The notes under the pieces: model-generated
What the model was told of the DNA's origin: nothing
Database searches by the model: none
The model's input: only the letters and a program-made list of their open reading frames with translations
Shown here: one piece after another, positions 1 to 56,808 of the stretch
Numbering within the stretch: position 1 is the first letter of the stretch
Layout of the letters: every line of letters starts with the position of its first letter
Translations under genes and position numbers: made by a program
From: a virus
Virus record (IMG/VR): IMGVR_UViG_3300023175_000044
Location: 1 to 56,808 of that record
Strand: one strand, 5' to 3'
Length of the DNA stretch: 56,808 nucleotides

Positions 1-561
1 GTTTAATCTTTTTTCATCTGGTTCTTCTGGTTTCCATTTAGATATATTTAAATCAGAAACCGCCCAATTATTTTCAGTCCAATTTTGACTTTCTTCAGCC
101 CAATATAAAGATAGTAAACGATTCATAGCATTACGTCTATATATGAAAATATTGCTATAATGATAATCATTTGCTTTTTGTATAATTAATTGACATAGTG
201 TATCAGGGGTATATTCATTTATAATTCTAAATGAAGGCCGATGCCAAAGAATCATAGCAACAGCGCGTGACAATTTTTGATAATCTTTATCTTTTTCGTA
301 TTGCTCATAAACGTTTCTAAAAACGCCATGAACAGGATCAAAGATAGTATCACTCATGTCATCTCTATTGATAGTATATCCTGCTTTTTCTACTGCATCA
401 AATAAGTCATTCCATATAGTAAGCTTATGATGTTCAACTGTCATCCATTCAAAAAATCTGCCACCGCCAGTTCTTTGATTACACCACACTATCATTGCTC
501 TATATAGTCTAACATACTCATCGACTACACGTGGTCCATACTGAATTTCTTTTTCACTCAT
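1..561 (-). CDS. Partial unknown protein, N-terminal 187 residues
   Basis: An open frame starts at an ATG at 561-559 and runs without a stop to the window edge, so the C-terminus is missing. It begins MSEKEIQYGPRVVDEYVRL and is rich in aromatic and charged residues (several Trp, Tyr and Arg), with no signal peptide or membrane segment. It begins 11 bases after the stop of the tube-like gene at 572, so both are probably read from the late promoter at 1095-1102. In related marine T4-like phages the region after gp23 often carries gp3 and then uvsY and uvsW, but I do not see a family signature that identifies this protein as any of them. Function unknown; the frame itself is convincing because of its spacing, strand and length. 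Confidence 0.75.
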   Translation of the reverse strand, partial: MSEKEIQYGPRVVDEYVRLYRAMIVWCNQRTGGGRFFEWMTVEHHKLTIWNDLFDAVEKAGYTINRDDMSDTIFDPVHGVFRNVYEQYEKDKDYQKLSRAVAMILWHRPSFRIINEYTPDTLCQLIIQKANDYHYSNIFIYRRNAMNRLLSLYWAEESQNWTENNWAVSDLNISKWKPEEPDEKRLN

Positions 562-571
562 GTTATATCTC

Positions 572-1072
572 TTAGTTTATTTCAAAATGTGTTGTTCTAA
601 ATGTTATTGGAAAGGTTAAGGGAGTTGGTTCTGTTAATGTAGATTGGAAAGAAATTGTACCAATTGAAACTGGTACACAATCTATATATTTAATTCTTCT
701 AACTACATTATTATGACTAGACATTACTAACAATGTAATGTCGGCTTCAGGTACAAATGTAGAGTCCGGATCTCTAGAACTTGGTGTTTCATAATTTGAT
801 TGCACTGATTGTATGAGCCAATTATACATTTCTACGTATGAACTCATGTCTTCATCAACTAACACATCCATTGATAATTCATCAGTTGTTAACGTATCTC
901 CTGTTAGAGATATTGAAGAAACTCTAGGAATTGGCATAGTTACGGGATTAACTGAAGCACCAGGATGGTTTACATTCTGGACAAAATATGTTAAATTGCC
1001 ATAATTTCGATCAATTGAAATCTGAAATTGTGTAGCTTGTAATAAATTTATATTTTTAGTTATTTCGGCCAT
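572..1072 (-). CDS. Tail-tube-like virion protein (gp19/gp54-like fold)
   Basis: A 166-residue protein with the layout of the T4 tube family. An N-terminal strand region is followed by a Pro-rich stretch (PGASVNPVTMPIP), the pattern GDTLTTDELSMDVLVDEDM then an aromatic helix (YVEMYNWLI), and a C-terminal beta block ending FPITFRTTHFEIN. The same order of blocks occurs in gp19 at 6287 (GDRTFEPWTVTI, then ERWMNAI), so the two look like distant paralogues. Candidates are a tube-initiator or baseplate-tube junction protein (gp54/gp48 class) or another tube-related structural protein; the sequence does not separate these. It has its own late promoter (TATAAATA at 1102-1095) and a ribosome site GAGGTG before ATG 1072. 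Confidence 0.7.
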   Translation of the reverse strand: MAEITKNINLLQATQFQISIDRNYGNLTYFVQNVNHPGASVNPVTMPIPRVSSISLTGDTLTTDELSMDVLVDEDMSSYVEMYNWLIQSVQSNYETPSSRDPDSTFVPEADITLLVMSSHNNVVRRIKYIDCVPVSIGTISFQSTLTEPTPLTFPITFRTTHFEIN

Positions 1073-1094
1073 GAATCACCTCGCTATTCTGTTT

Positions 1095-1102
1095 TATTTA
1101 TA
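1095..1102 (-). promoter_or_regulatory. T4-type late promoter TATAAATA
   Basis: Exact minus-strand TATAAATA, 22 bases upstream of the ATG at 1072 and directly downstream of the gp23 terminator. The spacer contains GAGGTGATTC as ribosome site. In T4 this box alone is recognised by the gp55 sigma-like factor with the sliding clamp gp45. Confidence 0.85.
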
Positions 1103-1105
1103 CAG

Positions 1106-1130
1106 AAAAAAAGGGGCCAAATTTGGCCCC
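1106..1130 (-). terminator. Rho-independent terminator after gp23
   Basis: The perfect palindrome GGGGCCAAATTTGGCCCC at 1113-1130 is followed on the minus strand by seven T residues (1112-1106). It starts 32 bases beyond the gp23 stop codon and is the clearest intrinsic terminator in the window. Confidence 0.92.
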
Positions 1131-1161
1131 AAAAGTTTTGTTATTATTATTTTTATTATTC

Positions 1162-2493
1162 CTACGTAGTCAAGATATTGTCGACACGGAAGATTCTGTA
1201 GTATTGGTTTGATTTCGCTGCTGCTAGACCATCTGATGGTGTTGCACCTACGAATGGGTTTGAAACCATGCCGTAACGAGTTTTGAAACCAATTTTTGGT
1301 TGGAAGGTTTCTTCCCCAACAGCACGTACCATTGTTAGTGGAACGTATGGGCAGTAGAATACGCCTGCGTCATATGGGTTAGTACCTTTGTATCCAACTG
1401 TGATATAATCAACAGTTGCATATGGGTCGATGTATACACGAGTACGACCGTTAAGAACACCAGCAAATGTGTTGCCTGTGTCGTCAACATTCAAGTTTGT
1501 AGATAGCGCTGGTGCGTAATCCAACATACCTGTTGCAGACAATGCAGAAGCAACATCAGAAGAAGTGATGATAAAGTTACCACGACCTCTACGAGTTTCT
1601 TTTGCGATTGTGTTTGCTTCACGCTCTAGTTGAACGATCAAGCCTTTGAACTTCTCAACTGACCAACGGCCATCTGCATCTGTAGAAAGATCGAAGATAC
1701 CATTGATTGCAGTGTTAGCAGTACCTGCACCAGTTTTAGCTTGGCTGTTGATTGTACGAATTACTTCGCGGTTGATTTCAGCCAAGATCTCAGTTGACAG
1801 AATGTTTGCTAATTCTGTCTCAGCATCCAACCCGTGGATTGCTTTAAGATCTTGAGCAAGCTCTAGGCTGTACTCTGCTTTCAACGCACGTGACTTCGCA
1901 GTCACAGTTGCTTTTTCAATGGTGAAACCCATTTCGTTGAAAGAAGATGCTGGACCGGCACCAGATGAACCAAGTCCTTCAGCGTCTGCTGTATCCATAC
2001 CGCCACCAAAGCTTGGACCAGTTCTATCATTATCGATAGAAGAGTCAGAGTTTGAGTCGGTTAGACCAGATAGACCAGAACCATCAGCACCGTGTGTAGC
2101 AGAAGAATCACCAGAGAATTTAGTGTCTGCTTCGTTAAATAGTGCTTCAGTATTTGAAGTATCACCGCCATCGTAGCGTGACTTCATTGCGAAGATCAAG
2201 CCAGTTGGGCCAGTCATTGGCTGAACACCACATACATCGTATGCCATCATGTTTGGCATTGCACGACGTACAAGTGAGATTAGAATTGGATTCCAGTTAG
2301 CAGCGGAAGTAGTGTTATTTCCTGGAACTGCTTCTGCAATCAGACCTTCTTCGCGAAGTGCTTTTTCTTGGTTCTCAAGAACCATTGCAGTCACCGCGCG
2401 ACGATGGGCGTCTTTGATGTTTCCAGCAGATTCCTCGTTAAGAACAGGAGCCCACTTTTCCATCATTGCTTGGTATTGGATATTATTTTCCAT
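1162..2493 (-). CDS. gp23: Major capsid protein gp23
   Basis: A 443-residue protein with the conserved T4-like capsid block RRAMPNMMAYDVCGVQPM at about residues 76-93, followed by TGPTGLIFAMKSRY. It forms the hexameric shell of the prohead and is somewhat shorter than T4 gp23 (521). A likely maturation site for the gp21 protease is LIAE-A, cutting after Glu54, because T4 gp23 is cut at an equivalent (F/L)AE-A site; this would remove 54 residues. A variable Ser/Gly/Asp-rich loop lies at about 130-180. The gene follows gp22 by 11 bases, has an AAGGGA ribosome site, and ends before a strong terminator, as expected for a highly expressed last gene of the head operon. Confidence 0.98.
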   Translation of the reverse strand: MENNIQYQAMMEKWAPVLNEESAGNIKDAHRRAVTAMVLENQEKALREEGLIAEAVPGNNTTSAANWNPILISLVRRAMPNMMAYDVCGVQPMTGPTGLIFAMKSRYDGGDTSNTEALFNEADTKFSGDSSATHGADGSGLSGLTDSNSDSSIDNDRTGPSFGGGMDTADAEGLGSSGAGPASSFNEMGFTIEKATVTAKSRALKAEYSLELAQDLKAIHGLDAETELANILSTEILAEINREVIRTINSQAKTGAGTANTAINGIFDLSTDADGRWSVEKFKGLIVQLEREANTIAKETRRGRGNFIITSSDVASALSATGMLDYAPALSTNLNVDDTGNTFAGVLNGRTRVYIDPYATVDYITVGYKGTNPYDAGVFYCPYVPLTMVRAVGEETFQPKIGFKTRYGMVSNPFVGATPSDGLAAAKSNQYYRIFRVDNILTT

Positions 2494-2504
2494 TTGTATT
2501 TCCC

Positions 2505-3479
2505 TTATTTATGAGTTCTTTTGAGAGCTGAGACATACTGGCTCATTGCTTCTGATACTTCTTCAACAGTACCTTCATCGTCCTCAACTTCTTCAGTCAT
2601 AGACTCAGAGGTTTTGTTTTCAGATTTGAAATATGACTCTTTTAATGTTGCAACTTTTTCAGCAAATTTCTCTGCTGATTCAAATTCAACACCTTCAGCC
2701 AAATCTTCAAGCTTAGCAGCTTGAGTATCTGCAAGTTCTTTGGAAGCTTCGCGGAGAATATCTTTACGCTGAAGAGCTTCTAAGGCTTCTTTCAACGCAA
2801 TAGATGTTTCGATCTCTTTGTTAAGTGCTTCTTCTAGTTCTTCTGCATGCTCAGATAGGTCGTCAACTAGGTCAACTTTTTCGTCTGGTACATCAATGTG
2901 AGATTCTACAAACAAGTCTTTCAACTGGCTCATAAAGTTCTCAGCAATTTCTGCACGTAGACCGTTTTGGATTGCAAGTTTATTATCTTCCATCCATTGT
3001 TCAACTACGTAGTTCAAATAGCCATCTACTTTTTCAACCATTTCTTCTTTTTCGGTTTTTAAAGCTTCTGACAATTGTTCTTCGTACTGCTCTTCCAAGC
3101 GATTTACTTCAGCGGCAACTTTAGAATTAATTGCTGCTTCGAAAATTAGAGCTGCTTTATCTTTGAAACCCTCAGATAGAGTTGCTTCTTCAGAAATAAG
3201 TGCACTTAAATCATCAGAAAAATCGTAATCTTCTTTTGGTTGTGCACCAGCATCTCTTACGCTTGCTGTGTGTTTATCAGGATCACCTGGAGTATGTTTA
3301 TCTGCTTTTTCAGAATTGGACTTATCACCTTTACGCTTTTTAGCAGTACCGGTTTTAGATCCAGCCGCATCCACAGAAGCTACACTCTGGCTTTCCGCAT
3401 TTTTAGGATCGTGAGCTTCATCAACGATTTCCTCGTTTTCATTGAGCTCAAGATCATGCTCTTCGATTTGATCAGTCAT
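2505..3479 (-). CDS. gp22: Prohead scaffold protein gp22
   Basis: A 324-residue, strongly charged, helical protein placed between protease gp21 and capsid gp23, as in T4. The N-terminal 90 residues are acidic and low in complexity, with Lys, Asp and Ser runs. From about 100 to 280 it is predicted coiled coil (EEQYEEQLSEALKTEKEE, EELEEALNKEIET), and the C-terminus ends SEAMSQYVSALKR. gp22 forms the inner core on which gp23 assembles and is later digested by gp21. It contains several L/I-x-E tripeptides of the type gp21 cuts. Ribosome site AAGGAG lies before ATG 3479. T4 gp22 is 269 residues, so this one carries an extended N-terminal region. Confidence 0.95.
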   Translation of the reverse strand: MTDQIEEHDLELNENEEIVDEAHDPKNAESQSVASVDAAGSKTGTAKKRKGDKSNSEKADKHTPGDPDKHTASVRDAGAQPKEDYDFSDDLSALISEEATLSEGFKDKAALIFEAAINSKVAAEVNRLEEQYEEQLSEALKTEKEEMVEKVDGYLNYVVEQWMEDNKLAIQNGLRAEIAENFMSQLKDLFVESHIDVPDEKVDLVDDLSEHAEELEEALNKEIETSIALKEALEALQRKDILREASKELADTQAAKLEDLAEGVEFESAEKFAEKVATLKESYFKSENKTSESMTEEVEDDEGTVEEVSEAMSQYVSALKRTHK

Positions 3480-3489
3480 GCTTGACTCC

Positions 3490-4146
3490 TTATTTATTTT
3501 TCAGTAACGAGAGGAAATTTTTGAACTCACGAACTTGTGTCTCATAAGAGTAAGTACGCGGAGCTTGTTTAATTTCAGTCTCCATTCTTTCAATTTCTTG
3601 TGCTTGAATAATTCCATTATTCCAAACCCATTCAACACCTTCCATAATCCCATTAACAAATGCATCAGGTGCAGATGGATCTTGAACGATGTCAACAGTG
3701 TTAAGCATAAAATCATCCTTAACATACATTGCATTGTTCCTTTGCTCAAGACTTCCCATACCACGAGTTGAAACGCCCAGTTGTACACCACCCTCTAATA
3801 AACCTTTTACGATATTACCCATCGGTGTGTCTAATATAAGCGCTTTGCCCATCACATTATTACCATCCCAATCAAGTTCTGTAATGCGATGAGAAACTTT
3901 ATCTAAGTTTACTGTTGGACCATCTGGATGGTTTAATTCACCAACAGCTCTCTTAGTATTAACTTGTTCCGTAACGTATTTGTCAACGGCTGATTCCATA
4001 ACAGCCTTTGGATATACTCTACCGTTACGATTTTTACCTTCAGCTTGTGCAAATATACCTTCAATAGTATATGATTTACTACCGTCACCTTTTGCTTCAG
4101 TAACGTATCCAATTTCTTGATCAATATATTCTGCAATAAGCTTCAT
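3490..4146 (-). CDS. gp21: Prohead core protease gp21
   Basis: A 218-residue T4-type prohead serine protease. Visible family motifs are GKNRNGRVYPKAVME at about 37-51, the His motif ELNHPDGP with His73, the Ser motif LGVSTRGMGS with Ser126, and DIVQDPSAPDAFV at about 152-164. The length matches T4 gp21 (212). It cleaves gp22, gp23, gp67 and gp68 during head maturation and then itself. It starts 4 bases after the stop of the gp68-like gene, with an AAGGTT-type ribosome site. The N-terminal 20 residues (MKLIAEYIDQEIGYV) match the usual start of the family, which supports the start at 4146. Confidence 0.96.
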   Translation of the reverse strand: MKLIAEYIDQEIGYVTEAKGDGSKSYTIEGIFAQAEGKNRNGRVYPKAVMESAVDKYVTEQVNTKRAVGELNHPDGPTVNLDKVSHRITELDWDGNNVMGKALILDTPMGNIVKGLLEGGVQLGVSTRGMGSLEQRNNAMYVKDDFMLNTVDIVQDPSAPDAFVNGIMEGVEWVWNNGIIQAQEIERMETEIKQAPRTYSYETQVREFKNFLSLLKNK

Positions 4147-4150
4147 TGTT

Positions 4151-4339
4151 TTAACCTTTATATTGTTTAATAAATGTTGTAGCCATTTTCTTAGCTTCTT
4201 TTTCAGATGAGTATGTATCTAACATGTCACCATCTACATATGCTACAAATTTATTACCTTTCTTTTGAATCTTGACAGAAACTCTATCAATCTTCTTATT
4301 AAATATGACTTGCTCTCGAAAATCACTAAACTTCTTCAT
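4151..4339 (-). CDS. Small prohead core protein, gp68-like
   Basis: A 62-residue basic protein beginning MKKFSDFREQVIFNK and ending ATTFIKQYKG, with the central motif FVAYVDGDMLDTYSSEKEA. It lies between gp67 and gp21, where marine T4-like phages carry gp68, and overlaps the end of gp67 by 14 bases. A longer frame from 4567 exists, but its first 76 codons are an Met/Lys-rich shadow of the acidic gp67 gene, so I place the start at the ATG 4339-4337. The GAGG before that ATG is unusually close, which suggests translational coupling to gp67. The gp68 assignment rests on position and size; the sequence resemblance is weak. Confidence 0.6.
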   Translation of the reverse strand: MKKFSDFREQVIFNKKIDRVSVKIQKKGNKFVAYVDGDMLDTYSSEKEAKKMATTFIKQYKG

Positions 4340-4658
4340 CCTCGAATTCGTCTTCTGCTTCAAGATGTTCACCTTCTTCTTCGACATCTTCAATATTGTC
4401 GTCGTCTTCGGCGTAGTCGGCGTCATCTTCCCATTCCTCTTCATCTTCGATAGCTTCATCAGCAATTGCTTCAATTTCTTCATCACTGACATCATCGTCT
4501 TCTGGCTCAACATCATTAAATACTTGCGCTGCCACGTTGATTTTTTCAGCGTCCAAAGCAGTATCAATTTTTTGACCCATTAGTTCATTGAATATACCAT
4601 TGGCTTGGGCATAATCTTTTTGAACCATAGCATCAATAAAATTATTCATATCTTCCAT
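4326..4658 (-). CDS. gp67: Prohead core protein gp67
   Basis: A 110-residue protein with a short helical N-terminus (MEDMNNFIDAMVQKDYAQAN) followed by an extremely acidic Asp/Glu-rich tail from residue 50 onward (VEPEDDDVSDEE, then EDDADYAEDDD). This is the layout of T4 gp67 (PIP): a short N-terminal domain, a phrase like INVAAQVFNDVEPED, then polyacidic sequence. It lies between portal gp20 and protease gp21 as in T4. gp67 is a prohead core component that gp21 processes to internal peptides. The gene has an exact late promoter 21 bases upstream and the ribosome site AGGAG. Confidence 0.88.
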   Translation of the reverse strand: MEDMNNFIDAMVQKDYAQANGIFNELMGQKIDTALDAEKINVAAQVFNDVEPEDDDVSDEEIEAIADEAIEDEEEWEDDADYAEDDDNIEDVEEEGEHLEAEDEFEDEEV

Positions 4659-4679
4659 TATTATCTCCTATTTATCAAT

Positions 4680-4687
4680 TATTTATA
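4680..4687 (-). promoter_or_regulatory. T4-type late promoter TATAAATA
   Basis: Exact TATAAATA on the minus strand in the gap between gp20 and gp67, 21 bases before ATG 4658, with AGGAG in the leader. It probably drives gp67, the gp68-like gene, gp21, gp22 and gp23 up to the terminator at 1106-1130. Confidence 0.85.
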
Positions 4688-4715
4688 TAAAAATAGTTTT
4701 CTAACTATTAGAATA

Positions 4716-6218
4716 TTAATTTTCTTCAGGCGGTTCCATATCAGGTTCCGCTTTGATTTGCTTATCCATTTCAGTAATGTCTTCATCACTAAAATGTAAA
4801 ATATTTTTCATTACATAATCTCTGGAGAAATACATACCAACATATTGAGATATTTGATCTAAACTTGTTAAGCGTTCTCTCATAATCTCTGTATCTTTTA
4901 ATTCTGAGAAATGATTATCTAAAGCAAAATCTACTTTAATATCATATTTCCAAGAGTTCCAATCTTCTTCAGTAATGATGTTTTTTAACAAGAGATTTTT
5001 ACGTAACATATCTAAAAATAAACCAGAGAATCTACGACGTAATCTGTCAATAAATTTCTGAAATTTTATTTCATCTCTTGAAATTTCAGTAGCCCGACCA
5101 AGATTAAAACCTGATTCTTGTTCTAATCTATTTACTGGAACATTTAAAGCACGATATACACGTTTTTGGAAATAGATAATATCTTCTATTTGGCCTAAGT
5201 TTTCACCGCCTGGGAGAGTAGAAATTTCAGTGCCTCTACCACCTTCTTTCCGTGGTAGCCAAAAATCTTCAAGCATAGACATATGCTTACGATCATCTTT
5301 TATTGCTCCAGAATTTGCATCATAGACAAGCTTGTTACGATACTTTGCCATGATGTTTTGCATATACTCCTCAGCTTTACCCTTAGGCAAATTACCAACA
5401 TCAATATAGAATATTCTACGTTCTGGAGCACGTGCTAAACGATAGATGACCAATGAGTCTTCCATCATTCTTAATTGATTTACTGGTTTCACAGCTTTAT
5501 GTAAATGTGAAACAACCTTTTTTCTAGTTTCATCTAAAACACCTGATGTAATATAACTAATAGCATCAGAAGAAATTTTAACACCAGTGTTCATTTTCCC
5601 TGGTTTTTCTTGATAAATGTAGTATTCATCTACCTTTTCAATTATCTTAGCACCAGTCTTTGGATCTTGTTTTGATTTAACTTCTTTAACTTTTCTTATT
5701 TTTGTAGCATCAATATATCTTGCTTCTTGAATACCAAGCTTAGGGTTTGCATCATCAATAATTAAATGATGATATAGCCTGCCATCAGTATACCATCTAC
5801 GGAAAATATCATGACCATTATTTGAAAAATCTAGCAAATTTAAAACGTTTTTAAATTCATCACTTATAGTTTTCTTTACAGTCTCTTTCATTTCAACATC
5901 ATCTAAATTAATTTCTATGGTTTGATCTAAGCCACCAGCAATAATTGACTCGTTTACAATATCCTCAATAGCCATATCTACTTCAGGGTGCATTGAAACC
6001 CCTCTGTATTTCATAATTAATTGAACATTGTCTTTAGCTTGATCACCATTAATATCTACATATTGACCATAATGGCCAGCTGCACCTGAAGTGACATATC
6101 CAGAACCATCCTCGTCTTGAGGTGGAACAATAGAAACTCTTTTCTTTTCTTCCTTTTCAACTTTAGGAGATCTTCTAATCTCAAATCCGAAAAGTTTTAC
6201 ACTATTTGGTTCTGCCAT
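4716..6218 (-). CDS. gp20: Portal protein gp20
   Basis: A 500-residue T4-type portal protein, close to T4 gp20 (524). Conserved stretches include YRGVSMHPEVDMAIEDIVNE at about 70-89, DGRLYHHLIIDD at about 146, MRMMEDSLVIYRLARAPERRIFYID-like sequence near 250-275, and ALNVPVNRLEQE near 360. It forms the dodecameric ring at the head vertex through which gp17 pumps DNA. The N-terminus is basic and the C-terminus acidic. It is followed by gp67 after 57 bases and preceded by gp19 and a hairpin. No TATAAATA lies directly in front of it, so it is probably transcribed with gp18 and gp19. Confidence 0.97.
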   Translation of the reverse strand: MAEPNSVKLFGFEIRRSPKVEKEEKKRVSIVPPQDEDGSGYVTSGAAGHYGQYVDINGDQAKDNVQLIMKYRGVSMHPEVDMAIEDIVNESIIAGGLDQTIEINLDDVEMKETVKKTISDEFKNVLNLLDFSNNGHDIFRRWYTDGRLYHHLIIDDANPKLGIQEARYIDATKIRKVKEVKSKQDPKTGAKIIEKVDEYYIYQEKPGKMNTGVKISSDAISYITSGVLDETRKKVVSHLHKAVKPVNQLRMMEDSLVIYRLARAPERRIFYIDVGNLPKGKAEEYMQNIMAKYRNKLVYDANSGAIKDDRKHMSMLEDFWLPRKEGGRGTEISTLPGGENLGQIEDIIYFQKRVYRALNVPVNRLEQESGFNLGRATEISRDEIKFQKFIDRLRRRFSGLFLDMLRKNLLLKNIITEEDWNSWKYDIKVDFALDNHFSELKDTEIMRERLTSLDQISQYVGMYFSRDYVMKNILHFSDEDITEMDKQIKAEPDMEPPEEN

Positions 6219-6242
6219 ATTTTTATCCTAATTACAGTTACA

Positions 6243-6263
6243 GAGAGGGGTGTAACCCCTCTC
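6243..6263. other. Stable hairpin between gp19 and gp20
   Basis: GAGAGGGG and CCCCTCTC form a perfect 8-bp stem around a 5-base loop, between the gp19 stop (6287) and the gp20 start (6218). On the minus strand it is followed by TGTAACTG and not a T run, so it is not a classic terminator. It may attenuate gp20 or protect the gp18-gp19 message end. Confidence 0.7.
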
Positions 6264-6286
6264 CGCTTTATTTTATCTATACAACC

Positions 6287-6820
6287 TTAACTAGTAGTAT
6301 TTGACTCCCAGTACTGCATTTGGAACTCAACAGTGAACTCTTCAATTGTGTCGTTCGTATCATATGCTAAATCAATAGCGCTTACATTAGTTGGGAAAGC
6401 ACTTTTAATTACATATGATTTTAGTTTAACACCATCTTTATCCAATTGATCTACAAAAAGATCAGTTTGATAATCAGCTGGATTTGTTAAACCTGTGTTG
6501 GCTGCATGTTCATTAATTGCATTCATCCAACGTTCCATTGAGTTTCTTACAGTAAAATCAGTGTCATTAATAATTGTTACTGTCCAAGGTTCAAAGGTTC
6601 TGTCTCCTGCGATTTGTAACTGTCTACCACGGAATCCAACAGGAATTGATGACATCGTTGATGCCGGTAATTGCGCTGCTTTTGCCATAAATGCAGTTTT
6701 TACTACATCACCTTGAGCATTAACTGCTGGCGGAAATGTAATAATACATTGAAACAGATTAGGGCGTGCACCGCCACCTTTAAGTTGAGATTTGAAATCT
6801 TCGATTCTAAGAATTGCCAT
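6287..6820 (-). CDS. gp19: Tail tube protein gp19
   Basis: A 177-residue T4-type tail tube subunit (T4: 163). Family features are PASTMSSIPVGFRGRQLQIA at about 52-71, then GDRTFEPWTVTIINDTDF, the helix RNSMERWMNAINEH, and the C-terminal strands SYVIKSAFPTNVSAIDLAY. Stacked hexamers of this protein form the inner tube that DNA passes through. It starts 12 bases after gp18 with ribosome site GGGAG, so sheath and tube are co-expressed. A second tube-like protein lies at 572-1072. Confidence 0.96.
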   Translation of the reverse strand: MAILRIEDFKSQLKGGGARPNLFQCIITFPPAVNAQGDVVKTAFMAKAAQLPASTMSSIPVGFRGRQLQIAGDRTFEPWTVTIINDTDFTVRNSMERWMNAINEHAANTGLTNPADYQTDLFVDQLDKDGVKLKSYVIKSAFPTNVSAIDLAYDTNDTIEEFTVEFQMQYWESNTTS

Positions 6821-6832
6821 TTTCTAATCTCC

Positions 6833-8449
6833 CTACACTGTACCGACGATTTCTTCAAACGCAACACCGGTTCTAGCAGCCACAAAATTAAGAGTGACAA
6901 AGTTAATAGAACGTGCTGGTTTAATGAAAAGGTTCGAAATAAATTCGTTTCTGTCAATTACAGCTGCTGTATTGTTAGTTTCATCACATACAACTCTAAA
7001 GTCTGTGATACCTCTTCCACCTTGAATTTCTCTCAAGAATGGTTCAACAATACTTACGAACTCAGCTCTTGTGAATTCGTCATTAAATTCAAACAAGACA
7101 TTCTTAGCTGCTGCCGCAATTGATCGTTCAATAACTAAGAACAATCTACGGACATTAATTCTATCGAATGCAGAAGGTCTAGATAAATGAGTTTTATCAC
7201 CATATAACAAGATTCCTTCACCAGGAATATTTGCTACAGGATTGATACCCGCTTTATATAGAGTGTCTCGCTCTGTTTTATTAGCACTGTATGCTAACGA
7301 TGTAACACCTAAATACTGGCCTCTTCTTGATCCTGCTGGTGAGAACCAAGGTGCTGCATTAACAGCAGTTGATGCCATAATACCCGCTGTAGAAGATGCA
7401 GCAGGAATAAAGATGTATTGATCGTTATATTTATCGTATACTTTTAGGAAGTTATTATCTACCGCTAAGTATGAAGATCTTGTTAAACCATTTAGTGCTG
7501 TAGTTGTATCGGTTACTTCTGAACCACTATTATTTACAACCGCTGCTCTATTTGGCGATGCTACCACCATACAATCTTGTCTACCGTCTTGTGCAATTGC
7601 TACTAAATCATTTACTACTGTTCTATGATTAGAAGCAGATGACATGCTAGGTGCGATTAAGAAATCAACAGTAGTAGTGTCGATATCTTCAAATAAATCA
7701 AACCCTGTTGCATATTCACTTGTGGTAAGAGAATCTGATTGAACACCAGAATCTAAGCTTGCACTAACGCTATCGCTTAATGTTCCAACCACATAGACCC
7801 AATTTGATCCATTATTGATAACATTTGGTGCATAATTGTCAGTACCATCTGCTGTTTTAGTACCAGAAACAGTTGACAAGAACTGCCATGTTTCTAACAC
7901 TTCACCAGCGGTACCAGTGATTTCACCGTCTTCGTCAATAACTAAAACGTGAACTTCATTACTATCCGGTGCCGCATCAAATTGACTTTGCTGTGCTGAA
8001 TCAAATTGACTTGTAAAATTGTTTGGTCCGGCTGTAATAACTTTTAAGCTGTTACCAAGTGTACCTGGATAACGAGCTGCGAGGCTAACACCATCTGAAT
8101 CTAAGCCTGATTCGCTTACATCAAAATGTGCCTCGTTTCTAATTTGTCTGGCGGTCCCTGCGTCTACAGCATTAACTGCTGCAGCTGTAGCTTCTCTAAC
8201 CACATATAAATCTGAAGAGTACCTTAAGTAATATGCGGCTGAGTGGAAGTCTACGGAATTAGTTGCTTCAGGGGCACCAAATTTTTGTACGAGTACTCCT
8301 TCATCACTTACAAGAATTGGTTCCCTAACTGGACCCCAATTGAAATCGCCTACATATGCTCCAATAGGGGAAGTAATTCCTGGAACAACACTTGTTAGGT
8401 CAATTTCTCTTGTCGTGACTGCTGGAGACGCTGATGGATTGAATGCCAT
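6833..8449 (-). CDS. gp18: Tail sheath protein gp18
   Basis: A 538-residue contractile sheath subunit. The N-terminus (REIDLTSVVPGITSPIGAYVG, then FNWGPVREPILV) and the C-terminus (FEFNDEFTRAEFVSIVEPFL, then GITDFRVVCDETNN) are the conserved ends of phage sheath proteins, which donate strands to neighbours. T4 gp18 is 659, so the surface domains in the middle (about 120-280) are reduced. It has its own late promoter 65 bases upstream and leads the gp18-gp19 unit. The C-terminal motif AARTGVAFEEIVG is typical of T4-like marine phages. Confidence 0.97.
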   Translation of the reverse strand: MAFNPSASPAVTTREIDLTSVVPGITSPIGAYVGDFNWGPVREPILVSDEGVLVQKFGAPEATNSVDFHSAAYYLRYSSDLYVVREATAAAVNAVDAGTARQIRNEAHFDVSESGLDSDGVSLAARYPGTLGNSLKVITAGPNNFTSQFDSAQQSQFDAAPDSNEVHVLVIDEDGEITGTAGEVLETWQFLSTVSGTKTADGTDNYAPNVINNGSNWVYVVGTLSDSVSASLDSGVQSDSLTTSEYATGFDLFEDIDTTTVDFLIAPSMSSASNHRTVVNDLVAIAQDGRQDCMVVASPNRAAVVNNSGSEVTDTTTALNGLTRSSYLAVDNNFLKVYDKYNDQYIFIPAASSTAGIMASTAVNAAPWFSPAGSRRGQYLGVTSLAYSANKTERDTLYKAGINPVANIPGEGILLYGDKTHLSRPSAFDRINVRRLFLVIERSIAAAAKNVLFEFNDEFTRAEFVSIVEPFLREIQGGRGITDFRVVCDETNNTAAVIDRNEFISNLFIKPARSINFVTLNFVAARTGVAFEEIVGTV

Positions 8450-8514
8450 ATGTCTCTTCCTTTTCCATTTTTCTAATTATAAGTTTTTACATGATACGAA
8501 TTTTCAATTATTAC

Positions 8515-8522
8515 TATTTATA
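8515..8522 (-). promoter_or_regulatory. T4-type late promoter TATAAATA
   Basis: Exact TATAAATA on the minus strand in the gap between gp17 and gp18, 65 bases before ATG 8449. The gap holds nothing else that I recognise. It should drive gp18 and gp19 and possibly gp20. Confidence 0.82.
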
Positions 8523-8526
8523 AAAA

Positions 8527-10146
8527 TTAAATATCCCACGGATCTTCTCTAACTTGCCAAGGATCATCAGGTTTCCAAGGCTCAGCTTCTTCAACGATTC
8601 CATTATCATAAAAACCAAATGGTACCATATTATCTTCTATTTCTCTCATTCTTTGTTCAAACATCATTTTCTTTATATTAATATCGGTAACTTCTCCAAA
8701 ATAACTTGTGCCAACAAAATAACCAAATAAAACCAAATTCATTACTAAATCATCATGATTACCATCAGATGCTTCAAAGCTTTGTCCTTTTGCTACAAAG
8801 GTAGATACTTCTAAAATAGTATCTTCATCTACAATATCTAGTTTATTCTCTTCTAATAAATCTTTAAAAGATGAACAGCCAATTCTTTTAACTTTTCTAT
8901 TCATATTAATTCCAAGAGAATCTGATTTTATAGTGGATTCTACAAACATATTTTCATATTCTAAATCATGATATAATCCATTACAAACAACCATTCCTAC
9001 ATCATTTGATTCTACAACAATTAATGCTTCATTGTAAGAATTTGCATATTTATAAATAATATTTGGGAAGAGTAATGGAGAGATAAGATTGTTGCGATAT
9101 ACAGCAACCTGCTTAAAGGGCCTTACGCTAATGTCGATCACATTAAATGTACTAAAGTCCTGTCCTCTTCCCTTCGCAACATCTACCATTAATACATAGT
9201 CATGTGTTTTTTCAGTTTCTTCATATATCTTTACACCTTCTGGTGTAACCATTATAGGTTCTTTCCTTCTCAATTTTAATAATGTGTCAGCATTAATTAA
9301 AGTATCACCGGTACCAAAGAAAGTATTTCCAAATTCTTGATCAAATTGAATTTGAGACGTATTAGCAATTGTTTGTTCTTTCCATTGTTCATCACGTCCT
9401 GGAACATTCCACCAATCAACTCTAAATGATTTATATTCGTTTGTTCCTTGTTCGGCTCCTTCCCATATTTTATGGAATACATTGCCAATACCATTTGCTG
9501 TAGAAGTAATAATAACTTTTGTATCAATACCTGATGAAATAACAGGATATGTTGAAGTATAGAATGTAGCATCGTTTTCAACAAATGCAAATTCGTCAAG
9601 ATACAATAAAGAAACAGACATACCACGAATAGATGAACCCGATGTCGCAGCAGCAACTATTCTAGAATTATTTGAAAATTCAATTGAGCCTTTATTTAAT
9701 GCTTTACATCCAGGCTGTAAGAAGAAAGGGAGATTCTCGAGCATTAGAGTGATTCTAGCCAGCATTTCTCGTGAAGTTGCGCCTTTATTAGCAAGAATAG
9801 CAATTGTTTTTTCTGAATTGAAAATAGCATACCATAATAAGTAAGCAACGGAAGAAATAGACTTACCTGACTGACGGCAGGCTAAAACAATGCTAAATCT
9901 ATTTTCGTTAAACCTAGAGAACATTTCTTCTTGATATGGATATAGATCAAATGGTACTAATCCTCTATCAAGAGAAATAACTTTACAATATGTTCTAGCA
10001 AAATAGACTGGATCATCCATGCATTTGGTGTATTCTTTTATCTGGTTTTCTGACCAGTTTTGAACTACACCATCTTTCTTTACATTAGGATTTCCTAAGT
10101 AATGCTGATCATTCTTCTGTAAATCTATCGGTGATGTCAATGACAT
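8527..10146 (-). CDS. gp17: Terminase large subunit gp17
   Basis: A 539-residue DNA-packaging motor. The ATPase has Walker A CRQSGKS at about 90-96, Walker B LLYLDEF with Asp184-Glu185, and the coupling motif ITSTANG near 214. The RNase H-like nuclease has acidic residues in VLMVDVAKGRGQDFS (Asp322), VVESNDVG (Glu379) and GNHDDLVM (Asp465/466). T4 gp17 is 610. It docks on portal gp20 and translocates DNA with ATP, then cuts the concatemer. The start overlaps gp16 by 38 bases, as is common in this family, which suggests coupled translation of the two terminase subunits. Confidence 0.98.
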   Translation of the reverse strand: MSLTSPIDLQKNDQHYLGNPNVKKDGVVQNWSENQIKEYTKCMDDPVYFARTYCKVISLDRGLVPFDLYPYQEEMFSRFNENRFSIVLACRQSGKSISSVAYLLWYAIFNSEKTIAILANKGATSREMLARITLMLENLPFFLQPGCKALNKGSIEFSNNSRIVAAATSGSSIRGMSVSLLYLDEFAFVENDATFYTSTYPVISSGIDTKVIITSTANGIGNVFHKIWEGAEQGTNEYKSFRVDWWNVPGRDEQWKEQTIANTSQIQFDQEFGNTFFGTGDTLINADTLLKLRRKEPIMVTPEGVKIYEETEKTHDYVLMVDVAKGRGQDFSTFNVIDISVRPFKQVAVYRNNLISPLLFPNIIYKYANSYNEALIVVESNDVGMVVCNGLYHDLEYENMFVESTIKSDSLGINMNRKVKRIGCSSFKDLLEENKLDIVDEDTILEVSTFVAKGQSFEASDGNHDDLVMNLVLFGYFVGTSYFGEVTDINIKKMMFEQRMREIEDNMVPFGFYDNGIVEEAEPWKPDDPWQVREDPWDI

Positions 10147-10477
10147 TATCGGATTCTTTCACTTTCTTAGCATCTTTTAGTAATCTTTGCAAATCTGTTG
10201 TTGATCCTACAAAAAGATTATTTGTTTGGTGACCAATTTGTTTTTTATCGTCTACTTTAAAATGCTCTTTTTTCTTTTTATGCATTGCTAGTAAGTCACC
10301 ATTTATGTCAGCACCATGCTTTATCATTTGAGATAAAACTTCAAATGCTCTAGGATGTTCAGTATTCCTAGCAACTTCCATCATGTCTTCAATAGCGGCT
10401 GATTGTTTATTAATTAGATCGTGATATACTTGTCTCGTAAATTCAAAATCATTTCTTGCATTATCTGAATCATTCAT
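10109..10477 (-). CDS. gp16: Terminase small subunit gp16
   Basis: A 122-residue, largely helical protein with the small-terminase pattern TRQVYHDLINKQSAAIEDMM, then EHPRAFEVLSQMIKHGADIN and LLAMHKKKKEHF. This matches the coiled helical core of T4-like gp16, which forms rings that regulate gp17 and choose the packaging start. T4 gp16 is 164, so this is a short version. It lies 4 bases after gp15 and overlaps gp17. Confidence 0.93.
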   Translation of the reverse strand: MNDSDNARNDFEFTRQVYHDLINKQSAAIEDMMEVARNTEHPRAFEVLSQMIKHGADINGDLLAMHKKKKEHFKVDDKKQIGHQTNNLFVGSTTDLQRLLKDAKKVKESDNVIDITDRFTEE

Positions 10478-10481
10478 TATT

Positions 10482-11273
10482 TTATCCTACACCACCTACT
10501 TCAGTAATTGTAGTAGTGAATCCATAATCACTATCTGCACTTACATCATAAGGATCTAAATCAATAGGGTTAGGTTCTACAACAATAGTTGCTGCTTTAG
10601 CATCAGAGTCTTCTTTAATTAAATCAACTTCCGCTGTAGCTTGTCTAATTACATTTAAATCATCAATAGGTCCATAAAATGAAACTCTCATTTCAAAATC
10701 TAAAGTATAAATAATTGTTCTTCTAGCTTCCAAAGCTCCTTCAAAATCATCACTAAAGGATGTTGATACGATAGTAATAGGAATATCTTCTTTTACATCT
10801 TGAAAACTTTCAAAAGGTTTTACAGTAATTGTATATTGTGGATTAAAGTATGGTAAAATTTGTTCTACAATTTGTAAAGCATCATCCTGTGTTTTAGTAT
10901 ACACATTCAATTGAAAATTAATTAAATATGGTGCTGGAGTAAAAAATCTTTCTGCTCTATTTCCATTTAATTCATCAGTATATCTCATAAAGTTATTTAA
11001 CTTAGGAAGCTTTCTTTCAGCATCATATTGAAATGATGTTATTTCAAATGACATTCTAGGAAGTTTTAAAGCTAGAGTAGTATCAGTATCTAAGTCAGGT
11101 GCTTCTCTTATTCTTTCTAAATACTTATTTTTTGGAGCATATGATAGAGGAACTTTAACTTGACTTATTGTTGCACCACTACTATTTTTTCTCAGAACAT
11201 ATATGTTATTAAACAATGATCCAAAAACAGCAACACTTTTTCTTAATTTTTGATGATAAAAATAACTAAACAT
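10482..11273 (-). CDS. gp15: Proximal tail sheath stabiliser gp15
   Basis: A 263-residue T4-type tail terminator. Its N-terminus FSYFYHQKLRKSVAVFGSLF and the block VPLSYAPKNKYLERIREAP are family hallmarks, as is the LPRMSFEITSFQYDAERKL region at about 90-110. The length matches T4 gp15 (272). It caps the finished tail and binds the neck. It shares one base with gp14 upstream and is followed closely by gp16, giving the standard gp13-14-15-16-17 operon. Confidence 0.96.
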   Translation of the reverse strand: MFSYFYHQKLRKSVAVFGSLFNNIYVLRKNSSGATISQVKVPLSYAPKNKYLERIREAPDLDTDTTLALKLPRMSFEITSFQYDAERKLPKLNNFMRYTDELNGNRAERFFTPAPYLINFQLNVYTKTQDDALQIVEQILPYFNPQYTITVKPFESFQDVKEDIPITIVSTSFSDDFEGALEARRTIIYTLDFEMRVSFYGPIDDLNVIRQATAEVDLIKEDSDAKAATIVVEPNPIDLDPYDVSADSDYGFTTTITEVGGVG

Positions 11274-12151
11274 TAGCTAGGATCTCCAAATGGGTTTGCT
11301 TCACTGAAGTCTAAGAAGTCTGTAAATGTAGTTTGGAAATCATCATTTTGTTCATTGTTAGAAATCTTATTATCTTCTGACACAGCAGTTACAGTATAAG
11401 TTGTATTTGTTCTCGTGTTAACAATACTTCCAGGAATGAATTCATGATAAGCTCCGTCATCCGCACCTACATGAACCAGTGATATTTTATTGTTAACAAA
11501 ATCCCATGTTGCTAGCTCTCCTCTCATTGTAGTAGATGCTAATGCTTGTGTAAATACATCGCCAGCAGCAAAATCTTCATCATCAGCAATATTATCTGAA
11601 ACTGTTAATGTATAAGTGTATGCATATTTAGTTTCTATATTGTCTACCGTTTCTAAGCCAGTATCTAAATCTTCATCATTATATTCGAATAGTTGAGCTC
11701 TTAATTTATAAACTGGTAAATTACTTAATTGATAAAAGGGTTGTTCATGTTCAACATGCATAATTTGAAATAACGAACGAGATAATGGAACATAAATTAA
11801 ATCACCTTCTAAAGGTCTTACAGAATTTATTTCATTATCAACTCTACCTACAGTTTGTGTCCATCTTCTTCTTGAAACTATAAATGTAGCTTCATCTCTA
11901 ATTTCAACACCAAACCTAGTAAATAAGTCACCTTCTCCATCAAAACCTTCAACATTCTCAATATACATTTCAATTTTATAATTTGAATTGTATCTTGCTG
12001 GAACTTCGTCACCAAATATTCTATCTTCTGCTACAGTATCTCTAGGTAAGTAATATAAATCTTGACCATAGATTTTTAAAGATTCTATGACAATATCTTC
12101 ATATAAGTTTTGTTCTGAACGTTTACCGTCAGTGAAGTATGGATTTCTCAT
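11273..12151 (-). CDS. gp14: Neck protein gp14
   Basis: A 292-residue head-completion (neck) protein. It begins MRNPYFTDGKRSEQNLYEDI with ESLKIYGQDLYYLPRD directly after, the characteristic gp14 opening, and contains FGVEIRDEATFIVSRRRW at about 100-118. T4 gp14 is 256; the extra length is in the acidic C-terminal part (about 165-290). With gp13 it closes the filled head for tail joining. The gene starts one base after the gp13 stop. Confidence 0.95.
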   Translation of the reverse strand: MRNPYFTDGKRSEQNLYEDIVIESLKIYGQDLYYLPRDTVAEDRIFGDEVPARYNSNYKIEMYIENVEGFDGEGDLFTRFGVEIRDEATFIVSRRRWTQTVGRVDNEINSVRPLEGDLIYVPLSRSLFQIMHVEHEQPFYQLSNLPVYKLRAQLFEYNDEDLDTGLETVDNIETKYAYTYTLTVSDNIADDEDFAAGDVFTQALASTTMRGELATWDFVNNKISLVHVGADDGAYHEFIPGSIVNTRTNTTYTVTAVSEDNKISNNEQNDDFQTTFTDFLDFSEANPFGDPS

Positions 12152-12152
12152 A

Positions 12153-12908
12153 TTAACCTACAAAAAATGCTGGAGGAAGTTCGTGTTCTAATCTAATTTT
12201 TTCTTCAAGTGATTCTATTTCTGTCAAAGCGTCTTCAAAAATCTGTCTACCATTCATGGTTACACCGCCTGGAAGTTGCATTCCTTCAAATTTAATGAGG
12301 TTAGCACCCCATTGTCTTTTTATTAATGCTGTAGTATATTTTTTTAGCCACATATCATTATAAACTGAAGTATGAGTATCAGGATCTACAGTTTGATAAA
12401 CTTCAGCTACAATATAATCACCTTCTTTTATATCTTTATCTGCAAAATCTCCATGAATATACAATCTATTTTGTCTTCTAGCAAAATTAACAATTGGAGC
12501 ACCATTTAATTTCATATCTAATAAAGATAAGTATTGTTGCATCATTTCAAAATAAACTAAATCACCTGCCCAGGTTTGTAAATCTGCTATGTCATTTAAC
12601 ATCATTTGATATTTAATATCAAAAAAATTCATTGAGTTATTAAAGGAACTTGAAAGAGGAAAAAGTCTTTGTACATAAAGTATATCTGCAGAAACAGGAA
12701 TATACTCATTGCTAACATCAGTTGCAGTAACTTGATGTTTTAAGTATGTTTTAAATGTAGCATCTGAATGAAATTCTTGATAGTATTGAATTGCTTCATC
12801 AACGCGATCTTCTATTTGATCAACATCTACATTGATTTCAATAACAGGATCACCTAATTTCCTTAAACAATAATCAATTAAATCATTTCTACTTGCAGGA
12901 CTGGCCAT
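12153..12908 (-). CDS. gp13: Neck protein gp13
   Basis: A 251-residue T4-type neck protein. The N-terminus has the family phrase LIDYCLRKLGDPVIEINVDV followed by QIEDRVDEAIQYYQEFH at about residues 30-46, and the C-terminal part has KKYTTALIKRQWGANLIKF. T4 gp13 is 309, and marine relatives are nearer this size. It leads the gp13-17 unit behind a late promoter 29 bases upstream. Confidence 0.96.
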   Translation of the reverse strand: MASPASRNDLIDYCLRKLGDPVIEINVDVDQIEDRVDEAIQYYQEFHSDATFKTYLKHQVTATDVSNEYIPVSADILYVQRLFPLSSSFNNSMNFFDIKYQMMLNDIADLQTWAGDLVYFEMMQQYLSLLDMKLNGAPIVNFARRQNRLYIHGDFADKDIKEGDYIVAEVYQTVDPDTHTSVYNDMWLKKYTTALIKRQWGANLIKFEGMQLPGGVTMNGRQIFEDALTEIESLEEKIRLEHELPPAFFVG

Positions 12909-12936
12909 AGTATTCTCCGCTTAAAAGTATCTATGA

Positions 12937-15525
12937 CTATTTATAAGATTTTGTTGGTCTAAAAACTCTTTGTCCAATATGATCACACATTAAACTTGTA
13001 TCAGCCCAAACTTCAAACCCCGCCGCGCGAGCTTTTTGACAAAAATAAGTATCTTCAGATATTGTATTTTTATGATCTATCGCAGACTTATATAAGAAAT
13101 GAGGATATTCTAATGCTCTATAAACCTCACCTTTAACTAACACACAACCAAATCCACAACCACCAACTTGAACTAAACCATGTGGCAATCCATCAAGTAT
13201 TGCATGGTCTAAACCTCCAGTTTGAGGATTATCTAAAAATATTTCAGGTCTATTTTCATCATTTCTTTGAACATAAACACCAGAAACAATATCTTTATCA
13301 TATGATATTAATCTCTGTAATGTGTCAGTTGGTAATACTATATCTGAATCTACATGTAATACAAAATCATAGTTCTTACCCCATTCAGCTATTAAGTTTC
13401 TTATTTGATCTACTTGATAACCATAAAAAAATTCTAATTGTGTTTTGTATCCATCTGGAATTTTTAAATCATATATTGATTTAAATGTATCAGATTCAAT
13501 ATTTTTGTTTGTTGGTATAGCAATTAATATTTTTTTCAATTCAGAGTCTTTCTTATATGAAATAGAAGCATTTTTATTTTGTTCTATTGTATTTACTTTA
13601 TAATCATTTAAAGGATTTATATCATTATAGTAACAAACTATTTCCTTTACTGCTTTAACTTTTTCGGGTGGAACCTTTTCAATTAACTCATAAAATAATG
13701 GATTATCCATACCACTCATTAAAAAGTTTCCATTTTCTTTAAAAACTTCTTCATTTAATTCTAAACAGTATTCTCCTTTTACTGTTCGTAAATGAGTATA
13801 AGGAATTTTCCAATTAAATAAATGCTCTCTATAAGTTTTATTTTCTTTTACCTTTTTAGGATAATCTTGAGCAACCAAAGGAATTTCATCAGCTAAACTC
13901 CACATAGATCCATATGTAAATTCGTAGCCTTCATCGTACAATCTATTATAATAATCAAATAAAGTATTATTACTAACTAAAAAGTCATCACCGTCTAAAA
14001 ACATAACGATGTCATCTTTTTTAACAAACTTACTAATAGCTTTTAATTGATTTGCAATACAGCCTTCTCTTTTAGAATTTCTTATCACAGCTCTATTTTT
14101 ATTTTCAGGTATAATAGGTGTATCTTCTGATGCGTCATCTATTAATACATGAATATAATTACTATAGTCTTGCTGCTCAACTGATTTACAGTGAGTATAA
14201 ACATAATCATTTGCATTTCTAAATGGAGAAACGACTATTATTCTTCTTTCTGTTCCAATTTTAGGATGGACAATTAAATCATCTTCATTTACAAATTTTC
14301 TTCCATAGATTCTTGCTACGTCTTTATTAATTTTATTCACTTTTTGAAAATCTATTTTTGGTAAATAGTCTTCAACTTTTCTATAAAAATGTTGCTTCCA
14401 TTGTAATGCTATAGTAGACCATGAATAAATGTCATTTACTACATCACAATAATTTTGTTTTTGCATAAGCAAATAATCATTATGATAAGCTTCTAATACT
14501 AAATCTACAAATTTTTTAGATTGTTCTTCTGCGTTTATATAAGGAAATAATCCATTTGGAACTATTGGATAATCAGTTTTATAACATGCTAAATCAATAG
14601 CTGTTTCTTCTAAAGCACCAAAATTATTTGTAATAACTGGTGTTTTATATAAAAGAGATTCTAAAGTTGATATGCCAAATGTTTCAGGATATTCAGTTGG
14701 ATATAACATAAAGGTAGCATTAGCAATTGTTTCTGCCACCTTTTGTTGTGAAACTACACCAGTAAACGATACATCTAAATTACTATTTTCAAATTCTTTT
14801 TGGTAACGAATTAAATCTTGTTCTTGTTTATCAGGCTCGGCTTTATCTGAAAACTTGTAAAATCCACCTACTACTGTTAGTCTTGCATCAGGTATTTTTT
14901 CCTTTACTTTTGGCCAAATTAATTGTAATAAAGGATTAAGACCTTTAGTTACAGCAGATGCATATACAAAATGATTTTTATCTTTCTGAGATATATCAAC
15001 CTCATCTATATGCTTAGTTGCGCCATTTCTAGTTTGAAAAATATAAGGTTTCATCACTTCAAACATTCTTTTAATGTTAAAGTGGTCACTTGTTGTAGTA
15101 TATACTGTGTGGAAATCGGATAAAGTAAATAACTGGTGTATTACTCCAGTTTCCAATAAGTTCGGTATTGATTCATCGCCCCAAGCAAAAGTATCATGTA
15201 ACCACATTACTCTGTACTTTGAAGCCATAACCATGTGATGATATCTTTGGGGTTCAAGAAAAGGAATTGTTGTTCTAGAAACTATAGTGATATCAAATCT
15301 TTCGCTGAAATCTGCTTCACTATGATCGACATATCTCACATTATCATAGATTCCAGATGAAGAAGTTTCATCATTACAATTATTAAATACAGTAACTTCA
15401 AATCCAATTTTTTGAAGTTCTCTTGACATCATTACTACTGCATATTCGGATCCACCTAGTCCACGTTTACTAAGTGTATCACCATCATATACTAAGCCTA
15501 AAGGGTCAATAAATGCAATTTTCAT
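12937..15525 (-). CDS. Three-domain glycosyltransferase fusion (GT4-like + two GT-A domains)
   Basis: An 862-residue protein that looks like three sugar-transfer domains in a row. Residues 1 to about 385 are GT-B, family 4-like: MKIAFIDPLGLVYDGDT with a GLGGSEYAVVMM loop, then YPETFGISTLESLLYKTPV with the E-x7-E arrangement. Residues about 430-660 are GT-A, family 2-like: VSPFRNANDYV, HVLIDDASED, and FLDGDDFL with the DxD near 516. Residues about 668-862 are a second GT-A unit: ILIAIPTNKNIES, HVDSDIVLP with DSD near 725, and SEDTYFCQKARAAGFEVW near 827-844. No membrane segment is visible. It sits between glycine-rich adhesin genes and the neck operon, with an AATAAATA box 22 bases upstream. 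Substrate unknown; virion protein or host glycan modification are both possible. Confidence 0.88.
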   Translation of the reverse strand: MKIAFIDPLGLVYDGDTLSKRGLGGSEYAVVMMSRELQKIGFEVTVFNNCNDETSSSGIYDNVRYVDHSEADFSERFDITIVSRTTIPFLEPQRYHHMVMASKYRVMWLHDTFAWGDESIPNLLETGVIHQLFTLSDFHTVYTTTSDHFNIKRMFEVMKPYIFQTRNGATKHIDEVDISQKDKNHFVYASAVTKGLNPLLQLIWPKVKEKIPDARLTVVGGFYKFSDKAEPDKQEQDLIRYQKEFENSNLDVSFTGVVSQQKVAETIANATFMLYPTEYPETFGISTLESLLYKTPVITNNFGALEETAIDLACYKTDYPIVPNGLFPYINAEEQSKKFVDLVLEAYHNDYLLMQKQNYCDVVNDIYSWSTIALQWKQHFYRKVEDYLPKIDFQKVNKINKDVARIYGRKFVNEDDLIVHPKIGTERRIIVVSPFRNANDYVYTHCKSVEQQDYSNYIHVLIDDASEDTPIIPENKNRAVIRNSKREGCIANQLKAISKFVKKDDIVMFLDGDDFLVSNNTLFDYYNRLYDEGYEFTYGSMWSLADEIPLVAQDYPKKVKENKTYREHLFNWKIPYTHLRTVKGEYCLELNEEVFKENGNFLMSGMDNPLFYELIEKVPPEKVKAVKEIVCYYNDINPLNDYKVNTIEQNKNASISYKKDSELKKILIAIPTNKNIESDTFKSIYDLKIPDGYKTQLEFFYGYQVDQIRNLIAEWGKNYDFVLHVDSDIVLPTDTLQRLISYDKDIVSGVYVQRNDENRPEIFLDNPQTGGLDHAILDGLPHGLVQVGGCGFGCVLVKGEVYRALEYPHFLYKSAIDHKNTISEDTYFCQKARAAGFEVWADTSLMCDHIGQRVFRPTKSYK
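12938..12945 (-). promoter_or_regulatory. T4-type late promoter TATAAATA
   Basis: Exact TATAAATA, 29 bases before gp13 ATG 12908. The last two bases (TA) plus the next G form the TAG stop codon of the upstream glycosyltransferase gene, so promoter and stop overlap. Confidence 0.85.
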
Positions 15526-15547
15526 AATATAAACCTTATTTTTAAAC

Positions 15548-15555
15548 TATTTATT
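15548..15555 (-). promoter_or_regulatory. Possible late promoter variant AATAAATA
   Basis: AATAAATA on the minus strand, 22 bases before ATG 15525 of the triple glycosyltransferase. It deviates at the first base from TATAAATA and overlaps the TAA stop of the preceding glycine-rich gene. The distance allows a leader containing AAGG. Confidence 0.45.
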
Positions 15556-16585
15556 ATACGTCTGCGGTACCAGTTGAAGGATACGCTCTGCCAACTCCCC
15601 AAATAATTCTAGCTCCTCCTTGGCCGCCGTCTCCACCGGCTCCGGTATAATCATCATCATCAGCACCTCCACCGCCTCCGTATGCTCCACCATTAGAGTT
15701 TGAATTTCCCACAGTTCCATTAGCACCACCTGATCCTCCTCTTCCACCTAGACCAGCGCCAGGTAATGACCCAGAAGCTCCTTCACCCAAAAGGCCTACG
15801 CCTCCTCCTCCGCCACAAGCTGAAGAAATGACTGTTCCACCCGATCCTCCTCCACCTGAACCTGATTGCCCTCCGGTGTTACTGTTTGTATATGCGCCAT
15901 TTCCACCATTTCCTGAATAACCACCGGCTCCTCCGCCGGCTCCACCTGCGTTATTATATGAAGCATATCCACCTCTACCACCGGTGCCCCCTCCGTCTCT
16001 TTCAGTTCCACTTGATGTTCCAGGATCGCCATCATTGGCGGTTTGTGGGGTACCTGAAGATCCTGCTATATTTCCACCTCCGCCGCCGCCTCCAACAAGT
16101 ACCAATGTACCACCTCTAGAAATAGATGTGTTCTGACCATTTTGCCCAGCAGATGCTCTACTACTACCACCTTGACCACCTGTTCCAACTTCAACTGTCA
16201 AAGTTTCTCCAGGTGTTACTGCAAAGGTGCCGTAAGCTAAACCTCCACCACCTCCTCCTGCGCCACCTCTGTTACTACCTGTGCCGGCCGCACCACCGCC
16301 TCCACCTACACATACAGCAGAAACTTCAACGACTCCAGTTGGAACAGTAAAAAGTGATATTCCAGTTGATGTGAATATCGTTTGACCGGGAGGAGCGGCT
16401 AATCCTAAGTAATTATTTGAATCTCCAGTGTAAAACCATTCCTGTACATAATCTGCATCGAATGTGCCACCGTGGACAAACGCTCTAGAATAATTAGTTC
16501 CATATAAAGCATCTTCATCACTATCCATATTAAGCTGTCTTAAGCTTTCATTTCCTAAATGTTGACCAAGAGGATTCTGCACCAT
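15554..16585 (-). CDS. Glycine-rich adhesin-like virion protein
   Basis: A 343-residue protein. Residues 1-85 form a non-repetitive head domain (QHLGNESLRQLNMDSDEDA, then AFVHGGTFDADYVQEWFY). It then has the entry motif SLFTVPTGVVEVSAVCVGGG common to bacterial and phage glycine-rich domains. From about 110 to 330 it is dominated by GG and GGGG runs separated by short Ser/Thr/Asn segments, with TFAVTPGETLTVEVGTGGQGG in the usual place after the first Gly block. Such domains can pack as polyglycine-II helices, as in the distal gp38 adhesins of some T-even phages. This is the last gene of the fibre cassette, as distal adhesins often are. Confidence 0.75.
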   Translation of the reverse strand: MVQNPLGQHLGNESLRQLNMDSDEDALYGTNYSRAFVHGGTFDADYVQEWFYTGDSNNYLGLAAPPGQTIFTSTGISLFTVPTGVVEVSAVCVGGGGGAAGTGSNRGGAGGGGGGLAYGTFAVTPGETLTVEVGTGGQGGSSRASAGQNGQNTSISRGGTLVLVGGGGGGGNIAGSSGTPQTANDGDPGTSSGTERDGGGTGGRGGYASYNNAGGAGGGAGGYSGNGGNGAYTNSNTGGQSGSGGGGSGGTVISSACGGGGGVGLLGEGASGSLPGAGLGGRGGSGGANGTVGNSNSNGGAYGGGGGADDDDYTGAGGDGGQGGARIIWGVGRAYPSTGTADV

Positions 16586-16595
16586 TTATCTTCTC

Positions 16596-17753
16596 CTAAA
16601 AACCAAATTCTATGTAAACACTTCCATTTCCTTCAGAAACACCAGTTGCACCATTATTATATTGAGCTCCGCCTCTAGTTAAAGTTGTACTAGTTGCGGC
16701 TGGATTAGCATAAGATCCACCTCCTCCACCAAAAGAAAACGCATCAAAAGCATAAGCACCACCGGAATATCCACCGCCGCCGCCTTTATCATCATCAAGA
16801 CCAGTTTGTGATGATCCTGCTCCACCTCCACCAAATCCTCCTTGATCATTAGAACCAGAAGTGTGTTCAGCGCCATGTCCTCCTCTTCTAAACCCATATG
16901 CTATACGTCCAGTTAATTCAATATCAGTAAAGTTTATAGTACTGCCATTCGAACTATTAGTAAGATAGCCTCCTCCTCCGCCAGAGTTACCGTCACTGGT
17001 AGCCTGCGCAGCGCCATTTCCTACCGATCCATTAGCTCCACTATTGCCATTCGAATTTGTATTTGTTGATTGCCCTTCGCCAGCTGTATAATTATCTGAT
17101 CCACCATCTCCAGCATAACCACCGGCACCACCAGCTGCAAACAATAAATTATCACTTCCAGCTTCCACTTGAGCTTTAGTACCAAGAGAGACAAAGGTAC
17201 CACCTCCTCCACTTGGATTTTGACCATTACCTGGATCATCTGCTCCTTGTTGACCTACAAGAACAGTAATAACATCACCAGCATTTAGACTAACTACTCC
17301 TTGAACTTTTGCGCCCCTAGCACATCTTTTTTGTGAAGGGTTAGAAGCAGGTGAAAAATGATTCCATCCGCTAATTGCTGCACGGGACGCGCTAGTTGCT
17401 ATAGAAACACCTCCTCTGGCTCCTTCTAAAGTAAATCTATAATTACCTGCTGCAGGTACTGTCCATTCTTGATAACCATTTGATCCACCTAGAGTACCAG
17501 CTGGTACGCTTTGACTTGTTATTTGAGCAGTCGTTGGTCCAGTTTGTAATGTTGTTGTCGTTGCAGCGCCTGCTGATGTTAAATAAAAATCAAATGCATC
17601 TATTGCCGGCGCTGCCCACCGTTTATGTAACCCTGCTAAAGCTCTAAGTGAATATATTCCAGGATCTTTTTGCCCTAGGTATCCTCCTGTACTAAAGCCT
17701 CCCGTAACTCTTTTTGATCCCAATATTCCGCCGAAATTAAATCTTTTACTCAT
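16596..17753 (-). CDS. Glycine-rich protein resembling the ALK/LTK glycine-rich domain
   Basis: A 385-residue protein from the ATG at 17753, whose ATGA overlaps the stop of the preceding gene; a longer frame from 17849 would add 32 residues inside that gene and is unlikely. Residues 1-50 are a short head (MSKRFNFGGILGSKRVTGG). From about 90 on it has the sequence EWTVPAAGNYRFTLEGARGG, then VQGVVSLNAGDVITVLVGQQG, GGGGTFVSLG, NLLFAAGGAGGYAG, GGFGGGGAGSS, GGGGGYSGG and finally EGNGSVYIEFGF. This order of motifs is that of the glycine-rich domain of the receptor kinases ALK and LTK as I remember it, including VGQQG. Probable receptor-binding or surface adhesin protein. Confidence 0.75.
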   Translation of the reverse strand: MSKRFNFGGILGSKRVTGGFSTGGYLGQKDPGIYSLRALAGLHKRWAAPAIDAFDFYLTSAGAATTTTLQTGPTTAQITSQSVPAGTLGGSNGYQEWTVPAAGNYRFTLEGARGGVSIATSASRAAISGWNHFSPASNPSQKRCARGAKVQGVVSLNAGDVITVLVGQQGADDPGNGQNPSGGGGTFVSLGTKAQVEAGSDNLLFAAGGAGGYAGDGGSDNYTAGEGQSTNTNSNGNSGANGSVGNGAAQATSDGNSGGGGGYLTNSSNGSTINFTDIELTGRIAYGFRRGGHGAEHTSGSNDQGGFGGGGAGSSQTGLDDDKGGGGGYSGGAYAFDAFSFGGGGGSYANPAATSTTLTRGGAQYNNGATGVSEGNGSVYIEFGF

Positions 17754-18241
17754 GATGTCATCAACCTCTGAAAAGAACAAATTATACTTGGACGGTATGT
17801 CCATTGCCCGCTTGTAGGCTCTGTTGAATATCTCCAATCCAAACGCCAATCCTTTGTATTTGGAAAAGTAACTGGATTTTCAGCATCAATAATGGTAACA
17901 CCCCTAGCGCCAGCCACTTGAAGTGTATTAGTATCCTCTCTACTCCAAACATAATCCCATGCAGAAGAACCACCATAACTGCTTTGTTGTATTCTAAATC
18001 CTAACGAAGGATAATAAGGTGGATGATTTCCTATTAATGCTCCTTGATCAGCATATCCTTCCATTCCTGTTACAGTTAAATTTACTATTCTAATAGCATC
18101 ATTACTTACAGCATTAGTACTTCCTAAAGCTTCACCAAAATCAATTAATTCATGCCAAGTATCATCAGCAGATGAATTAGCACCTGTAGCAGCAAATGAA
18201 TAAGTATATACGTTTGTCATATTTAAATAATTAACAGCCAT
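17750..18241 (-). CDS. Small beta-rich virion protein, sixth of a tandem set
   Basis: A 163-residue protein beginning MAVNYLNMTNVYTYSF and rich in Ser, Thr, Asn and aromatic residues, with alternating polar and hydrophobic residues typical of beta-sandwich folds. It starts at an ATG sharing one base with the stop of the preceding gene (TAATG) and ends in an ATGA overlap with the glycine-rich gene. Its opening phrase resembles the 124-residue neighbour (MAVNLLTLN). It is the longest of the set after its own insertion of Trp- and Tyr-rich sequence (SSAWDYVWSRED). Function unknown; a virion decoration or fibre-associated role is inferred from position only. Confidence 0.7.
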   Translation of the reverse strand: MAVNYLNMTNVYTYSFAATGANSSADDTWHELIDFGEALGSTNAVSNDAIRIVNLTVTGMEGYADQGALIGNHPPYYPSLGFRIQQSSYGGSSAWDYVWSREDTNTLQVAGARGVTIIDAENPVTFPNTKDWRLDWRYSTEPTSGQWTYRPSIICSFQRLMTS

Positions 18242-18639
18242 TATGCAAATTCCTCCCCACTAATTATGTATCTTACTCCATTTGTCGCACCAGTTAAAGA
18301 TGTGGTAATATAAAGCCCATGAGCTCCTGTTGATGCTTCATGAGCATTATGAGGACCTAACCATATGGGACAAGATGCATCTGCTACTAAAATATTTTCA
18401 CCTGGTAATAATGGAAAATCATTTAAATAAATTTCAGTAATATTTGACGTGGTATTTGTCCAAGCTCTAACGGAAATTGTAGCAGTAGTACTAGAATGCA
18501 CATTAAAAAATTCTAAATCAGTAATTCTAATTAATCCATCAGACGCACTTGTTTGATAGAGTGTAGTATTAGTTGATCCTAAAACGCCACTTTGTAGAAA
18601 TGGCTCAATTTTTGTAAGATTTAGTATATTGTATGACAT
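18241..18639 (-). CDS. Small beta-rich virion protein, fifth of a tandem set
   Basis: A 132-residue protein (MSYNILNLTKIEPFLQSG) with the pattern IRITDLEFFNVHSSTTATISVRA followed by DFPLLPGENILVADASCPIWLG. The layout is strand, N-x-x-S/T turn, strand, then a Pro-Leu-x-x-G-E loop and a C-terminal strand pair. This resembles the other small proteins here (the 124-residue one has SVRLNTPGGN and GAPIYAGNGEV in the same places). It overlaps both neighbours by one base or abuts them, so translation is coupled. No enzyme motif is present. A jelly-roll-like structural subunit is the likeliest reading. Confidence 0.7.
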   Translation of the reverse strand: MSYNILNLTKIEPFLQSGVLGSTNTTLYQTSASDGLIRITDLEFFNVHSSTTATISVRAWTNTTSNITEIYLNDFPLLPGENILVADASCPIWLGPHNAHEASTGAHGLYITTSLTGATNGVRYIISGEEFA

Positions 18640-19014
18640 TTATGTTATCTTTAATCCGTTTATAAACATTCTATAATTTGCACTAGATGCGAAAGCTGAT
18701 ATTGATGTTACTTCACCATTTCCTGCATAAATTGGCGCACCTTTATACACTAATTGAACAGCATCAAATCTAAATAATTTTTGATTATATGCTAAATATC
18801 TATTCCCACCTGGCGTATTTAATCTTACTGAAAAGTTATCAGTAGCAGATGGTGTTGCTGTAGCATCCCAAGCTACAACAATTGATTCTATTATATGTGT
18901 TTCAGCGTTTGCAAAAGTCATAACAGAAGTTGCAGTAGTAGTCATATCATATCGCTTTCTCCAAGCATATATTGTATTACTAGCAGCATTTAATGTTAAT
19001 AAATTGACAGCCAT
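18640..19014 (-). CDS. Small beta-rich virion protein, fourth of a tandem set
   Basis: A 124-residue protein beginning MAVNLLTLNAASNTIYAW. The frame is open to 19041, but the ATG at 19014-19012 shares a base with the upstream stop (TAATG), the arrangement used throughout this set, so I take it as the start. It has ETHIIESIVVAWDATATPSA, FSVRLNTPGGNRYLAYN, and GAPIYAGNGEVTSIS near the C-terminus. This matches the general plan of its neighbours. No function can be assigned beyond probable virion structural role. Confidence 0.7.
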   Translation of the reverse strand: MAVNLLTLNAASNTIYAWRKRYDMTTTATSVMTFANAETHIIESIVVAWDATATPSATDNFSVRLNTPGGNRYLAYNQKLFRFDAVQLVYKGAPIYAGNGEVTSISAFASSANYRMFINGLKIT

Positions 19015-19385
19015 TATGACAACTCCGTATAAGTACACCAATAATTAGTAATTCCACCAGCATCAGTATAAAGTCTTAGTTTATCATTTGGAAATAAATA
19101 AAAGGGATTTTCATTAGTAAAAATAGGATTCATTATACCTCTAGTTATTGTCATTTGCATCATCATATAATTAGTACTGCCTGTCGATTGATAAATTCTA
19201 TATTGTGCGTTTTCAGATGCTCCTGTGTTTGAAATACCTACAAAATTAACAGCAAATGTTTTACCCGATCCATTTGGATTTGATATTATATCTGCATAAG
19301 ATGAAACATTACCTTGACCAGTCGAAGATATTCTTCTTATATTTGTTAAACCTAAAAAATTGTTAGTTCCAGTTACTAAAGTCAT
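19014..19385 (-). CDS. Small beta-rich virion protein, third of a tandem set
   Basis: A 123-residue protein starting MTLVTGTNNFLGLTNIRR; the ATG at 19385-19383 lies one base after the preceding stop (TAATATG), while an alternative start at 19403 would overlap it. It contains FAVNFVGISNTGASENAQYR, then IYQSTGSTNYMMMQM and the C-terminal loop ENPFYLFPNDKLRLYTDAGG. The NP-F-Y-L-F-P-N-D-K-L phrase matches the lower-affinity PxLxxGDxL loop often seen in small phage beta-sandwich proteins that decorate capsids or tails. The Met-rich strand (YMMMQM) is unusual. Function unknown. Confidence 0.7.
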   Translation of the reverse strand: MTLVTGTNNFLGLTNIRRISSTGQGNVSSYADIISNPNGSGKTFAVNFVGISNTGASENAQYRIYQSTGSTNYMMMQMTITRGIMNPIFTNENPFYLFPNDKLRLYTDAGGITNYWCTYTELS

Positions 19386-19386
19386 A

Positions 19387-19821
19387 TTAAGTCCCGCTAT
19401 CAAATAAAAAGTATTGAACTTGTGCTGTTAAATGATTAGTTACTCCCGAATCTAGTCTAAATTGTATTTGTTCTATTCCAGTGGAATTTGCACCTTGCCC
19501 TGGACTATCTCTCACAATAACAACAGGTGTGTGTTTATCTAAAATTTGTAATACACTATGTCCAGCAATTCCTGTTCTATTAAACATTGTTCGGTGAGTG
19601 CTACCATCATAAACTCTCATTGAAAACGTAGCATCTGAATCTCTACGATTTTCAATAGTTAAAGATGTTGTCATGCCATTGCGCGCTGCACCACCATCAT
19701 TATTACTACCCATATTGGTACCAGAAATTAAAATATTCCAAGCACCATTTGAAGTGATATTTAAATCTTTTGAATGTGGAACAATTTCACTTACATTTAA
19801 AAAATCAACTGGATTAGCCAT
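19387..19821 (-). CDS. Small beta-rich virion protein, second of a tandem set
   Basis: A 144-residue protein (MANPVDFLNVSEIVPHSKD) with MTTSLTIENRRDSDATFSMR, then VYDGSTHRTMFNRTGIAGHS, IQFRLDSGVTNHLTAQVQYF at the end. The region with ENRRDSDATFSM(R)V is the N-x-x-x-x-x-x-T/S-x-x-V pattern shared with its neighbours. It starts in a TAATG overlap with the 158-residue gene. It has no Cys and no membrane segment. Inferred virion structural protein. Confidence 0.7.
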   Translation of the reverse strand: MANPVDFLNVSEIVPHSKDLNITSNGAWNILISGTNMGSNNDGGAARNGMTTSLTIENRRDSDATFSMRVYDGSTHRTMFNRTGIAGHSVLQILDKHTPVVIVRDSPGQGANSTGIEQIQFRLDSGVTNHLTAQVQYFLFDSGT

Positions 19822-20297
19822 TATTTAGATCTCCTTATAAGAGCATAACATGCGATAATATCAAAATCTCCACTTGATCCATCATATCTTCGTATAATTG
19901 CTTGTTGAAGAGGCTTCCAATCTGAAGTACTTGTAGGATCTGATTCTAAATATATAGGTTTTGCTTTATCTACATAATGCCAAGTTTCTCCAAATCCAAA
20001 CCAAAAAGCGGGCCTTACAAAATAACCTGTATTGCCCGTATTAGTAACATGTTCAGTACCAACAGATCCTTCTACAAGTTCTAAACCAGGAGCAATCTGC
20101 GGATCACTATTTGCATCTATACTACATACGTACAAACTTTGAAGAATTTTTAATTCATGATAATTAACGTTAGATGATGTTGCAGAAATTGTCATAGTAG
20201 CACTGGATGATAAAGTTCCAACCTCAGTATGCAATTCTATCGTATCATACGCACCTGCTGATGTAAGTGCTGCTAAATCTAATACACCTGCTACCAT
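19821..20297 (-). CDS. Small beta-rich virion protein, first of a tandem set
   Basis: A 158-residue protein beginning MVAGVLDLAALTSAGAYD. It is followed by IELHTEVGTLSSSATMTIS and a Trp/Phe-rich middle (RPAFWFGFGETWHYVD), then the basic end ACYALIRRSK. It is the most divergent of the six and may belong to the group only by location. It begins 5 bases after the collagen-like gene stops, so it is read from the same message. Function unknown. Confidence 0.65.
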   Translation of the reverse strand: MVAGVLDLAALTSAGAYDTIELHTEVGTLSSSATMTISATSSNVNYHELKILQSLYVCSIDANSDPQIAPGLELVEGSVGTEHVTNTGNTGYFVRPAFWFGFGETWHYVDKAKPIYLESDPTSTSDWKPLQQAIIRRYDGSSGDFDIIACYALIRRSK

Positions 20298-20302
20298 AAT
20301 AC

Positions 20303-22678
20303 TTATCCAAAAATTAACGCCATTGCGATTGCTAAACCAATACCTGCACCATCTGCGCCTTTTGATCCTGTGTAACCTCTATCACCTTTAGATCCGGTAT
20401 ATCCTCGATCTCCTTTTGATCCTGTGTAACCTCTATCACCTTTAGATCCTGTATATCCTCGATTTCCTTTAGATCCAGTATAACCTCGATCTCCCTTTGA
20501 GCCCGTATATCCTCGATCTCCTTTGGAGCCCGTATATCCTCGATCTCCTTTTGATCCAGTGAAGCCAGTATCACCTTTTGAACCAGTATATCCTCTATCA
20601 CCTTGAGATCCAGTAAATCCTCTATCACCTTTAGATCCATCATAACCAGTATCACCTTTAGACCCCGTATAACCTCGATCTCCTTTTGATCCAGTATAAC
20701 CTTTTACACCATCATGAGCAAAAGAAAAAGTAACTTTAGGATATGTAGGATAACCACCACTTACTCTTCTAGCGTTAAAATGATCGCCTGCGTTTGCAGA
20801 TATATTTAAACTACTAGAAACAGTGATAGTCGAGCCTACATTGATTGTAATTGTTGGCATACCAACTGAACTATTATTTTTATAAAGTTGTACCGTAGTA
20901 TTTGTGCCTGTAGGTGCACCTGCACTAACAACTGAAACTCTATCAAGATTACAATCCACTGGAACGGGTGGGCCACGACCTGTGCTATTATCACCGTCGC
21001 CGAAAGCTAAATATTGAGACCAAGTTCCTGCTTGTTCACCGACATAAACAAAATATCCTCCTCCTGATCCATTTGCTCCAGCTAATCCTTGAACACCTTG
21101 GTCACCTTTAGAACCAGTGAATCCAGTTACACCTCTTGATCCAGTGAATCCAGTTACACCTCTTGATCCAGTGTAACCTCGTGAACCAGTATATCCTCGA
21201 TCACCTTTCGATCCCGTATATCCTCGATCACCTTTCGATCCAGTATATCCTCTGTCACCTTTCGATCCAGTATAACCAATATCACCTTTCGATCCCGTAT
21301 ATCCTCGATCACCTTTCGATCCAGTATAACCAACGAACTGACCAACATTATTCCAAGTTGACCCATCATAAACCCAAAGACTACCGGTTGCCTGATCAAC
21401 CACACCATCACCAGCCGAAGCTGAAGGAAAAGCTGAGTTTAAAGTAGTTTGAGGATTATTTGGAGGATTTACATTAACATCTGCTACTGATCCAGCAATT
21501 GTAACAGATGTACCATCATCACCTTTTGATCCGGTATATCCTCTATCACCTTTAGATCCAGTATAACCGATATCACCTTTTGATCCTGTAAATCCTCGTG
21601 AACCAGTATAACCGATATCCCCTTTTGATCCGGTATATCCTCTATCACCTTTAGATCCAGTATAACCGATATCACCTTTTGATCCTGTAAATCCTTTAGA
21701 TCCAGTAAATCCTCGTGAACCTGTAAAACCTATGTCACCTTTCGATCCAGTATAACCAATATCACCTTTCGATCCACTATAACCGATATCACCAAAAGAA
21801 CCAGTAAAACCAGTATCACCTCTTGATCCAGTATATCCTCTATCTCCTTTGGAGCCTGTATATCCTATATCACCTTGAGAGCCAGTAAAACCTCTATCAC
21901 CTTTAGATCCGGTATATCCGCGAAACCCTTGAGATCCTGTAAATCCTCTTACACCTTGAGATCCAGTAAATCCAGTATCGCCTTGAGATCCTGTAAATCC
22001 TCTTGATCCAGTATATCCTATATTACCTTGTGATCCAACAAATCCCGTTTGCCCCTGATGAATAAAATTAATAAGTACTTTATCATTATTTTGCCAGTTT
22101 GCTCCGCCTGATACACCAGTAACAGTTAATCTTCTAGCACTACCTGTTGCAACAACACTACCAGTAACTTCATAAATAATAAATCCACTATCTGCCGCAT
22201 CTAGAGATCTTACATATAAGTAACCTCTATTTGTACTAGAACCAAAATCATCAAATGTGTCAATATAACCATTTTGATTATTATTAAGATCATCAAACGC
22301 ATCAATAGCAATTTCAGTGGCACTAGTAAAAGTTGCATTATTAAAAACCATTTGGCCTGCATCAGTGTCCTGCGCAGTATTAGTAGTAGTTGTGTCTACA
22401 TAATATATGATTCCAAGTGAGTTTGAAGATCCAGTAAATCCTCTTGAACCTGTAAAGCCTCGAGATCCTGTAAAACCTCTTGATCCCGCATAACCTAAAA
22501 GACCTCTTGATCCAGTATATCCTGCTCCTTTAGATCCAGTAAATCCTCTTGATCCAGTGTATCCTACTGGAGCATCTACAAGCCAAGATGTTGTATTAGA
22601 ATCATATGTGTAATCAATCCCATTAGCGCTATATGTATCACCATTATTAGGATTAGGTGGAAAATTTAAAATTGCCAT
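20303..22678 (-). CDS. Collagen-like tail fibre
   Basis: A 791-residue fibre. Residues 1-38 are a small head domain (MAILNFPPNPNNGDTYSANG) shared in pattern with the 318-residue C1q-like protein. Collagen-type Gly-X-Y repeats fill about 39-85, 212-390, 450-539 and 657-776, roughly 145 triplets, mostly from the nine-residue unit GYTGSKGDR or GYTGSKGDI. Between them lie three globular inserts: about 86-211, 391-449 and 540-656, the last with C1q-like features. The C-terminus GAGIGLAIAMALIFG is hydrophobic. Lys in the Y position followed by Gly-Asp gives interchain salt bridges that stabilise triple helices without hydroxyproline. The protein should trimerise as a long flexible fibre. Confidence 0.9.
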   Translation of the reverse strand: MAILNFPPNPNNGDTYSANGIDYTYDSNTTSWLVDAPVGYTGSRGFTGSKGAGYTGSRGLLGYAGSRGFTGSRGFTGSRGFTGSSNSLGIIYYVDTTTTNTAQDTDAGQMVFNNATFTSATEIAIDAFDDLNNNQNGYIDTFDDFGSSTNRGYLYVRSLDAADSGFIIYEVTGSVVATGSARRLTVTGVSGGANWQNNDKVLINFIHQGQTGFVGSQGNIGYTGSRGFTGSQGDTGFTGSQGVRGFTGSQGFRGYTGSKGDRGFTGSQGDIGYTGSKGDRGYTGSRGDTGFTGSFGDIGYSGSKGDIGYTGSKGDIGFTGSRGFTGSKGFTGSKGDIGYTGSKGDRGYTGSKGDIGYTGSRGFTGSKGDIGYTGSKGDRGYTGSKGDDGTSVTIAGSVADVNVNPPNNPQTTLNSAFPSASAGDGVVDQATGSLWVYDGSTWNNVGQFVGYTGSKGDRGYTGSKGDIGYTGSKGDRGYTGSKGDRGYTGSKGDRGYTGSRGYTGSRGVTGFTGSRGVTGFTGSKGDQGVQGLAGANGSGGGYFVYVGEQAGTWSQYLAFGDGDNSTGRGPPVPVDCNLDRVSVVSAGAPTGTNTTVQLYKNNSSVGMPTITINVGSTITVSSSLNISANAGDHFNARRVSGGYPTYPKVTFSFAHDGVKGYTGSKGDRGYTGSKGDTGYDGSKGDRGFTGSQGDRGYTGSKGDTGFTGSKGDRGYTGSKGDRGYTGSKGDRGYTGSKGNRGYTGSKGDRGYTGSKGDRGYTGSKGDRGYTGSKGADGAGIGLAIAMALIFG
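20351..20710. repeat. 27-bp coding repeats of the collagen segment, C-terminal block
   Basis: Tandem 27-bp units encoding GYTGSKGDR, with plus-strand text such as cctcgatctccttttgatcc. Comparable blocks are at 21062-21331, 21509-22045 and 22424-22564. The copies are near identical in DNA, which allows unequal recombination and changes of fibre length. Confidence 0.88.
21062..21331. repeat. 27-bp coding repeats of the collagen segment, third block
   Basis: Same unit as the C-terminal block, encoding residues about 450-539 of the collagen-like fibre, with GDR- and GVTGFTGSR-type variants at the distal end. Confidence 0.85.
21509..22045. repeat. 27-bp coding repeats of the collagen segment, second block
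   Basis: The longest block, about 179 codons, encoding residues about 212-390. Units are a mix of GYTGSKGDI, GYTGSKGDR, GFTGSQGDT and GFTGSRGFT types, so this block looks older and more diverged than the last one. Confidence 0.85.
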
Positions 22679-22681
22679 TTA

Positions 22682-25600
22682 TTAACTCCCGCTTGATTTT
22701 GCAAGCACATTTCTTTCTGGGTCAAATTCAACTATAACACCATGCACTTCTTTATCCCATGTTGCTTCTGAATAGCCGGTTATAAGTAGTGAAGATCCAT
22801 TATTATCAACACTATAAGAAAAATCAGAAGAACCTGATCCAACTTGATATTTTCTCCATCCTTTATAACCACCATTTAATGTATCACTATCAAAGTCAAA
22901 GATGCCTAAAACCATGTCTTTTAATCCAAATGTTACAGCATCATCCGCGAACGCACCTGAACTATTTGCAACTACTGCTATTCTTCCATCAGCTAGTCTT
23001 GTGCTAGGTTTTCCATTTTGATCTATTTCTTCTGAAGTTTCTGATCCGGTTGTAAATCCTTCACTCCAAACATCAGTATCATAATTAAACGTAATTACTC
23101 CAATATCTTCTGATCCAAATGTTGGGCCGCCATTCATAGATCCAAAAGTTGTGTATACTAAAGCTAATGTATTAGGTATAGTGCTATCTATATCATGAAC
23201 ATTCATTGCTTTATCATTATATCCAGACCCCATATTATAATATTCTGCTCCCCAATTCCTAGGATCAAATATACCTAAAAATAAATCATATCCTCCAAAT
23301 GTTGGCGTATCTACAGAATCTCCTAATTGACCAGTAGTTCGTCCACAAAATGCTATGTGTCCTTTTTTAGCACCACCTGTACCCGTTGCAGTTTGTATCC
23401 AGAATGGATGCCCAGTGTTATTTACTGTAAAGACAACTGTATCATTTGTTTGTATAGTAATTGTAGGATTATCTGTACTGGAATTAATAGTTCCATTTCT
23501 ATCAGATCCACTAAATCTAAATGCGCCTGGCGCGTTTGTATATAAGACTTCAATATTATATGTGTTTCCTCCAACACCTACTGTAACATTCAATGATCCA
23601 TTCATACCTTGATGGTTTCCACATTGATAAAAATATGAACCAGCGGTTGAAGGCGTCCAACTAATAGTTCCTTTGCTAGCGCCATTATTTTCAGCTTCAG
23701 GATTAGTTACAGCTTTAGATGTTCCACGCAATTCAGTTAAAGCGTAAATTTCTTCATCATCTGCTGTTCCATTTTGCCAAAATCTAAATTGTTCTGATGC
23801 AATGTCCCATTGGCCTAAGAAATAATCATAAACACCAGATAAACCTGTATTTTGTTTAGCAATCATACCTGAAGTTTGTCCTGCTAAATAATAATATTCA
23901 CCATCTTTAGATTTAATTACGTCATACATAAACACGTTTCCGTCATCAGCAGTAGCATCACCAACTGTTGATACTTGGTGTATTTGAAATAAATCATTAG
24001 CTCTATGTACTCTAATACCATTAGCTACATTTTCTTTATATGTGTCAGTGTTTAAGAATGATTGTAAATCTGCTTTATCAACTATTCCTAAGAAACCTGT
24101 AAACAATCCATTAGCACCATATGATCCATTATATTCTAAACTATTATATGTTGATGTAATCATAGAAGGATTATAGCTATCAACATCTAATATACTGTCT
24201 GGCGCCGCAGGGTTACTATCTTTAGTTACATTTGGCCAAGTCCAATCTGTAACATAAAAAGGTGCAGAATCATAGTAATACGCATTTGAGGTTGAAGAAG
24301 ATGTGTGATACACACCTTGCCCAAATCCTTCTTTATCACCTCTAAATAAAACTCCATCTTTACCTGGAGAGTGAGAAGAAGATCCACCAGCTACAACAAA
24401 GTTTCTAAAATTATGATCCCATACAACATCAGTGTTTATATAATCTTCACCCATATGGCCGAATGAGCTTCTAAAATATAAAGAACCATCATTATCATTA
24501 AATCCAAAAATTGCGGTATCACTTCTTTTAAGAGTACTAGCATCACTATCTAATCCTAGGCCATCTGCAAATGCAACCACTCTATGATTGCCATTATGGA
24601 AAAATTCTGTTTCATTAAACCACCAAGGTCTCATATCCGATTCTTCAATCAATAGAGTAGTAACACCTTCAATATATCCCATATGTGAGTTTAGTTGCTT
24701 TGCCCACAATGTACTAGTTTTATAATTACTGTCTACGAATTTAATTTTTTCATAAATACCATAACTAACATGTCCAGGTGTACTACCCAATGGTGTAGAC
24801 GGATCTGTGTATGGTGCAGAATCTCCAGTCAATAAGCTAACATCTTCTGCTCGACCTCCTAATAATAAATCATAAGTACCAGTAGCCGAATCATATTTTG
24901 CAACTCTAATGACATCAAATCTGCTTTCATTAACATCCCAATCGCTATTAGGATCAGAAATTAGCTCATATGATGCTTCGTTGGCTCCCCATTTATCTTC
25001 AATATATTGTATAACATCTCCAGTATTAATATCACCATAAGCAAAAAATGGGGTTTTATAAACTCTAGTTGGGGAAGACAGTTCGATACCTGATGCACCA
25101 GCAATAAAAAATGTACCAGTATTAGGCGCGCCGGGCGTAATTGAAGATACCCATCTTTGCGTAGAGGGAGATGATACTAAACCACTTATTGATTTTTGGA
25201 AAATTACACTTCCATTTGAAGTATTAACACCAAATAAAACACCTTCTTTTTGATAATCTTCTTGATTAACAGTAGTGTTTATTTGAGCAAAACAAATTGC
25301 ATATTCAGTTCCTGAATTTTGAATTAAACAATGATCGGTTATTGTTAAATAATTTGTACTAGATCCAAATCCTTTAGCCCAATTTACAGTTGTAAGATCA
25401 GAATCAACATTCATAACAAACGCATTTTTTTCTAATGTTAAATTTTTAGTTCCACCAGTAACTAATCTTTTGTTATTGGCCGTAGTAAGAACACCAGAAA
25501 AATTATCAGATTCAGCACCTAATGACATAGCAACAGTCGTTAAGTAATCAAAATTCTTATTATAACATGTAAGAAGAGCATCTCCATTTAAATTATCATT

Positions 25601-27961
25601 TGCAGATAATGTATAATGTCCATATTGATCTATATCAATGCCAGTGAATGTTATTCCTGCTGTATTATCAGTATTTCTTAATCTTCTTGCCCAACCATGA
25701 ACCCACTGATTTGATTTAGTACCTAATTCACCTTTAGCATATCCAGATATCACAAGTCTATCATTTTCTTCATCTTCTATAATACCTGTAATAAAATCAT
25801 CTCCGGTTCCACCCCAAGAATAACTTATTGAGTTATTTTCATTATCAACTATTGTAAGTAATAAATCTCCAGTTTGCTCAGTTCCAGTATTTCCTACATG
25901 TCCTTCAATCCTACCAACTAAAGCTTTTCTTCCATCGCTTAAATAAATTCCTTGGAAAAGATATTCTTCAGAATTAGTGTTTATTTCTTTTCTATTAAAA
26001 AATTGTGGAGAAGCAACATCCCACCTTAAAATAGAAGATCCATTTGGTATACCTTCTGGCTCAATGCTTGTTTTTGCAGTATATTGAGCATCTGCATGAG
26101 TATATTCTATGTATCCACTTGTTGTTGCACCTATATCTTGAAAATATCCAGAATCATTCCATTTTAAATGCTCATAACCATCAAATGTACCTCCAGCTAA
26201 GTCAAAACTATACAATCCTTTAAAATTAGCTTGTCCATCAGCTGAAGCTAATGCATAAAATTTTGTATTCGTTGCATTATACTTAAATCCATGTAATCTT
26301 GCAGGATTTGCAGAATCAGTGCTTATAATTTTTCCTTCATCATAAAAGCTTCCTGTAGAGTCTATTGCTTCAGCGCTATATAAGTGTAAACCACCATCTC
26401 TAGCTGATCCACCAGCAATATAAAGTTTATCGCCTACACTTGTAATTAAAATATCTGGCTTATCATCTCTTCCTGTAAATCTCCATGGAAGATCTACTCT
26501 ACTTAATGTTCCTGGTGAAATAGTATTAGCATCAGTAACACTCCAAATTTGAGCGTCAACACAACCATTAGAAGGTTCTAACACAATTTTACCATACATA
26601 GCAAGGTGAATTACACACACATAATAATAATCACCTGGCGTTAATCCAGTAGTATCCCATGTTACTGTAGCTGTTCCATTACCAGAAGACCCTGCGGCTA
26701 CGTTTTGTGTTGTAGATTGAAGGTTTGTCAAACTATCTTTCACATACATTGGGTGAGCTTGATATGACTGTGTTGCATCAAATACAATAGTATCACCTAC
26801 TTTTAGATATATTGTAGGCTGTTGTGACATAGTGGCGAAATCTCCACCAGCAACATAATCTAATTTATCGGGATCGTCTCTGTGTTCACCGGCGACATAG
26901 TATCGGTTGTTAGCGTTATTTCCATATAATTCTACATTAAATGTCTTATAAGTTGAATTCATTAAAACTGGCCAGTAAACTTTAGTCCCAAAAGCATGTC
27001 CTGCAGATAATCTCATAGGATATTGACTTAAACTACCTTCTGCTTGAGCATCACCACCAGCATAAGGCGTGTTTACAGGATCAGCTAAATCATAAGAACC
27101 ATAATTAACTTCTGGAGTGAAGGACCCCGAACTTGAAGTATATGTTCTTGTATAAAAATTCCAATCTCCACTTCCATTTGAATCTAAATACGCTGCATGG
27201 AATCTATTTGATCCTCCAGAAATGATTCCACCATTTACAAAATTAACACCAGAAGCATTTGGCAAAGTAACATCATTGTGAGAGTTGTGTGCACCACCAA
27301 TAGAAGGTGTGTGAATACGAGCTAATGGAACATTATAAGACCTACCACCAGTGCTAGCTCTTACATTAATTAAATATCCATATTGTTTATCTGCTGGTCT
27401 AATATAATCATCCGCCGCAAAAACAAGTCTACCATCATCAAATTTTGGATAATTAGAAGGTAAGTGTTTATGATATTGATAAAAATTCCAATCGCCGCCT
27501 GCTGTAGTTTGATAAAATCTATCCCAATAAAACGCATCGTCTTCTAATAGACCACCGTTTGTTGGTCCATCATCGCCCCAAGTACCAATATGACCCATAA
27601 AGAAAGCATCATCTTCGCTTACGTTAGTAATATCATTAACTCCAGCGCCAATATGAACAATGCAACCTCCATGATAACGTAAAGTACCATTTCCGTGTGA
27701 TTCATCAATAAATGCTGCAGTTCCATCTAATTCTATTCTATTTGAAAATCCAGAAACTTGGTCAGCTGAAGCAATAGAAGATATAGAATCCCACTCATAT
27801 ATTGTAAGTGAATTACCTGCTAAAGTTGCATTTGAATCATAATCTGAAGGGTGATAAGTATACCAATAACCCTGTTCAGATATATGGTGCATAACTGGAA
27901 GACCCAAAAAATCTGAGTCATCAGCAAGTGCAATAGCTCTAGTTACGTTAGCAATAGTCAT
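22682..27961 (-). CDS. Giant multidomain virion protein with propeller-like repeats and two cupredoxin-like domains
   Basis: A 1759-residue protein without signal peptide. Residues 1 to about 370 are rich in Trp, Tyr and Asn (TYHPSDYDSN, YQYHKHLPSNYPKF). About 375-465 is a cupredoxin-like domain: VGDTIVFDATQSYQAHPMYV, then DYYYVCVIHLAMYGKIVLE with the amicyanin-type Cys-x2-His-x2-Met. About 490-1400 has beta-propeller-like repeats (SWGGTGDDFITGIIEDEENDR, LVISGYAKGELG; ANNKRLVTGGT). About 1420-1540 holds a second cupredoxin whose C-terminal half (GSYFYQCGNHQGMNGSLNV) precedes its N-terminal half (TVVFTVNNTGHPFWIQT). The rest continues the propeller pattern. It starts 3 bases after the small gene at 27965. 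Likely a distal receptor-binding fibre or spike; no enzymatic motif is visible. Confidence 0.8.
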   Translation of the reverse strand: MTIANVTRAIALADDSDFLGLPVMHHISEQGYWYTYHPSDYDSNATLAGNSLTIYEWDSISSIASADQVSGFSNRIELDGTAAFIDESHGNGTLRYHGGCIVHIGAGVNDITNVSEDDAFFMGHIGTWGDDGPTNGGLLEDDAFYWDRFYQTTAGGDWNFYQYHKHLPSNYPKFDDGRLVFAADDYIRPADKQYGYLINVRASTGGRSYNVPLARIHTPSIGGAHNSHNDVTLPNASGVNFVNGGIISGGSNRFHAAYLDSNGSGDWNFYTRTYTSSSGSFTPEVNYGSYDLADPVNTPYAGGDAQAEGSLSQYPMRLSAGHAFGTKVYWPVLMNSTYKTFNVELYGNNANNRYYVAGEHRDDPDKLDYVAGGDFATMSQQPTIYLKVGDTIVFDATQSYQAHPMYVKDSLTNLQSTTQNVAAGSSGNGTATVTWDTTGLTPGDYYYVCVIHLAMYGKIVLEPSNGCVDAQIWSVTDANTISPGTLSRVDLPWRFTGRDDKPDILITSVGDKLYIAGGSARDGGLHLYSAEAIDSTGSFYDEGKIISTDSANPARLHGFKYNATNTKFYALASADGQANFKGLYSFDLAGGTFDGYEHLKWNDSGYFQDIGATTSGYIEYTHADAQYTAKTSIEPEGIPNGSSILRWDVASPQFFNRKEINTNSEEYLFQGIYLSDGRKALVGRIEGHVGNTGTEQTGDLLLTIVDNENNSISYSWGGTGDDFITGIIEDEENDRLVISGYAKGELGTKSNQWVHGWARRLRNTDNTAGITFTGIDIDQYGHYTLSANDNLNGDALLTCYNKNFDYLTTVAMSLGAESDNFSGVLTTANNKRLVTGGTKNLTLEKNAFVMNVDSDLTTVNWAKGFGSSTNYLTITDHCLIQNSGTEYAICFAQINTTVNQEDYQKEGVLFGVNTSNGSVIFQKSISGLVSSPSTQRWVSSITPGAPNTGTFFIAGASGIELSSPTRVYKTPFFAYGDINTGDVIQYIEDKWGANEASYELISDPNSDWDVNESRFDVIRVAKYDSATGTYDLLLGGRAEDVSLLTGDSAPYTDPSTPLGSTPGHVSYGIYEKIKFVDSNYKTSTLWAKQLNSHMGYIEGVTTLLIEESDMRPWWFNETEFFHNGNHRVVAFADGLGLDSDASTLKRSDTAIFGFNDNDGSLYFRSSFGHMGEDYINTDVVWDHNFRNFVVAGGSSSHSPGKDGVLFRGDKEGFGQGVYHTSSSTSNAYYYDSAPFYVTDWTWPNVTKDSNPAAPDSILDVDSYNPSMITSTYNSLEYNGSYGANGLFTGFLGIVDKADLQSFLNTDTYKENVANGIRVHRANDLFQIHQVSTVGDATADDGNVFMYDVIKSKDGEYYYLAGQTSGMIAKQNTGLSGVYDYFLGQWDIASEQFRFWQNGTADDEEIYALTELRGTSKAVTNPEAENNGASKGTISWTPSTAGSYFYQCGNHQGMNGSLNVTVGVGGNTYNIEVLYTNAPGAFRFSGSDRNGTINSSTDNPTITIQTNDTVVFTVNNTGHPFWIQTATGTGGAKKGHIAFCGRTTGQLGDSVDTPTFGGYDLFLGIFDPRNWGAEYYNMGSGYNDKAMNVHDIDSTIPNTLALVYTTFGSMNGGPTFGSEDIGVITFNYDTDVWSEGFTTGSETSEEIDQNGKPSTRLADGRIAVVANSSGAFADDAVTFGLKDMVLGIFDFDSDTLNGGYKGWRKYQVGSGSSDFSYSVDNNGSSLLITGYSEATWDKEVHGVIVEFDPERNVLAKSSGS

Positions 27962-27964
27962 ATG

Positions 27965-28333
27965 TTATGTTCCTGAAATAGGTATTCCCGGTCTAAAAAC
28001 AAGGTCTGTTGTATTTAAAGCGAAACCGATAAATAACGCTCTAGTTGAAGCAGTAGGTGTAGGAGGAGATGTTGTTAATCCTCCTGTTGCATCTAAAAAT
28101 AATGGCGTACCTGCTGTCAATCCAGCAAAACCAGAAACAGTTCCTCCAGCATAATACTCATCACCGATTTTAATTAATACTGTTTGAAGTTGAGTAGCAG
28201 TATCAGTATTTGCAGCATTAGTTGCTGTATTTGATCCAGAAATTCTTACTACTTTACCATTATCACCGCCAGAAAGGTTTGGTACCGTAATGGCATCAGC
28301 AGAAAGTGTACTGGTTGATTTAACGAATGCCAT
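27965..28333 (-). CDS. Small tail-fibre-associated protein
   Basis: A 122-residue protein beginning MAFVKSTSTLSADAITVPN. The block YYAGGTVSGFAGLTAGTPLF, followed by LDATGGLTTSPPT and ALFIGFALNTTDLVFRPGIP, is a short domain that recurs inside long phage fibres as well as standing alone. The 3003-residue fibre has a related region near 1985-2090 (PTIALSRADD, then GDILHVSPDSAG). It probably trimerises at or within a fibre. It lies 3 bases before the 318-residue C1q-like gene's stop side, tightly packed in the same unit. Confidence 0.65.
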   Translation of the reverse strand: MAFVKSTSTLSADAITVPNLSGGDNGKVVRISGSNTATNAANTDTATQLQTVLIKIGDEYYAGGTVSGFAGLTAGTPLFLDATGGLTTSPPTPTASTRALFIGFALNTTDLVFRPGIPISGT

Positions 28334-28336
28334 AGA

Positions 28337-29293
28337 TTACACTCCTTCTCTGACAAGTTCTAAATATGTTTCATCAGTAACTGCTCCAGTATTATCGGAG
28401 TTACTAATAATTAGTTGAATAAAATCATCTGAAGCTAATTCTAAAACTTCATCAAAATCTAATTGATCATTAGGTCCCATCGTAATTGTATCGATGGTTG
28501 TTACGTTATTTTTCTTAATTTCTATAGTATATGTTTCTGATCCACCGAAAGAATTAGTTCTAACAAAAGATCTACATCTATAAAAACCAGAAGTTCTTAC
28601 TGTTAATCTATCAGGCGCACCAGAATACCAAAATAAATCTCCAATCACATTTGCATTAGCATTAAAGTCTGTAGTAAACCATGAAATAGGTGTAGCAGAA
28701 TTTGTAGTATTAACTGCTGCATTTAAAACAGCTCTAGCACCACTAAATGCATTGTGATTACTAATTCCAGTACCTGGAGCAAAACCTATTCTATACACTA
28801 AAAATTCTGATTCATCGGTAAATTGACCTACACTTGCGCCTTCGGATGCAAAAACTTCGATATAATCACCAGCAACTAAAGAAAGTGTTTCATCAAAATT
28901 AACGTTTTGATTTGGCCCTAAATTAACGGTAAACAAAGCTACTCCGTTTTTTCTTAATTCTGCTGTGTAAGATGCGCCAGATCCCCCGGTTGAAGTAAAA
29001 AGAGAAACATAAACTCTGTAAAAACCAGTGGTTGGAACTGTTGCTCTGGTAGATGAACCACCAAAATAATTATCTACTGAAAAATCTTCAGTTAAAAACT
29101 CAATCGCCGACAATGTTTCTGTAACATCAAATGAAGTTTGAATTCTTCTTCTAGATCCACTAAAATTTTTACGTGTTGTATTTGTTATAACATTCCAAAA
29201 TGGACCATCTGAATCATATTGCCAAACAGCTTGATTAGGATCAGTATATTGATCTAAATGTGTAGGAGATGCTGGAAAATTTAAAGCTACCAT
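28337..29293 (-). CDS. Tandem C1q/TNF-like jelly-roll fibre protein
   Basis: A 318-residue protein. Residues 1-40 form a head domain (MVALNFPASPTHLDQYTD, then VWQYDSDGPFWNV) with the same plan as the collagen-like fibre's first 38 residues. Two copies of a jelly-roll domain follow, about 45-175 and 185-318. Copy one has TTGFYRVYVSLFTSTGG, TAELRKNGVALF, FDETLSLVAGDYIEVFAS; copy two has TSGFYRCRSFVRTNSFGG, TIEIKKNNVTTID, FDEVLELASDDFIQLIIS. GFYxV, elements of alternating charged and aromatic residues, and the aGDxIxv end are the C1q/TNF-superfamily signature. Such domains trimerise and often bind ligands at fibre tips. No collagen stretch is present here. Confidence 0.82.
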   Translation of the reverse strand: MVALNFPASPTHLDQYTDPNQAVWQYDSDGPFWNVITNTTRKNFSGSRRRIQTSFDVTETLSAIEFLTEDFSVDNYFGGSSTRATVPTTGFYRVYVSLFTSTGGSGASYTAELRKNGVALFTVNLGPNQNVNFDETLSLVAGDYIEVFASEGASVGQFTDESEFLVYRIGFAPGTGISNHNAFSGARAVLNAAVNTTNSATPISWFTTDFNANANVIGDLFWYSGAPDRLTVRTSGFYRCRSFVRTNSFGGSETYTIEIKKNNVTTIDTITMGPNDQLDFDEVLELASDDFIQLIISNSDNTGAVTDETYLELVREGV

Positions 29294-29303
29294 TTTTTAC
29301 TCC

Positions 29304-30131
29304 TTAAAACGTAACATTTACTGAAATTTCAGTTAAACTGTTTACAGAAACAATTTCTAACCAAATATAATTTCCAGCAGGAACAGAAGCATTAGAAATT
29401 ACAGGAGTTGATCCTGTAGTTGTATTAGTAGTTGTTTCTGTTGCGATTGTAGTTCCAGCTGCACTCCTATCAGTATCATATTTTATTGCATATTCACAAC
29501 TACTTCCTCTAATTACAGCTCTTACTTCTGAAATTGATATTGCAGTTGAAGTTCTAAGTAAAGTTATTTCTTGACCACCTGATGGGTTAAGAAGTGAAAT
29601 CATTCTAGGTGAAATTGTTCCTTGTGAGCCAACATAGCCTACAGATCCAGTAAAACCAGTGTCACCATCAGTTACAGTTGGATCTGCAAATAAAATCCAT
29701 GCTCTATTACCTTGATTTTCGTAATAAAGATATGATTTTCCTGTTTGTGAATTATACCAGATTTGACCATCTGAAGGATTTGTTGGTGCTGTTTCACTAA
29801 ATGAAATTGCGCCAGCTGAACCAGTGTAACCTTTACCGGCAGGTGATGCATCTACCCATTGAGCAGAATCAGCACCATCATCATAATAAATTTTAAGTCT
29901 TCCGTTTGTAGCATCCCACCAAAACTGGCCATCTCTTAAACTAGCGCCAGAGGGTGCTGCACTATCAGTTTCAGCGCCGCCACCTGATATTGATGATATT
30001 ACATCTGTATTATTTTTGTAATAGAGAATACCGTCAGCATAGTTTAATGCTAACTCCCCATAATCAATATCACCTACTAAAGGTTGTTTCCCCGAAACTG
30101 AGGATCTTTTTAATTTAATATTTGCTGCCAT
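29304..30131 (-). CDS. Tail fibre protein with short collagen-like pieces
   Basis: A 275-residue protein. The N-terminus IKLKRSSVSGKQP followed by DIDYGELALNYADGILYYKN is the widespread attachment domain of phage tail fibres. Then come two copies of a short Trp/Asp-rich unit (LRDGQFWWDATNGRLKIYYD; NPSDGQIWYNSQTGKSYLYY), each followed by a brief collagen-like patch (GYTGSAG; GFTGSVGYVGSQG). The C-terminal 80 residues form a beta domain (ISEVRAVIRGSSCEYAIKYD). It is the first gene behind the late promoter at 30184, leading the collagen, C1q and glycine-rich group. Confidence 0.78.
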   Translation of the reverse strand: MAANIKLKRSSVSGKQPLVGDIDYGELALNYADGILYYKNNTDVISSISGGGAETDSAAPSGASLRDGQFWWDATNGRLKIYYDDGADSAQWVDASPAGKGYTGSAGAISFSETAPTNPSDGQIWYNSQTGKSYLYYENQGNRAWILFADPTVTDGDTGFTGSVGYVGSQGTISPRMISLLNPSGGQEITLLRTSTAISISEVRAVIRGSSCEYAIKYDTDRSAAGTTIATETTTNTTTGSTPVISNASVPAGNYIWLEIVSVNSLTEISVNVTF

Positions 30132-30183
30132 AGTTACACCTTAATAAAGGAAGCCATATATGAGTAAAAACTCGACTTTAGTC

Positions 30184-30191
30184 TATTTATA
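30184..30191 (-). promoter_or_regulatory. T4-type late promoter TATAAATA
   Basis: Exact TATAAATA on the minus strand, 3 bases after the stop of the 3003-residue fibre gene and 52 bases before ATG 30131. The leader contains two short inverted repeats (GACTAAAGTC and GAGTTTTTACTC). Confidence 0.82.
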
Positions 30192-30194
30192 CGC

Positions 30195-33100
30195 TTAGAA
30201 CGTACCTCCATCAATTGTTGCATTTAATCTTCCAACAACATTAATAGCCGAGTCAGTTTGATATAATCTTGAGAGTGCTAATGAATTTGAAGCAAAATGA
30301 TTACCCATATATGGGTGATTAATACATTGATATGCTAAAGAAGATGGACCACCATCATGAACTAAAATTTCTGAATATGCTCCAGCAGTGCCAGCTACTC
30401 CGTTATATGTAATATCTACACCTGGACTTGAATCAGTTAATATTTGATATTTGTCATTTTCATAATAAAATCTTACATCATGCGATGCCATAGATGAATG
30501 GAATGTCCAGAATCTATATTTAACACCTGGAGTCATATCTAAATGAGGAGCTTGAATTTCTCTTCCTGTGTTTATGTCAGCTGAATCATAAGATAACCAA
30601 TATGCTGCAGCTGATCCTATTTGATAGAATCTATGAGTATTTGTTTTTGCTGCTGTTCTTACATATATGTTAACTCTTTCAGATGTACTATCACCACCAG
30701 TTCTTCCATGATACTCTCTATGAATAATTCCATTTTTAATTGTTAAATCACCTGCAGAATCATCAGCTTCCACAATTAATTCTCTAGTACCAACTGAATC
30801 AGCATCAAATTCATTTACATCTTTTAATCTAGAAATAATATCTGAATCAGTACGCGCCTGAGTATAATATAGATTATCGCCTTCAGTTAAGTTTGTTGTA
30901 GACTTAGTTGCAAGTCTAACATCAAAGTCTGAATCTGCTCTTGATGTAGTATAATATAGATTATCGCCTTCAGTTAAGTTTGTTGTAGACTTAGTTGCAA
31001 GTCTAACATCAAAGTCTGAGTCAGCGCGGGCTGTAGTGTAATAAAGATTTGTAGTACCTTCACCAATTGAATCAGTTGTAGTAGTTAATAATCTAACTCT
31101 AAAATCAGAATCAAAATTAGCAGCGGTATAAATTTCTTCTACATCAATTGAGAAGTCACCAGTAGTAGAATCATATGTTAGGTCACCAGATGCTGAGAAA
31201 TAACTTCTAATAGTAGCCGTTGATGTAGCATCGCCTAAAGCAGAATCAAATCTCGCTCTAGTGTAATAAAGATTATTTCCTTCACTTAAATCAGTAGTTG
31301 ACTTAGTTGCAAGCCTGACATCAAATGCCGAATCAACTCTGGCTAATGTGTAGTATAGATTATCACCTTCTGGTAAATCTGTAGTAGTAAACATTGCAGA
31401 GAATTCAGCAGAATCGATGTTAATAGTATCTGTTGATGAATCGTAAGATATTCCTTTTCCACCGATTAGTGCATCACCTAGATCACTATCAAAATTAGCT
31501 TTTGTATAAACTTGTTCTACATCGAAGCTAAAATCACCAGTAGTGGAATCATATGATAAATCACCACTAGCTGAGAAATAACTTCTAATAGTAGCAATAG
31601 ATCCTGCTATGCCAAGTCTAACATCAAAGTCTGAATCTGCTCTTGTTGTAGTATAATAAAGGTTATTACTACCTTCAGTTAGATCATTTGTAGTAAATGG
31701 ATTTAAGTTAATACTATCACTGAAAGTTGCGCCATCTGCTGTAGAAATAGTTAGATTTCCACTTGATGAATCATATACAAATCCAGTGACTCCTGCAACA
31801 GTAACTGTTCCAATTGAATCTATTTGACCTCTAGTATTTACTGTAAATACAGGAATTTCAGTACTTGAACCATATGTACCTGAATCTACTCCAGTATCTG
31901 TTATAGTTATCTGGCCTAAAGCTGAATCATAAGTGATTCCGTTACCTTCTGAAAGATGAGCTCTAACCTCAGCTGGAGAAGGTCCTATATAAGTAAATTT
32001 ACCAGTTGCTGAATCATAAGATAATGATCCATCACCACTTTGATCATCTACACTTAAAGCGCTACGAGCAGCACTATCTGCTCTAGCTAATGTATAATAT
32101 AAGTTATTACCTTCAGTTAGGTCTGTTGTAGACTTAGTTGCAAGTCTAACATCAAAGGCAGAATCATCTCTGGCTAATGTATAATATAAGTTATTACCTT
32201 CGGCAAGATTTGTAGTAGTATGATTAGATATATCTGAAACTGTACCAGTGACATTACCGGTAAATCCATTAGTTGCTTCAATAGCAGCTCCAGTAATATC
32301 TTTTGCTTTCAAATCTGCAAAAGAGAATGTTGGCGCAGCAGTGTTTATTTGACCTTCTGGCTCTGGAACATAATTATCAAAGAATTTCCAAACACCATCT
32401 GCAACATCTCTAAACAAGCCAGCATGGCGATAGATATCATCTGGTTCATTATAGTTACCAGCAAGACCAATTTGAACATTAATTGGTGATGCATCTCCGC
32501 TCCAACTATCTCCTAAATCATGGCCTGTGGCTGCATCAAAATCAATTGAAATACCATATCGTAAAGGTGCAATTAAGCCATCAGTAGTTAAATTCCATGT
32601 TGTTGGACCACCAGCTGAATCGAATGTTAAGGTACCTGCACCCCAACTATCAAGTGCCCATTCAAGAGTATCACCACCAACACCAGAAATACGTACTCTA
32701 AATGTTTCGTCGCTGTCACCTTTATAATGACCAATATATGTTGCGTTTTGGTCACCAGTACCATTAAAGTTTGTTCCACCAGCACCAATAGTGTCACCAC
32801 CACCTAAATATATGAAAGTATCAGCAACATTTAAGTTAGAAATTGAAGTTCTTGTTTCAGTACCAAGAACATTTAAGTTTCCGCCAACAGTAACATCATT
32901 ATCAAATCTAGAATTTTCTGTAACTCTAATAGTTTCAAAAACTTCTCTTACAATCTCAATTTGTATACATCCACCTACTGGACTTCCTCCAGCAGAATCT
33001 ACAACTAAAACTGTACCAACTTGGAAAGCAAAGTTAGGATATACGGGATTTGTTGCAACAAATTCTCCAGCGCTATCAGGAGAAACATGTAAAATATCAC

Positions 33101-36100
33101 CAGGTGAAAATGCTGTAGTATCTACTCCACCAAATAAGCCTCGATTTACTACTAAACCAAAAGAAGATGGTGATATATCATCTTTTGTAATACCTATTGT
33201 TTTATAGACAGTGGATATATCATCTGCTCTAGATAAAGCAATAGTTGGAAAATCATTTGCTGCTCCTGTTACATAAACAGCCTTTCCTTTTGGTATAGTT
33301 GCAACAGTATTATTATAAACTCTAGTAACTTCTTCTTGACCAATTTTAATTGGACCACCAGAAGAAGATTTAAAGACAAGTGTATCTGGTCCAGAATTAT
33401 AATAAACTGCGCCTTCTGTAGTTGCAGGTTTAACGTTATCATCATATTCGCCTACATTAAACTGTATAAATCCAGCTCTAGCAGAATCAACATTAAATCT
33501 ATTTGTTGAAAGTGTAGTAATGTGTGCTGAATCAACATCTAAACTTGGAGCATTAAGAGTAGATACATTTAAATTAGTAATCGAAGCTGAATCTGATGTA
33601 AACTGACTTATATTACCGGTTGTAGTATTTAGTGTAGTAATTGAAGCTGAGTCAGCTGTAAATTGACCAATAGTTCCTGAATCAGCGTTTAGTAAGGAAA
33701 TTTGAGCTGAATCTGCTTTTACATGACCCATTTTAGTTTGAGCCATAATTGCTGGGCTACCATAACTAAATTCTACAATTGCGCTAGTTGCTAGCAACTG
33801 ACTTCCACCAGAATTTAAATATTCATTTCTTACTACCATGAATATTTTATTTTGTGACTCTTCTACATGGAAAGCATCTATTCTTTCACCTAATCTATAA
33901 TAAGGAGAAGAAGCAGATTCTCCTAATCTTACAGAACTATTATAAGATAAGCTACTTGGATCGATATCATAGGCAGTAGATAAATCAAATTGATAGAAAT
34001 CCATTTCATAAGTAAAAGGACTTGAAGCTCCAACTCTGTCATAAACAGTCAACCAAAGCTTCGTGCCGTCGTTACTAAATTGAAAATCTTCGCCGTAAAT
34101 TATCGTATCAGCATATCTACCTGGCACAATATTATTTGTTAATTCATATTCGAAATCAAAACATTTTGCATTGGCCGGAGTATAGTCAATAGTACTTAAG
34201 TCATAAGGAGTAGTTAAAGGAAGAACAATTAGGTCTAAGTAGCTACTGCTTTCACCCGTAAACATGGCAATTTTATTACCACTATCAATAACTCTTACTT
34301 TAAAATCTCTACCAGATGAATAGAAATTGAACGCCCATCCAGCAGGTTTGTTGTCATTCCAAGCTGTATTTAATGAAGTAACATTAACGTTTACGGATTG
34401 AGAAGGATTATTTCCTACGCTTTCAATTACGTAATTTGTGCCTAGGTCATAGGCGTGTAATACTAATTGGCCTATAGAACTGTTATACCGTCCAGTGAAA
34501 ACTTTTGAACCATCAGCATTAAAGCTTAGACTTCCAGTATCAAACTTAACATTTTCACTCCAAGGAGTACCACCAGTTGTCCAAGAATTATTTTGATCTA
34601 CAGTTGCAGTGCTTAAGTCCCAACCTGTAGATAAATCATAATATGTCAAAGGTGTATATAGTCCACCTACCTGTAATATCGTACCAGTTGGATTAAATAT
34701 CATTCTTTGTGCGGTGATACTAGTATCGCCTGTAGGTGGTGTCGAAGTAATATAATTAGTTTCTGGTACAGTAACTCCTACAGGGCTTGCTGCACTACCG
34801 TCATTGTGCATAAAGACAAAGCCACCAGCACTATCTTCTATAATAGTATCCCCAAGATACAAACTAGTTCCATTTAGATAGAGATCATTCCATCTATATG
34901 AATCGTTACCAAGATCGTATGTATTAGCAATTGATGGTATTAAATGACTTGTGATTTTATGAAAACCATTGATAGTTGCTGGATAAGATCCGCCATCAGC
35001 TGTACTAATTGTAGCAGTTGAAGTTGCCGAATCCCATGCAAATGCTGTTACACCTGCAACTGAGACTGATCCAATACTATCAACAAAACCTGAAGAATCA
35101 ACTGTAAGAATTGGAACTTCTGAAGCTGAACCATATGTGCCGGCAGTAACAGTTGTTCCAGATCTTACTATGTTTGTAAATGTTGCAGAGTCACCGGATA
35201 TTGTTGTAGCATTAAGATTAGTAATTGAAGCTGAGTCTGCTGTAAATTGACTAATAGATCCTGAATCTACATTTATATCTCTTACAGTTAAAGTACCTTG
35301 CACTTTAGCTGAGTCTGCTGTAAGACCATTTGTTACTATTGCTGTACTAATATTAAGATCTGTTACATTTATAGAATCAACCGTTAATTGTCCAACAAAT
35401 CCCGTAGTTGCAGTATAATTAGTAATTTGTGCAGAATCTGCTCTGAATTGACCAATATAACCAGAATCAGCACTTATATGAGCTGCTGTTATATTACCAG
35501 GAGATCCATCTGCAGATCTAATTGCAAAATCACCATTGCTATCTGCTAGTTGAACTTCACCTAAATGTATTGTTTGTCCAGAAAGATATAAATCTCTCCA
35601 TGGGTTTTCAGAATCACCTAAATCATAGTTTACACCCAAACCAGTATAAGGAATAGCATGGGAATAAAACCTTGTAACATTCGTGCTATCATTAGCGCCA
35701 TTTTGTGGCCCTATAATAGATAATGCTTGCCGACCTTTATACTTTAGCGCAACCCCATTACTGACAATCATATCTTCGTAAAAGGAACTTCCATCGTTAT
35801 AATAAGTCAGGAATTCAATGGACCCAGCTTTATCAGCACCTGTTTGACTATTTTTACTCTTAGAATAAAACTTCATTGCAGGTGAATTATTATAGAACCA
35901 CCAACCGCCTAATTGTTCATTACCACCTGGCATCATAAATATTGAACTAAATGATCCAGATACACCTTGCTCAGTATTTCCTTTTGTACCCCAAACTGCG
36001 GATTTATAGGTATTCATGCGAAGTGTATCGTCGTAAATTACACTATCACCAAAGTAATTAATTTGTGGAACAAATCTTGCTCCATCAGAAGTACTAATTT

Positions 36101-39100
36101 GTAATTTATTAGAATCAGTTAACCAAGATACACTATCTATTGCACTTAATTCAGATGAATCAATTGAAACAGTAATTACTGCATCAGCGTTGATATCGAA
36201 ACCTGAAAAGCCGCCACTAATATCAACATCAATCCCGTTCCCACCTACAAACTTTAAGTCATTTTGTGTAGTAAATGCTGTATATTCTGTATTATTTTCA
36301 TTTTTAAGAGTTATTTCCGCCTGAATGTCAGTTGCGTCTATGTGTTTAACAATACCAAACTCATTAACTGAAACTCGCGCAATAGACGACCCACCACCAT
36401 ACGTATATAATCCTGGCTGCACTGCACCTAAAACAGAATTGTGTGAGGTTTGACCACTATCTAAGCGTATATTAATACCATTATCTGTTACTGTTGTAAT
36501 GATATTATCAGGTTGGCCTGAAATATTGAAAAAATCAGTACCAAGATTTATCGAATCTACACCACTACTAATAGCAGAACCTGCAGTGTATGGTAGAGTA
36601 TTTGTAGTAACAGCGTTGCCAGTTCCAGCTTCTGTTACTGTAGTAGAAGTGGCATTTTGCCAACCTGAACTTGAGCCATATAATAGAATTAAAGAATTAC
36701 TTGTTGCACCAGGTGTTCCTGTTGGAGTACTAAAGTTACTAGTTTTAACACCACCAGTTCCTGTTTGTATGTGAACATCTGCTAGTTGTCCAGCCAAAAC
36801 CTCTGTTACAGTTGCGCCAACGCCACCAGATCTTGCGCCGATATTTAAAGGTGCTGTTCCTCCTGTTACGGGACCATGATAAGATGTAGTGGTTACACTA
36901 TTATCTAATGTTCCATTAACGAATACTCTAACAGTTGTTCCATCATAACCAACATGGAAATGATTCCAGTTTGTTGTTGTTACAGTGTTAGTATTCGCCG
37001 ACCAAAAATTTGATCCAGTGTTATCTTTTGAACCAGCAATAGCAAGTGTAGAAACACCATTATTTGTGTTATCAAATATAACAAAATGGCCGTGCTGGTT
37101 GATAATACCATCTTGGAACATTCCAGTCCCGCCAGCTGTAGTGTTTGAATCTTTTTTATACCAAAAATCAATCGACCATCCATCTGGCCCAAAAGCACTA
37201 TCTGCATCTGCAGCGGATACAGATAAGTATTTTCCTGCATTAAATTCAATAGATGTATCAGCAGGAATAGCAACAGCTGAATTATCAGCACTAATTCTCA
37301 ATGTTGATGAAATTGAAGCAGTACTAATACTATCAATTCTACCATATGAATCAACATGAAGAATTGGAACCTCAGTTGTTGACCCAAATGTACCAGCATT
37401 CGATTCATTTATAGCAGTTAAGTCAAATGAATTTAATGAATCATTATATACAATATTTTGACTATTAGCTAAAGCATCATCTAAGTCAGAATCAAAGTTT
37501 TCTGAGTTATAGCTAGCAAGAACATTAACTGAAAAGATACCGTTAATTGAATCATATACCATATCTCCGCCAGGAGAGAACATACTACGTATAGTTGAAA
37601 TAGAACTACTATCGTCTAATCTATCATCAAATCTAGCTGTAGTATAATATAAATTTGAGTCGCCTTCTCTAACATTATCTGTTGTAATAGGATCAGATAC
37701 TGTAACACCAGATAATATTCCAGATGAATCAAATTGAAGAATAGGTATTGTAAGGCCATAATTGCCAGAGCCACCTGAAGGTTTAGTAATATATGTGTAT
37801 TGTTCACTTCCAGATGTTGTGCCATATACAATTAGATGATCAGGCGTTGTTACTAAACTTTTTGGATAAGATATATCATATGAACTAGTTTCATCAATAT
37901 CCAACACTTCATCTAATGTAGCAGTAGTTACATCGTATGGTGTCGATAATGTTAGTTTGAATATTTCATTTGTGGTATCATTACTTTCCAACAAGTAAAG
38001 AGTTGAACCATTATTATCAAACGCTATACCCCACAGAGCATTTGCAGTAATATTTGAATCAATATCTGTTGGGTGATAATCATTATATGATGTTTGCGTA
38101 CTAATATCATAAGGAGTACTAACATCAATAACAGCTAAATTTTGAGTATGAGATACCGCAAATAATTTAGTTCCATCATTATTCCAAGCATATCCTTTAT
38201 CAGTTCCTGTTACACCATAATCATTTGTGGATTTGAAACTACCAGGTACAGCAGATAAAGTGCTTATATCATATGCTGTGCCTAATGTAAAGGTATAAGA
38301 TATTGCTCTTGGGCTTGACCCGCCTGGTCTTCTTACAAAAACTAATAAGCTTGTACCATCATTGTTAAACGTCATCGCTTGGGCGCCGTTTGTTTCTCCG
38401 CCCATATCTCTTGATACACTTTGACTAAATGTAGCAGTAGATAAATCGTATGGTGTACTTAAATCCCATTCTTCAAATTCTTCATCAAAAGAACCATTAG
38501 TTCCAATAACAAACCATTTAGTACCATCATTATTAAATTGTGATTGACTTGGAGCTCCTGCAAAATTTTGTTGCAAATTACTTGATGTAATCTGCTGGCC
38601 TTTAGAAAAATCAGCTGAAACATCTGAAGTAGCAGTACCATAAGTTCCGGTTACTATACCAGAACTATCTAAATCAATTGTTAATTGATATTGAGTTCCA
38701 ATTTTTGTAGCAGAAGTTTTAAGACCAGTTCCACCAATTACTTTTATATCTTCATCATTATAAATTTGAACAGAATCTGTAAATCCATCATCTGTAGTAA
38801 AAATAACATGTTTAACTCTTTCAACTTCAGTGTCTACATAAATTTTACTTGTTAGATCAGAATCATCAAAAGCACCTAATTGAGTTTGCTTGAATGATGT
38901 TGCTTCAACTGGAGCTGAAATATTAAGTTGTGTAGCAAAGATGTTTATATCGCCAGTAGCACTTATTGAGTTACTGTCAATTGTAAAATCATCTACTTTT
39001 AAAACACGAAGCGTACTTTCATTTTCATAATTGCCAGTAGATGAATCAAAAACAAGAAGATCGTTATGACTAGATCCGACAGCTGAAATACCTGAAATAT

Positions 39101-39206
39101 TAAAAATACTAAACGAACCAGATGTAACTCTTCTAACTGGAGTTCCAATTATAACCTTTTTAACTACAGTTGTTCGGCCTTGAGAAGTTAGTGTTATTTC
39201 AGCCAT
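30195..39206 (-). CDS. Giant tail fibre with propeller-like, lectin-like and cupredoxin-like domains
   Basis: A 3003-residue fibre. About 210-470 is a propeller-like region (FNNDGTKWFVIGT, LSTPYDLSTATFS). About 640-812 resembles the LamG/concanavalin-A lectin fold (GPDGWSIDFWYKKDSN, WNHFHVGYDGTTVRVFVNG). About 1250-1345 and 1840-1900 carry stacked ITNLNATTISGDSATF-type repeats, suggestive of a beta-helix or triple-stranded rod. About 1500-1775 is a second propeller-like region. About 1985-2110 has GDILHVSPDSAG and LNVLGTETRTSISNLNV. About 2330-2785 has NLYYTxARxDSDFDVRL repeats. About 2830-2970 is cupredoxin-like, with YQCINHPYMGNHF. Ser/Asp/Ala-rich throughout. It follows the 121-residue gene without a gap and probably forms the main long fibre. 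Confidence 0.85.
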   Translation of the reverse strand: MAEITLTSQGRTTVVKKVIIGTPVRRVTSGSFSIFNISGISAVGSSHNDLLVFDSSTGNYENESTLRVLKVDDFTIDSNSISATGDINIFATQLNISAPVEATSFKQTQLGAFDDSDLTSKIYVDTEVERVKHVIFTTDDGFTDSVQIYNDEDIKVIGGTGLKTSATKIGTQYQLTIDLDSSGIVTGTYGTATSDVSADFSKGQQITSSNLQQNFAGAPSQSQFNNDGTKWFVIGTNGSFDEEFEEWDLSTPYDLSTATFSQSVSRDMGGETNGAQAMTFNNDGTSLLVFVRRPGGSSPRAISYTFTLGTAYDISTLSAVPGSFKSTNDYGVTGTDKGYAWNNDGTKLFAVSHTQNLAVIDVSTPYDISTQTSYNDYHPTDIDSNITANALWGIAFDNNGSTLYLLESNDTTNEIFKLTLSTPYDVTTATLDEVLDIDETSSYDISYPKSLVTTPDHLIVYGTTSGSEQYTYITKPSGGSGNYGLTIPILQFDSSGILSGVTVSDPITTDNVREGDSNLYYTTARFDDRLDDSSSISTIRSMFSPGGDMVYDSINGIFSVNVLASYNSENFDSDLDDALANSQNIVYNDSLNSFDLTAINESNAGTFGSTTEVPILHVDSYGRIDSISTASISSTLRISADNSAVAIPADTSIEFNAGKYLSVSAADADSAFGPDGWSIDFWYKKDSNTTAGGTGMFQDGIINQHGHFVIFDNTNNGVSTLAIAGSKDNTGSNFWSANTNTVTTTNWNHFHVGYDGTTVRVFVNGTLDNSVTTTSYHGPVTGGTAPLNIGARSGGVGATVTEVLAGQLADVHIQTGTGGVKTSNFSTPTGTPGATSNSLILLYGSSSGWQNATSTTVTEAGTGNAVTTNTLPYTAGSAISSGVDSINLGTDFFNISGQPDNIITTVTDNGINIRLDSGQTSHNSVLGAVQPGLYTYGGGSSIARVSVNEFGIVKHIDATDIQAEITLKNENNTEYTAFTTQNDLKFVGGNGIDVDISGGFSGFDINADAVITVSIDSSELSAIDSVSWLTDSNKLQISTSDGARFVPQINYFGDSVIYDDTLRMNTYKSAVWGTKGNTEQGVSGSFSSIFMMPGGNEQLGGWWFYNNSPAMKFYSKSKNSQTGADKAGSIEFLTYYNDGSSFYEDMIVSNGVALKYKGRQALSIIGPQNGANDSTNVTRFYSHAIPYTGLGVNYDLGDSENPWRDLYLSGQTIHLGEVQLADSNGDFAIRSADGSPGNITAAHISADSGYIGQFRADSAQITNYTATTGFVGQLTVDSINVTDLNISTAIVTNGLTADSAKVQGTLTVRDINVDSGSISQFTADSASITNLNATTISGDSATFTNIVRSGTTVTAGTYGSASEVPILTVDSSGFVDSIGSVSVAGVTAFAWDSATSTATISTADGGSYPATINGFHKITSHLIPSIANTYDLGNDSYRWNDLYLNGTSLYLGDTIIEDSAGGFVFMHNDGSAASPVGVTVPETNYITSTPPTGDTSITAQRMIFNPTGTILQVGGLYTPLTYYDLSTGWDLSTATVDQNNSWTTGGTPWSENVKFDTGSLSFNADGSKVFTGRYNSSIGQLVLHAYDLGTNYVIESVGNNPSQSVNVNVTSLNTAWNDNKPAGWAFNFYSSGRDFKVRVIDSGNKIAMFTGESSSYLDLIVLPLTTPYDLSTIDYTPANAKCFDFEYELTNNIVPGRYADTIIYGEDFQFSNDGTKLWLTVYDRVGASSPFTYEMDFYQFDLSTAYDIDPSSLSYNSSVRLGESASSPYYRLGERIDAFHVEESQNKIFMVVRNEYLNSGGSQLLATSAIVEFSYGSPAIMAQTKMGHVKADSAQISLLNADSGTIGQFTADSASITTLNTTTGNISQFTSDSASITNLNVSTLNAPSLDVDSAHITTLSTNRFNVDSARAGFIQFNVGEYDDNVKPATTEGAVYYNSGPDTLVFKSSSGGPIKIGQEEVTRVYNNTVATIPKGKAVYVTGAANDFPTIALSRADDISTVYKTIGITKDDISPSSFGLVVNRGLFGGVDTTAFSPGDILHVSPDSAGEFVATNPVYPNFAFQVGTVLVVDSAGGSPVGGCIQIEIVREVFETIRVTENSRFDNDVTVGGNLNVLGTETRTSISNLNVADTFIYLGGGDTIGAGGTNFNGTGDQNATYIGHYKGDSDETFRVRISGVGGDTLEWALDSWGAGTLTFDSAGGPTTWNLTTDGLIAPLRYGISIDFDAATGHDLGDSWSGDASPINVQIGLAGNYNEPDDIYRHAGLFRDVADGVWKFFDNYVPEPEGQINTAAPTFSFADLKAKDITGAAIEATNGFTGNVTGTVSDISNHTTTNLAEGNNLYYTLARDDSAFDVRLATKSTTDLTEGNNLYYTLARADSAARSALSVDDQSGDGSLSYDSATGKFTYIGPSPAEVRAHLSEGNGITYDSALGQITITDTGVDSGTYGSSTEIPVFTVNTRGQIDSIGTVTVAGVTGFVYDSSSGNLTISTADGATFSDSINLNPFTTNDLTEGSNNLYYTTTRADSDFDVRLGIAGSIATIRSYFSASGDLSYDSTTGDFSFDVEQVYTKANFDSDLGDALIGGKGISYDSSTDTINIDSAEFSAMFTTTDLPEGDNLYYTLARVDSAFDVRLATKSTTDLSEGNNLYYTRARFDSALGDATSTATIRSYFSASGDLTYDSTTGDFSIDVEEIYTAANFDSDFRVRLLTTTTDSIGEGTTNLYYTTARADSDFDVRLATKSTTNLTEGDNLYYTTSRADSDFDVRLATKSTTNLTEGDNLYYTQARTDSDIISRLKDVNEFDADSVGTRELIVEADDSAGDLTIKNGIIHREYHGRTGGDSTSERVNIYVRTAAKTNTHRFYQIGSAAAYWLSYDSADINTGREIQAPHLDMTPGVKYRFWTFHSSMASHDVRFYYENDKYQILTDSSPGVDITYNGVAGTAGAYSEILVHDGGPSSLAYQCINHPYMGNHFASNSLALSRLYQTDSAINVVGRLNATIDGGTF
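30850..32225. repeat. 87-bp tandem coding repeats in the giant fibre
   Basis: Units of about 87 bp (29 residues) encode NLYYTxARxDSDFDVRLATKSTT. Two copies are exact over 72 bases, at 30861-30932 and 30948-31019; others (near 31210-31375, 31620-31680 and 32085-32215) are diverged. The repeat unit also occurs once in the 217-residue protein at 40628. Confidence 0.85.
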
Positions 39207-39572
39207 TTATTCACTGCCTCCCGGAGTTGGTGTGACATTTGGTGTCACTTGAACTCTTCCTTCTAACAGCCTTTCAGCTATTGTATCACCAGCGCTATCA
39301 ACAAAAGAAAGTATGACATCATAAACATAACGTCCCTTTTCTAAAGCTTCAGTTTGAACATTAGTTAGTGATATAGTAGCAATACCGTCAGAAGGTGGGC
39401 TTGCAACTATTGAATTGAAATCAGTATAAGATGTAGATGTATATGATTTTTGTAGTCGTGCCGAAACCGTATGGTTTGTCAGATCTTTTGGAGATCCTTG
39501 GTCGTCTACTAAATGTAGCTCAATTGCTATGTCTGCACCTTGAGCTAAGGTGAATTCTTCATATTGGGCCAT
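39207..39572 (-). CDS. Small fibre or baseplate beta-domain protein
   Basis: A 121-residue protein (MAQYEEFTLAQGADIAIELH) with DLTNHTVSARLQKSYTSTSY, then TISLTNVQTEALEKGRYVYD and VILSFVDSAGDTIAERLLEG. This pattern of an initial ordered domain with GRYVYDV and a final EGxVxVTPxVTP belongs to the N-terminal domains of baseplate upper proteins in some phages and is common in marine T4-like phages. It ends where the 3003-residue fibre begins, with an AGGAG ribosome site. A role in attaching or assembling the giant fibre is plausible. Confidence 0.7.
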   Translation of the reverse strand: MAQYEEFTLAQGADIAIELHLVDDQGSPKDLTNHTVSARLQKSYTSTSYTDFNSIVASPPSDGIATISLTNVQTEALEKGRYVYDVILSFVDSAGDTIAERLLEGRVQVTPNVTPTPGGSE

Positions 39573-39585
39573 GAAATACTCCTAC

Positions 39586-39600
39586 CGATTTCTTTGTCGG
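39586..39600. other. Short inverted repeat next to the ribosome site
   Basis: The 5' leader of the 121-residue gene holds CCGACAAAGAAATCGG, a 4-bp stem with an 8-base loop, directly before the AGGAG. It could modulate initiation, but the stem is short. Confidence 0.3.
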
Positions 39601-39632
39601 ACGTGCAAAACGCCCCTGCCTCTTTTATATTC

Positions 39633-39640
39633 TATTTATA
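39633..39640 (-). promoter_or_regulatory. T4-type late promoter TATAAATA
   Basis: Exact TATAAATA on the minus strand, 60 bases before ATG 39572 and 4 bases beyond the stop of the 326-residue gene. It drives the small beta-domain gene and the giant fibre. Confidence 0.85.
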
Positions 39641-39644
39641 AAGA

Positions 39645-40625
39645 TTAGCTTTTAGAAAGGGTAAGATAATAAGAATTTATTAAGGTTGCAGTACCTTGAG
39701 GAATTGATTGTCCTCTATAATCATCTGGACCTATTTGTTCAGTAAAGTGTTTTGAACTATCAACTAAAGTATTAGTAATTGTTGAACTTCTATACGTATT
39801 ATCAACAGAAGAAGTGCTAACTTGATAATCTAATATGTAACCTGATAAATTTACAGCAGCCCATCTAATTAATTCACCAATAAAATTATCGTATTCAGCA
39901 ATAGTGTAATGTCTTAAATCACCAGATGGTGTAATATAAAGAGGATATCTATTTACATCCCCTCCAGCTGTTCCAGTTAAATTTCTATCAAAAGCATCTG
40001 CTTTTTGTTTATGCAAATACCAAGAAGTGTTAGTGGTTGGAGTATCTGCTGAAACGAATAATCCATTTCCAGATCTTTCTGCATCATAAAAAGAAACATT
40101 TGCATTAGTATCAGTGTATATTGGTTGGGATGAAACATTATCAGCATCTGTTGCTGAAACTGATGTAGTAACAAAATAAGTTCCACCGCGATTATCATCT
40201 GCAATAGCTGTTTTATCATTTAACTTATCAATTGCAGGTTTTACTAATATTTCAACTGCTTCATCAATAGGAAGAGCTCTAATATTTCCAGTATTTGTAA
40301 CATAAGCTAAAGGCTTAGTATTTGTTGGCTTTGTTACAGTTGCCTTTGTTTGTTGTATTTTTTGCTGTGATACAGTAATAAGGTCAACTGCTCCAGTTTC
40401 AGCTGGTGTTGGAAATCTATCAACTCTAGATAAACCTGCGCTAGGTGCATATCTTGTGTCATCAATAGAATTTAAATTACCACCAGATGCAACATAACTT
40501 AATTGCACACTAGGATTAGAGCTATAGTGAAAAATTCCTCTTTCAATTAAGTTTATAACGTGTGCAGCACTTGCTGGACGTACATCTTCAGATGATGTGT
40601 CCCATACTAAAGGATTGCCAGCCAT
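39645..40625 (-). CDS. Virion structural protein, paralogue of the 331-residue protein
   Basis: A 326-residue protein, MAGNPLVWDTSSEDVRPAS. It aligns by eye with the protein at 46857: YSSNPSVQLSYVASGGNLNS here against YGANPSVTLGVVPSGGNLPG there, then TNTKPLAYVTNTGNIRALPI against RGFPVYLNDSDHIQAMT, and GTYFVTTSVSATDADNVSSQ against GTYVVSTTQFVEDAELIST. It contains the module twice (again at YPLYITPSGDLRHYTIAEYD). This suggests an internal duplication. It follows the 217-residue gene and has no recognisable enzyme motif; a fibre or baseplate-bound role is inferred. Confidence 0.7.
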   Translation of the reverse strand: MAGNPLVWDTSSEDVRPASAAHVINLIERGIFHYSSNPSVQLSYVASGGNLNSIDDTRYAPSAGLSRVDRFPTPAETGAVDLITVSQQKIQQTKATVTKPTNTKPLAYVTNTGNIRALPIDEAVEILVKPAIDKLNDKTAIADDNRGGTYFVTTSVSATDADNVSSQPIYTDTNANVSFYDAERSGNGLFVSADTPTTNTSWYLHKQKADAFDRNLTGTAGGDVNRYPLYITPSGDLRHYTIAEYDNFIGELIRWAAVNLSGYILDYQVSTSSVDNTYRSSTITNTLVDSSKHFTEQIGPDDYRGQSIPQGTATLINSYYLTLSKS

Positions 40626-40627
40626 AC

Positions 40628-41281
40628 TTAAACTCCTGCACCATACAACGTCTTTATAGCAGATCCAGCAGAATCATAAATGATTAAAGAAACAGCAGAA
40701 GCTAATTGACTAGAAGTAATTGACGAATCTGCATTAGTTAAATCGGAATCAAATCTTGCAGAACTATAATATAAGTTTGTAGTTCCTTCATTTAATGAAT
40801 CTGTGTCAGTTAATGAAAATCTATTTGGATATTCTAAGTTTTTATTAAAATTCCATGTATCATCTGATTGTTGATATAGTAATGTAGCATCAGCACCATT
40901 TAATTGAATACCACCACCATCAGCATCAGTTGGTGTTAATGCACTATCAGCTAATATTAGTAATTTATCTGAAATACTTAAATTTGAGCTACTAACTGTA
41001 GTAGTTGTACCTAAAACTCTTAAGTCACCTAGAACAACAAGGTCGCTATCTATGACCATTTGCCCAACTTGTATAGGATTAGCTGAATCACTATTAGCTA
41101 AATATACTCCTACGTCAGAATCACCATAAGCTGCAACTCCTGCTGTTAATTCAGCTAGTTGATCAACTCTAATTTTATTAACAGCGTCATTTGATGCTGC
41201 ATCAACATTGTATAAAATGAGCCAATCTGCGGAATCGGCAGAATCTGCACTAATTGAAGGTAAATCTATAATTCTGGGCAT
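40628..41281 (-). CDS. Tail-fibre-like protein of 217 residues
   Basis: It begins MPRIIDLPSISADSADSADW. The region VVLGDLRVLGTTTTVSSSNL, followed by SISDKLLILADSALTPTDAD and a Gly-rich turn, is a compact fibre domain that also occurs in the 3003-residue protein near 2105. Near the C-terminus it has SLNEGTTNLYYSSARFDSDL, one copy of the giant fibre's repeat unit. It ends in SAGSAIKTLYGAGV, a tail shared with the small 83-residue protein. It is first behind the late promoter at 41310. It may be a fibre adaptor that co-assembles with the giant fibre. Confidence 0.7.
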   Translation of the reverse strand: MPRIIDLPSISADSADSADWLILYNVDAASNDAVNKIRVDQLAELTAGVAAYGDSDVGVYLANSDSANPIQVGQMVIDSDLVVLGDLRVLGTTTTVSSSNLSISDKLLILADSALTPTDADGGGIQLNGADATLLYQQSDDTWNFNKNLEYPNRFSLTDTDSLNEGTTNLYYSSARFDSDLTNADSSITSSQLASAVSLIIYDSAGSAIKTLYGAGV

Positions 41282-41305
41282 ACTAAAACCTCTTTTTTCT
41301 GGTTA

Positions 41306-42019
41306 CTAGTATTTATATAATTTCGATTCGTGCGGTTTATTTAAAGAGGTAGTAAAATGAACAAATTTCACATTTTCGTTAAATTTATTTTTTTCATGGT
41401 AAAATAATTGTGTATCTTCTACCTTTTTTCTCCATCTATCAGCAATTTTCATATTTTTGCTACTATCATTCGTCCATCTAGTTACCCATGACTTAGGGAC
41501 AAACTTTAAATCTAAGTGTTTCTTAACCTGATCTTCAACAAAATATTGCTCACCATTTACTGGACCTATTGTAATACCTTCTTTAATATAATGTGATTGC
41601 CAATGCTTAGAATTATTAATAAATTCATCAAAAATGTATTTACAGTCTTTAGGATAGTATTTAAAAAACCCGCCATTTAGTAAATATCCAGCTCTTTCAT
41701 TCCACCACGCTGGAATTGATAAAAATTCACCTCTTTGAATAGGATATTCAAATAATTCATGGAAATTATTTTCTAATAAAATATCAATATCCATTACAAT
41801 AATGGGGTCAATATAATCTAAATTCATAAGAAACATTTTATTCCATTGTAATGCTACTTTTGAATCTAATGGATTTCTTATCCAAACAAGATCATATCTT
41901 CCCTTTAGTTTTCGGTTTAAGTATTCTTCATACTCTTCACCATATTTTTTTCCCATTCTGAAAACAAATATTTTTTGTGCTTGATTAGTCTCACCTGAAG
42001 AATGTGTTGTAATAGGCAT
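41306..42019 (-). CDS. GT-A glycosyltransferase-like protein (A)
   Basis: A 237-residue protein with the block IFVFRMGKKYGEEYEEYLNR, DPIIVMDIDILLENNFHELF with the DxD motif (DID) near residues 76-78, and YLLNGGFFKYYPKDCKYIF near 112-130. The start of the domain follows the same plan as the three paralogues upstream (IIVSKWGTLYGEEYID). This argues for a family of nucleotide-sugar-dependent transferases. It lacks the KNCSV motif of the three closest members. It overlaps the upstream gene by one base. Acceptor and donor are unknown. Confidence 0.72.
   Translation of the reverse strand: MPITTHSSGETNQAQKIFVFRMGKKYGEEYEEYLNRKLKGRYDLVWIRNPLDSKVALQWNKMFLMNLDYIDPIIVMDIDILLENNFHELFEYPIQRGEFLSIPAWWNERAGYLLNGGFFKYYPKDCKYIFDEFINNSKHWQSHYIKEGITIGPVNGEQYFVEDQVKKHLDLKFVPKSWVTRWTNDSSKNMKIADRWRKKVEDTQLFYHEKNKFNENVKFVHFTTSLNKPHESKLYKY
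41310..41317 (-). promoter_or_regulatory. T4-type late promoter TATAAATA
   Basis: Exact TATAAATA on the minus strand, 28 bases before ATG 41281, followed by C and the TAG stop of the glycosyltransferase-like gene upstream. Confidence 0.82.
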
Positions 42020-42921
42020 TATGATTTTCCTAAAGTTCTTCCATCATATGGAACATCATCCCAAATTAATTCAAACTTCTTATTAATAGCATGAATAATT
42101 TTATGTCTTGGATCTACTCCATCATCTGGCAATCTTCCATGCCAAATATCATCTAAAGTATCATACTTTAATTTTTTAGTTTTTACTAAATAACTAAACA
42201 TGGTTTCATTATCGAATGCAAACCTTGAATGTAGTGCTTCAGGAAACATTGTTGCTTCATCTTCTTGTAATTTTAACATATCAGCAACTAATCCTTCAAA
42301 TTCCCCTTGCCAATTCATTGCCATAATTGCTTTTTTACCGCCAATTACTGTTCCTGTGTTAATAACGTCGTTTTCAGGATCATGTCCGTTTTGAACTAAA
42401 AGAGCATAACAATTCCAATATTTTATACCAGGGTTTCTATCACAACTATTATATTTTGTTAAATCGTAGTGCTTACTCCACTCAGCTAAATCATTATTAT
42501 TCTTTGCCCAAAGCTTATTCATATTGTGGACTTCAAATATATTATCTTTTGTTCTAGGAATAATATCAATATCCATATAAAAAACTTCATCATAAGTTTT
42601 CGCTAATTCTTGAAGCAAATGATTCTTATAATAATTTACAATATGATACATTGGAAGCTTATCGTGAACACCTTTACAATAACGATAATATTCTAAAAAC
42701 TGTTTATCATAAGTGTACATATGATAGTCTGCATCACATTGATCCGCATACCATTTTTGATTCCACATCAATCTATTTTTATATGCTTTTAACTTATCTT
42801 TAGTTTCCCCAGCTCTTTCACCTCTATGCGTATTTTTCTCGGCATGTTTTGAATAACCTGTTTCATCCAAAAGTGCTTCAGGGATTTCAATATAAATTGA
42901 AAAAATAACTCTCTTTTTCAT
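42019..42921 (-). CDS. GT-A glycosyltransferase-like protein (B)
   Basis: A 300-residue protein with VIFSIYIEIPEALLDETG, then YHIVNYYKNHLLQELAKTYD and EVFYMDIDIIPRTKDNIFEV near 113-132 with a DID motif, and NDVINTGTVIGGKKAIMA near 185-205. It has the look of a metal-dependent transferase with a two-Asp sugar-nucleotide site. It is longer than the other members of the block and is not obviously a close paralogue of them. It overlaps the downstream gene by one base and the upstream one by four. Confidence 0.7.
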   Translation of the reverse strand: MKKRVIFSIYIEIPEALLDETGYSKHAEKNTHRGERAGETKDKLKAYKNRLMWNQKWYADQCDADYHMYTYDKQFLEYYRYCKGVHDKLPMYHIVNYYKNHLLQELAKTYDEVFYMDIDIIPRTKDNIFEVHNMNKLWAKNNNDLAEWSKHYDLTKYNSCDRNPGIKYWNCYALLVQNGHDPENDVINTGTVIGGKKAIMAMNWQGEFEGLVADMLKLQEDEATMFPEALHSRFAFDNETMFSYLVKTKKLKYDTLDDIWHGRLPDDGVDPRHKIIHAINKKFELIWDDVPYDGRTLGKS

Positions 42922-43559
42922 GATTTTATCCCTATTACTAAAAATTGTTTATATGGTCTTTTTCCCATATCATCATGATATGTAAATTCCATTGTCGTTT
43001 CATATAATACATCTTTAAATCCTACTGATTTTTTCAGCGCTCGCATATTCTTAAATAAATTTATATGTCCTCTAGCTGTTAAATTATTTCCACTCATTAC
43101 ACAAAGGCGATTTGATGGAATTATATCTCTCATATGATAACTATGCTCACAACTAGTATTTATGTACACATCAGCGTTATCAATTTCTCTTTTATCAAAA
43201 ATAACATTTTTTTGATGGTGAACGAATTCAGGTTTGTATATTCCATTTACATACCAACTTAAGTTTTCTGTGATTGGATCCATATCATATAAATCTATTT
43301 TTTTAGCTCCCATTTCATATGCAAAGGGAACTGAAAAATAACCAATCCCACCATTCAAAATAGCTACTCTTTGATCTATACAATTTATTCTATCTGCCCA
43401 CCATTTTTGAATTTGAAATTCAATTGGTCCTACTTGAGCGCAGATATTAGCATGCATTCCATCCCATGGATAAGTATGTTTAAGTTGATCAAGTATTTTT
43501 TGGAATCTATCTACATCTTTTTCTTCAATGTGATACATGTTTATGTTTCTCTTCTGCAC
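42918..43559 (-). CDS. Rossmann-fold or methyltransferase-like protein (A)
   Basis: A 213-residue protein with a possible class-I methyltransferase loop, VAILNGGIGYFSVPFAYE at about 67-84, then GAKKIDLYDMDPITENLSW, which supplies the acidic residue at the end of strand 2. Later NADVYINTSCEHSYHMRDII corresponds to strand 4. A second start at 43538 (MYHIEEKDV) is possible. It is interleaved between two glycosyltransferase-like genes and is similar in layout to the 216-residue protein at 44983, so the pair may be distant paralogues. Substrate unknown; a glycan or nucleotide-sugar methylation is only a guess. Confidence 0.6.
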   Translation of the reverse strand: MQKRNINMYHIEEKDVDRFQKILDQLKHTYPWDGMHANICAQVGPIEFQIQKWWADRINCIDQRVAILNGGIGYFSVPFAYEMGAKKIDLYDMDPITENLSWYVNGIYKPEFVHHQKNVIFDKREIDNADVYINTSCEHSYHMRDIIPSNRLCVMSGNNLTARGHINLFKNMRALKKSVGFKDVLYETTMEFTYHDDMGKRPYKQFLVIGIKS

Positions 43560-44319
43560 TTAGCCCTTCGAGCATATTAATAATCCCAGGCTTATCATGA
43601 CCTAATACTCGTTGTGAAGTGACTATACCTTCATCATAATAATTAAAATGATTTCTTCTTTCTGGATTACTATAAGGTCCAAAATTATGGAACATAAAAG
43701 TATCCATAGAAGGATAAGTATAAAAACATTCATTTAAATTATTTTCTACAAAATTATATATAGCTTCATTTTGACCTGGTTTCCAAACCATAACTGAGCT
43801 ATTAAATAATGGACAACGAGTAACATGATATTGCCTTTTCCACTCAATACCATCATCTTTGTCCCACCAATAATTCCAAACTAAATATGGCCTAGCATGA
43901 TTAATCTCTTCAAAAAAATAAGCTAAATCACCAGTAATATTTGTATCCAGATCAAGATATAATATTGTATCATCTGGATTAAATTTTTTATCTTGGTCAA
44001 ACATTGTAATTTTACGATAATGAGGAATTCCTCCAAAATCATCACGGTGATAACCATTTTGAACAGCATCGAACCTTTCATCAGGTTGTAAAGAAGCTCT
44101 ATAATGTTTTTTCTTTGCTCTTTCCCAATGTTTATATTTTTTAAAGTTATCAAATATTTCAAAATCAAAATCTACTGAACAATTCTTTTTCACTTTTTCA
44201 TATAAATCATCAATATCTTTTTCACCATAGAGTTTTCCCCATCGAGCACACACTATTTTATTTTTGCTTGTAGACGTTCTAGGAGGTCTAGGATTCATTA
44301 TATTATACAACCACTTCAT
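43525..44319 (-). CDS. GT-A glycosyltransferase-like protein (C)
   Basis: A 264-residue protein from ATG 44319 (MKWLYNIMNPRPPRTS), although a start at the second Met (MNPRPPRTS) is also possible. It has KIVCARWGKLYGEKDIDDLY, then VKKNCSVDFDFEIFDNF and FGGIPHYRKITMFDQDKKF. DDTILYLDLDTNITGDLAYF carries the DxD site at about 125-128, and PLFNSSVMVWKPGQNEAIY follows. The four-motif order WG-x-LYGE, KNCSV, GG-x-(P/A)-x-(Y/W)RK, LDLDT-x-ITGDLAYF and NSSVxVW(K/R)xGQ is shared with the two proteins at 44303 and 45624. It overlaps both neighbours by 17 and 35 bases. Confidence 0.78.
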   Translation of the reverse strand: MKWLYNIMNPRPPRTSTSKNKIVCARWGKLYGEKDIDDLYEKVKKNCSVDFDFEIFDNFKKYKHWERAKKKHYRASLQPDERFDAVQNGYHRDDFGGIPHYRKITMFDQDKKFNPDDTILYLDLDTNITGDLAYFFEEINHARPYLVWNYWWDKDDGIEWKRQYHVTRCPLFNSSVMVWKPGQNEAIYNFVENNLNECFYTYPSMDTFMFHNFGPYSNPERRNHFNYYDEGIVTSQRVLGHDKPGIINMLEGLSAEEKHKHVSH

Positions 44320-44998
44320 TCTTCAACTCAATCTTTTCACCTGCCATATTTCTTACAATTGCATTTGTTCCTTTATAATACCAATCAACAGCTTCAACTG
44401 GTAAATAATTAAAGAAGTCTTTTACTCCCCAACAATACCAAAGATAAGCATCGACACGTCTATATGTAAAAAATACTTCATTTTTAAATTTATTAACGAA
44501 ATCGTATACTGGTCTCATTTGACCTTTTCGCCATACTGTTACAGAACTATTTAACGGAGTTATATTTTGATTTTTATAATCATCCATAAGTTCCCATTCT
44601 GGTGTATCATAATCAAATTGAATCCACGGTTTATCAGTAGATAAAGTTGTAAAATATGCTAAATCATCAGTGATTAACATATCTATATCCATCATCATAA
44701 TTGTATCATCTTCATGACAATGATCGTCCATACCAAATGGATACATTTTTCTATATAAAGGAATTCCTCCTAAATTATAATGGTGATATCCATTTTGAAA
44801 TCCTTCACCTTGAACTACTTTTGGTTCTCCTTCACCTCTATAATGTTTTTTACTATAATCTCCCCAACCATTTTCATGATCTCTTATAACTGTTAAATTC
44901 CAGGGTACACTACAATTTTTTTCAATTCTTTCTTTTAAGCGATCTATATATTCTTCACCATATAATGTTCCCCACTTAGAAACTATAATTTGTAGCAT
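44303..44998 (-). CDS. GT-A glycosyltransferase-like protein (D)
   Basis: A 231-residue paralogue with IIVSKWGTLYGEEYIDRLKE, IEKNCSVPWNLTVIRDHEN, then NLGGIPLYRKMYPFGMDDH. DTIMMMDIDMLITDDLAYFT carries DID at about 99-101, and PLNSSVTVWRKGQMRPVYDF completes the family signature. The C-terminus (VDWYYKGTNAIVRNMAGE) is distinct. It is the shortest member. It overlaps genes on both sides by 16 to 17 bases, an operon packed for coupled translation. Confidence 0.78.
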   Translation of the reverse strand: MLQIIVSKWGTLYGEEYIDRLKERIEKNCSVPWNLTVIRDHENGWGDYSKKHYRGEGEPKVVQGEGFQNGYHHYNLGGIPLYRKMYPFGMDDHCHEDDTIMMMDIDMLITDDLAYFTTLSTDKPWIQFDYDTPEWELMDDYKNQNITPLNSSVTVWRKGQMRPVYDFVNKFKNEVFFTYRRVDAYLWYCWGVKDFFNYLPVEAVDWYYKGTNAIVRNMAGEKIELKNEVVV

Positions 44999-45633
44999 CC
45001 ATCATCTTCCTTATGCCCTATTACCAAATAATAAATTTCTCCATGTATATTTTTTTCACCGGAATATAAAATATTCTTAATTCCAGTTGATTCTATGAAT
45101 TTATCTATACTCTCAAAAACATGAATATTTCCTCGTTTACATTTACTAGAACCCATTAAAGCAAACATAGGATTATTTTTATAATTTTCATTAAGCATAA
45201 AAAAATCATTTCCAAGAGATGACATAGAAAGACAAACTACTAAATCTGGATCTTTTCTAATAAATTCTCTATCAAATACTACATCTAACATAATATGTTC
45301 TACATTTGCATTTTTAATTAATTTTGTAGATTGATAATTAACGTATTTAACTGAAGGATCATAATCATAAAATTTTATATCTTTGAAACCCAATTTATCT
45401 AAAATTATAGAAGAATAATAACAAAAACCAGGCGCTAACCAATTTACTCTAGACATTATAGTTGGATCGTGTATAACATTTGTTAATTGATCATATAACC
45501 ACATATTTTTTTGTAATTTACGTTTAGATAATGATCTATAAAAATCAATTTTCATCCATGGACAGTTTTCATCTAATGCAAATAGACTATCAACTAAACT
45601 ATCATTAATATTGTAATCATCTATTATAAACAT
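44983..45633 (-). CDS. Rossmann-fold or methyltransferase-like protein (B)
   Basis: A 216-residue protein with RVNWLAPGFCYYSSIILDKL at about 60-80, followed by GFKDIKFYDYDPSVKYVNYQ. The second strand ends in an acidic residue, as in class-I methyltransferases, but the glycine loop is degenerate (APGFCYYS). A DPDLVVCLSMSSLGNDFFML segment and a final IHGEIYYLVIGHKEDDG complete it. Position and layout match the protein at 42918. The family call is weak. It overlaps the two flanking transferase genes by 10 and 16 bases. Confidence 0.5.
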   Translation of the reverse strand: MFIIDDYNINDSLVDSLFALDENCPWMKIDFYRSLSKRKLQKNMWLYDQLTNVIHDPTIMSRVNWLAPGFCYYSSIILDKLGFKDIKFYDYDPSVKYVNYQSTKLIKNANVEHIMLDVVFDREFIRKDPDLVVCLSMSSLGNDFFMLNENYKNNPMFALMGSSKCKRGNIHVFESIDKFIESTGIKNILYSGEKNIHGEIYYLVIGHKEDDGCYKL

Positions 45634-46373
45634 AATTTATTCTTTTCAGACATAGTTAATCCAGCTAAAGTGTGAATAATTGTTTCGCCTTCTTTAACAA
45701 AGCGAGAATCAGATGCTACTGTATATTTTGGAAACCAATTAAAAAAGTTTCTATTTTCATCTGAAAAAGTATGTGGCCCAAATCTATGGAATAGCCAATT
45801 ATCATTGCTTCCATATGATAACATCATATTCCAATATTGTTTCATCATTTCATCAAAAACAGGTAAACATTGACCTGGTTTCCAAACTAAAACTGAACTA
45901 TTAAAATAAGGACAACTTCTAAGATTATAGAGCTTTCTCCATAAATTGTCTATTTCAAATTGCCAGCTTCGAGCAATATATGGCTTAGACATATCTAAAT
46001 CAAAAAAGTAAGCTAAATCTCCAGTTATAAGTGTATCTAAATCTAAATATAATAAAGTATCTTCTTCACTAAATTGCTCAACATCTCGGTTAAACATAAG
46101 ATATTTACGCCAATGAGCCATGCCACCAGCGTCTTCTCTACAATAATCTTGATTAGGATTGTCTGTTACTGAAGATTCTGGATCCTGCGTTCCTCTAAAA
46201 CAAATTTTTTGACCTTTTGCAAGTTCATCAAATTCATCACCAAGATGAACACTTTCAATTGTAGTAAATTCAAAATCAACTGAACAATTTTTATTTACTT
46301 TATCGAATAATTGTGATACATGCTCTTCAGTGTATCTTTCACCCCACCTGAGGTAAATGATTTTGTTTCCCAT
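45624..46373 (-). CDS. GT-A glycosyltransferase-like protein (E)
   Basis: A 249-residue member of the same paralogous set: KIIYLRWGERYTEEHVSQLF, KVNKNCSVDFEFTTIESV, then REDAGGMAHWRKYLMFNRDV and EEDTLLYLDLDTLITGDLAY with DLD at about 109-111. PYFNSSVLVWKPGQCLPVFD follows. It is the first gene of the block and lies 9 bases after the stop of the 155-residue gene, so it is read from the promoter at 48129 or from an unseen one. The likely reaction is sugar transfer from a nucleotide sugar, acceptor unknown. Confidence 0.78.
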   Translation of the reverse strand: MGNKIIYLRWGERYTEEHVSQLFDKVNKNCSVDFEFTTIESVHLGDEFDELAKGQKICFRGTQDPESSVTDNPNQDYCREDAGGMAHWRKYLMFNRDVEQFSEEDTLLYLDLDTLITGDLAYFFDLDMSKPYIARSWQFEIDNLWRKLYNLRSCPYFNSSVLVWKPGQCLPVFDEMMKQYWNMMLSYGSNDNWLFHRFGPHTFSDENRNFFNWFPKYTVASDSRFVKEGETIIHTLAGLTMSEKNKLCL

Positions 46374-46382
46374 TATAAACCA

Positions 46383-46850
46383 TCACTTTATAATTTTATA
46401 TAATATAGCTAAAATTTCTAATGCATCTTTAGATTTCTGAATTTTTCTTTTTTTAAACCATTTATAAGAAAGACTTACTTCTTCCATTTTAAATATTTCT
46501 GCTTTAAATTTAAATAAGAAACTTTCATCGTGTCTATTAGCAATTACTTCTTTTATTAAAACATCAATTGCAGTAGCTTTTTCTTTAAATCCATCTGATA
46601 ATCTTGCTTCAACACCCGCTTTTACAGCTGCTTTCTTTTGTTCCGCTAAATCTTGATTTCTAATGATTGTTTGTCTTTCAATATCTTCAAGATCCATTTC
46701 TTCTAATAAATCATGAAAATCTTTTAATTCCCAATCAACTTCTATAGAATGCGCCACAATTTTATCATCATCTTTATATAAGATTTCTATCATTGTTTTT
46801 TGACGATCTAAGAATTTAGCTTCTACAATCTTTCCACTAAATACTGCCAT
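46383..46850 (-). CDS. Unrecognised 155-residue protein
   Basis: It begins MAVFSGKIVEAKFLDRQKTM with a beta-rich first 40 residues (IEILYKDDDKIVAHSIEVDW), then a charged helical part (ELKDFHDLLEEMDLEDIE, QKKAAVKAGVEARLSDG) and a Lys-rich end (KRKIQKSKDALEILAIL). No membrane segment or signal peptide. It lies 6 bases after the 331-residue gene and 9 before the glycosyltransferase block. The order of a short beta head and a charged helical tail recalls small conserved proteins near tail genes in marine phages, but I cannot name it. Function unknown. Confidence 0.65.
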   Translation of the reverse strand: MAVFSGKIVEAKFLDRQKTMIEILYKDDDKIVAHSIEVDWELKDFHDLLEEMDLEDIERQTIIRNQDLAEQKKAAVKAGVEARLSDGFKEKATAIDVLIKEVIANRHDESFLFKFKAEIFKMEEVSLSYKWFKKRKIQKSKDALEILAILYKIIK

Positions 46851-46856
46851 TATAAA

Positions 46857-47852
46857 TTACACCTTTTGTATTTTCAAATAATATCTTCTATAAATTGCTT
46901 CTCTTCCACTTGGAACAATTTGACGATATGTTCCATCTTCTCTAATTATATATGGTAACGCAGAATCGTACTGAGTGTACTCATAATCTACTTCATATGT
47001 ACCATATTCGTCATAATCACTAACAGGTCCACCAGATGAATCGATAACAGTATCTAAAATAGCAGTAGTTCTAATATTACCACTATCCCATGCATATCTT
47101 ATTTGATTTAAAGGTCGCCTTGCGGCTGAATATCGAATAGATTTAGAAAGACATTCATCGAAATCTGAATCTGTTAATTCTTGTAAATGATCTGAATCGT
47201 CAATTACAATACAATTAAAACTTTCTGCACGAGTTGGATTAATTCTATGTAAATAGTATGAAGTTAATTCTAATGGCTGATCTGAATCTTCAGGCAAAGG
47301 GCCACTTCCAAATGCTTCAACATCTGCTATAGTATTAACAAAAATTGGAGTAGTTGATATAAGTTCAGCATCTTCTACAAATTGAGTAGTTGATACTACA
47401 TATGTTCCAGCTTGAGTACTATCTGCCCAGCCAGTAAGCGTAAGTGTCTCAATAGCTGAATCCATAAAGGTATCATAAAAATCGGAATCAGTCATCGCCT
47501 GGATGTGATCGCTGTCATTTAAATAAACTGGAAATCCTCTAAGATTTGTATCAGGACAAGTTGGAGTTGTACTAGAATCTTCTATTGATTGTTCAACTCT
47601 GTTATAAGCAACATCTATTGTACTTAAAGGTTTAAGAGGATCTCCAGCTAAAACCGCACCACCAGAAACAGTTCTTCTATCATATAGTGGAGCTCCTGGT
47701 AAATTACCACCAGATGGAACAACACCTAATGTTACAGAAGGATTGGCGCCGTATAATGAAATTATACGTTTTCTAACTTGTAACATGTCATCAAGAGACA
47801 TTTCTATTAGGTTGTCGCTATCATCTATTCTAAGCGGTCTTCTTCTTGCCAT
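46857..47852 (-). CDS. Virion structural protein, paralogue of the 326-residue protein
   Basis: A 331-residue protein starting MARRRPLRIDDSDNLIEMSL. Internal repeats are clear: YLNDSDHIQAMTDSDFYDTF at about 115-135 and VIDDSDHLQELTDSDFDECL at about 220-240, each followed by similar helical text. The centre has GTYVVSTTQFVEDAEL, matching the protein at 39645 (see that entry). The Asp-Ser-Asp repetition is unusual and may bind metal or just be hydrophilic linker. It ends ISYRRYYLKIQKV-like, with RREAIYRRYYLKIQ. It lies 5 bases after the 82-residue gene. Probable baseplate or fibre-associated role. Confidence 0.68.
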   Translation of the reverse strand: MARRRPLRIDDSDNLIEMSLDDMLQVRKRIISLYGANPSVTLGVVPSGGNLPGAPLYDRRTVSGGAVLAGDPLKPLSTIDVAYNRVEQSIEDSSTTPTCPDTNLRGFPVYLNDSDHIQAMTDSDFYDTFMDSAIETLTLTGWADSTQAGTYVVSTTQFVEDAELISTTPIFVNTIADVEAFGSGPLPEDSDQPLELTSYYLHRINPTRAESFNCIVIDDSDHLQELTDSDFDECLSKSIRYSAARRPLNQIRYAWDSGNIRTTAILDTVIDSSGGPVSDYDEYGTYEVDYEYTQYDSALPYIIREDGTYRQIVPSGREAIYRRYYLKIQKV

Positions 47853-47857
47853 AATAA

Positions 47858-48106
47858 TTAACCACCGGATGAATCTGCTGTGAAGCCATATAAATCTTTT
47901 GCAATAGTTCCATCAGCCCTTCTAATGCGCAAATTCTCATCCCGTATTGGTTGAAAATTATAAACTTCATTAATAGCAGCCACGAGGTCAGAATCTGCAG
48001 TAGTGATTAAATTATCTAAGTCACCACTATTCGCACCAAGAATATTTGTTTTCTCCCGCCAAGCGTCGATTGTATCGCTTAAATCTACGTAAATTTTTCT
48101 TGCCAT
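47858..48106 (-). CDS. Small tail-associated protein (82 residues), paralogue of the next gene
   Basis: MARKIYVDLSDTIDAWREKT, then NILGANSGDLDNLITTADSD and LVAAINEVYNF. The first 50 residues are near identical in plan to the 83-residue protein and to the N-terminal attachment segment of some phage tail fibres. The C-terminus has ADGTIAKDLYGFTADSSGG, which matches the G(S/T)-x-I-K-x-(M/L)-Y end of the 83- and 217-residue proteins. It probably links fibres or baseplate parts. It has its own late promoter, 22 bases upstream. Confidence 0.75.
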   Translation of the reverse strand: MARKIYVDLSDTIDAWREKTNILGANSGDLDNLITTADSDLVAAINEVYNFQPIRDENLRIRRADGTIAKDLYGFTADSSGG

Positions 48107-48128
48107 CTAATCCGCCCATTTTATTCTT

Positions 48129-48136
48129 TATTTATA
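48129..48136 (-). promoter_or_regulatory. T4-type late promoter TATAAATA
   Basis: Exact TATAAATA on the minus strand. The TAA in its centre is the stop codon of the upstream 83-residue gene. It lies 22 bases before ATG 48106 and is the likely driver of the small tail proteins and the glycosyltransferase block downstream. Confidence 0.87.
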
Positions 48137-48383
48137 AGCCGCCAATACTATCATAAACATACATTGTTTTGATTATACTGCCAGCTGAATTAACTAAAAC
48201 TACAGTCGTGTCAGTATAATAGTCCTGTCTATACGTATAAGCAGAATTAATAGCACCAACAAGATCAGAATCTTCTGGTGTAATTAACCTATCTAAATCA
48301 CCCATATATTGAGAAAGAAGATTTGTTTTTTCTCTCCATGCTTCAAAGTGATCGCTTAAATCTACTCTTACTTGACGTGCCAT
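48132..48383 (-). CDS. Small tail-associated protein (83 residues), paralogue of the 82-residue protein
   Basis: MARQVRVDLSDHFEAWREKT, NLLSQYMGDLDRLITPEDSD, LVGAINSAYTYRQDYYTDTT. About half the first 50 residues are identical to the neighbour at 47858, so the pair arose by tandem duplication. The C-terminus is VNSAGSIIKTMYVYDSIGG. It starts 2 bases after the 68-residue gene. Probable fibre or baseplate adaptor; no independent evidence of function. Confidence 0.72.
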   Translation of the reverse strand: MARQVRVDLSDHFEAWREKTNLLSQYMGDLDRLITPEDSDLVGAINSAYTYRQDYYTDTTVVLVNSAGSIIKTMYVYDSIGGL

Positions 48384-48385
48384 AA

Positions 48386-48592
48386 TTAATTATCCAATTT
48401 ATTTAGAAGTACATTTAACATAGTTTTCAATTCTTTTACTTCTTCTTTTAGTTCAATTAATTCTTTTTCTTTTTGTTTCCGTGCCTCTTTAGCTCTTCTT
48501 GCAATTGCAATATTACTAGAAGTATTTAAAATAGCTCCTGTATTAGGATCTTTTACTAAATCGCTATTTCCTTCTACCGGTAAAAATTTCAT
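48386..48592 (-). CDS. Small coiled-coil protein (68 residues)
   Basis: MKFLPVEGNSDLVKDPNTGA, then ILNTSSNIAIARRAKEARKQ and a C-terminal coiled coil KEKELIELKEEVKELKTMLN. The start (V-E-G-x-x-D-L-V-x-D-x-x-T-x-A-I-L-N-T) is a conserved short opening seen in small proteins next to baseplate genes of marine T4-like phages. The coiled coil suggests oligomerisation, perhaps a chaperone or trimerisation aid for fibres. It lies one base after the 1646-residue gene's stop region. Confidence 0.7.
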   Translation of the reverse strand: MKFLPVEGNSDLVKDPNTGAILNTSSNIAIARRAKEARKQKEKELIELKEEVKELKTMLNVLLNKLDN

Positions 48593-48593
48593 A

Positions 48594-51500
48594 TTATGTC
48601 CCTAGCGCAATTGCTCTTAAATCTTTTATTACAGGAACCTTAGAACTATTTGTAGATTTCATAACAATTTTTAGTTGGTATACCGAGAATGAAGATAGGC
48701 TACCGCTACTTCCTCCAACTAGGTATCTATATTCTCTAAATTCATCTCTATTCTCATCAGAAGGAACTTCCGTCTCTATTGTAGCAAGTGACCAATCAAC
48801 TAAGTTTAAATCTTCGTCTTCAGTAATTGCTTTATAATAAACTTCTATAGTAGAAACTGATGGTCTATTTGCACTAAATACAATTTTTAAACCAACAGCA
48901 TCTTGAATAAGAGTAACAGGCTTTGTTATATGCTTTGATAAAGAAGAACCTTCAGCTGGATCAGTTTCTGCTACATAATTTAAAGGAACATTTTTACCTG
49001 ATGCAGGAGCTGCTGCTTGATCATCTATTTTATGTGATATACCTGTTAATGAACTTCTTTGTAAATCAACAATAGGTGATACATATTCAGATGCAGTAGT
49101 CATTAATACATTCATTTTAGCAGTAGAAGTTGCTAATGAAGTTTCTTTTGAACTTTGCGCTATAACTCTTGGAGCTGGAAAGAAATTATATTCTTTATTA
49201 TTAAGACTTGTAAAGATAACATCCTCAGCATAAGCTGTTTCATTTCCAGCAAAAGATTTACCAGTGTGGAATTTACCTTTATACTGTAAAGCAGTTTCTT
49301 CTGGCGCAATCGTTTCAATATAAGGGAAGACTTTATCCATTAGCATTTGATCTGATGCAATTACATCATCACCACCAGAAGTAGTTGTAATGCTTGCAGT
49401 TGAATCCATGTCAAAAGTATATCCAGTTCCATCAATTGCTGTGATAATATGATTGGCGTTTAAGCTATCTTGTGAGAATCCACCAATATTACCAACAATA
49501 CCACTAAGAGTAACAGTGTCTCCAACAAATAAACCATGTTCATTATGTTTTACTGTGATTTCAGCTGAACCTGAAGTTGTAGTAATTGGATTATCACCGA
49601 GAAGTTTATTAGGTAAGCTTATATTTTCTAAATACGCAGTTGATGTTCCAGTAGAAAATGAAGCTCTATAAGCTATAAACATTAAATCTTCTAATTGTGA
49701 AGGCTCCCAATCTGCAACGCTTTGAGGTTTAAACATAGAACCTAATGTAGGTTGTTTTGTAATTCTCTTTTCAGTAGATCCTAATTCAAACTCGCCCATT
49801 CTTGAAATGAAAAGATTATAATCAGAAGCATCTGTAAGAACTACTAAAGCATATTCTGTTTGTGGGTTTAAATAAATAGGTTCATCAAATTCAAAATCAG
49901 TTCCTACACTTCCATCGGTTGAAGTTTGAACATTAATAGGATCTAAGATTTTATTTGAACCTGGTATAATAACCTCATCACTCGGCGCCCCATTTTTCAT
50001 AGGTCTTAATTGAATCCAAATTGGAAGAGTACTAGATTTATTTTTAAAATATAATCTTATTTTAGTTAAAAACACACCAGTTGTTTCAGCAACATAAAAA
50101 GATTGAGCTAATGGATTATGCTTTCTTGTTAAGTTTGGTGGATTAACTCTTCTTGTATTAACAAGATTAGCTGTTTTAGTTTCTATAACACCTTCTGCTG
50201 CAAAAGAAGCAGAAGCTACAGAACCTGAAGTATCTGGATCAAAAGTTGTAATATCTAATAAAGTAAATTCTTTTACACCAGTTCTAAATCTAATACTTGG
50301 TGTATTAGGTATAAAGAAAGAACCAGAAACTTCACCTTTAGCATCGGTAAATAAATTAGAACTTCCATCTGGATGACTTGTTAATTTAGATTTAGTGTTT
50401 CCGTATTCGGCTTTATTTGTATTAATTCTTTGGAAGGCTTCAGATTTGCACCAATCACTAACATTAACACCATCAAAATAAGGAATAATTCTTGTATTAG
50501 GTCTTAAACCTACAGCTTTAAAATAAACTTTTCTTGATCTCATAAATGGAATTAAAGTTACATCAACTATTCTATCATTAACCACTTCTCTAATTGTTTC
50601 ATTTTCTACAACTCTAGTTGTTACAGTAGAATTTCTATCAATACCATTCCATCCCCATTCATTAAATGAATAAAGTAATTCTTGTTTTGGCGTTAAACTT
50701 ACACCCCCTTGTAATACTACAGTGGCTGGAGTTTTTGTATCTCTATGTTCATCAGAAGCACCTGATAAAATCACTGTGCCATTATATAAAGAAGTAGTAA
50801 ATGGATTGGCGCTTTGAGTATTAGAAACTTGAGGTTGAGAAATATAACTTGTTTCATTATATTTTACATATACATTATCGCCTTTTAACACAGTATTAGT
50901 CGATAAAGAAGAATCATACACTAATCCAACATTTTTTTCAACATATGCAGAATTTAAAGTTTGTTGACTAGGATTAATTGACGCTTTATATTCTGAACTT
51001 GTAGTATCAGATAAAATATGACTCGTAAAGTTATCTACTGCAAATCCAGATTTAGTTCTGGGTGTTCCATTTGAATCAATTAATTCTAATGCATTAGTAT
51101 CTAATTCAAGTAATGAAAGACTAACAGCTTTTTCTAAAGTGTTTACTCTTTTTTCTATTAAACCAATGTCTTTCATAGTATAGCCTTTGGCTTCTATGAA
51201 TTGAGTTACCATATCACTATCATGTAGAGTAAATGGATTCATTTTAACTCTATATAATTCTAAAGCATTTGGCGAAACTTCTTTAAACTTTGGTGTTAAA
51301 GAAGAAATACCTTGTAATACAGATAACTCTCCTTGTTCATCAACTATAACTTTATCATATCTTGGTAGATAATAAGTAATGTCGGAATTAATAACGTCAG
51401 TATTTTTTGGAAGTTCATGAATTCGTCCAGTTCCGCCAACAAAAGTATCACCAACGTTTTTAACTGAACGAAAATCCATAACATTTCTTAAATCAACTAC

Positions 51501-53534
51501 GGTTCCATCTTGTTTAGTATATGATGGAATATCAGTGTAGCTTAATGAAGAGTATGAATTAATTCCAAAGAAATCACCTGAAGTGGCGTGCTGAAAATGT
51601 TTAATTGACCAGAAAACATTTGTTGGTACTGCAATACCGCCTTTAAGCACTAATCTAGAAATATCATAATATGCATCTCTTTGGCCAGTATCTAAGTTAA
51701 ATTGGTCAGAAATGTCTGCGCCGTTTTCACTATCTTGTCTAATATAATTCACTTGAAAAGCATCAGGAACAGCAAGGTCTACGTAACGCTCTCCATTACC
51801 ACCAGTGTTTAAGCTTCCTTGATTTCCAGTAGTTTCTTGTATTAACTTTTGTTTAACTGTTCCAACACTTTTATTAACATAAGCAAAAAGTGTTAAATTA
51901 GAATTAAATGGCGCGCCTGAAATAGAAGCTGTCGTAGTACCAGATCCTGAAATCGATGGAGTGACTAAAGCTCCATCAGAATCTACTGCTGTAATCCAAT
52001 CAGAAGTACTTGCCCAGGTTTCACCTGCTGCTGATAAAGTTAAATCAACTGCTCCAGCACCATCCGTTACAGCATTGATTTTTCTCTGTACTGTTAATGA
52101 TATGTCATTAATTGTAGAAGGTCTAATTTGTGGAAGAGGAAATAATAAATCTATATTATTTGCTTCTTTTAATACCGCTAAATTATTTTCTAATAATAAA
52201 GTGGCATTATTAATTGAAGAAGTTCCAAGAGATTTAACGTTTCTAAAATTATTACCACCAGACATTGCAATATTAAATAGATAAATTCTATAAGTACCAT
52301 CACCAACACGGTCAATAGATCTAATTCTAGCGGTACCTATATTAGATCCAGATCCATAAGTAGCATTATCTCTTAAATTAACTTCAGAAAATGTGGATAT
52401 ATCAGGTAAACCTATTAAAGTACTTGCAATAACATAGTTTCCAAAGTTACTTGCAACTACTTCATTTTCTAATTGCTCGGTATCTTGAGCTCTAGGCACT
52501 TCTAATTCTGTAGGATAATCTTTATTAACTCTATATCCATTAACATAAGCTGTGCCATCAGAAATATTTAAATTTAGATTTGTTGCATCTGCTGAATCAT
52601 ACAAAATTTTAAATGGACGCACTAAATAGTTTCCAGATTCTTCCTTTGTTCTTAAAGCAATTAAGTCATTTATTTTATTATATTGATTAAATCCGGTTAC
52701 AGCATCTACAACATTTGAATTTATTACTTTAGCTAAATAAACAAATGTATCAGTTGCACTTGTATTTGCTTCATCAATTAAAGTTAATGTAATTCTAAAT
52801 CTATCTGCACCAGGTGCTGTAGTATTAGGAAGTTTTTGTGAGTTATCATAAAGAGATTCATCATCATCTTCTGTAACAATGTCTTGAACAACTTTAAATC
52901 CAACAGTACCAGTATAAATGGGGCTATACTTTTGAATAATTATTTCTTGTTTGGGCGCAAATACAAAGAAACCATTGACGAAAAAGGAACCCTCATCTAC
53001 GGAGAACTTGACGCCTTGTCCAACCGCTGGATTTGAAATTGTGTTTGTTGTTTGTACTCTTAAAATAGTACCAGTAGAAACACCTACAATATCTTCACCA
53101 GGTGTTAATCTAATTGGAGTATCACTAACTGTTCCACCTATCGTATTGGTATATTCTACATAAAGTGTATGAGGATCAGATCCTTCAATCCCAACTTGCT
53201 CTAAAACTTTTACTCTTACATTTGAATTTTGACCAACAAATGTTTCATCAAGAATGCTTCCATCAACTGGAACAGAGTAAACTCCAGCATCTAATTTTAC
53301 AAATTCATACTTATTATTTAAAGCAACTGCTCCAGGAAGAACATCAGCGCCCTCTTTAAAAATATTGCGGCCGAATCTTTCCAATTGCTTTTGAATAATC
53401 GTTTGAGATTGTGTTAACTCTCTAGCTTGTAAGTGACGTCCATTGTTGAATAAGATACGAACAAACCCGTTACTATCCGCGTAGTCATCTCGGTATCTAG
53501 TTTCAAATAATTTTTCAGTGTAATTTATCGTCAT
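48594..53534 (-). CDS. Large DUF4815-type virion structural protein
   Basis: A 1646-residue protein with the N-terminus LFETRYRDDYADSNGFVRIL and FNNGRHLQARELTQSQTIIQ, followed by QLERFGRNIFKEGADVLPGA; these residues mark the DUF4815 family of marine T4-like phages. The middle is beta-rich with Ser, Thr and Asn (TASISGAPFNSNLTLFAYVN), with AIDGTGYTFDMDSTASITTT near 1383. The end is KSTNSSKVPVIKDLRAIAL. It lies between gp8 and the small tail genes, where baseplate peripheral and fibre proteins are coded. Its length suggests a baseplate hub-to-fibre structure. No enzyme motif. It starts 11 bases after gp8 stops. Confidence 0.8.
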   Translation of the reverse strand: MTINYTEKLFETRYRDDYADSNGFVRILFNNGRHLQARELTQSQTIIQKQLERFGRNIFKEGADVLPGAVALNNKYEFVKLDAGVYSVPVDGSILDETFVGQNSNVRVKVLEQVGIEGSDPHTLYVEYTNTIGGTVSDTPIRLTPGEDIVGVSTGTILRVQTTNTISNPAVGQGVKFSVDEGSFFVNGFFVFAPKQEIIIQKYSPIYTGTVGFKVVQDIVTEDDDESLYDNSQKLPNTTAPGADRFRITLTLIDEANTSATDTFVYLAKVINSNVVDAVTGFNQYNKINDLIALRTKEESGNYLVRPFKILYDSADATNLNLNISDGTAYVNGYRVNKDYPTELEVPRAQDTEQLENEVVASNFGNYVIASTLIGLPDISTFSEVNLRDNATYGSGSNIGTARIRSIDRVGDGTYRIYLFNIAMSGGNNFRNVKSLGTSSINNATLLLENNLAVLKEANNIDLLFPLPQIRPSTINDISLTVQRKINAVTDGAGAVDLTLSAAGETWASTSDWITAVDSDGALVTPSISGSGTTTASISGAPFNSNLTLFAYVNKSVGTVKQKLIQETTGNQGSLNTGGNGERYVDLAVPDAFQVNYIRQDSENGADISDQFNLDTGQRDAYYDISRLVLKGGIAVPTNVFWSIKHFQHATSGDFFGINSYSSLSYTDIPSYTKQDGTVVDLRNVMDFRSVKNVGDTFVGGTGRIHELPKNTDVINSDITYYLPRYDKVIVDEQGELSVLQGISSLTPKFKEVSPNALELYRVKMNPFTLHDSDMVTQFIEAKGYTMKDIGLIEKRVNTLEKAVSLSLLELDTNALELIDSNGTPRTKSGFAVDNFTSHILSDTTSSEYKASINPSQQTLNSAYVEKNVGLVYDSSLSTNTVLKGDNVYVKYNETSYISQPQVSNTQSANPFTTSLYNGTVILSGASDEHRDTKTPATVVLQGGVSLTPKQELLYSFNEWGWNGIDRNSTVTTRVVENETIREVVNDRIVDVTLIPFMRSRKVYFKAVGLRPNTRIIPYFDGVNVSDWCKSEAFQRINTNKAEYGNTKSKLTSHPDGSSNLFTDAKGEVSGSFFIPNTPSIRFRTGVKEFTLLDITTFDPDTSGSVASASFAAEGVIETKTANLVNTRRVNPPNLTRKHNPLAQSFYVAETTGVFLTKIRLYFKNKSSTLPIWIQLRPMKNGAPSDEVIIPGSNKILDPINVQTSTDGSVGTDFEFDEPIYLNPQTEYALVVLTDASDYNLFISRMGEFELGSTEKRITKQPTLGSMFKPQSVADWEPSQLEDLMFIAYRASFSTGTSTAYLENISLPNKLLGDNPITTTSGSAEITVKHNEHGLFVGDTVTLSGIVGNIGGFSQDSLNANHIITAIDGTGYTFDMDSTASITTTSGGDDVIASDQMLMDKVFPYIETIAPEETALQYKGKFHTGKSFAGNETAYAEDVIFTSLNNKEYNFFPAPRVIAQSSKETSLATSTAKMNVLMTTASEYVSPIVDLQRSSLTGISHKIDDQAAAPASGKNVPLNYVAETDPAEGSSLSKHITKPVTLIQDAVGLKIVFSANRPSVSTIEVYYKAITEDEDLNLVDWSLATIETEVPSDENRDEFREYRYLVGGSSGSLSSFSVYQLKIVMKSTNSSKVPVIKDLRAIALGT

Positions 53535-53545
53535 GTGCTAGCTCT

Positions 53546-54904
53546 TTATAATTGTAGAATGATTTTAACATCTTCTGTTTGATTAGACATTCTCTCAACT
53601 GCTGTTCTATTATCAATGTATAGGACTTCTCCAGAGAATGGATCGACTTCTGAACTATCTATGATAGATCCTAGTACTCCTTCACCAGAACCATCAGATT
53701 CTGTTATTGTTTCACCTAATGTAAAGGTGCCATATCCAGTTGTAGAGTTTTGATGATAATATAATAAATTTGAATCTACTTCATCAATATAAGCCTTTGT
53801 GCCTGAAGTTCCACCTACAATTGTTTTATCAACACTAAAGGCTACTGTTGTAGATGATAAGTTTAAAGCTTGTAATGCATTACCTGTGTCTGCAGTAAAG
53901 TCTGAATCACTTCCATCTCCTTTTACAGGATTTCTTATTAGACCAACTTGACGGAAATCTTGGACAACAATAAAATCTTCTTCTGATCCAGAAACTTTAG
54001 TATGAATCATAATTCCAGAAGATCTTAAATCATTTGGCGCATCTGCTCCAAATCCTTGAGGAGGTGAAATAACTAATCTAGCTTCAGCACCTGATCCGCC
54101 TCCACCTGATAATGTGACTTGACCATAATCATACCCATAAGGATATAATAAAGTAGAAGAATCGTTTAGGAATTCAATCTTAGCAACTCTACCAGAATCT
54201 GTTGCAGAATCAATTGTAGCAATTGCTGCTGCTGTAGTTCCGTTACCAGTAATAGTAACAGTAGGAGGTGAAGAGTATCCAGATCCACCATCAGTTACAA
54301 CAATGGAAGAAATCATGCCGGGCACAGCTTGATCTTGAATTTCTTTATGCTTTAATTGAATACCAGTCGCATCTGAATCTAACTCACCGACAATTCTGCT
54401 TACGGGCATATAATTAGCAGAAAGGAAATAGTTAGCTTCAATTGCAGAAATAGTAAATAGGAATTTCCAAACATATCCATCAGCAGTTTCAAATGGATCG
54501 TTATTTGAGCCGGAAGGTTCTACTATAGAAGGAACAGTTGCTCCTGTATCATTTCTTCCAGTTCTTAAACACATATAGACTCCGTAGTTTTGAGTCATCA
54601 CATAATAATTGGGTGTTGGATAACCTGCTTGAGTATCATCCCATTGTGAATAAGTTGTGCCAGTCGTCCAATTAACTCTTGGAACAACATAAGATGTGTC
54701 AGTGATTTTCTTTACAGCTTGTAAACTTTCTCTAAAGTTTTTAATTTCTTCTGCTGTGTTCACTGGCGGAGGAGGTGTATCAGTACTATCCCAATACTCA
54801 GATCTACCTAGGCCAATGTACATATGCTCACTGGAGTCGTTAATACCATCAGTAATATATCTGACGATATTACTTCTAAAATAATCTGTTATTACTGCTA
54901 CCAT
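53546..54904 (-). CDS. gp8: Baseplate wedge protein gp8
   Basis: A 452-residue wedge subunit. T4 gp8 is 334, and the extra length is a beta-rich insertion at about 195-300 (VTDGGSGYSSPPTVTITGNG, QVTLSGGGGSGAEARLV). Family features are YIGLGRSEYWDSTDTPP at about 30, DGYVWKFLFTISAIEANYFL at about 142-161, and VLYIDNRTAVERMSNQTEDV near the C-terminus. gp8 joins gp6, gp7 and gp10 in the baseplate arm. The late promoter TATAAATA lies 26 bases upstream. Confidence 0.95.
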   Translation of the reverse strand: MVAVITDYFRSNIVRYITDGINDSSEHMYIGLGRSEYWDSTDTPPPPVNTAEEIKNFRESLQAVKKITDTSYVVPRVNWTTGTTYSQWDDTQAGYPTPNYYVMTQNYGVYMCLRTGRNDTGATVPSIVEPSGSNNDPFETADGYVWKFLFTISAIEANYFLSANYMPVSRIVGELDSDATGIQLKHKEIQDQAVPGMISSIVVTDGGSGYSSPPTVTITGNGTTAAAIATIDSATDSGRVAKIEFLNDSSTLLYPYGYDYGQVTLSGGGGSGAEARLVISPPQGFGADAPNDLRSSGIMIHTKVSGSEEDFIVVQDFRQVGLIRNPVKGDGSDSDFTADTGNALQALNLSSTTVAFSVDKTIVGGTSGTKAYIDEVDSNLLYYHQNSTTGYGTFTLGETITESDGSGEGVLGSIIDSSEVDPFSGEVLYIDNRTAVERMSNQTEDVKIILQL

Positions 54905-54930
54905 TTTCTATGCCCTAAATTATTTTCTAT

Positions 54931-54938
54931 TATTTATA
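54931..54938 (-). promoter_or_regulatory. T4-type late promoter TATAAATA
   Basis: Exact TATAAATA on the minus strand, 26 bases before gp8 ATG 54904. Its central TAA is the stop codon of the upstream wedge-like gene. Confidence 0.87.
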
Positions 54939-55896
54939 CCCGAACCGATGGTTCAAAGTCATAAGATGCTTCCATTAAATCATAAATAGATGTATAATCA
55001 CTATCAAAATCAGATATTACAATATCTTTATATCCTCTAATCTGAATACTTGGATCAAGTCTAACATTAAAGACTTCTTGTGTAGAATCTGCATTTCTAT
55101 CTGTATAACTCGAATCATATTCGTACAGCCCATCCATGTTTGTCCATATTAATCTATTTTGTATTGAATCTAATACATACATGGTTGCGCCCATTGTTTG
55201 TAGTAGAGTTAGATCTTGTTCTGCACCTTGTGATAAGAAGGTTGTAACTTCTTCAACTATAACCTCGCCATCAGAATCTAAAACAACAATTGGAGCTGAT
55301 GCTCCTACATCAAATAAAGTTGTGATTAAAACTTCAGCGCCTAGATAAAAACCAGCTGGATGAACATGCTTTCGATATAAATTACCCCATGTTGCAATTG
55401 AGATTGGAGATTTTACAAGAACAGATAAAATCTGATTTAGTTTACCATCTTGTAATACATCTAATCCATCAATACCTAATGTAGATTGACCAACTGTAAA
55501 TAAGTTATGCTTAGGATATTCTAGCCAAGCGTCTTCATTAAAGAATGCACGGAAGAAATTTTCGGCGCTGTATTCTGTACCTTTTACTCGAAAGAATCTA
55601 CCAAAGTTTCTTATCACTTCTCTTGGTGATGTAAACTGAGTATGAGCAACACCCATACCAATTTCTTTAAACATTAAATCTATTTGATCAAGAGTAGCTT
55701 CTTCAATATCTCTTATTGTATAAAGATCTTCAATGAGTTCACCAAAATTCTCATCACTATCTAAGAAATCATAATAAGCTTCAAGGAAAGAAATTAGATT
55801 AGGATATTCAGAAGACCAATATTCTGGTAAGACATCTCCTACCAGACTTCGTTTCATAGTAATTGGTAAACGATTTAAATCACTAAGAGTTTTCAT
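54934..55896 (-). CDS. Baseplate wedge-like protein (possible gp7 counterpart)
   Basis: A 320-residue protein, MKTLSDLNRLPITMKRSL, with SEYPNLISFLEAYYDFLD at about 29-46, GVAHTQFTSPREVIRNFGRF near 82-101, VKGTEYSAENFFRAFF near 104-119, and LYRKHVHPAGFYLGAEVLI at about 173-191. The YPNLxSFLExYYDFL and the later HPAGxxLxAEV are shared with baseplate proteins of marine T4-like phages that sit in the gp6-gp8 interval. T4 gp7, which sits between gp6 and gp8, is far longer (1032), so a shortened gp7 equivalent is one reading. It shares its first base with the stop of gp6. Confidence 0.7.
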   Translation of the reverse strand: MKTLSDLNRLPITMKRSLVGDVLPEYWSSEYPNLISFLEAYYDFLDSDENFGELIEDLYTIRDIEEATLDQIDLMFKEIGMGVAHTQFTSPREVIRNFGRFFRVKGTEYSAENFFRAFFNEDAWLEYPKHNLFTVGQSTLGIDGLDVLQDGKLNQILSVLVKSPISIATWGNLYRKHVHPAGFYLGAEVLITTLFDVGASAPIVVLDSDGEVIVEEVTTFLSQGAEQDLTLLQTMGATMYVLDSIQNRLIWTNMDGLYEYDSSYTDRNADSTQEVFNVRLDPSIQIRGYKDIVISDFDSDYTSIYDLMEASYDFEPSVRV

Positions 55897-56808
55897 TAGA
55901 GTGTTACTTTCGTATTCTGATCATCTCTTAAAGCATTTGTAACAAGCCGGGATTTATCAAGTTTAATAATATAATTACGTAAAGGTTTAATTACTGATTG
56001 ATTATATGGAGTCGCTCTCACTTCAATATAAGTTCCACCTGAAGAAGAACTTAATGGTGTAATCTCTGAAATCCAAACCTCACCTTTCTTAGCATAGTAA
56101 TCTCCAACATTTGAAGTAATAACTTCATTCGTTATTGCATTTACGAGTTCTAATTGAGTACTATTCAGTTTATTACGGATATATGCTGTTCCACCTGTAA
56201 TCTCAAAGTTTGTTGTCCGTATGATATAATTTACATCATCAGGTTCTGCGAGTGGAACTGGAAAATTAATAGTGTATGCAAAAGTTGCGGTAGATCCAAA
56301 CTCTGGTTCAAATCTCATTCTCATTTTTACATCCGCTTTTGAAGAAAGGATTGCTTCTTCGGCTTCATCAATTGTAGTTAACATATTTGATCGACGGAAT
56401 GTTTTTTCAAATCCATCAATTGTATTGAAGTAATTGGTAACAATGTTTGTCACCTTTGTTGCCATGTTACCAGCAGTGAGTCCTGTCAGATCTGGATCAT
56501 AATTAAAATCAACAGTACATTCAAGATAAACATTTATTGGATCGACAAACTTCGGTGTGATTGATGTTACTGATAATTTATCTGTTAGATCAGATACAAT
56601 CTTCGCTTTGACACGAGTCTGCGTATTTGCATCAGTTCCATCATCAAACTGAAGACTTAAATAAACCTTTCCATAGTCAATAGGAATATTATCTTGTCCA
56701 CCCCACGCTGCGACTTCATCAACTTGAGAAAAGTTTGAAAGAATCTGTGCTTGATAATCTTCAGGAGTTACAAGTCTCTGTTGAGATGCAAACGCGATCG
56801 GCGCTGTT
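55896..56808 (-). CDS. gp6: Baseplate wedge protein gp6 (C-terminal 303 residues, partial)
   Basis: The frame is open through the window edge, reading 114 codons before the first internal ATG. The extra N-terminal text is APIAFASQQRLVTPEDYQAQ, then VDEVAAWGGQDNIPIDYGKV, YLSLQFDDGTDANTQTRVKA, the typical gp6/J-like RLVTPEDYxAxI and W-GG elements. It continues into KVTNIVTNYFNTIDGFEKTF and YIRNKLNSTQLEL. gp6 is 660 residues in T4 and is one of the core arms of the baseplate wedge. The ATG at 56465 is internal and should not be used as a start. It shares one base with the wedge-like gene. Confidence 0.92.
   Translation of the reverse strand, partial: TAPIAFASQQRLVTPEDYQAQILSNFSQVDEVAAWGGQDNIPIDYGKVYLSLQFDDGTDANTQTRVKAKIVSDLTDKLSVTSITPKFVDPINVYLECTVDFNYDPDLTGLTAGNMATKVTNIVTNYFNTIDGFEKTFRRSNMLTTIDEAEEAILSSKADVKMRMRFEPEFGSTATFAYTINFPVPLAEPDDVNYIIRTTNFEITGGTAYIRNKLNSTQLELVNAITNEVITSNVGDYYAKKGEVWISEITPLSSSSGGTYIEVRATPYNQSVIKPLRNYIIKLDKSRLVTNALRDDQNTKVTL

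Follow-up and report, generated by a model that had tools for sequence, protein, structure and literature searches.

A circularly permuted cupredoxin inserted in a propeller loop of a probable tail-fibre protein from a marine T4-like phage

Previous studies have reported natural circular permutation of proteins, such as the imelysin of Bacteroidales, in which permutation is supported by close canonical homologues (PMC3143127). For RNA polymerase, insertions that are also circularly permuted have been noted (PMC13114784). Natural circular permutation, domain insertion and the co-occurrence of both are known kinds of events (PMC3143127; PMC13114784). For the cupredoxin fold, a permuted azurin made in the laboratory has been described (5SYD). 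In the literature that we searched, with incomplete coverage of subscription journals, we found no description of a naturally permuted cupredoxin, nor of phage tail proteins in which a permuted domain is repeatedly inserted.

The window analyzed here is a stretch of 56,808 nucleotides from IMG/VR record IMGVR_UViG_3300023175_000044. It contains a minus-strand ORF of 1759 aa (22682..27961) encoding a propeller-like, tail-fibre-type protein with two cupredoxin domains. The initial annotation had proposed that a circularly permuted cupredoxin is inserted in this protein and had given the coordinates of the whole ORF; the ORF was correctly located, and the element itself occupies positions 23366-23728. 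The AlphaFold2 model of residues 1330-1759 (22 sequences, mean pLDDT 82.7) matched beta-propellers in Foldseek, including CylK, sialidases and clathrin, and the homologue L048 contains SBBP beta-propeller repeats above the Pfam cut-off, both of which agree with the propeller-like character assigned earlier. The neighbouring genes are T4-like (major head protein, portal, tail sheath, baseplate wedge and an adjoining collagen-like tail fibre), and the nearest named major head proteins are those of phage C48C1, Methylophilales phages and pelagiphage HTVC008M. This neighbourhood supports the previous label of phage fibre, and the cupredoxin-bearing protein probably belongs to the tail tip. In named phages no counterpart of the host protein was found, and only its cupredoxin at residues 340-462 gave matches.

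Two other ORFs of the window were also noticed. The adjoining collagen-like tail-fibre ORF (20303-22678, 791 aa) has GYTGSKGDR-type triplet repeats broken by small globular segments. An ORF of 862 aa (12937-15525), located between the head/terminase genes and the tail-fibre genes, has glycosyltransferase family matches in both its N-terminal and C-terminal parts.

The inserted block comprises residues 1412-1532 (23366..23728, minus strand, as are all features below). Half-domain HMMs recognized its two parts separately and in the reverse of the normal order, as had been proposed. The half carrying the Cys-His-Met strand, normally the second, comes first (residues 1417-1461, 23579..23713, AVTNPEAENNGASKGTISWTPSTAGSYFYQCGNHQGMNGSLNVTV; C-half HMM, 60 bits, E 7.5e-19). 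It is followed by a short linker, GVGGN (residues 1462-1466, 23564..23578), which would bridge the two former termini, from the C- to the N-terminal one, corresponds to the link described earlier and varies from 6 to 22 aa across homologues. The half with strands 1-5 and the first His, normally the first, comes second (residues 1467-1530, 23372..23563, TYNIEVL...GHPFWIQTATGTGG; N-half HMM, 57 bits, E 5.6e-18). Three of the four type-1-copper ligands are provided by Cys1447-x2-His1450-x2-Met1453 (23603..23623), while the fourth, His1518 (23408..23410), lies C-terminal of the other three; all four are conserved without exception in the 10 permuted homologues compared.

To evaluate the order of the halves, we built an HMM from 66 cupredoxins of ordinary order, taken from phages and bacteria outside the host family of the window protein, and used it to score the block in all its possible rotations. 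The unrotated block scored 53.5 bits and covered columns 62-105 only, whereas the best of all rotations scored 112.2 bits over columns 1-105, with the cut exactly at the linker. The two halves, when exchanged, indeed read as one ordinary domain. The same behaviour was observed in nine homologues (ten proteins in all), and a control domain of ordinary order needed no rotation. When searched against PDB sequences, the rotated block gave matches to plastocyanins and amicyanins that extend over both halves (E 0.002), whereas the match of the unrotated one was limited to the C half of a pseudoazurin. The score for Pfam Copper-bind (PF00127) was 15.3 bits as is and 18.6 bits after rotation; because neither reaches the cut-off of 21.2, which the ordinary-order phage relatives likewise miss, the block is filed as cupredoxin-like by profile and ligands and not as a Copper-bind member. 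The unpermuted form, which it had been suggested to look for, is present in many phages: plain N-C order was found in 53 ORFs, with one cultured phage among their sources, and in further ones from a later search, and all bacterial matches that could be classed have the ordinary order. Judged by its sequence, the block appears to be a circular permutant, with swapped halves, joined old termini and a single-domain match after rotation.

It is very probable that residues 1412-1532 represent a complete circularly permuted cupredoxin, inserted as one unit in a loop that joins two strands of a propeller blade, in a tail-fibre-type protein encoded by a marine T4-like phage. In such an arrangement, the chain would enter the cupredoxin at the variable loop after strand 5, run through strands 6-8 with the Cys, His and Met ligands, pass a short linker in place of the normal termini, continue through strands 1-5 with the first His and return to the propeller at almost the same point. 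Since the points of entry and exit are close together, the permuted domain would sit on a host loop and leave the host fold undisturbed.

Using the last 430 residues of the protein to scan IMG/VR, we identified 39 homologous loci. The permuted block is present in 21 of them, in the same order and at the same site, with insert identity down to ~50%. The remaining 18 lack it exactly at the insertion site, where the host sequence is continuous and reads YALTEL-(AN)GKIAYTGRTTG; the smooth joining of the host that had been predicted for removal of the block is therefore the natural state in 18 homologues. The host strand preceding the insertion (DDEEIYALTEL, 23729..23761) aligns with DEETYALTEL of the empty sites, and the strand following it (KGHIAFCGRTTG, 23330..23365) aligns with NGKIAYTGRTTG, so that an empty site has DEETYALTEL-ANGKIAYTGRTTG and the filled one has DEEIYALTEL, 121 aa of insert and then KGHIAFCGRTTG. 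In a tree of the host part from which the insert columns were omitted, filled and empty loci were split by one branch (support 100/100). This topology fits a single gain of the block by the common ancestor of the filled loci; the host tree has no root, however, and a gain is preferred over a loss on grounds of parsimony, which is not proof. Several propeller proteins with an empty site contain an ordinary-order cupredoxin elsewhere, including L032, L033, L048 (~1025-1127), L041 (824-939) and L044 (810-911), which implies that this host acquires such domains more than once. No conspicuous direct repeats that would point to a recombination event were found at the junctions by an ORF-wide repeat search and inspection of the junction DNA by eye, and no tandem two-domain intermediate was found at the insertion site among the 39 loci.

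Only one cupredoxin had been named in the window protein previously. The permuted one was confirmed, and a second one of ordinary order, which had been missed, is located at residues 339-463 (26573..26947; half HMMs in the order N then C). Its ligands are His403, Cys449, His452 and Met455, and it has a Pfam Copper-bind score of 15.8 bits, under the cut-off. We also considered that the permuted block might have been copied from this domain. The cupredoxin tree sets the permuted copies apart from it, and the candidate was rejected, even though a joint clade was not formally rejected (p-AU 0.33).

Ordinary cupredoxins of this kind were observed in additional proteins. Cyanophage gp9 baseplate wedge tail-fibre connectors from cultured phages (for example S-RIM8 and P-RSM4) contain an ordinary cupredoxin that is unmentioned in the annotation. 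In Bacteroidota (L132-L137, L142 and L144), closely related ordinary cupredoxins are found at the extreme C-terminus of diverse proteins of 129-1334 aa; these belong to marine Flavobacteriaceae and a Flammeovirgaceae MAG, and their placement is tag- or anchor-like.

Besides the SBBP propeller of the window, permuted cupredoxins were identified in two other host types, a subtilase and an Ig-like-region protein, and all permuted copies examined keep the full set of copper ligands. The first is a putative proximal tail fibre encoded by Synechococcus phage S-CAM1 (AOV57849, phrog_15006), a subtilase (Pfam Peptidase_S8, 40.1 bits) with an inserted permuted cupredoxin (residues 190-310), in which the Cys strand YWYQCTAHPNM comes first and strand 6, SGDVVW, comes last. 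Rotation lifts the match of this type from 63-75 to 82-95 bits, and all four ligands are invariant in six copies. Relatives of this protein have a second permuted copy with the same rotation in another subtilase loop (L208 444-545, L213 439-542 and others), which in L208 and L213 is ~60% identical to the first; both cupredoxins are absent from L218, a relative with 50% identity. The second consists of large proteins (L078, L085, L112, L126 and others) with the C half, the start of the N half, a complete ordinary cupredoxin and the remainder of the N half in succession; that is, an ordinary cupredoxin is nested in the strand 2-3 loop of a permuted one. L131, an Ig-like-region protein on a viral contig that is recorded as part of a Prochlorococcus single-cell genome, has the same L085-type arrangement. 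The homologous stretch in PHM1_104 of phage P-HM1 is continuous at the position of the nested domain and has no insert.

Nesting is also observed for ordinary cupredoxins, one inside another, in L089 (1310-1544), L114 (1250-1480) and L097/L098 (515-853). Two ordinary cupredoxins in a row separate the halves of the outer copy in L097/L098, and the outer copy of L114 has lost the Cys and His ligands. Ordinary tandem arrays occur in related phages (L073, L077 and L121), with links of 8 aa in L073 and L077.

With regard to function, the invariance of the four ligands in the window's family and in the S-CAM1 type, despite the reversed chain order, speaks for selection on this site. Whether the type-1 site binds copper, which would happen outside the cell with loading after release, is evenly balanced. 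At about the same level, the permuted domain could be a metal-stabilised surface module of the fibre for adhesion or receptor contact. It is also possible, if somewhat doubtful, that the permuted sandwich has no metal role and is only a structural spacer or a glycan-binding module. Ligand-free cupredoxin copies in related fibres (L114 and L075) and the weak Pfam score are consistent with this, and the persistence of such degenerate copies indicates that the fold can survive without metal; against it, the four ligands are invariant in the ten permuted homologues, which diverge to 49-50% identity, and in the six S-CAM1-type copies.

To examine whether the permuted cupredoxins have one origin or several, we reconstructed a tree of 66 cupredoxins brought into a common order. 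The permuted set of the window formed one group (support 88/99), and the L085-type set formed a separate group (100/100) near its own nested domains. It appears rather unlikely that a single permuted ancestor, moved between host proteins, gave rise to both the window block and the L085 type. The cut lies in the same loop in the two types and a joint clade was not rejected (p-AU 0.19), so the two types may share such an ancestor; on the other hand, the free tree separates them and places the L085 type beside its own nested ordinary domain, the exact cuts are some ten residues apart, and the hosts differ. The S-CAM1 type has a different cut, which requires either a separate permutation or a further rotation. 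The permuted copy probably arose when a piece one period long was taken out of phase from an array of tandem cupredoxins or, alternatively, when a tandem duplication lost its outer halves; the tandem arrays of related phages fit such a route, although the intermediate was not found at this host site. Considering the three host types, at least two rotation points, second-loop copies, nesting and retained ligands, it is likely that marine T4-like phages have repeatedly permuted cupredoxins into modules that can be inserted in loops.

Structure prediction, which the initial annotation had recommended, bears on whether the two halves belong together. AlphaFold2 of the insert alone (ten sequences) gave a pLDDT of 85.8 and a pTM of 0.81, with the linker-flanking strands in blocks of pLDDT >90; eight strands were predicted in the host context and nine for the insert alone (pLDDT 83-86). 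In the model both halves close into one domain without a partner chain, and they are predicted to fold together as one sandwich. It is highly unlikely that the halves are remnants of two neighbouring cupredoxins, either domain-swapped between the chains of a fibre trimer or partly folded. Such a swap would be in line with the fact that fibres are usually trimeric, an origin by tandem duplication would pass through a swapped state, and the linker length of 6-22 aa resembles the short links of the L073 and L077 arrays. However, the partner-free closure is predicted with confidence, and the rotated unit is re-used whole in the second loop of the S-CAM1 relatives, which suggests a self-contained folding unit.

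A Foldseek search of the insert model against 350,542 PDB chains yielded 36 matches, all of them weak. Cupredoxins were represented among them only by 5SYD, whose two chains ranked first and fifth with E-values of 0.99 and 1.5, TM of ~0.35 and rmsd of ~4 over ~95 columns; as these E-values are not significant, the match is weighed only jointly with the sequence evidence. The absence of ordinary cupredoxins from the list is expected for a sequential aligner given a permuted fold. In BFVD, the top match of the insert model was the S-CAM1 putative proximal tail fibre (E 4.6e-5, TM 0.63).

Although the window comes from a metagenomic virus record, an assembly artefact is extremely improbable and was dismissed, as the order and junctions are alike across contigs from many samples at 50-92% identity and seven cultured S-CAM1 records are permuted.

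If the permuted cupredoxin is what it seems to be, nature appears to have done what had been done to azurin in the laboratory, and a set of metal ligands has been retained though its order in the sequence is reversed. Because filled sites can be compared with empty ones, relatives of ordinary order exist and more than one rotation point is represented, the rise and spread of a permuted domain can be traced stepwise. It also points to a way of fibre diversification in phages, in which a closed module is plugged into loops. Annotation tools built on a linear domain order overlook such domains or break them up (no Pfam match above the cut-off in this case), so more cases may be hidden.

Among known systems, the engineered azurin 5SYD likewise has the old C-terminus linked to the old N-terminus; it is man-made and free-standing, whereas the phage domain is natural and inserted. 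The cut in this azurin reportedly lies in other loops than that of the phage domain. Plastocyanin and amicyanin resemble the block after rotation in strand order, the GDTVVF strand, the first His in HPF and the C-x2-H-x2-M of amicyanin; they differ in that the phage halves are reversed, the termini are fused, the domain is inserted in a host loop and the match stays under the Pfam cut-off. The ordinary-order cupredoxins of marine phages (P-HM1 PHM1_104, S-H9-1, S-CAM4, cyanophage gp9 and phrog_677/9158/27200) belong to the same subfamily by sequence and are appended or inserted domains of tail proteins, but their order differs from that of the window block. The S-CAM1 fibre shares with the window protein a naturally permuted cupredoxin inserted in another domain; its cut is before the Cys strand and its host is a subtilase, whereas the cut in the window protein is after strand 5. 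The Bacteroidales imelysin is free-standing and helical, in contrast to the inserted cupredoxin of the window (PMC3143127). The RNA polymerase insertions combine insertion and permutation as observed here; they involve neither cupredoxins nor phages, and the available portion of that report describes no recurrent use (PMC13114784).
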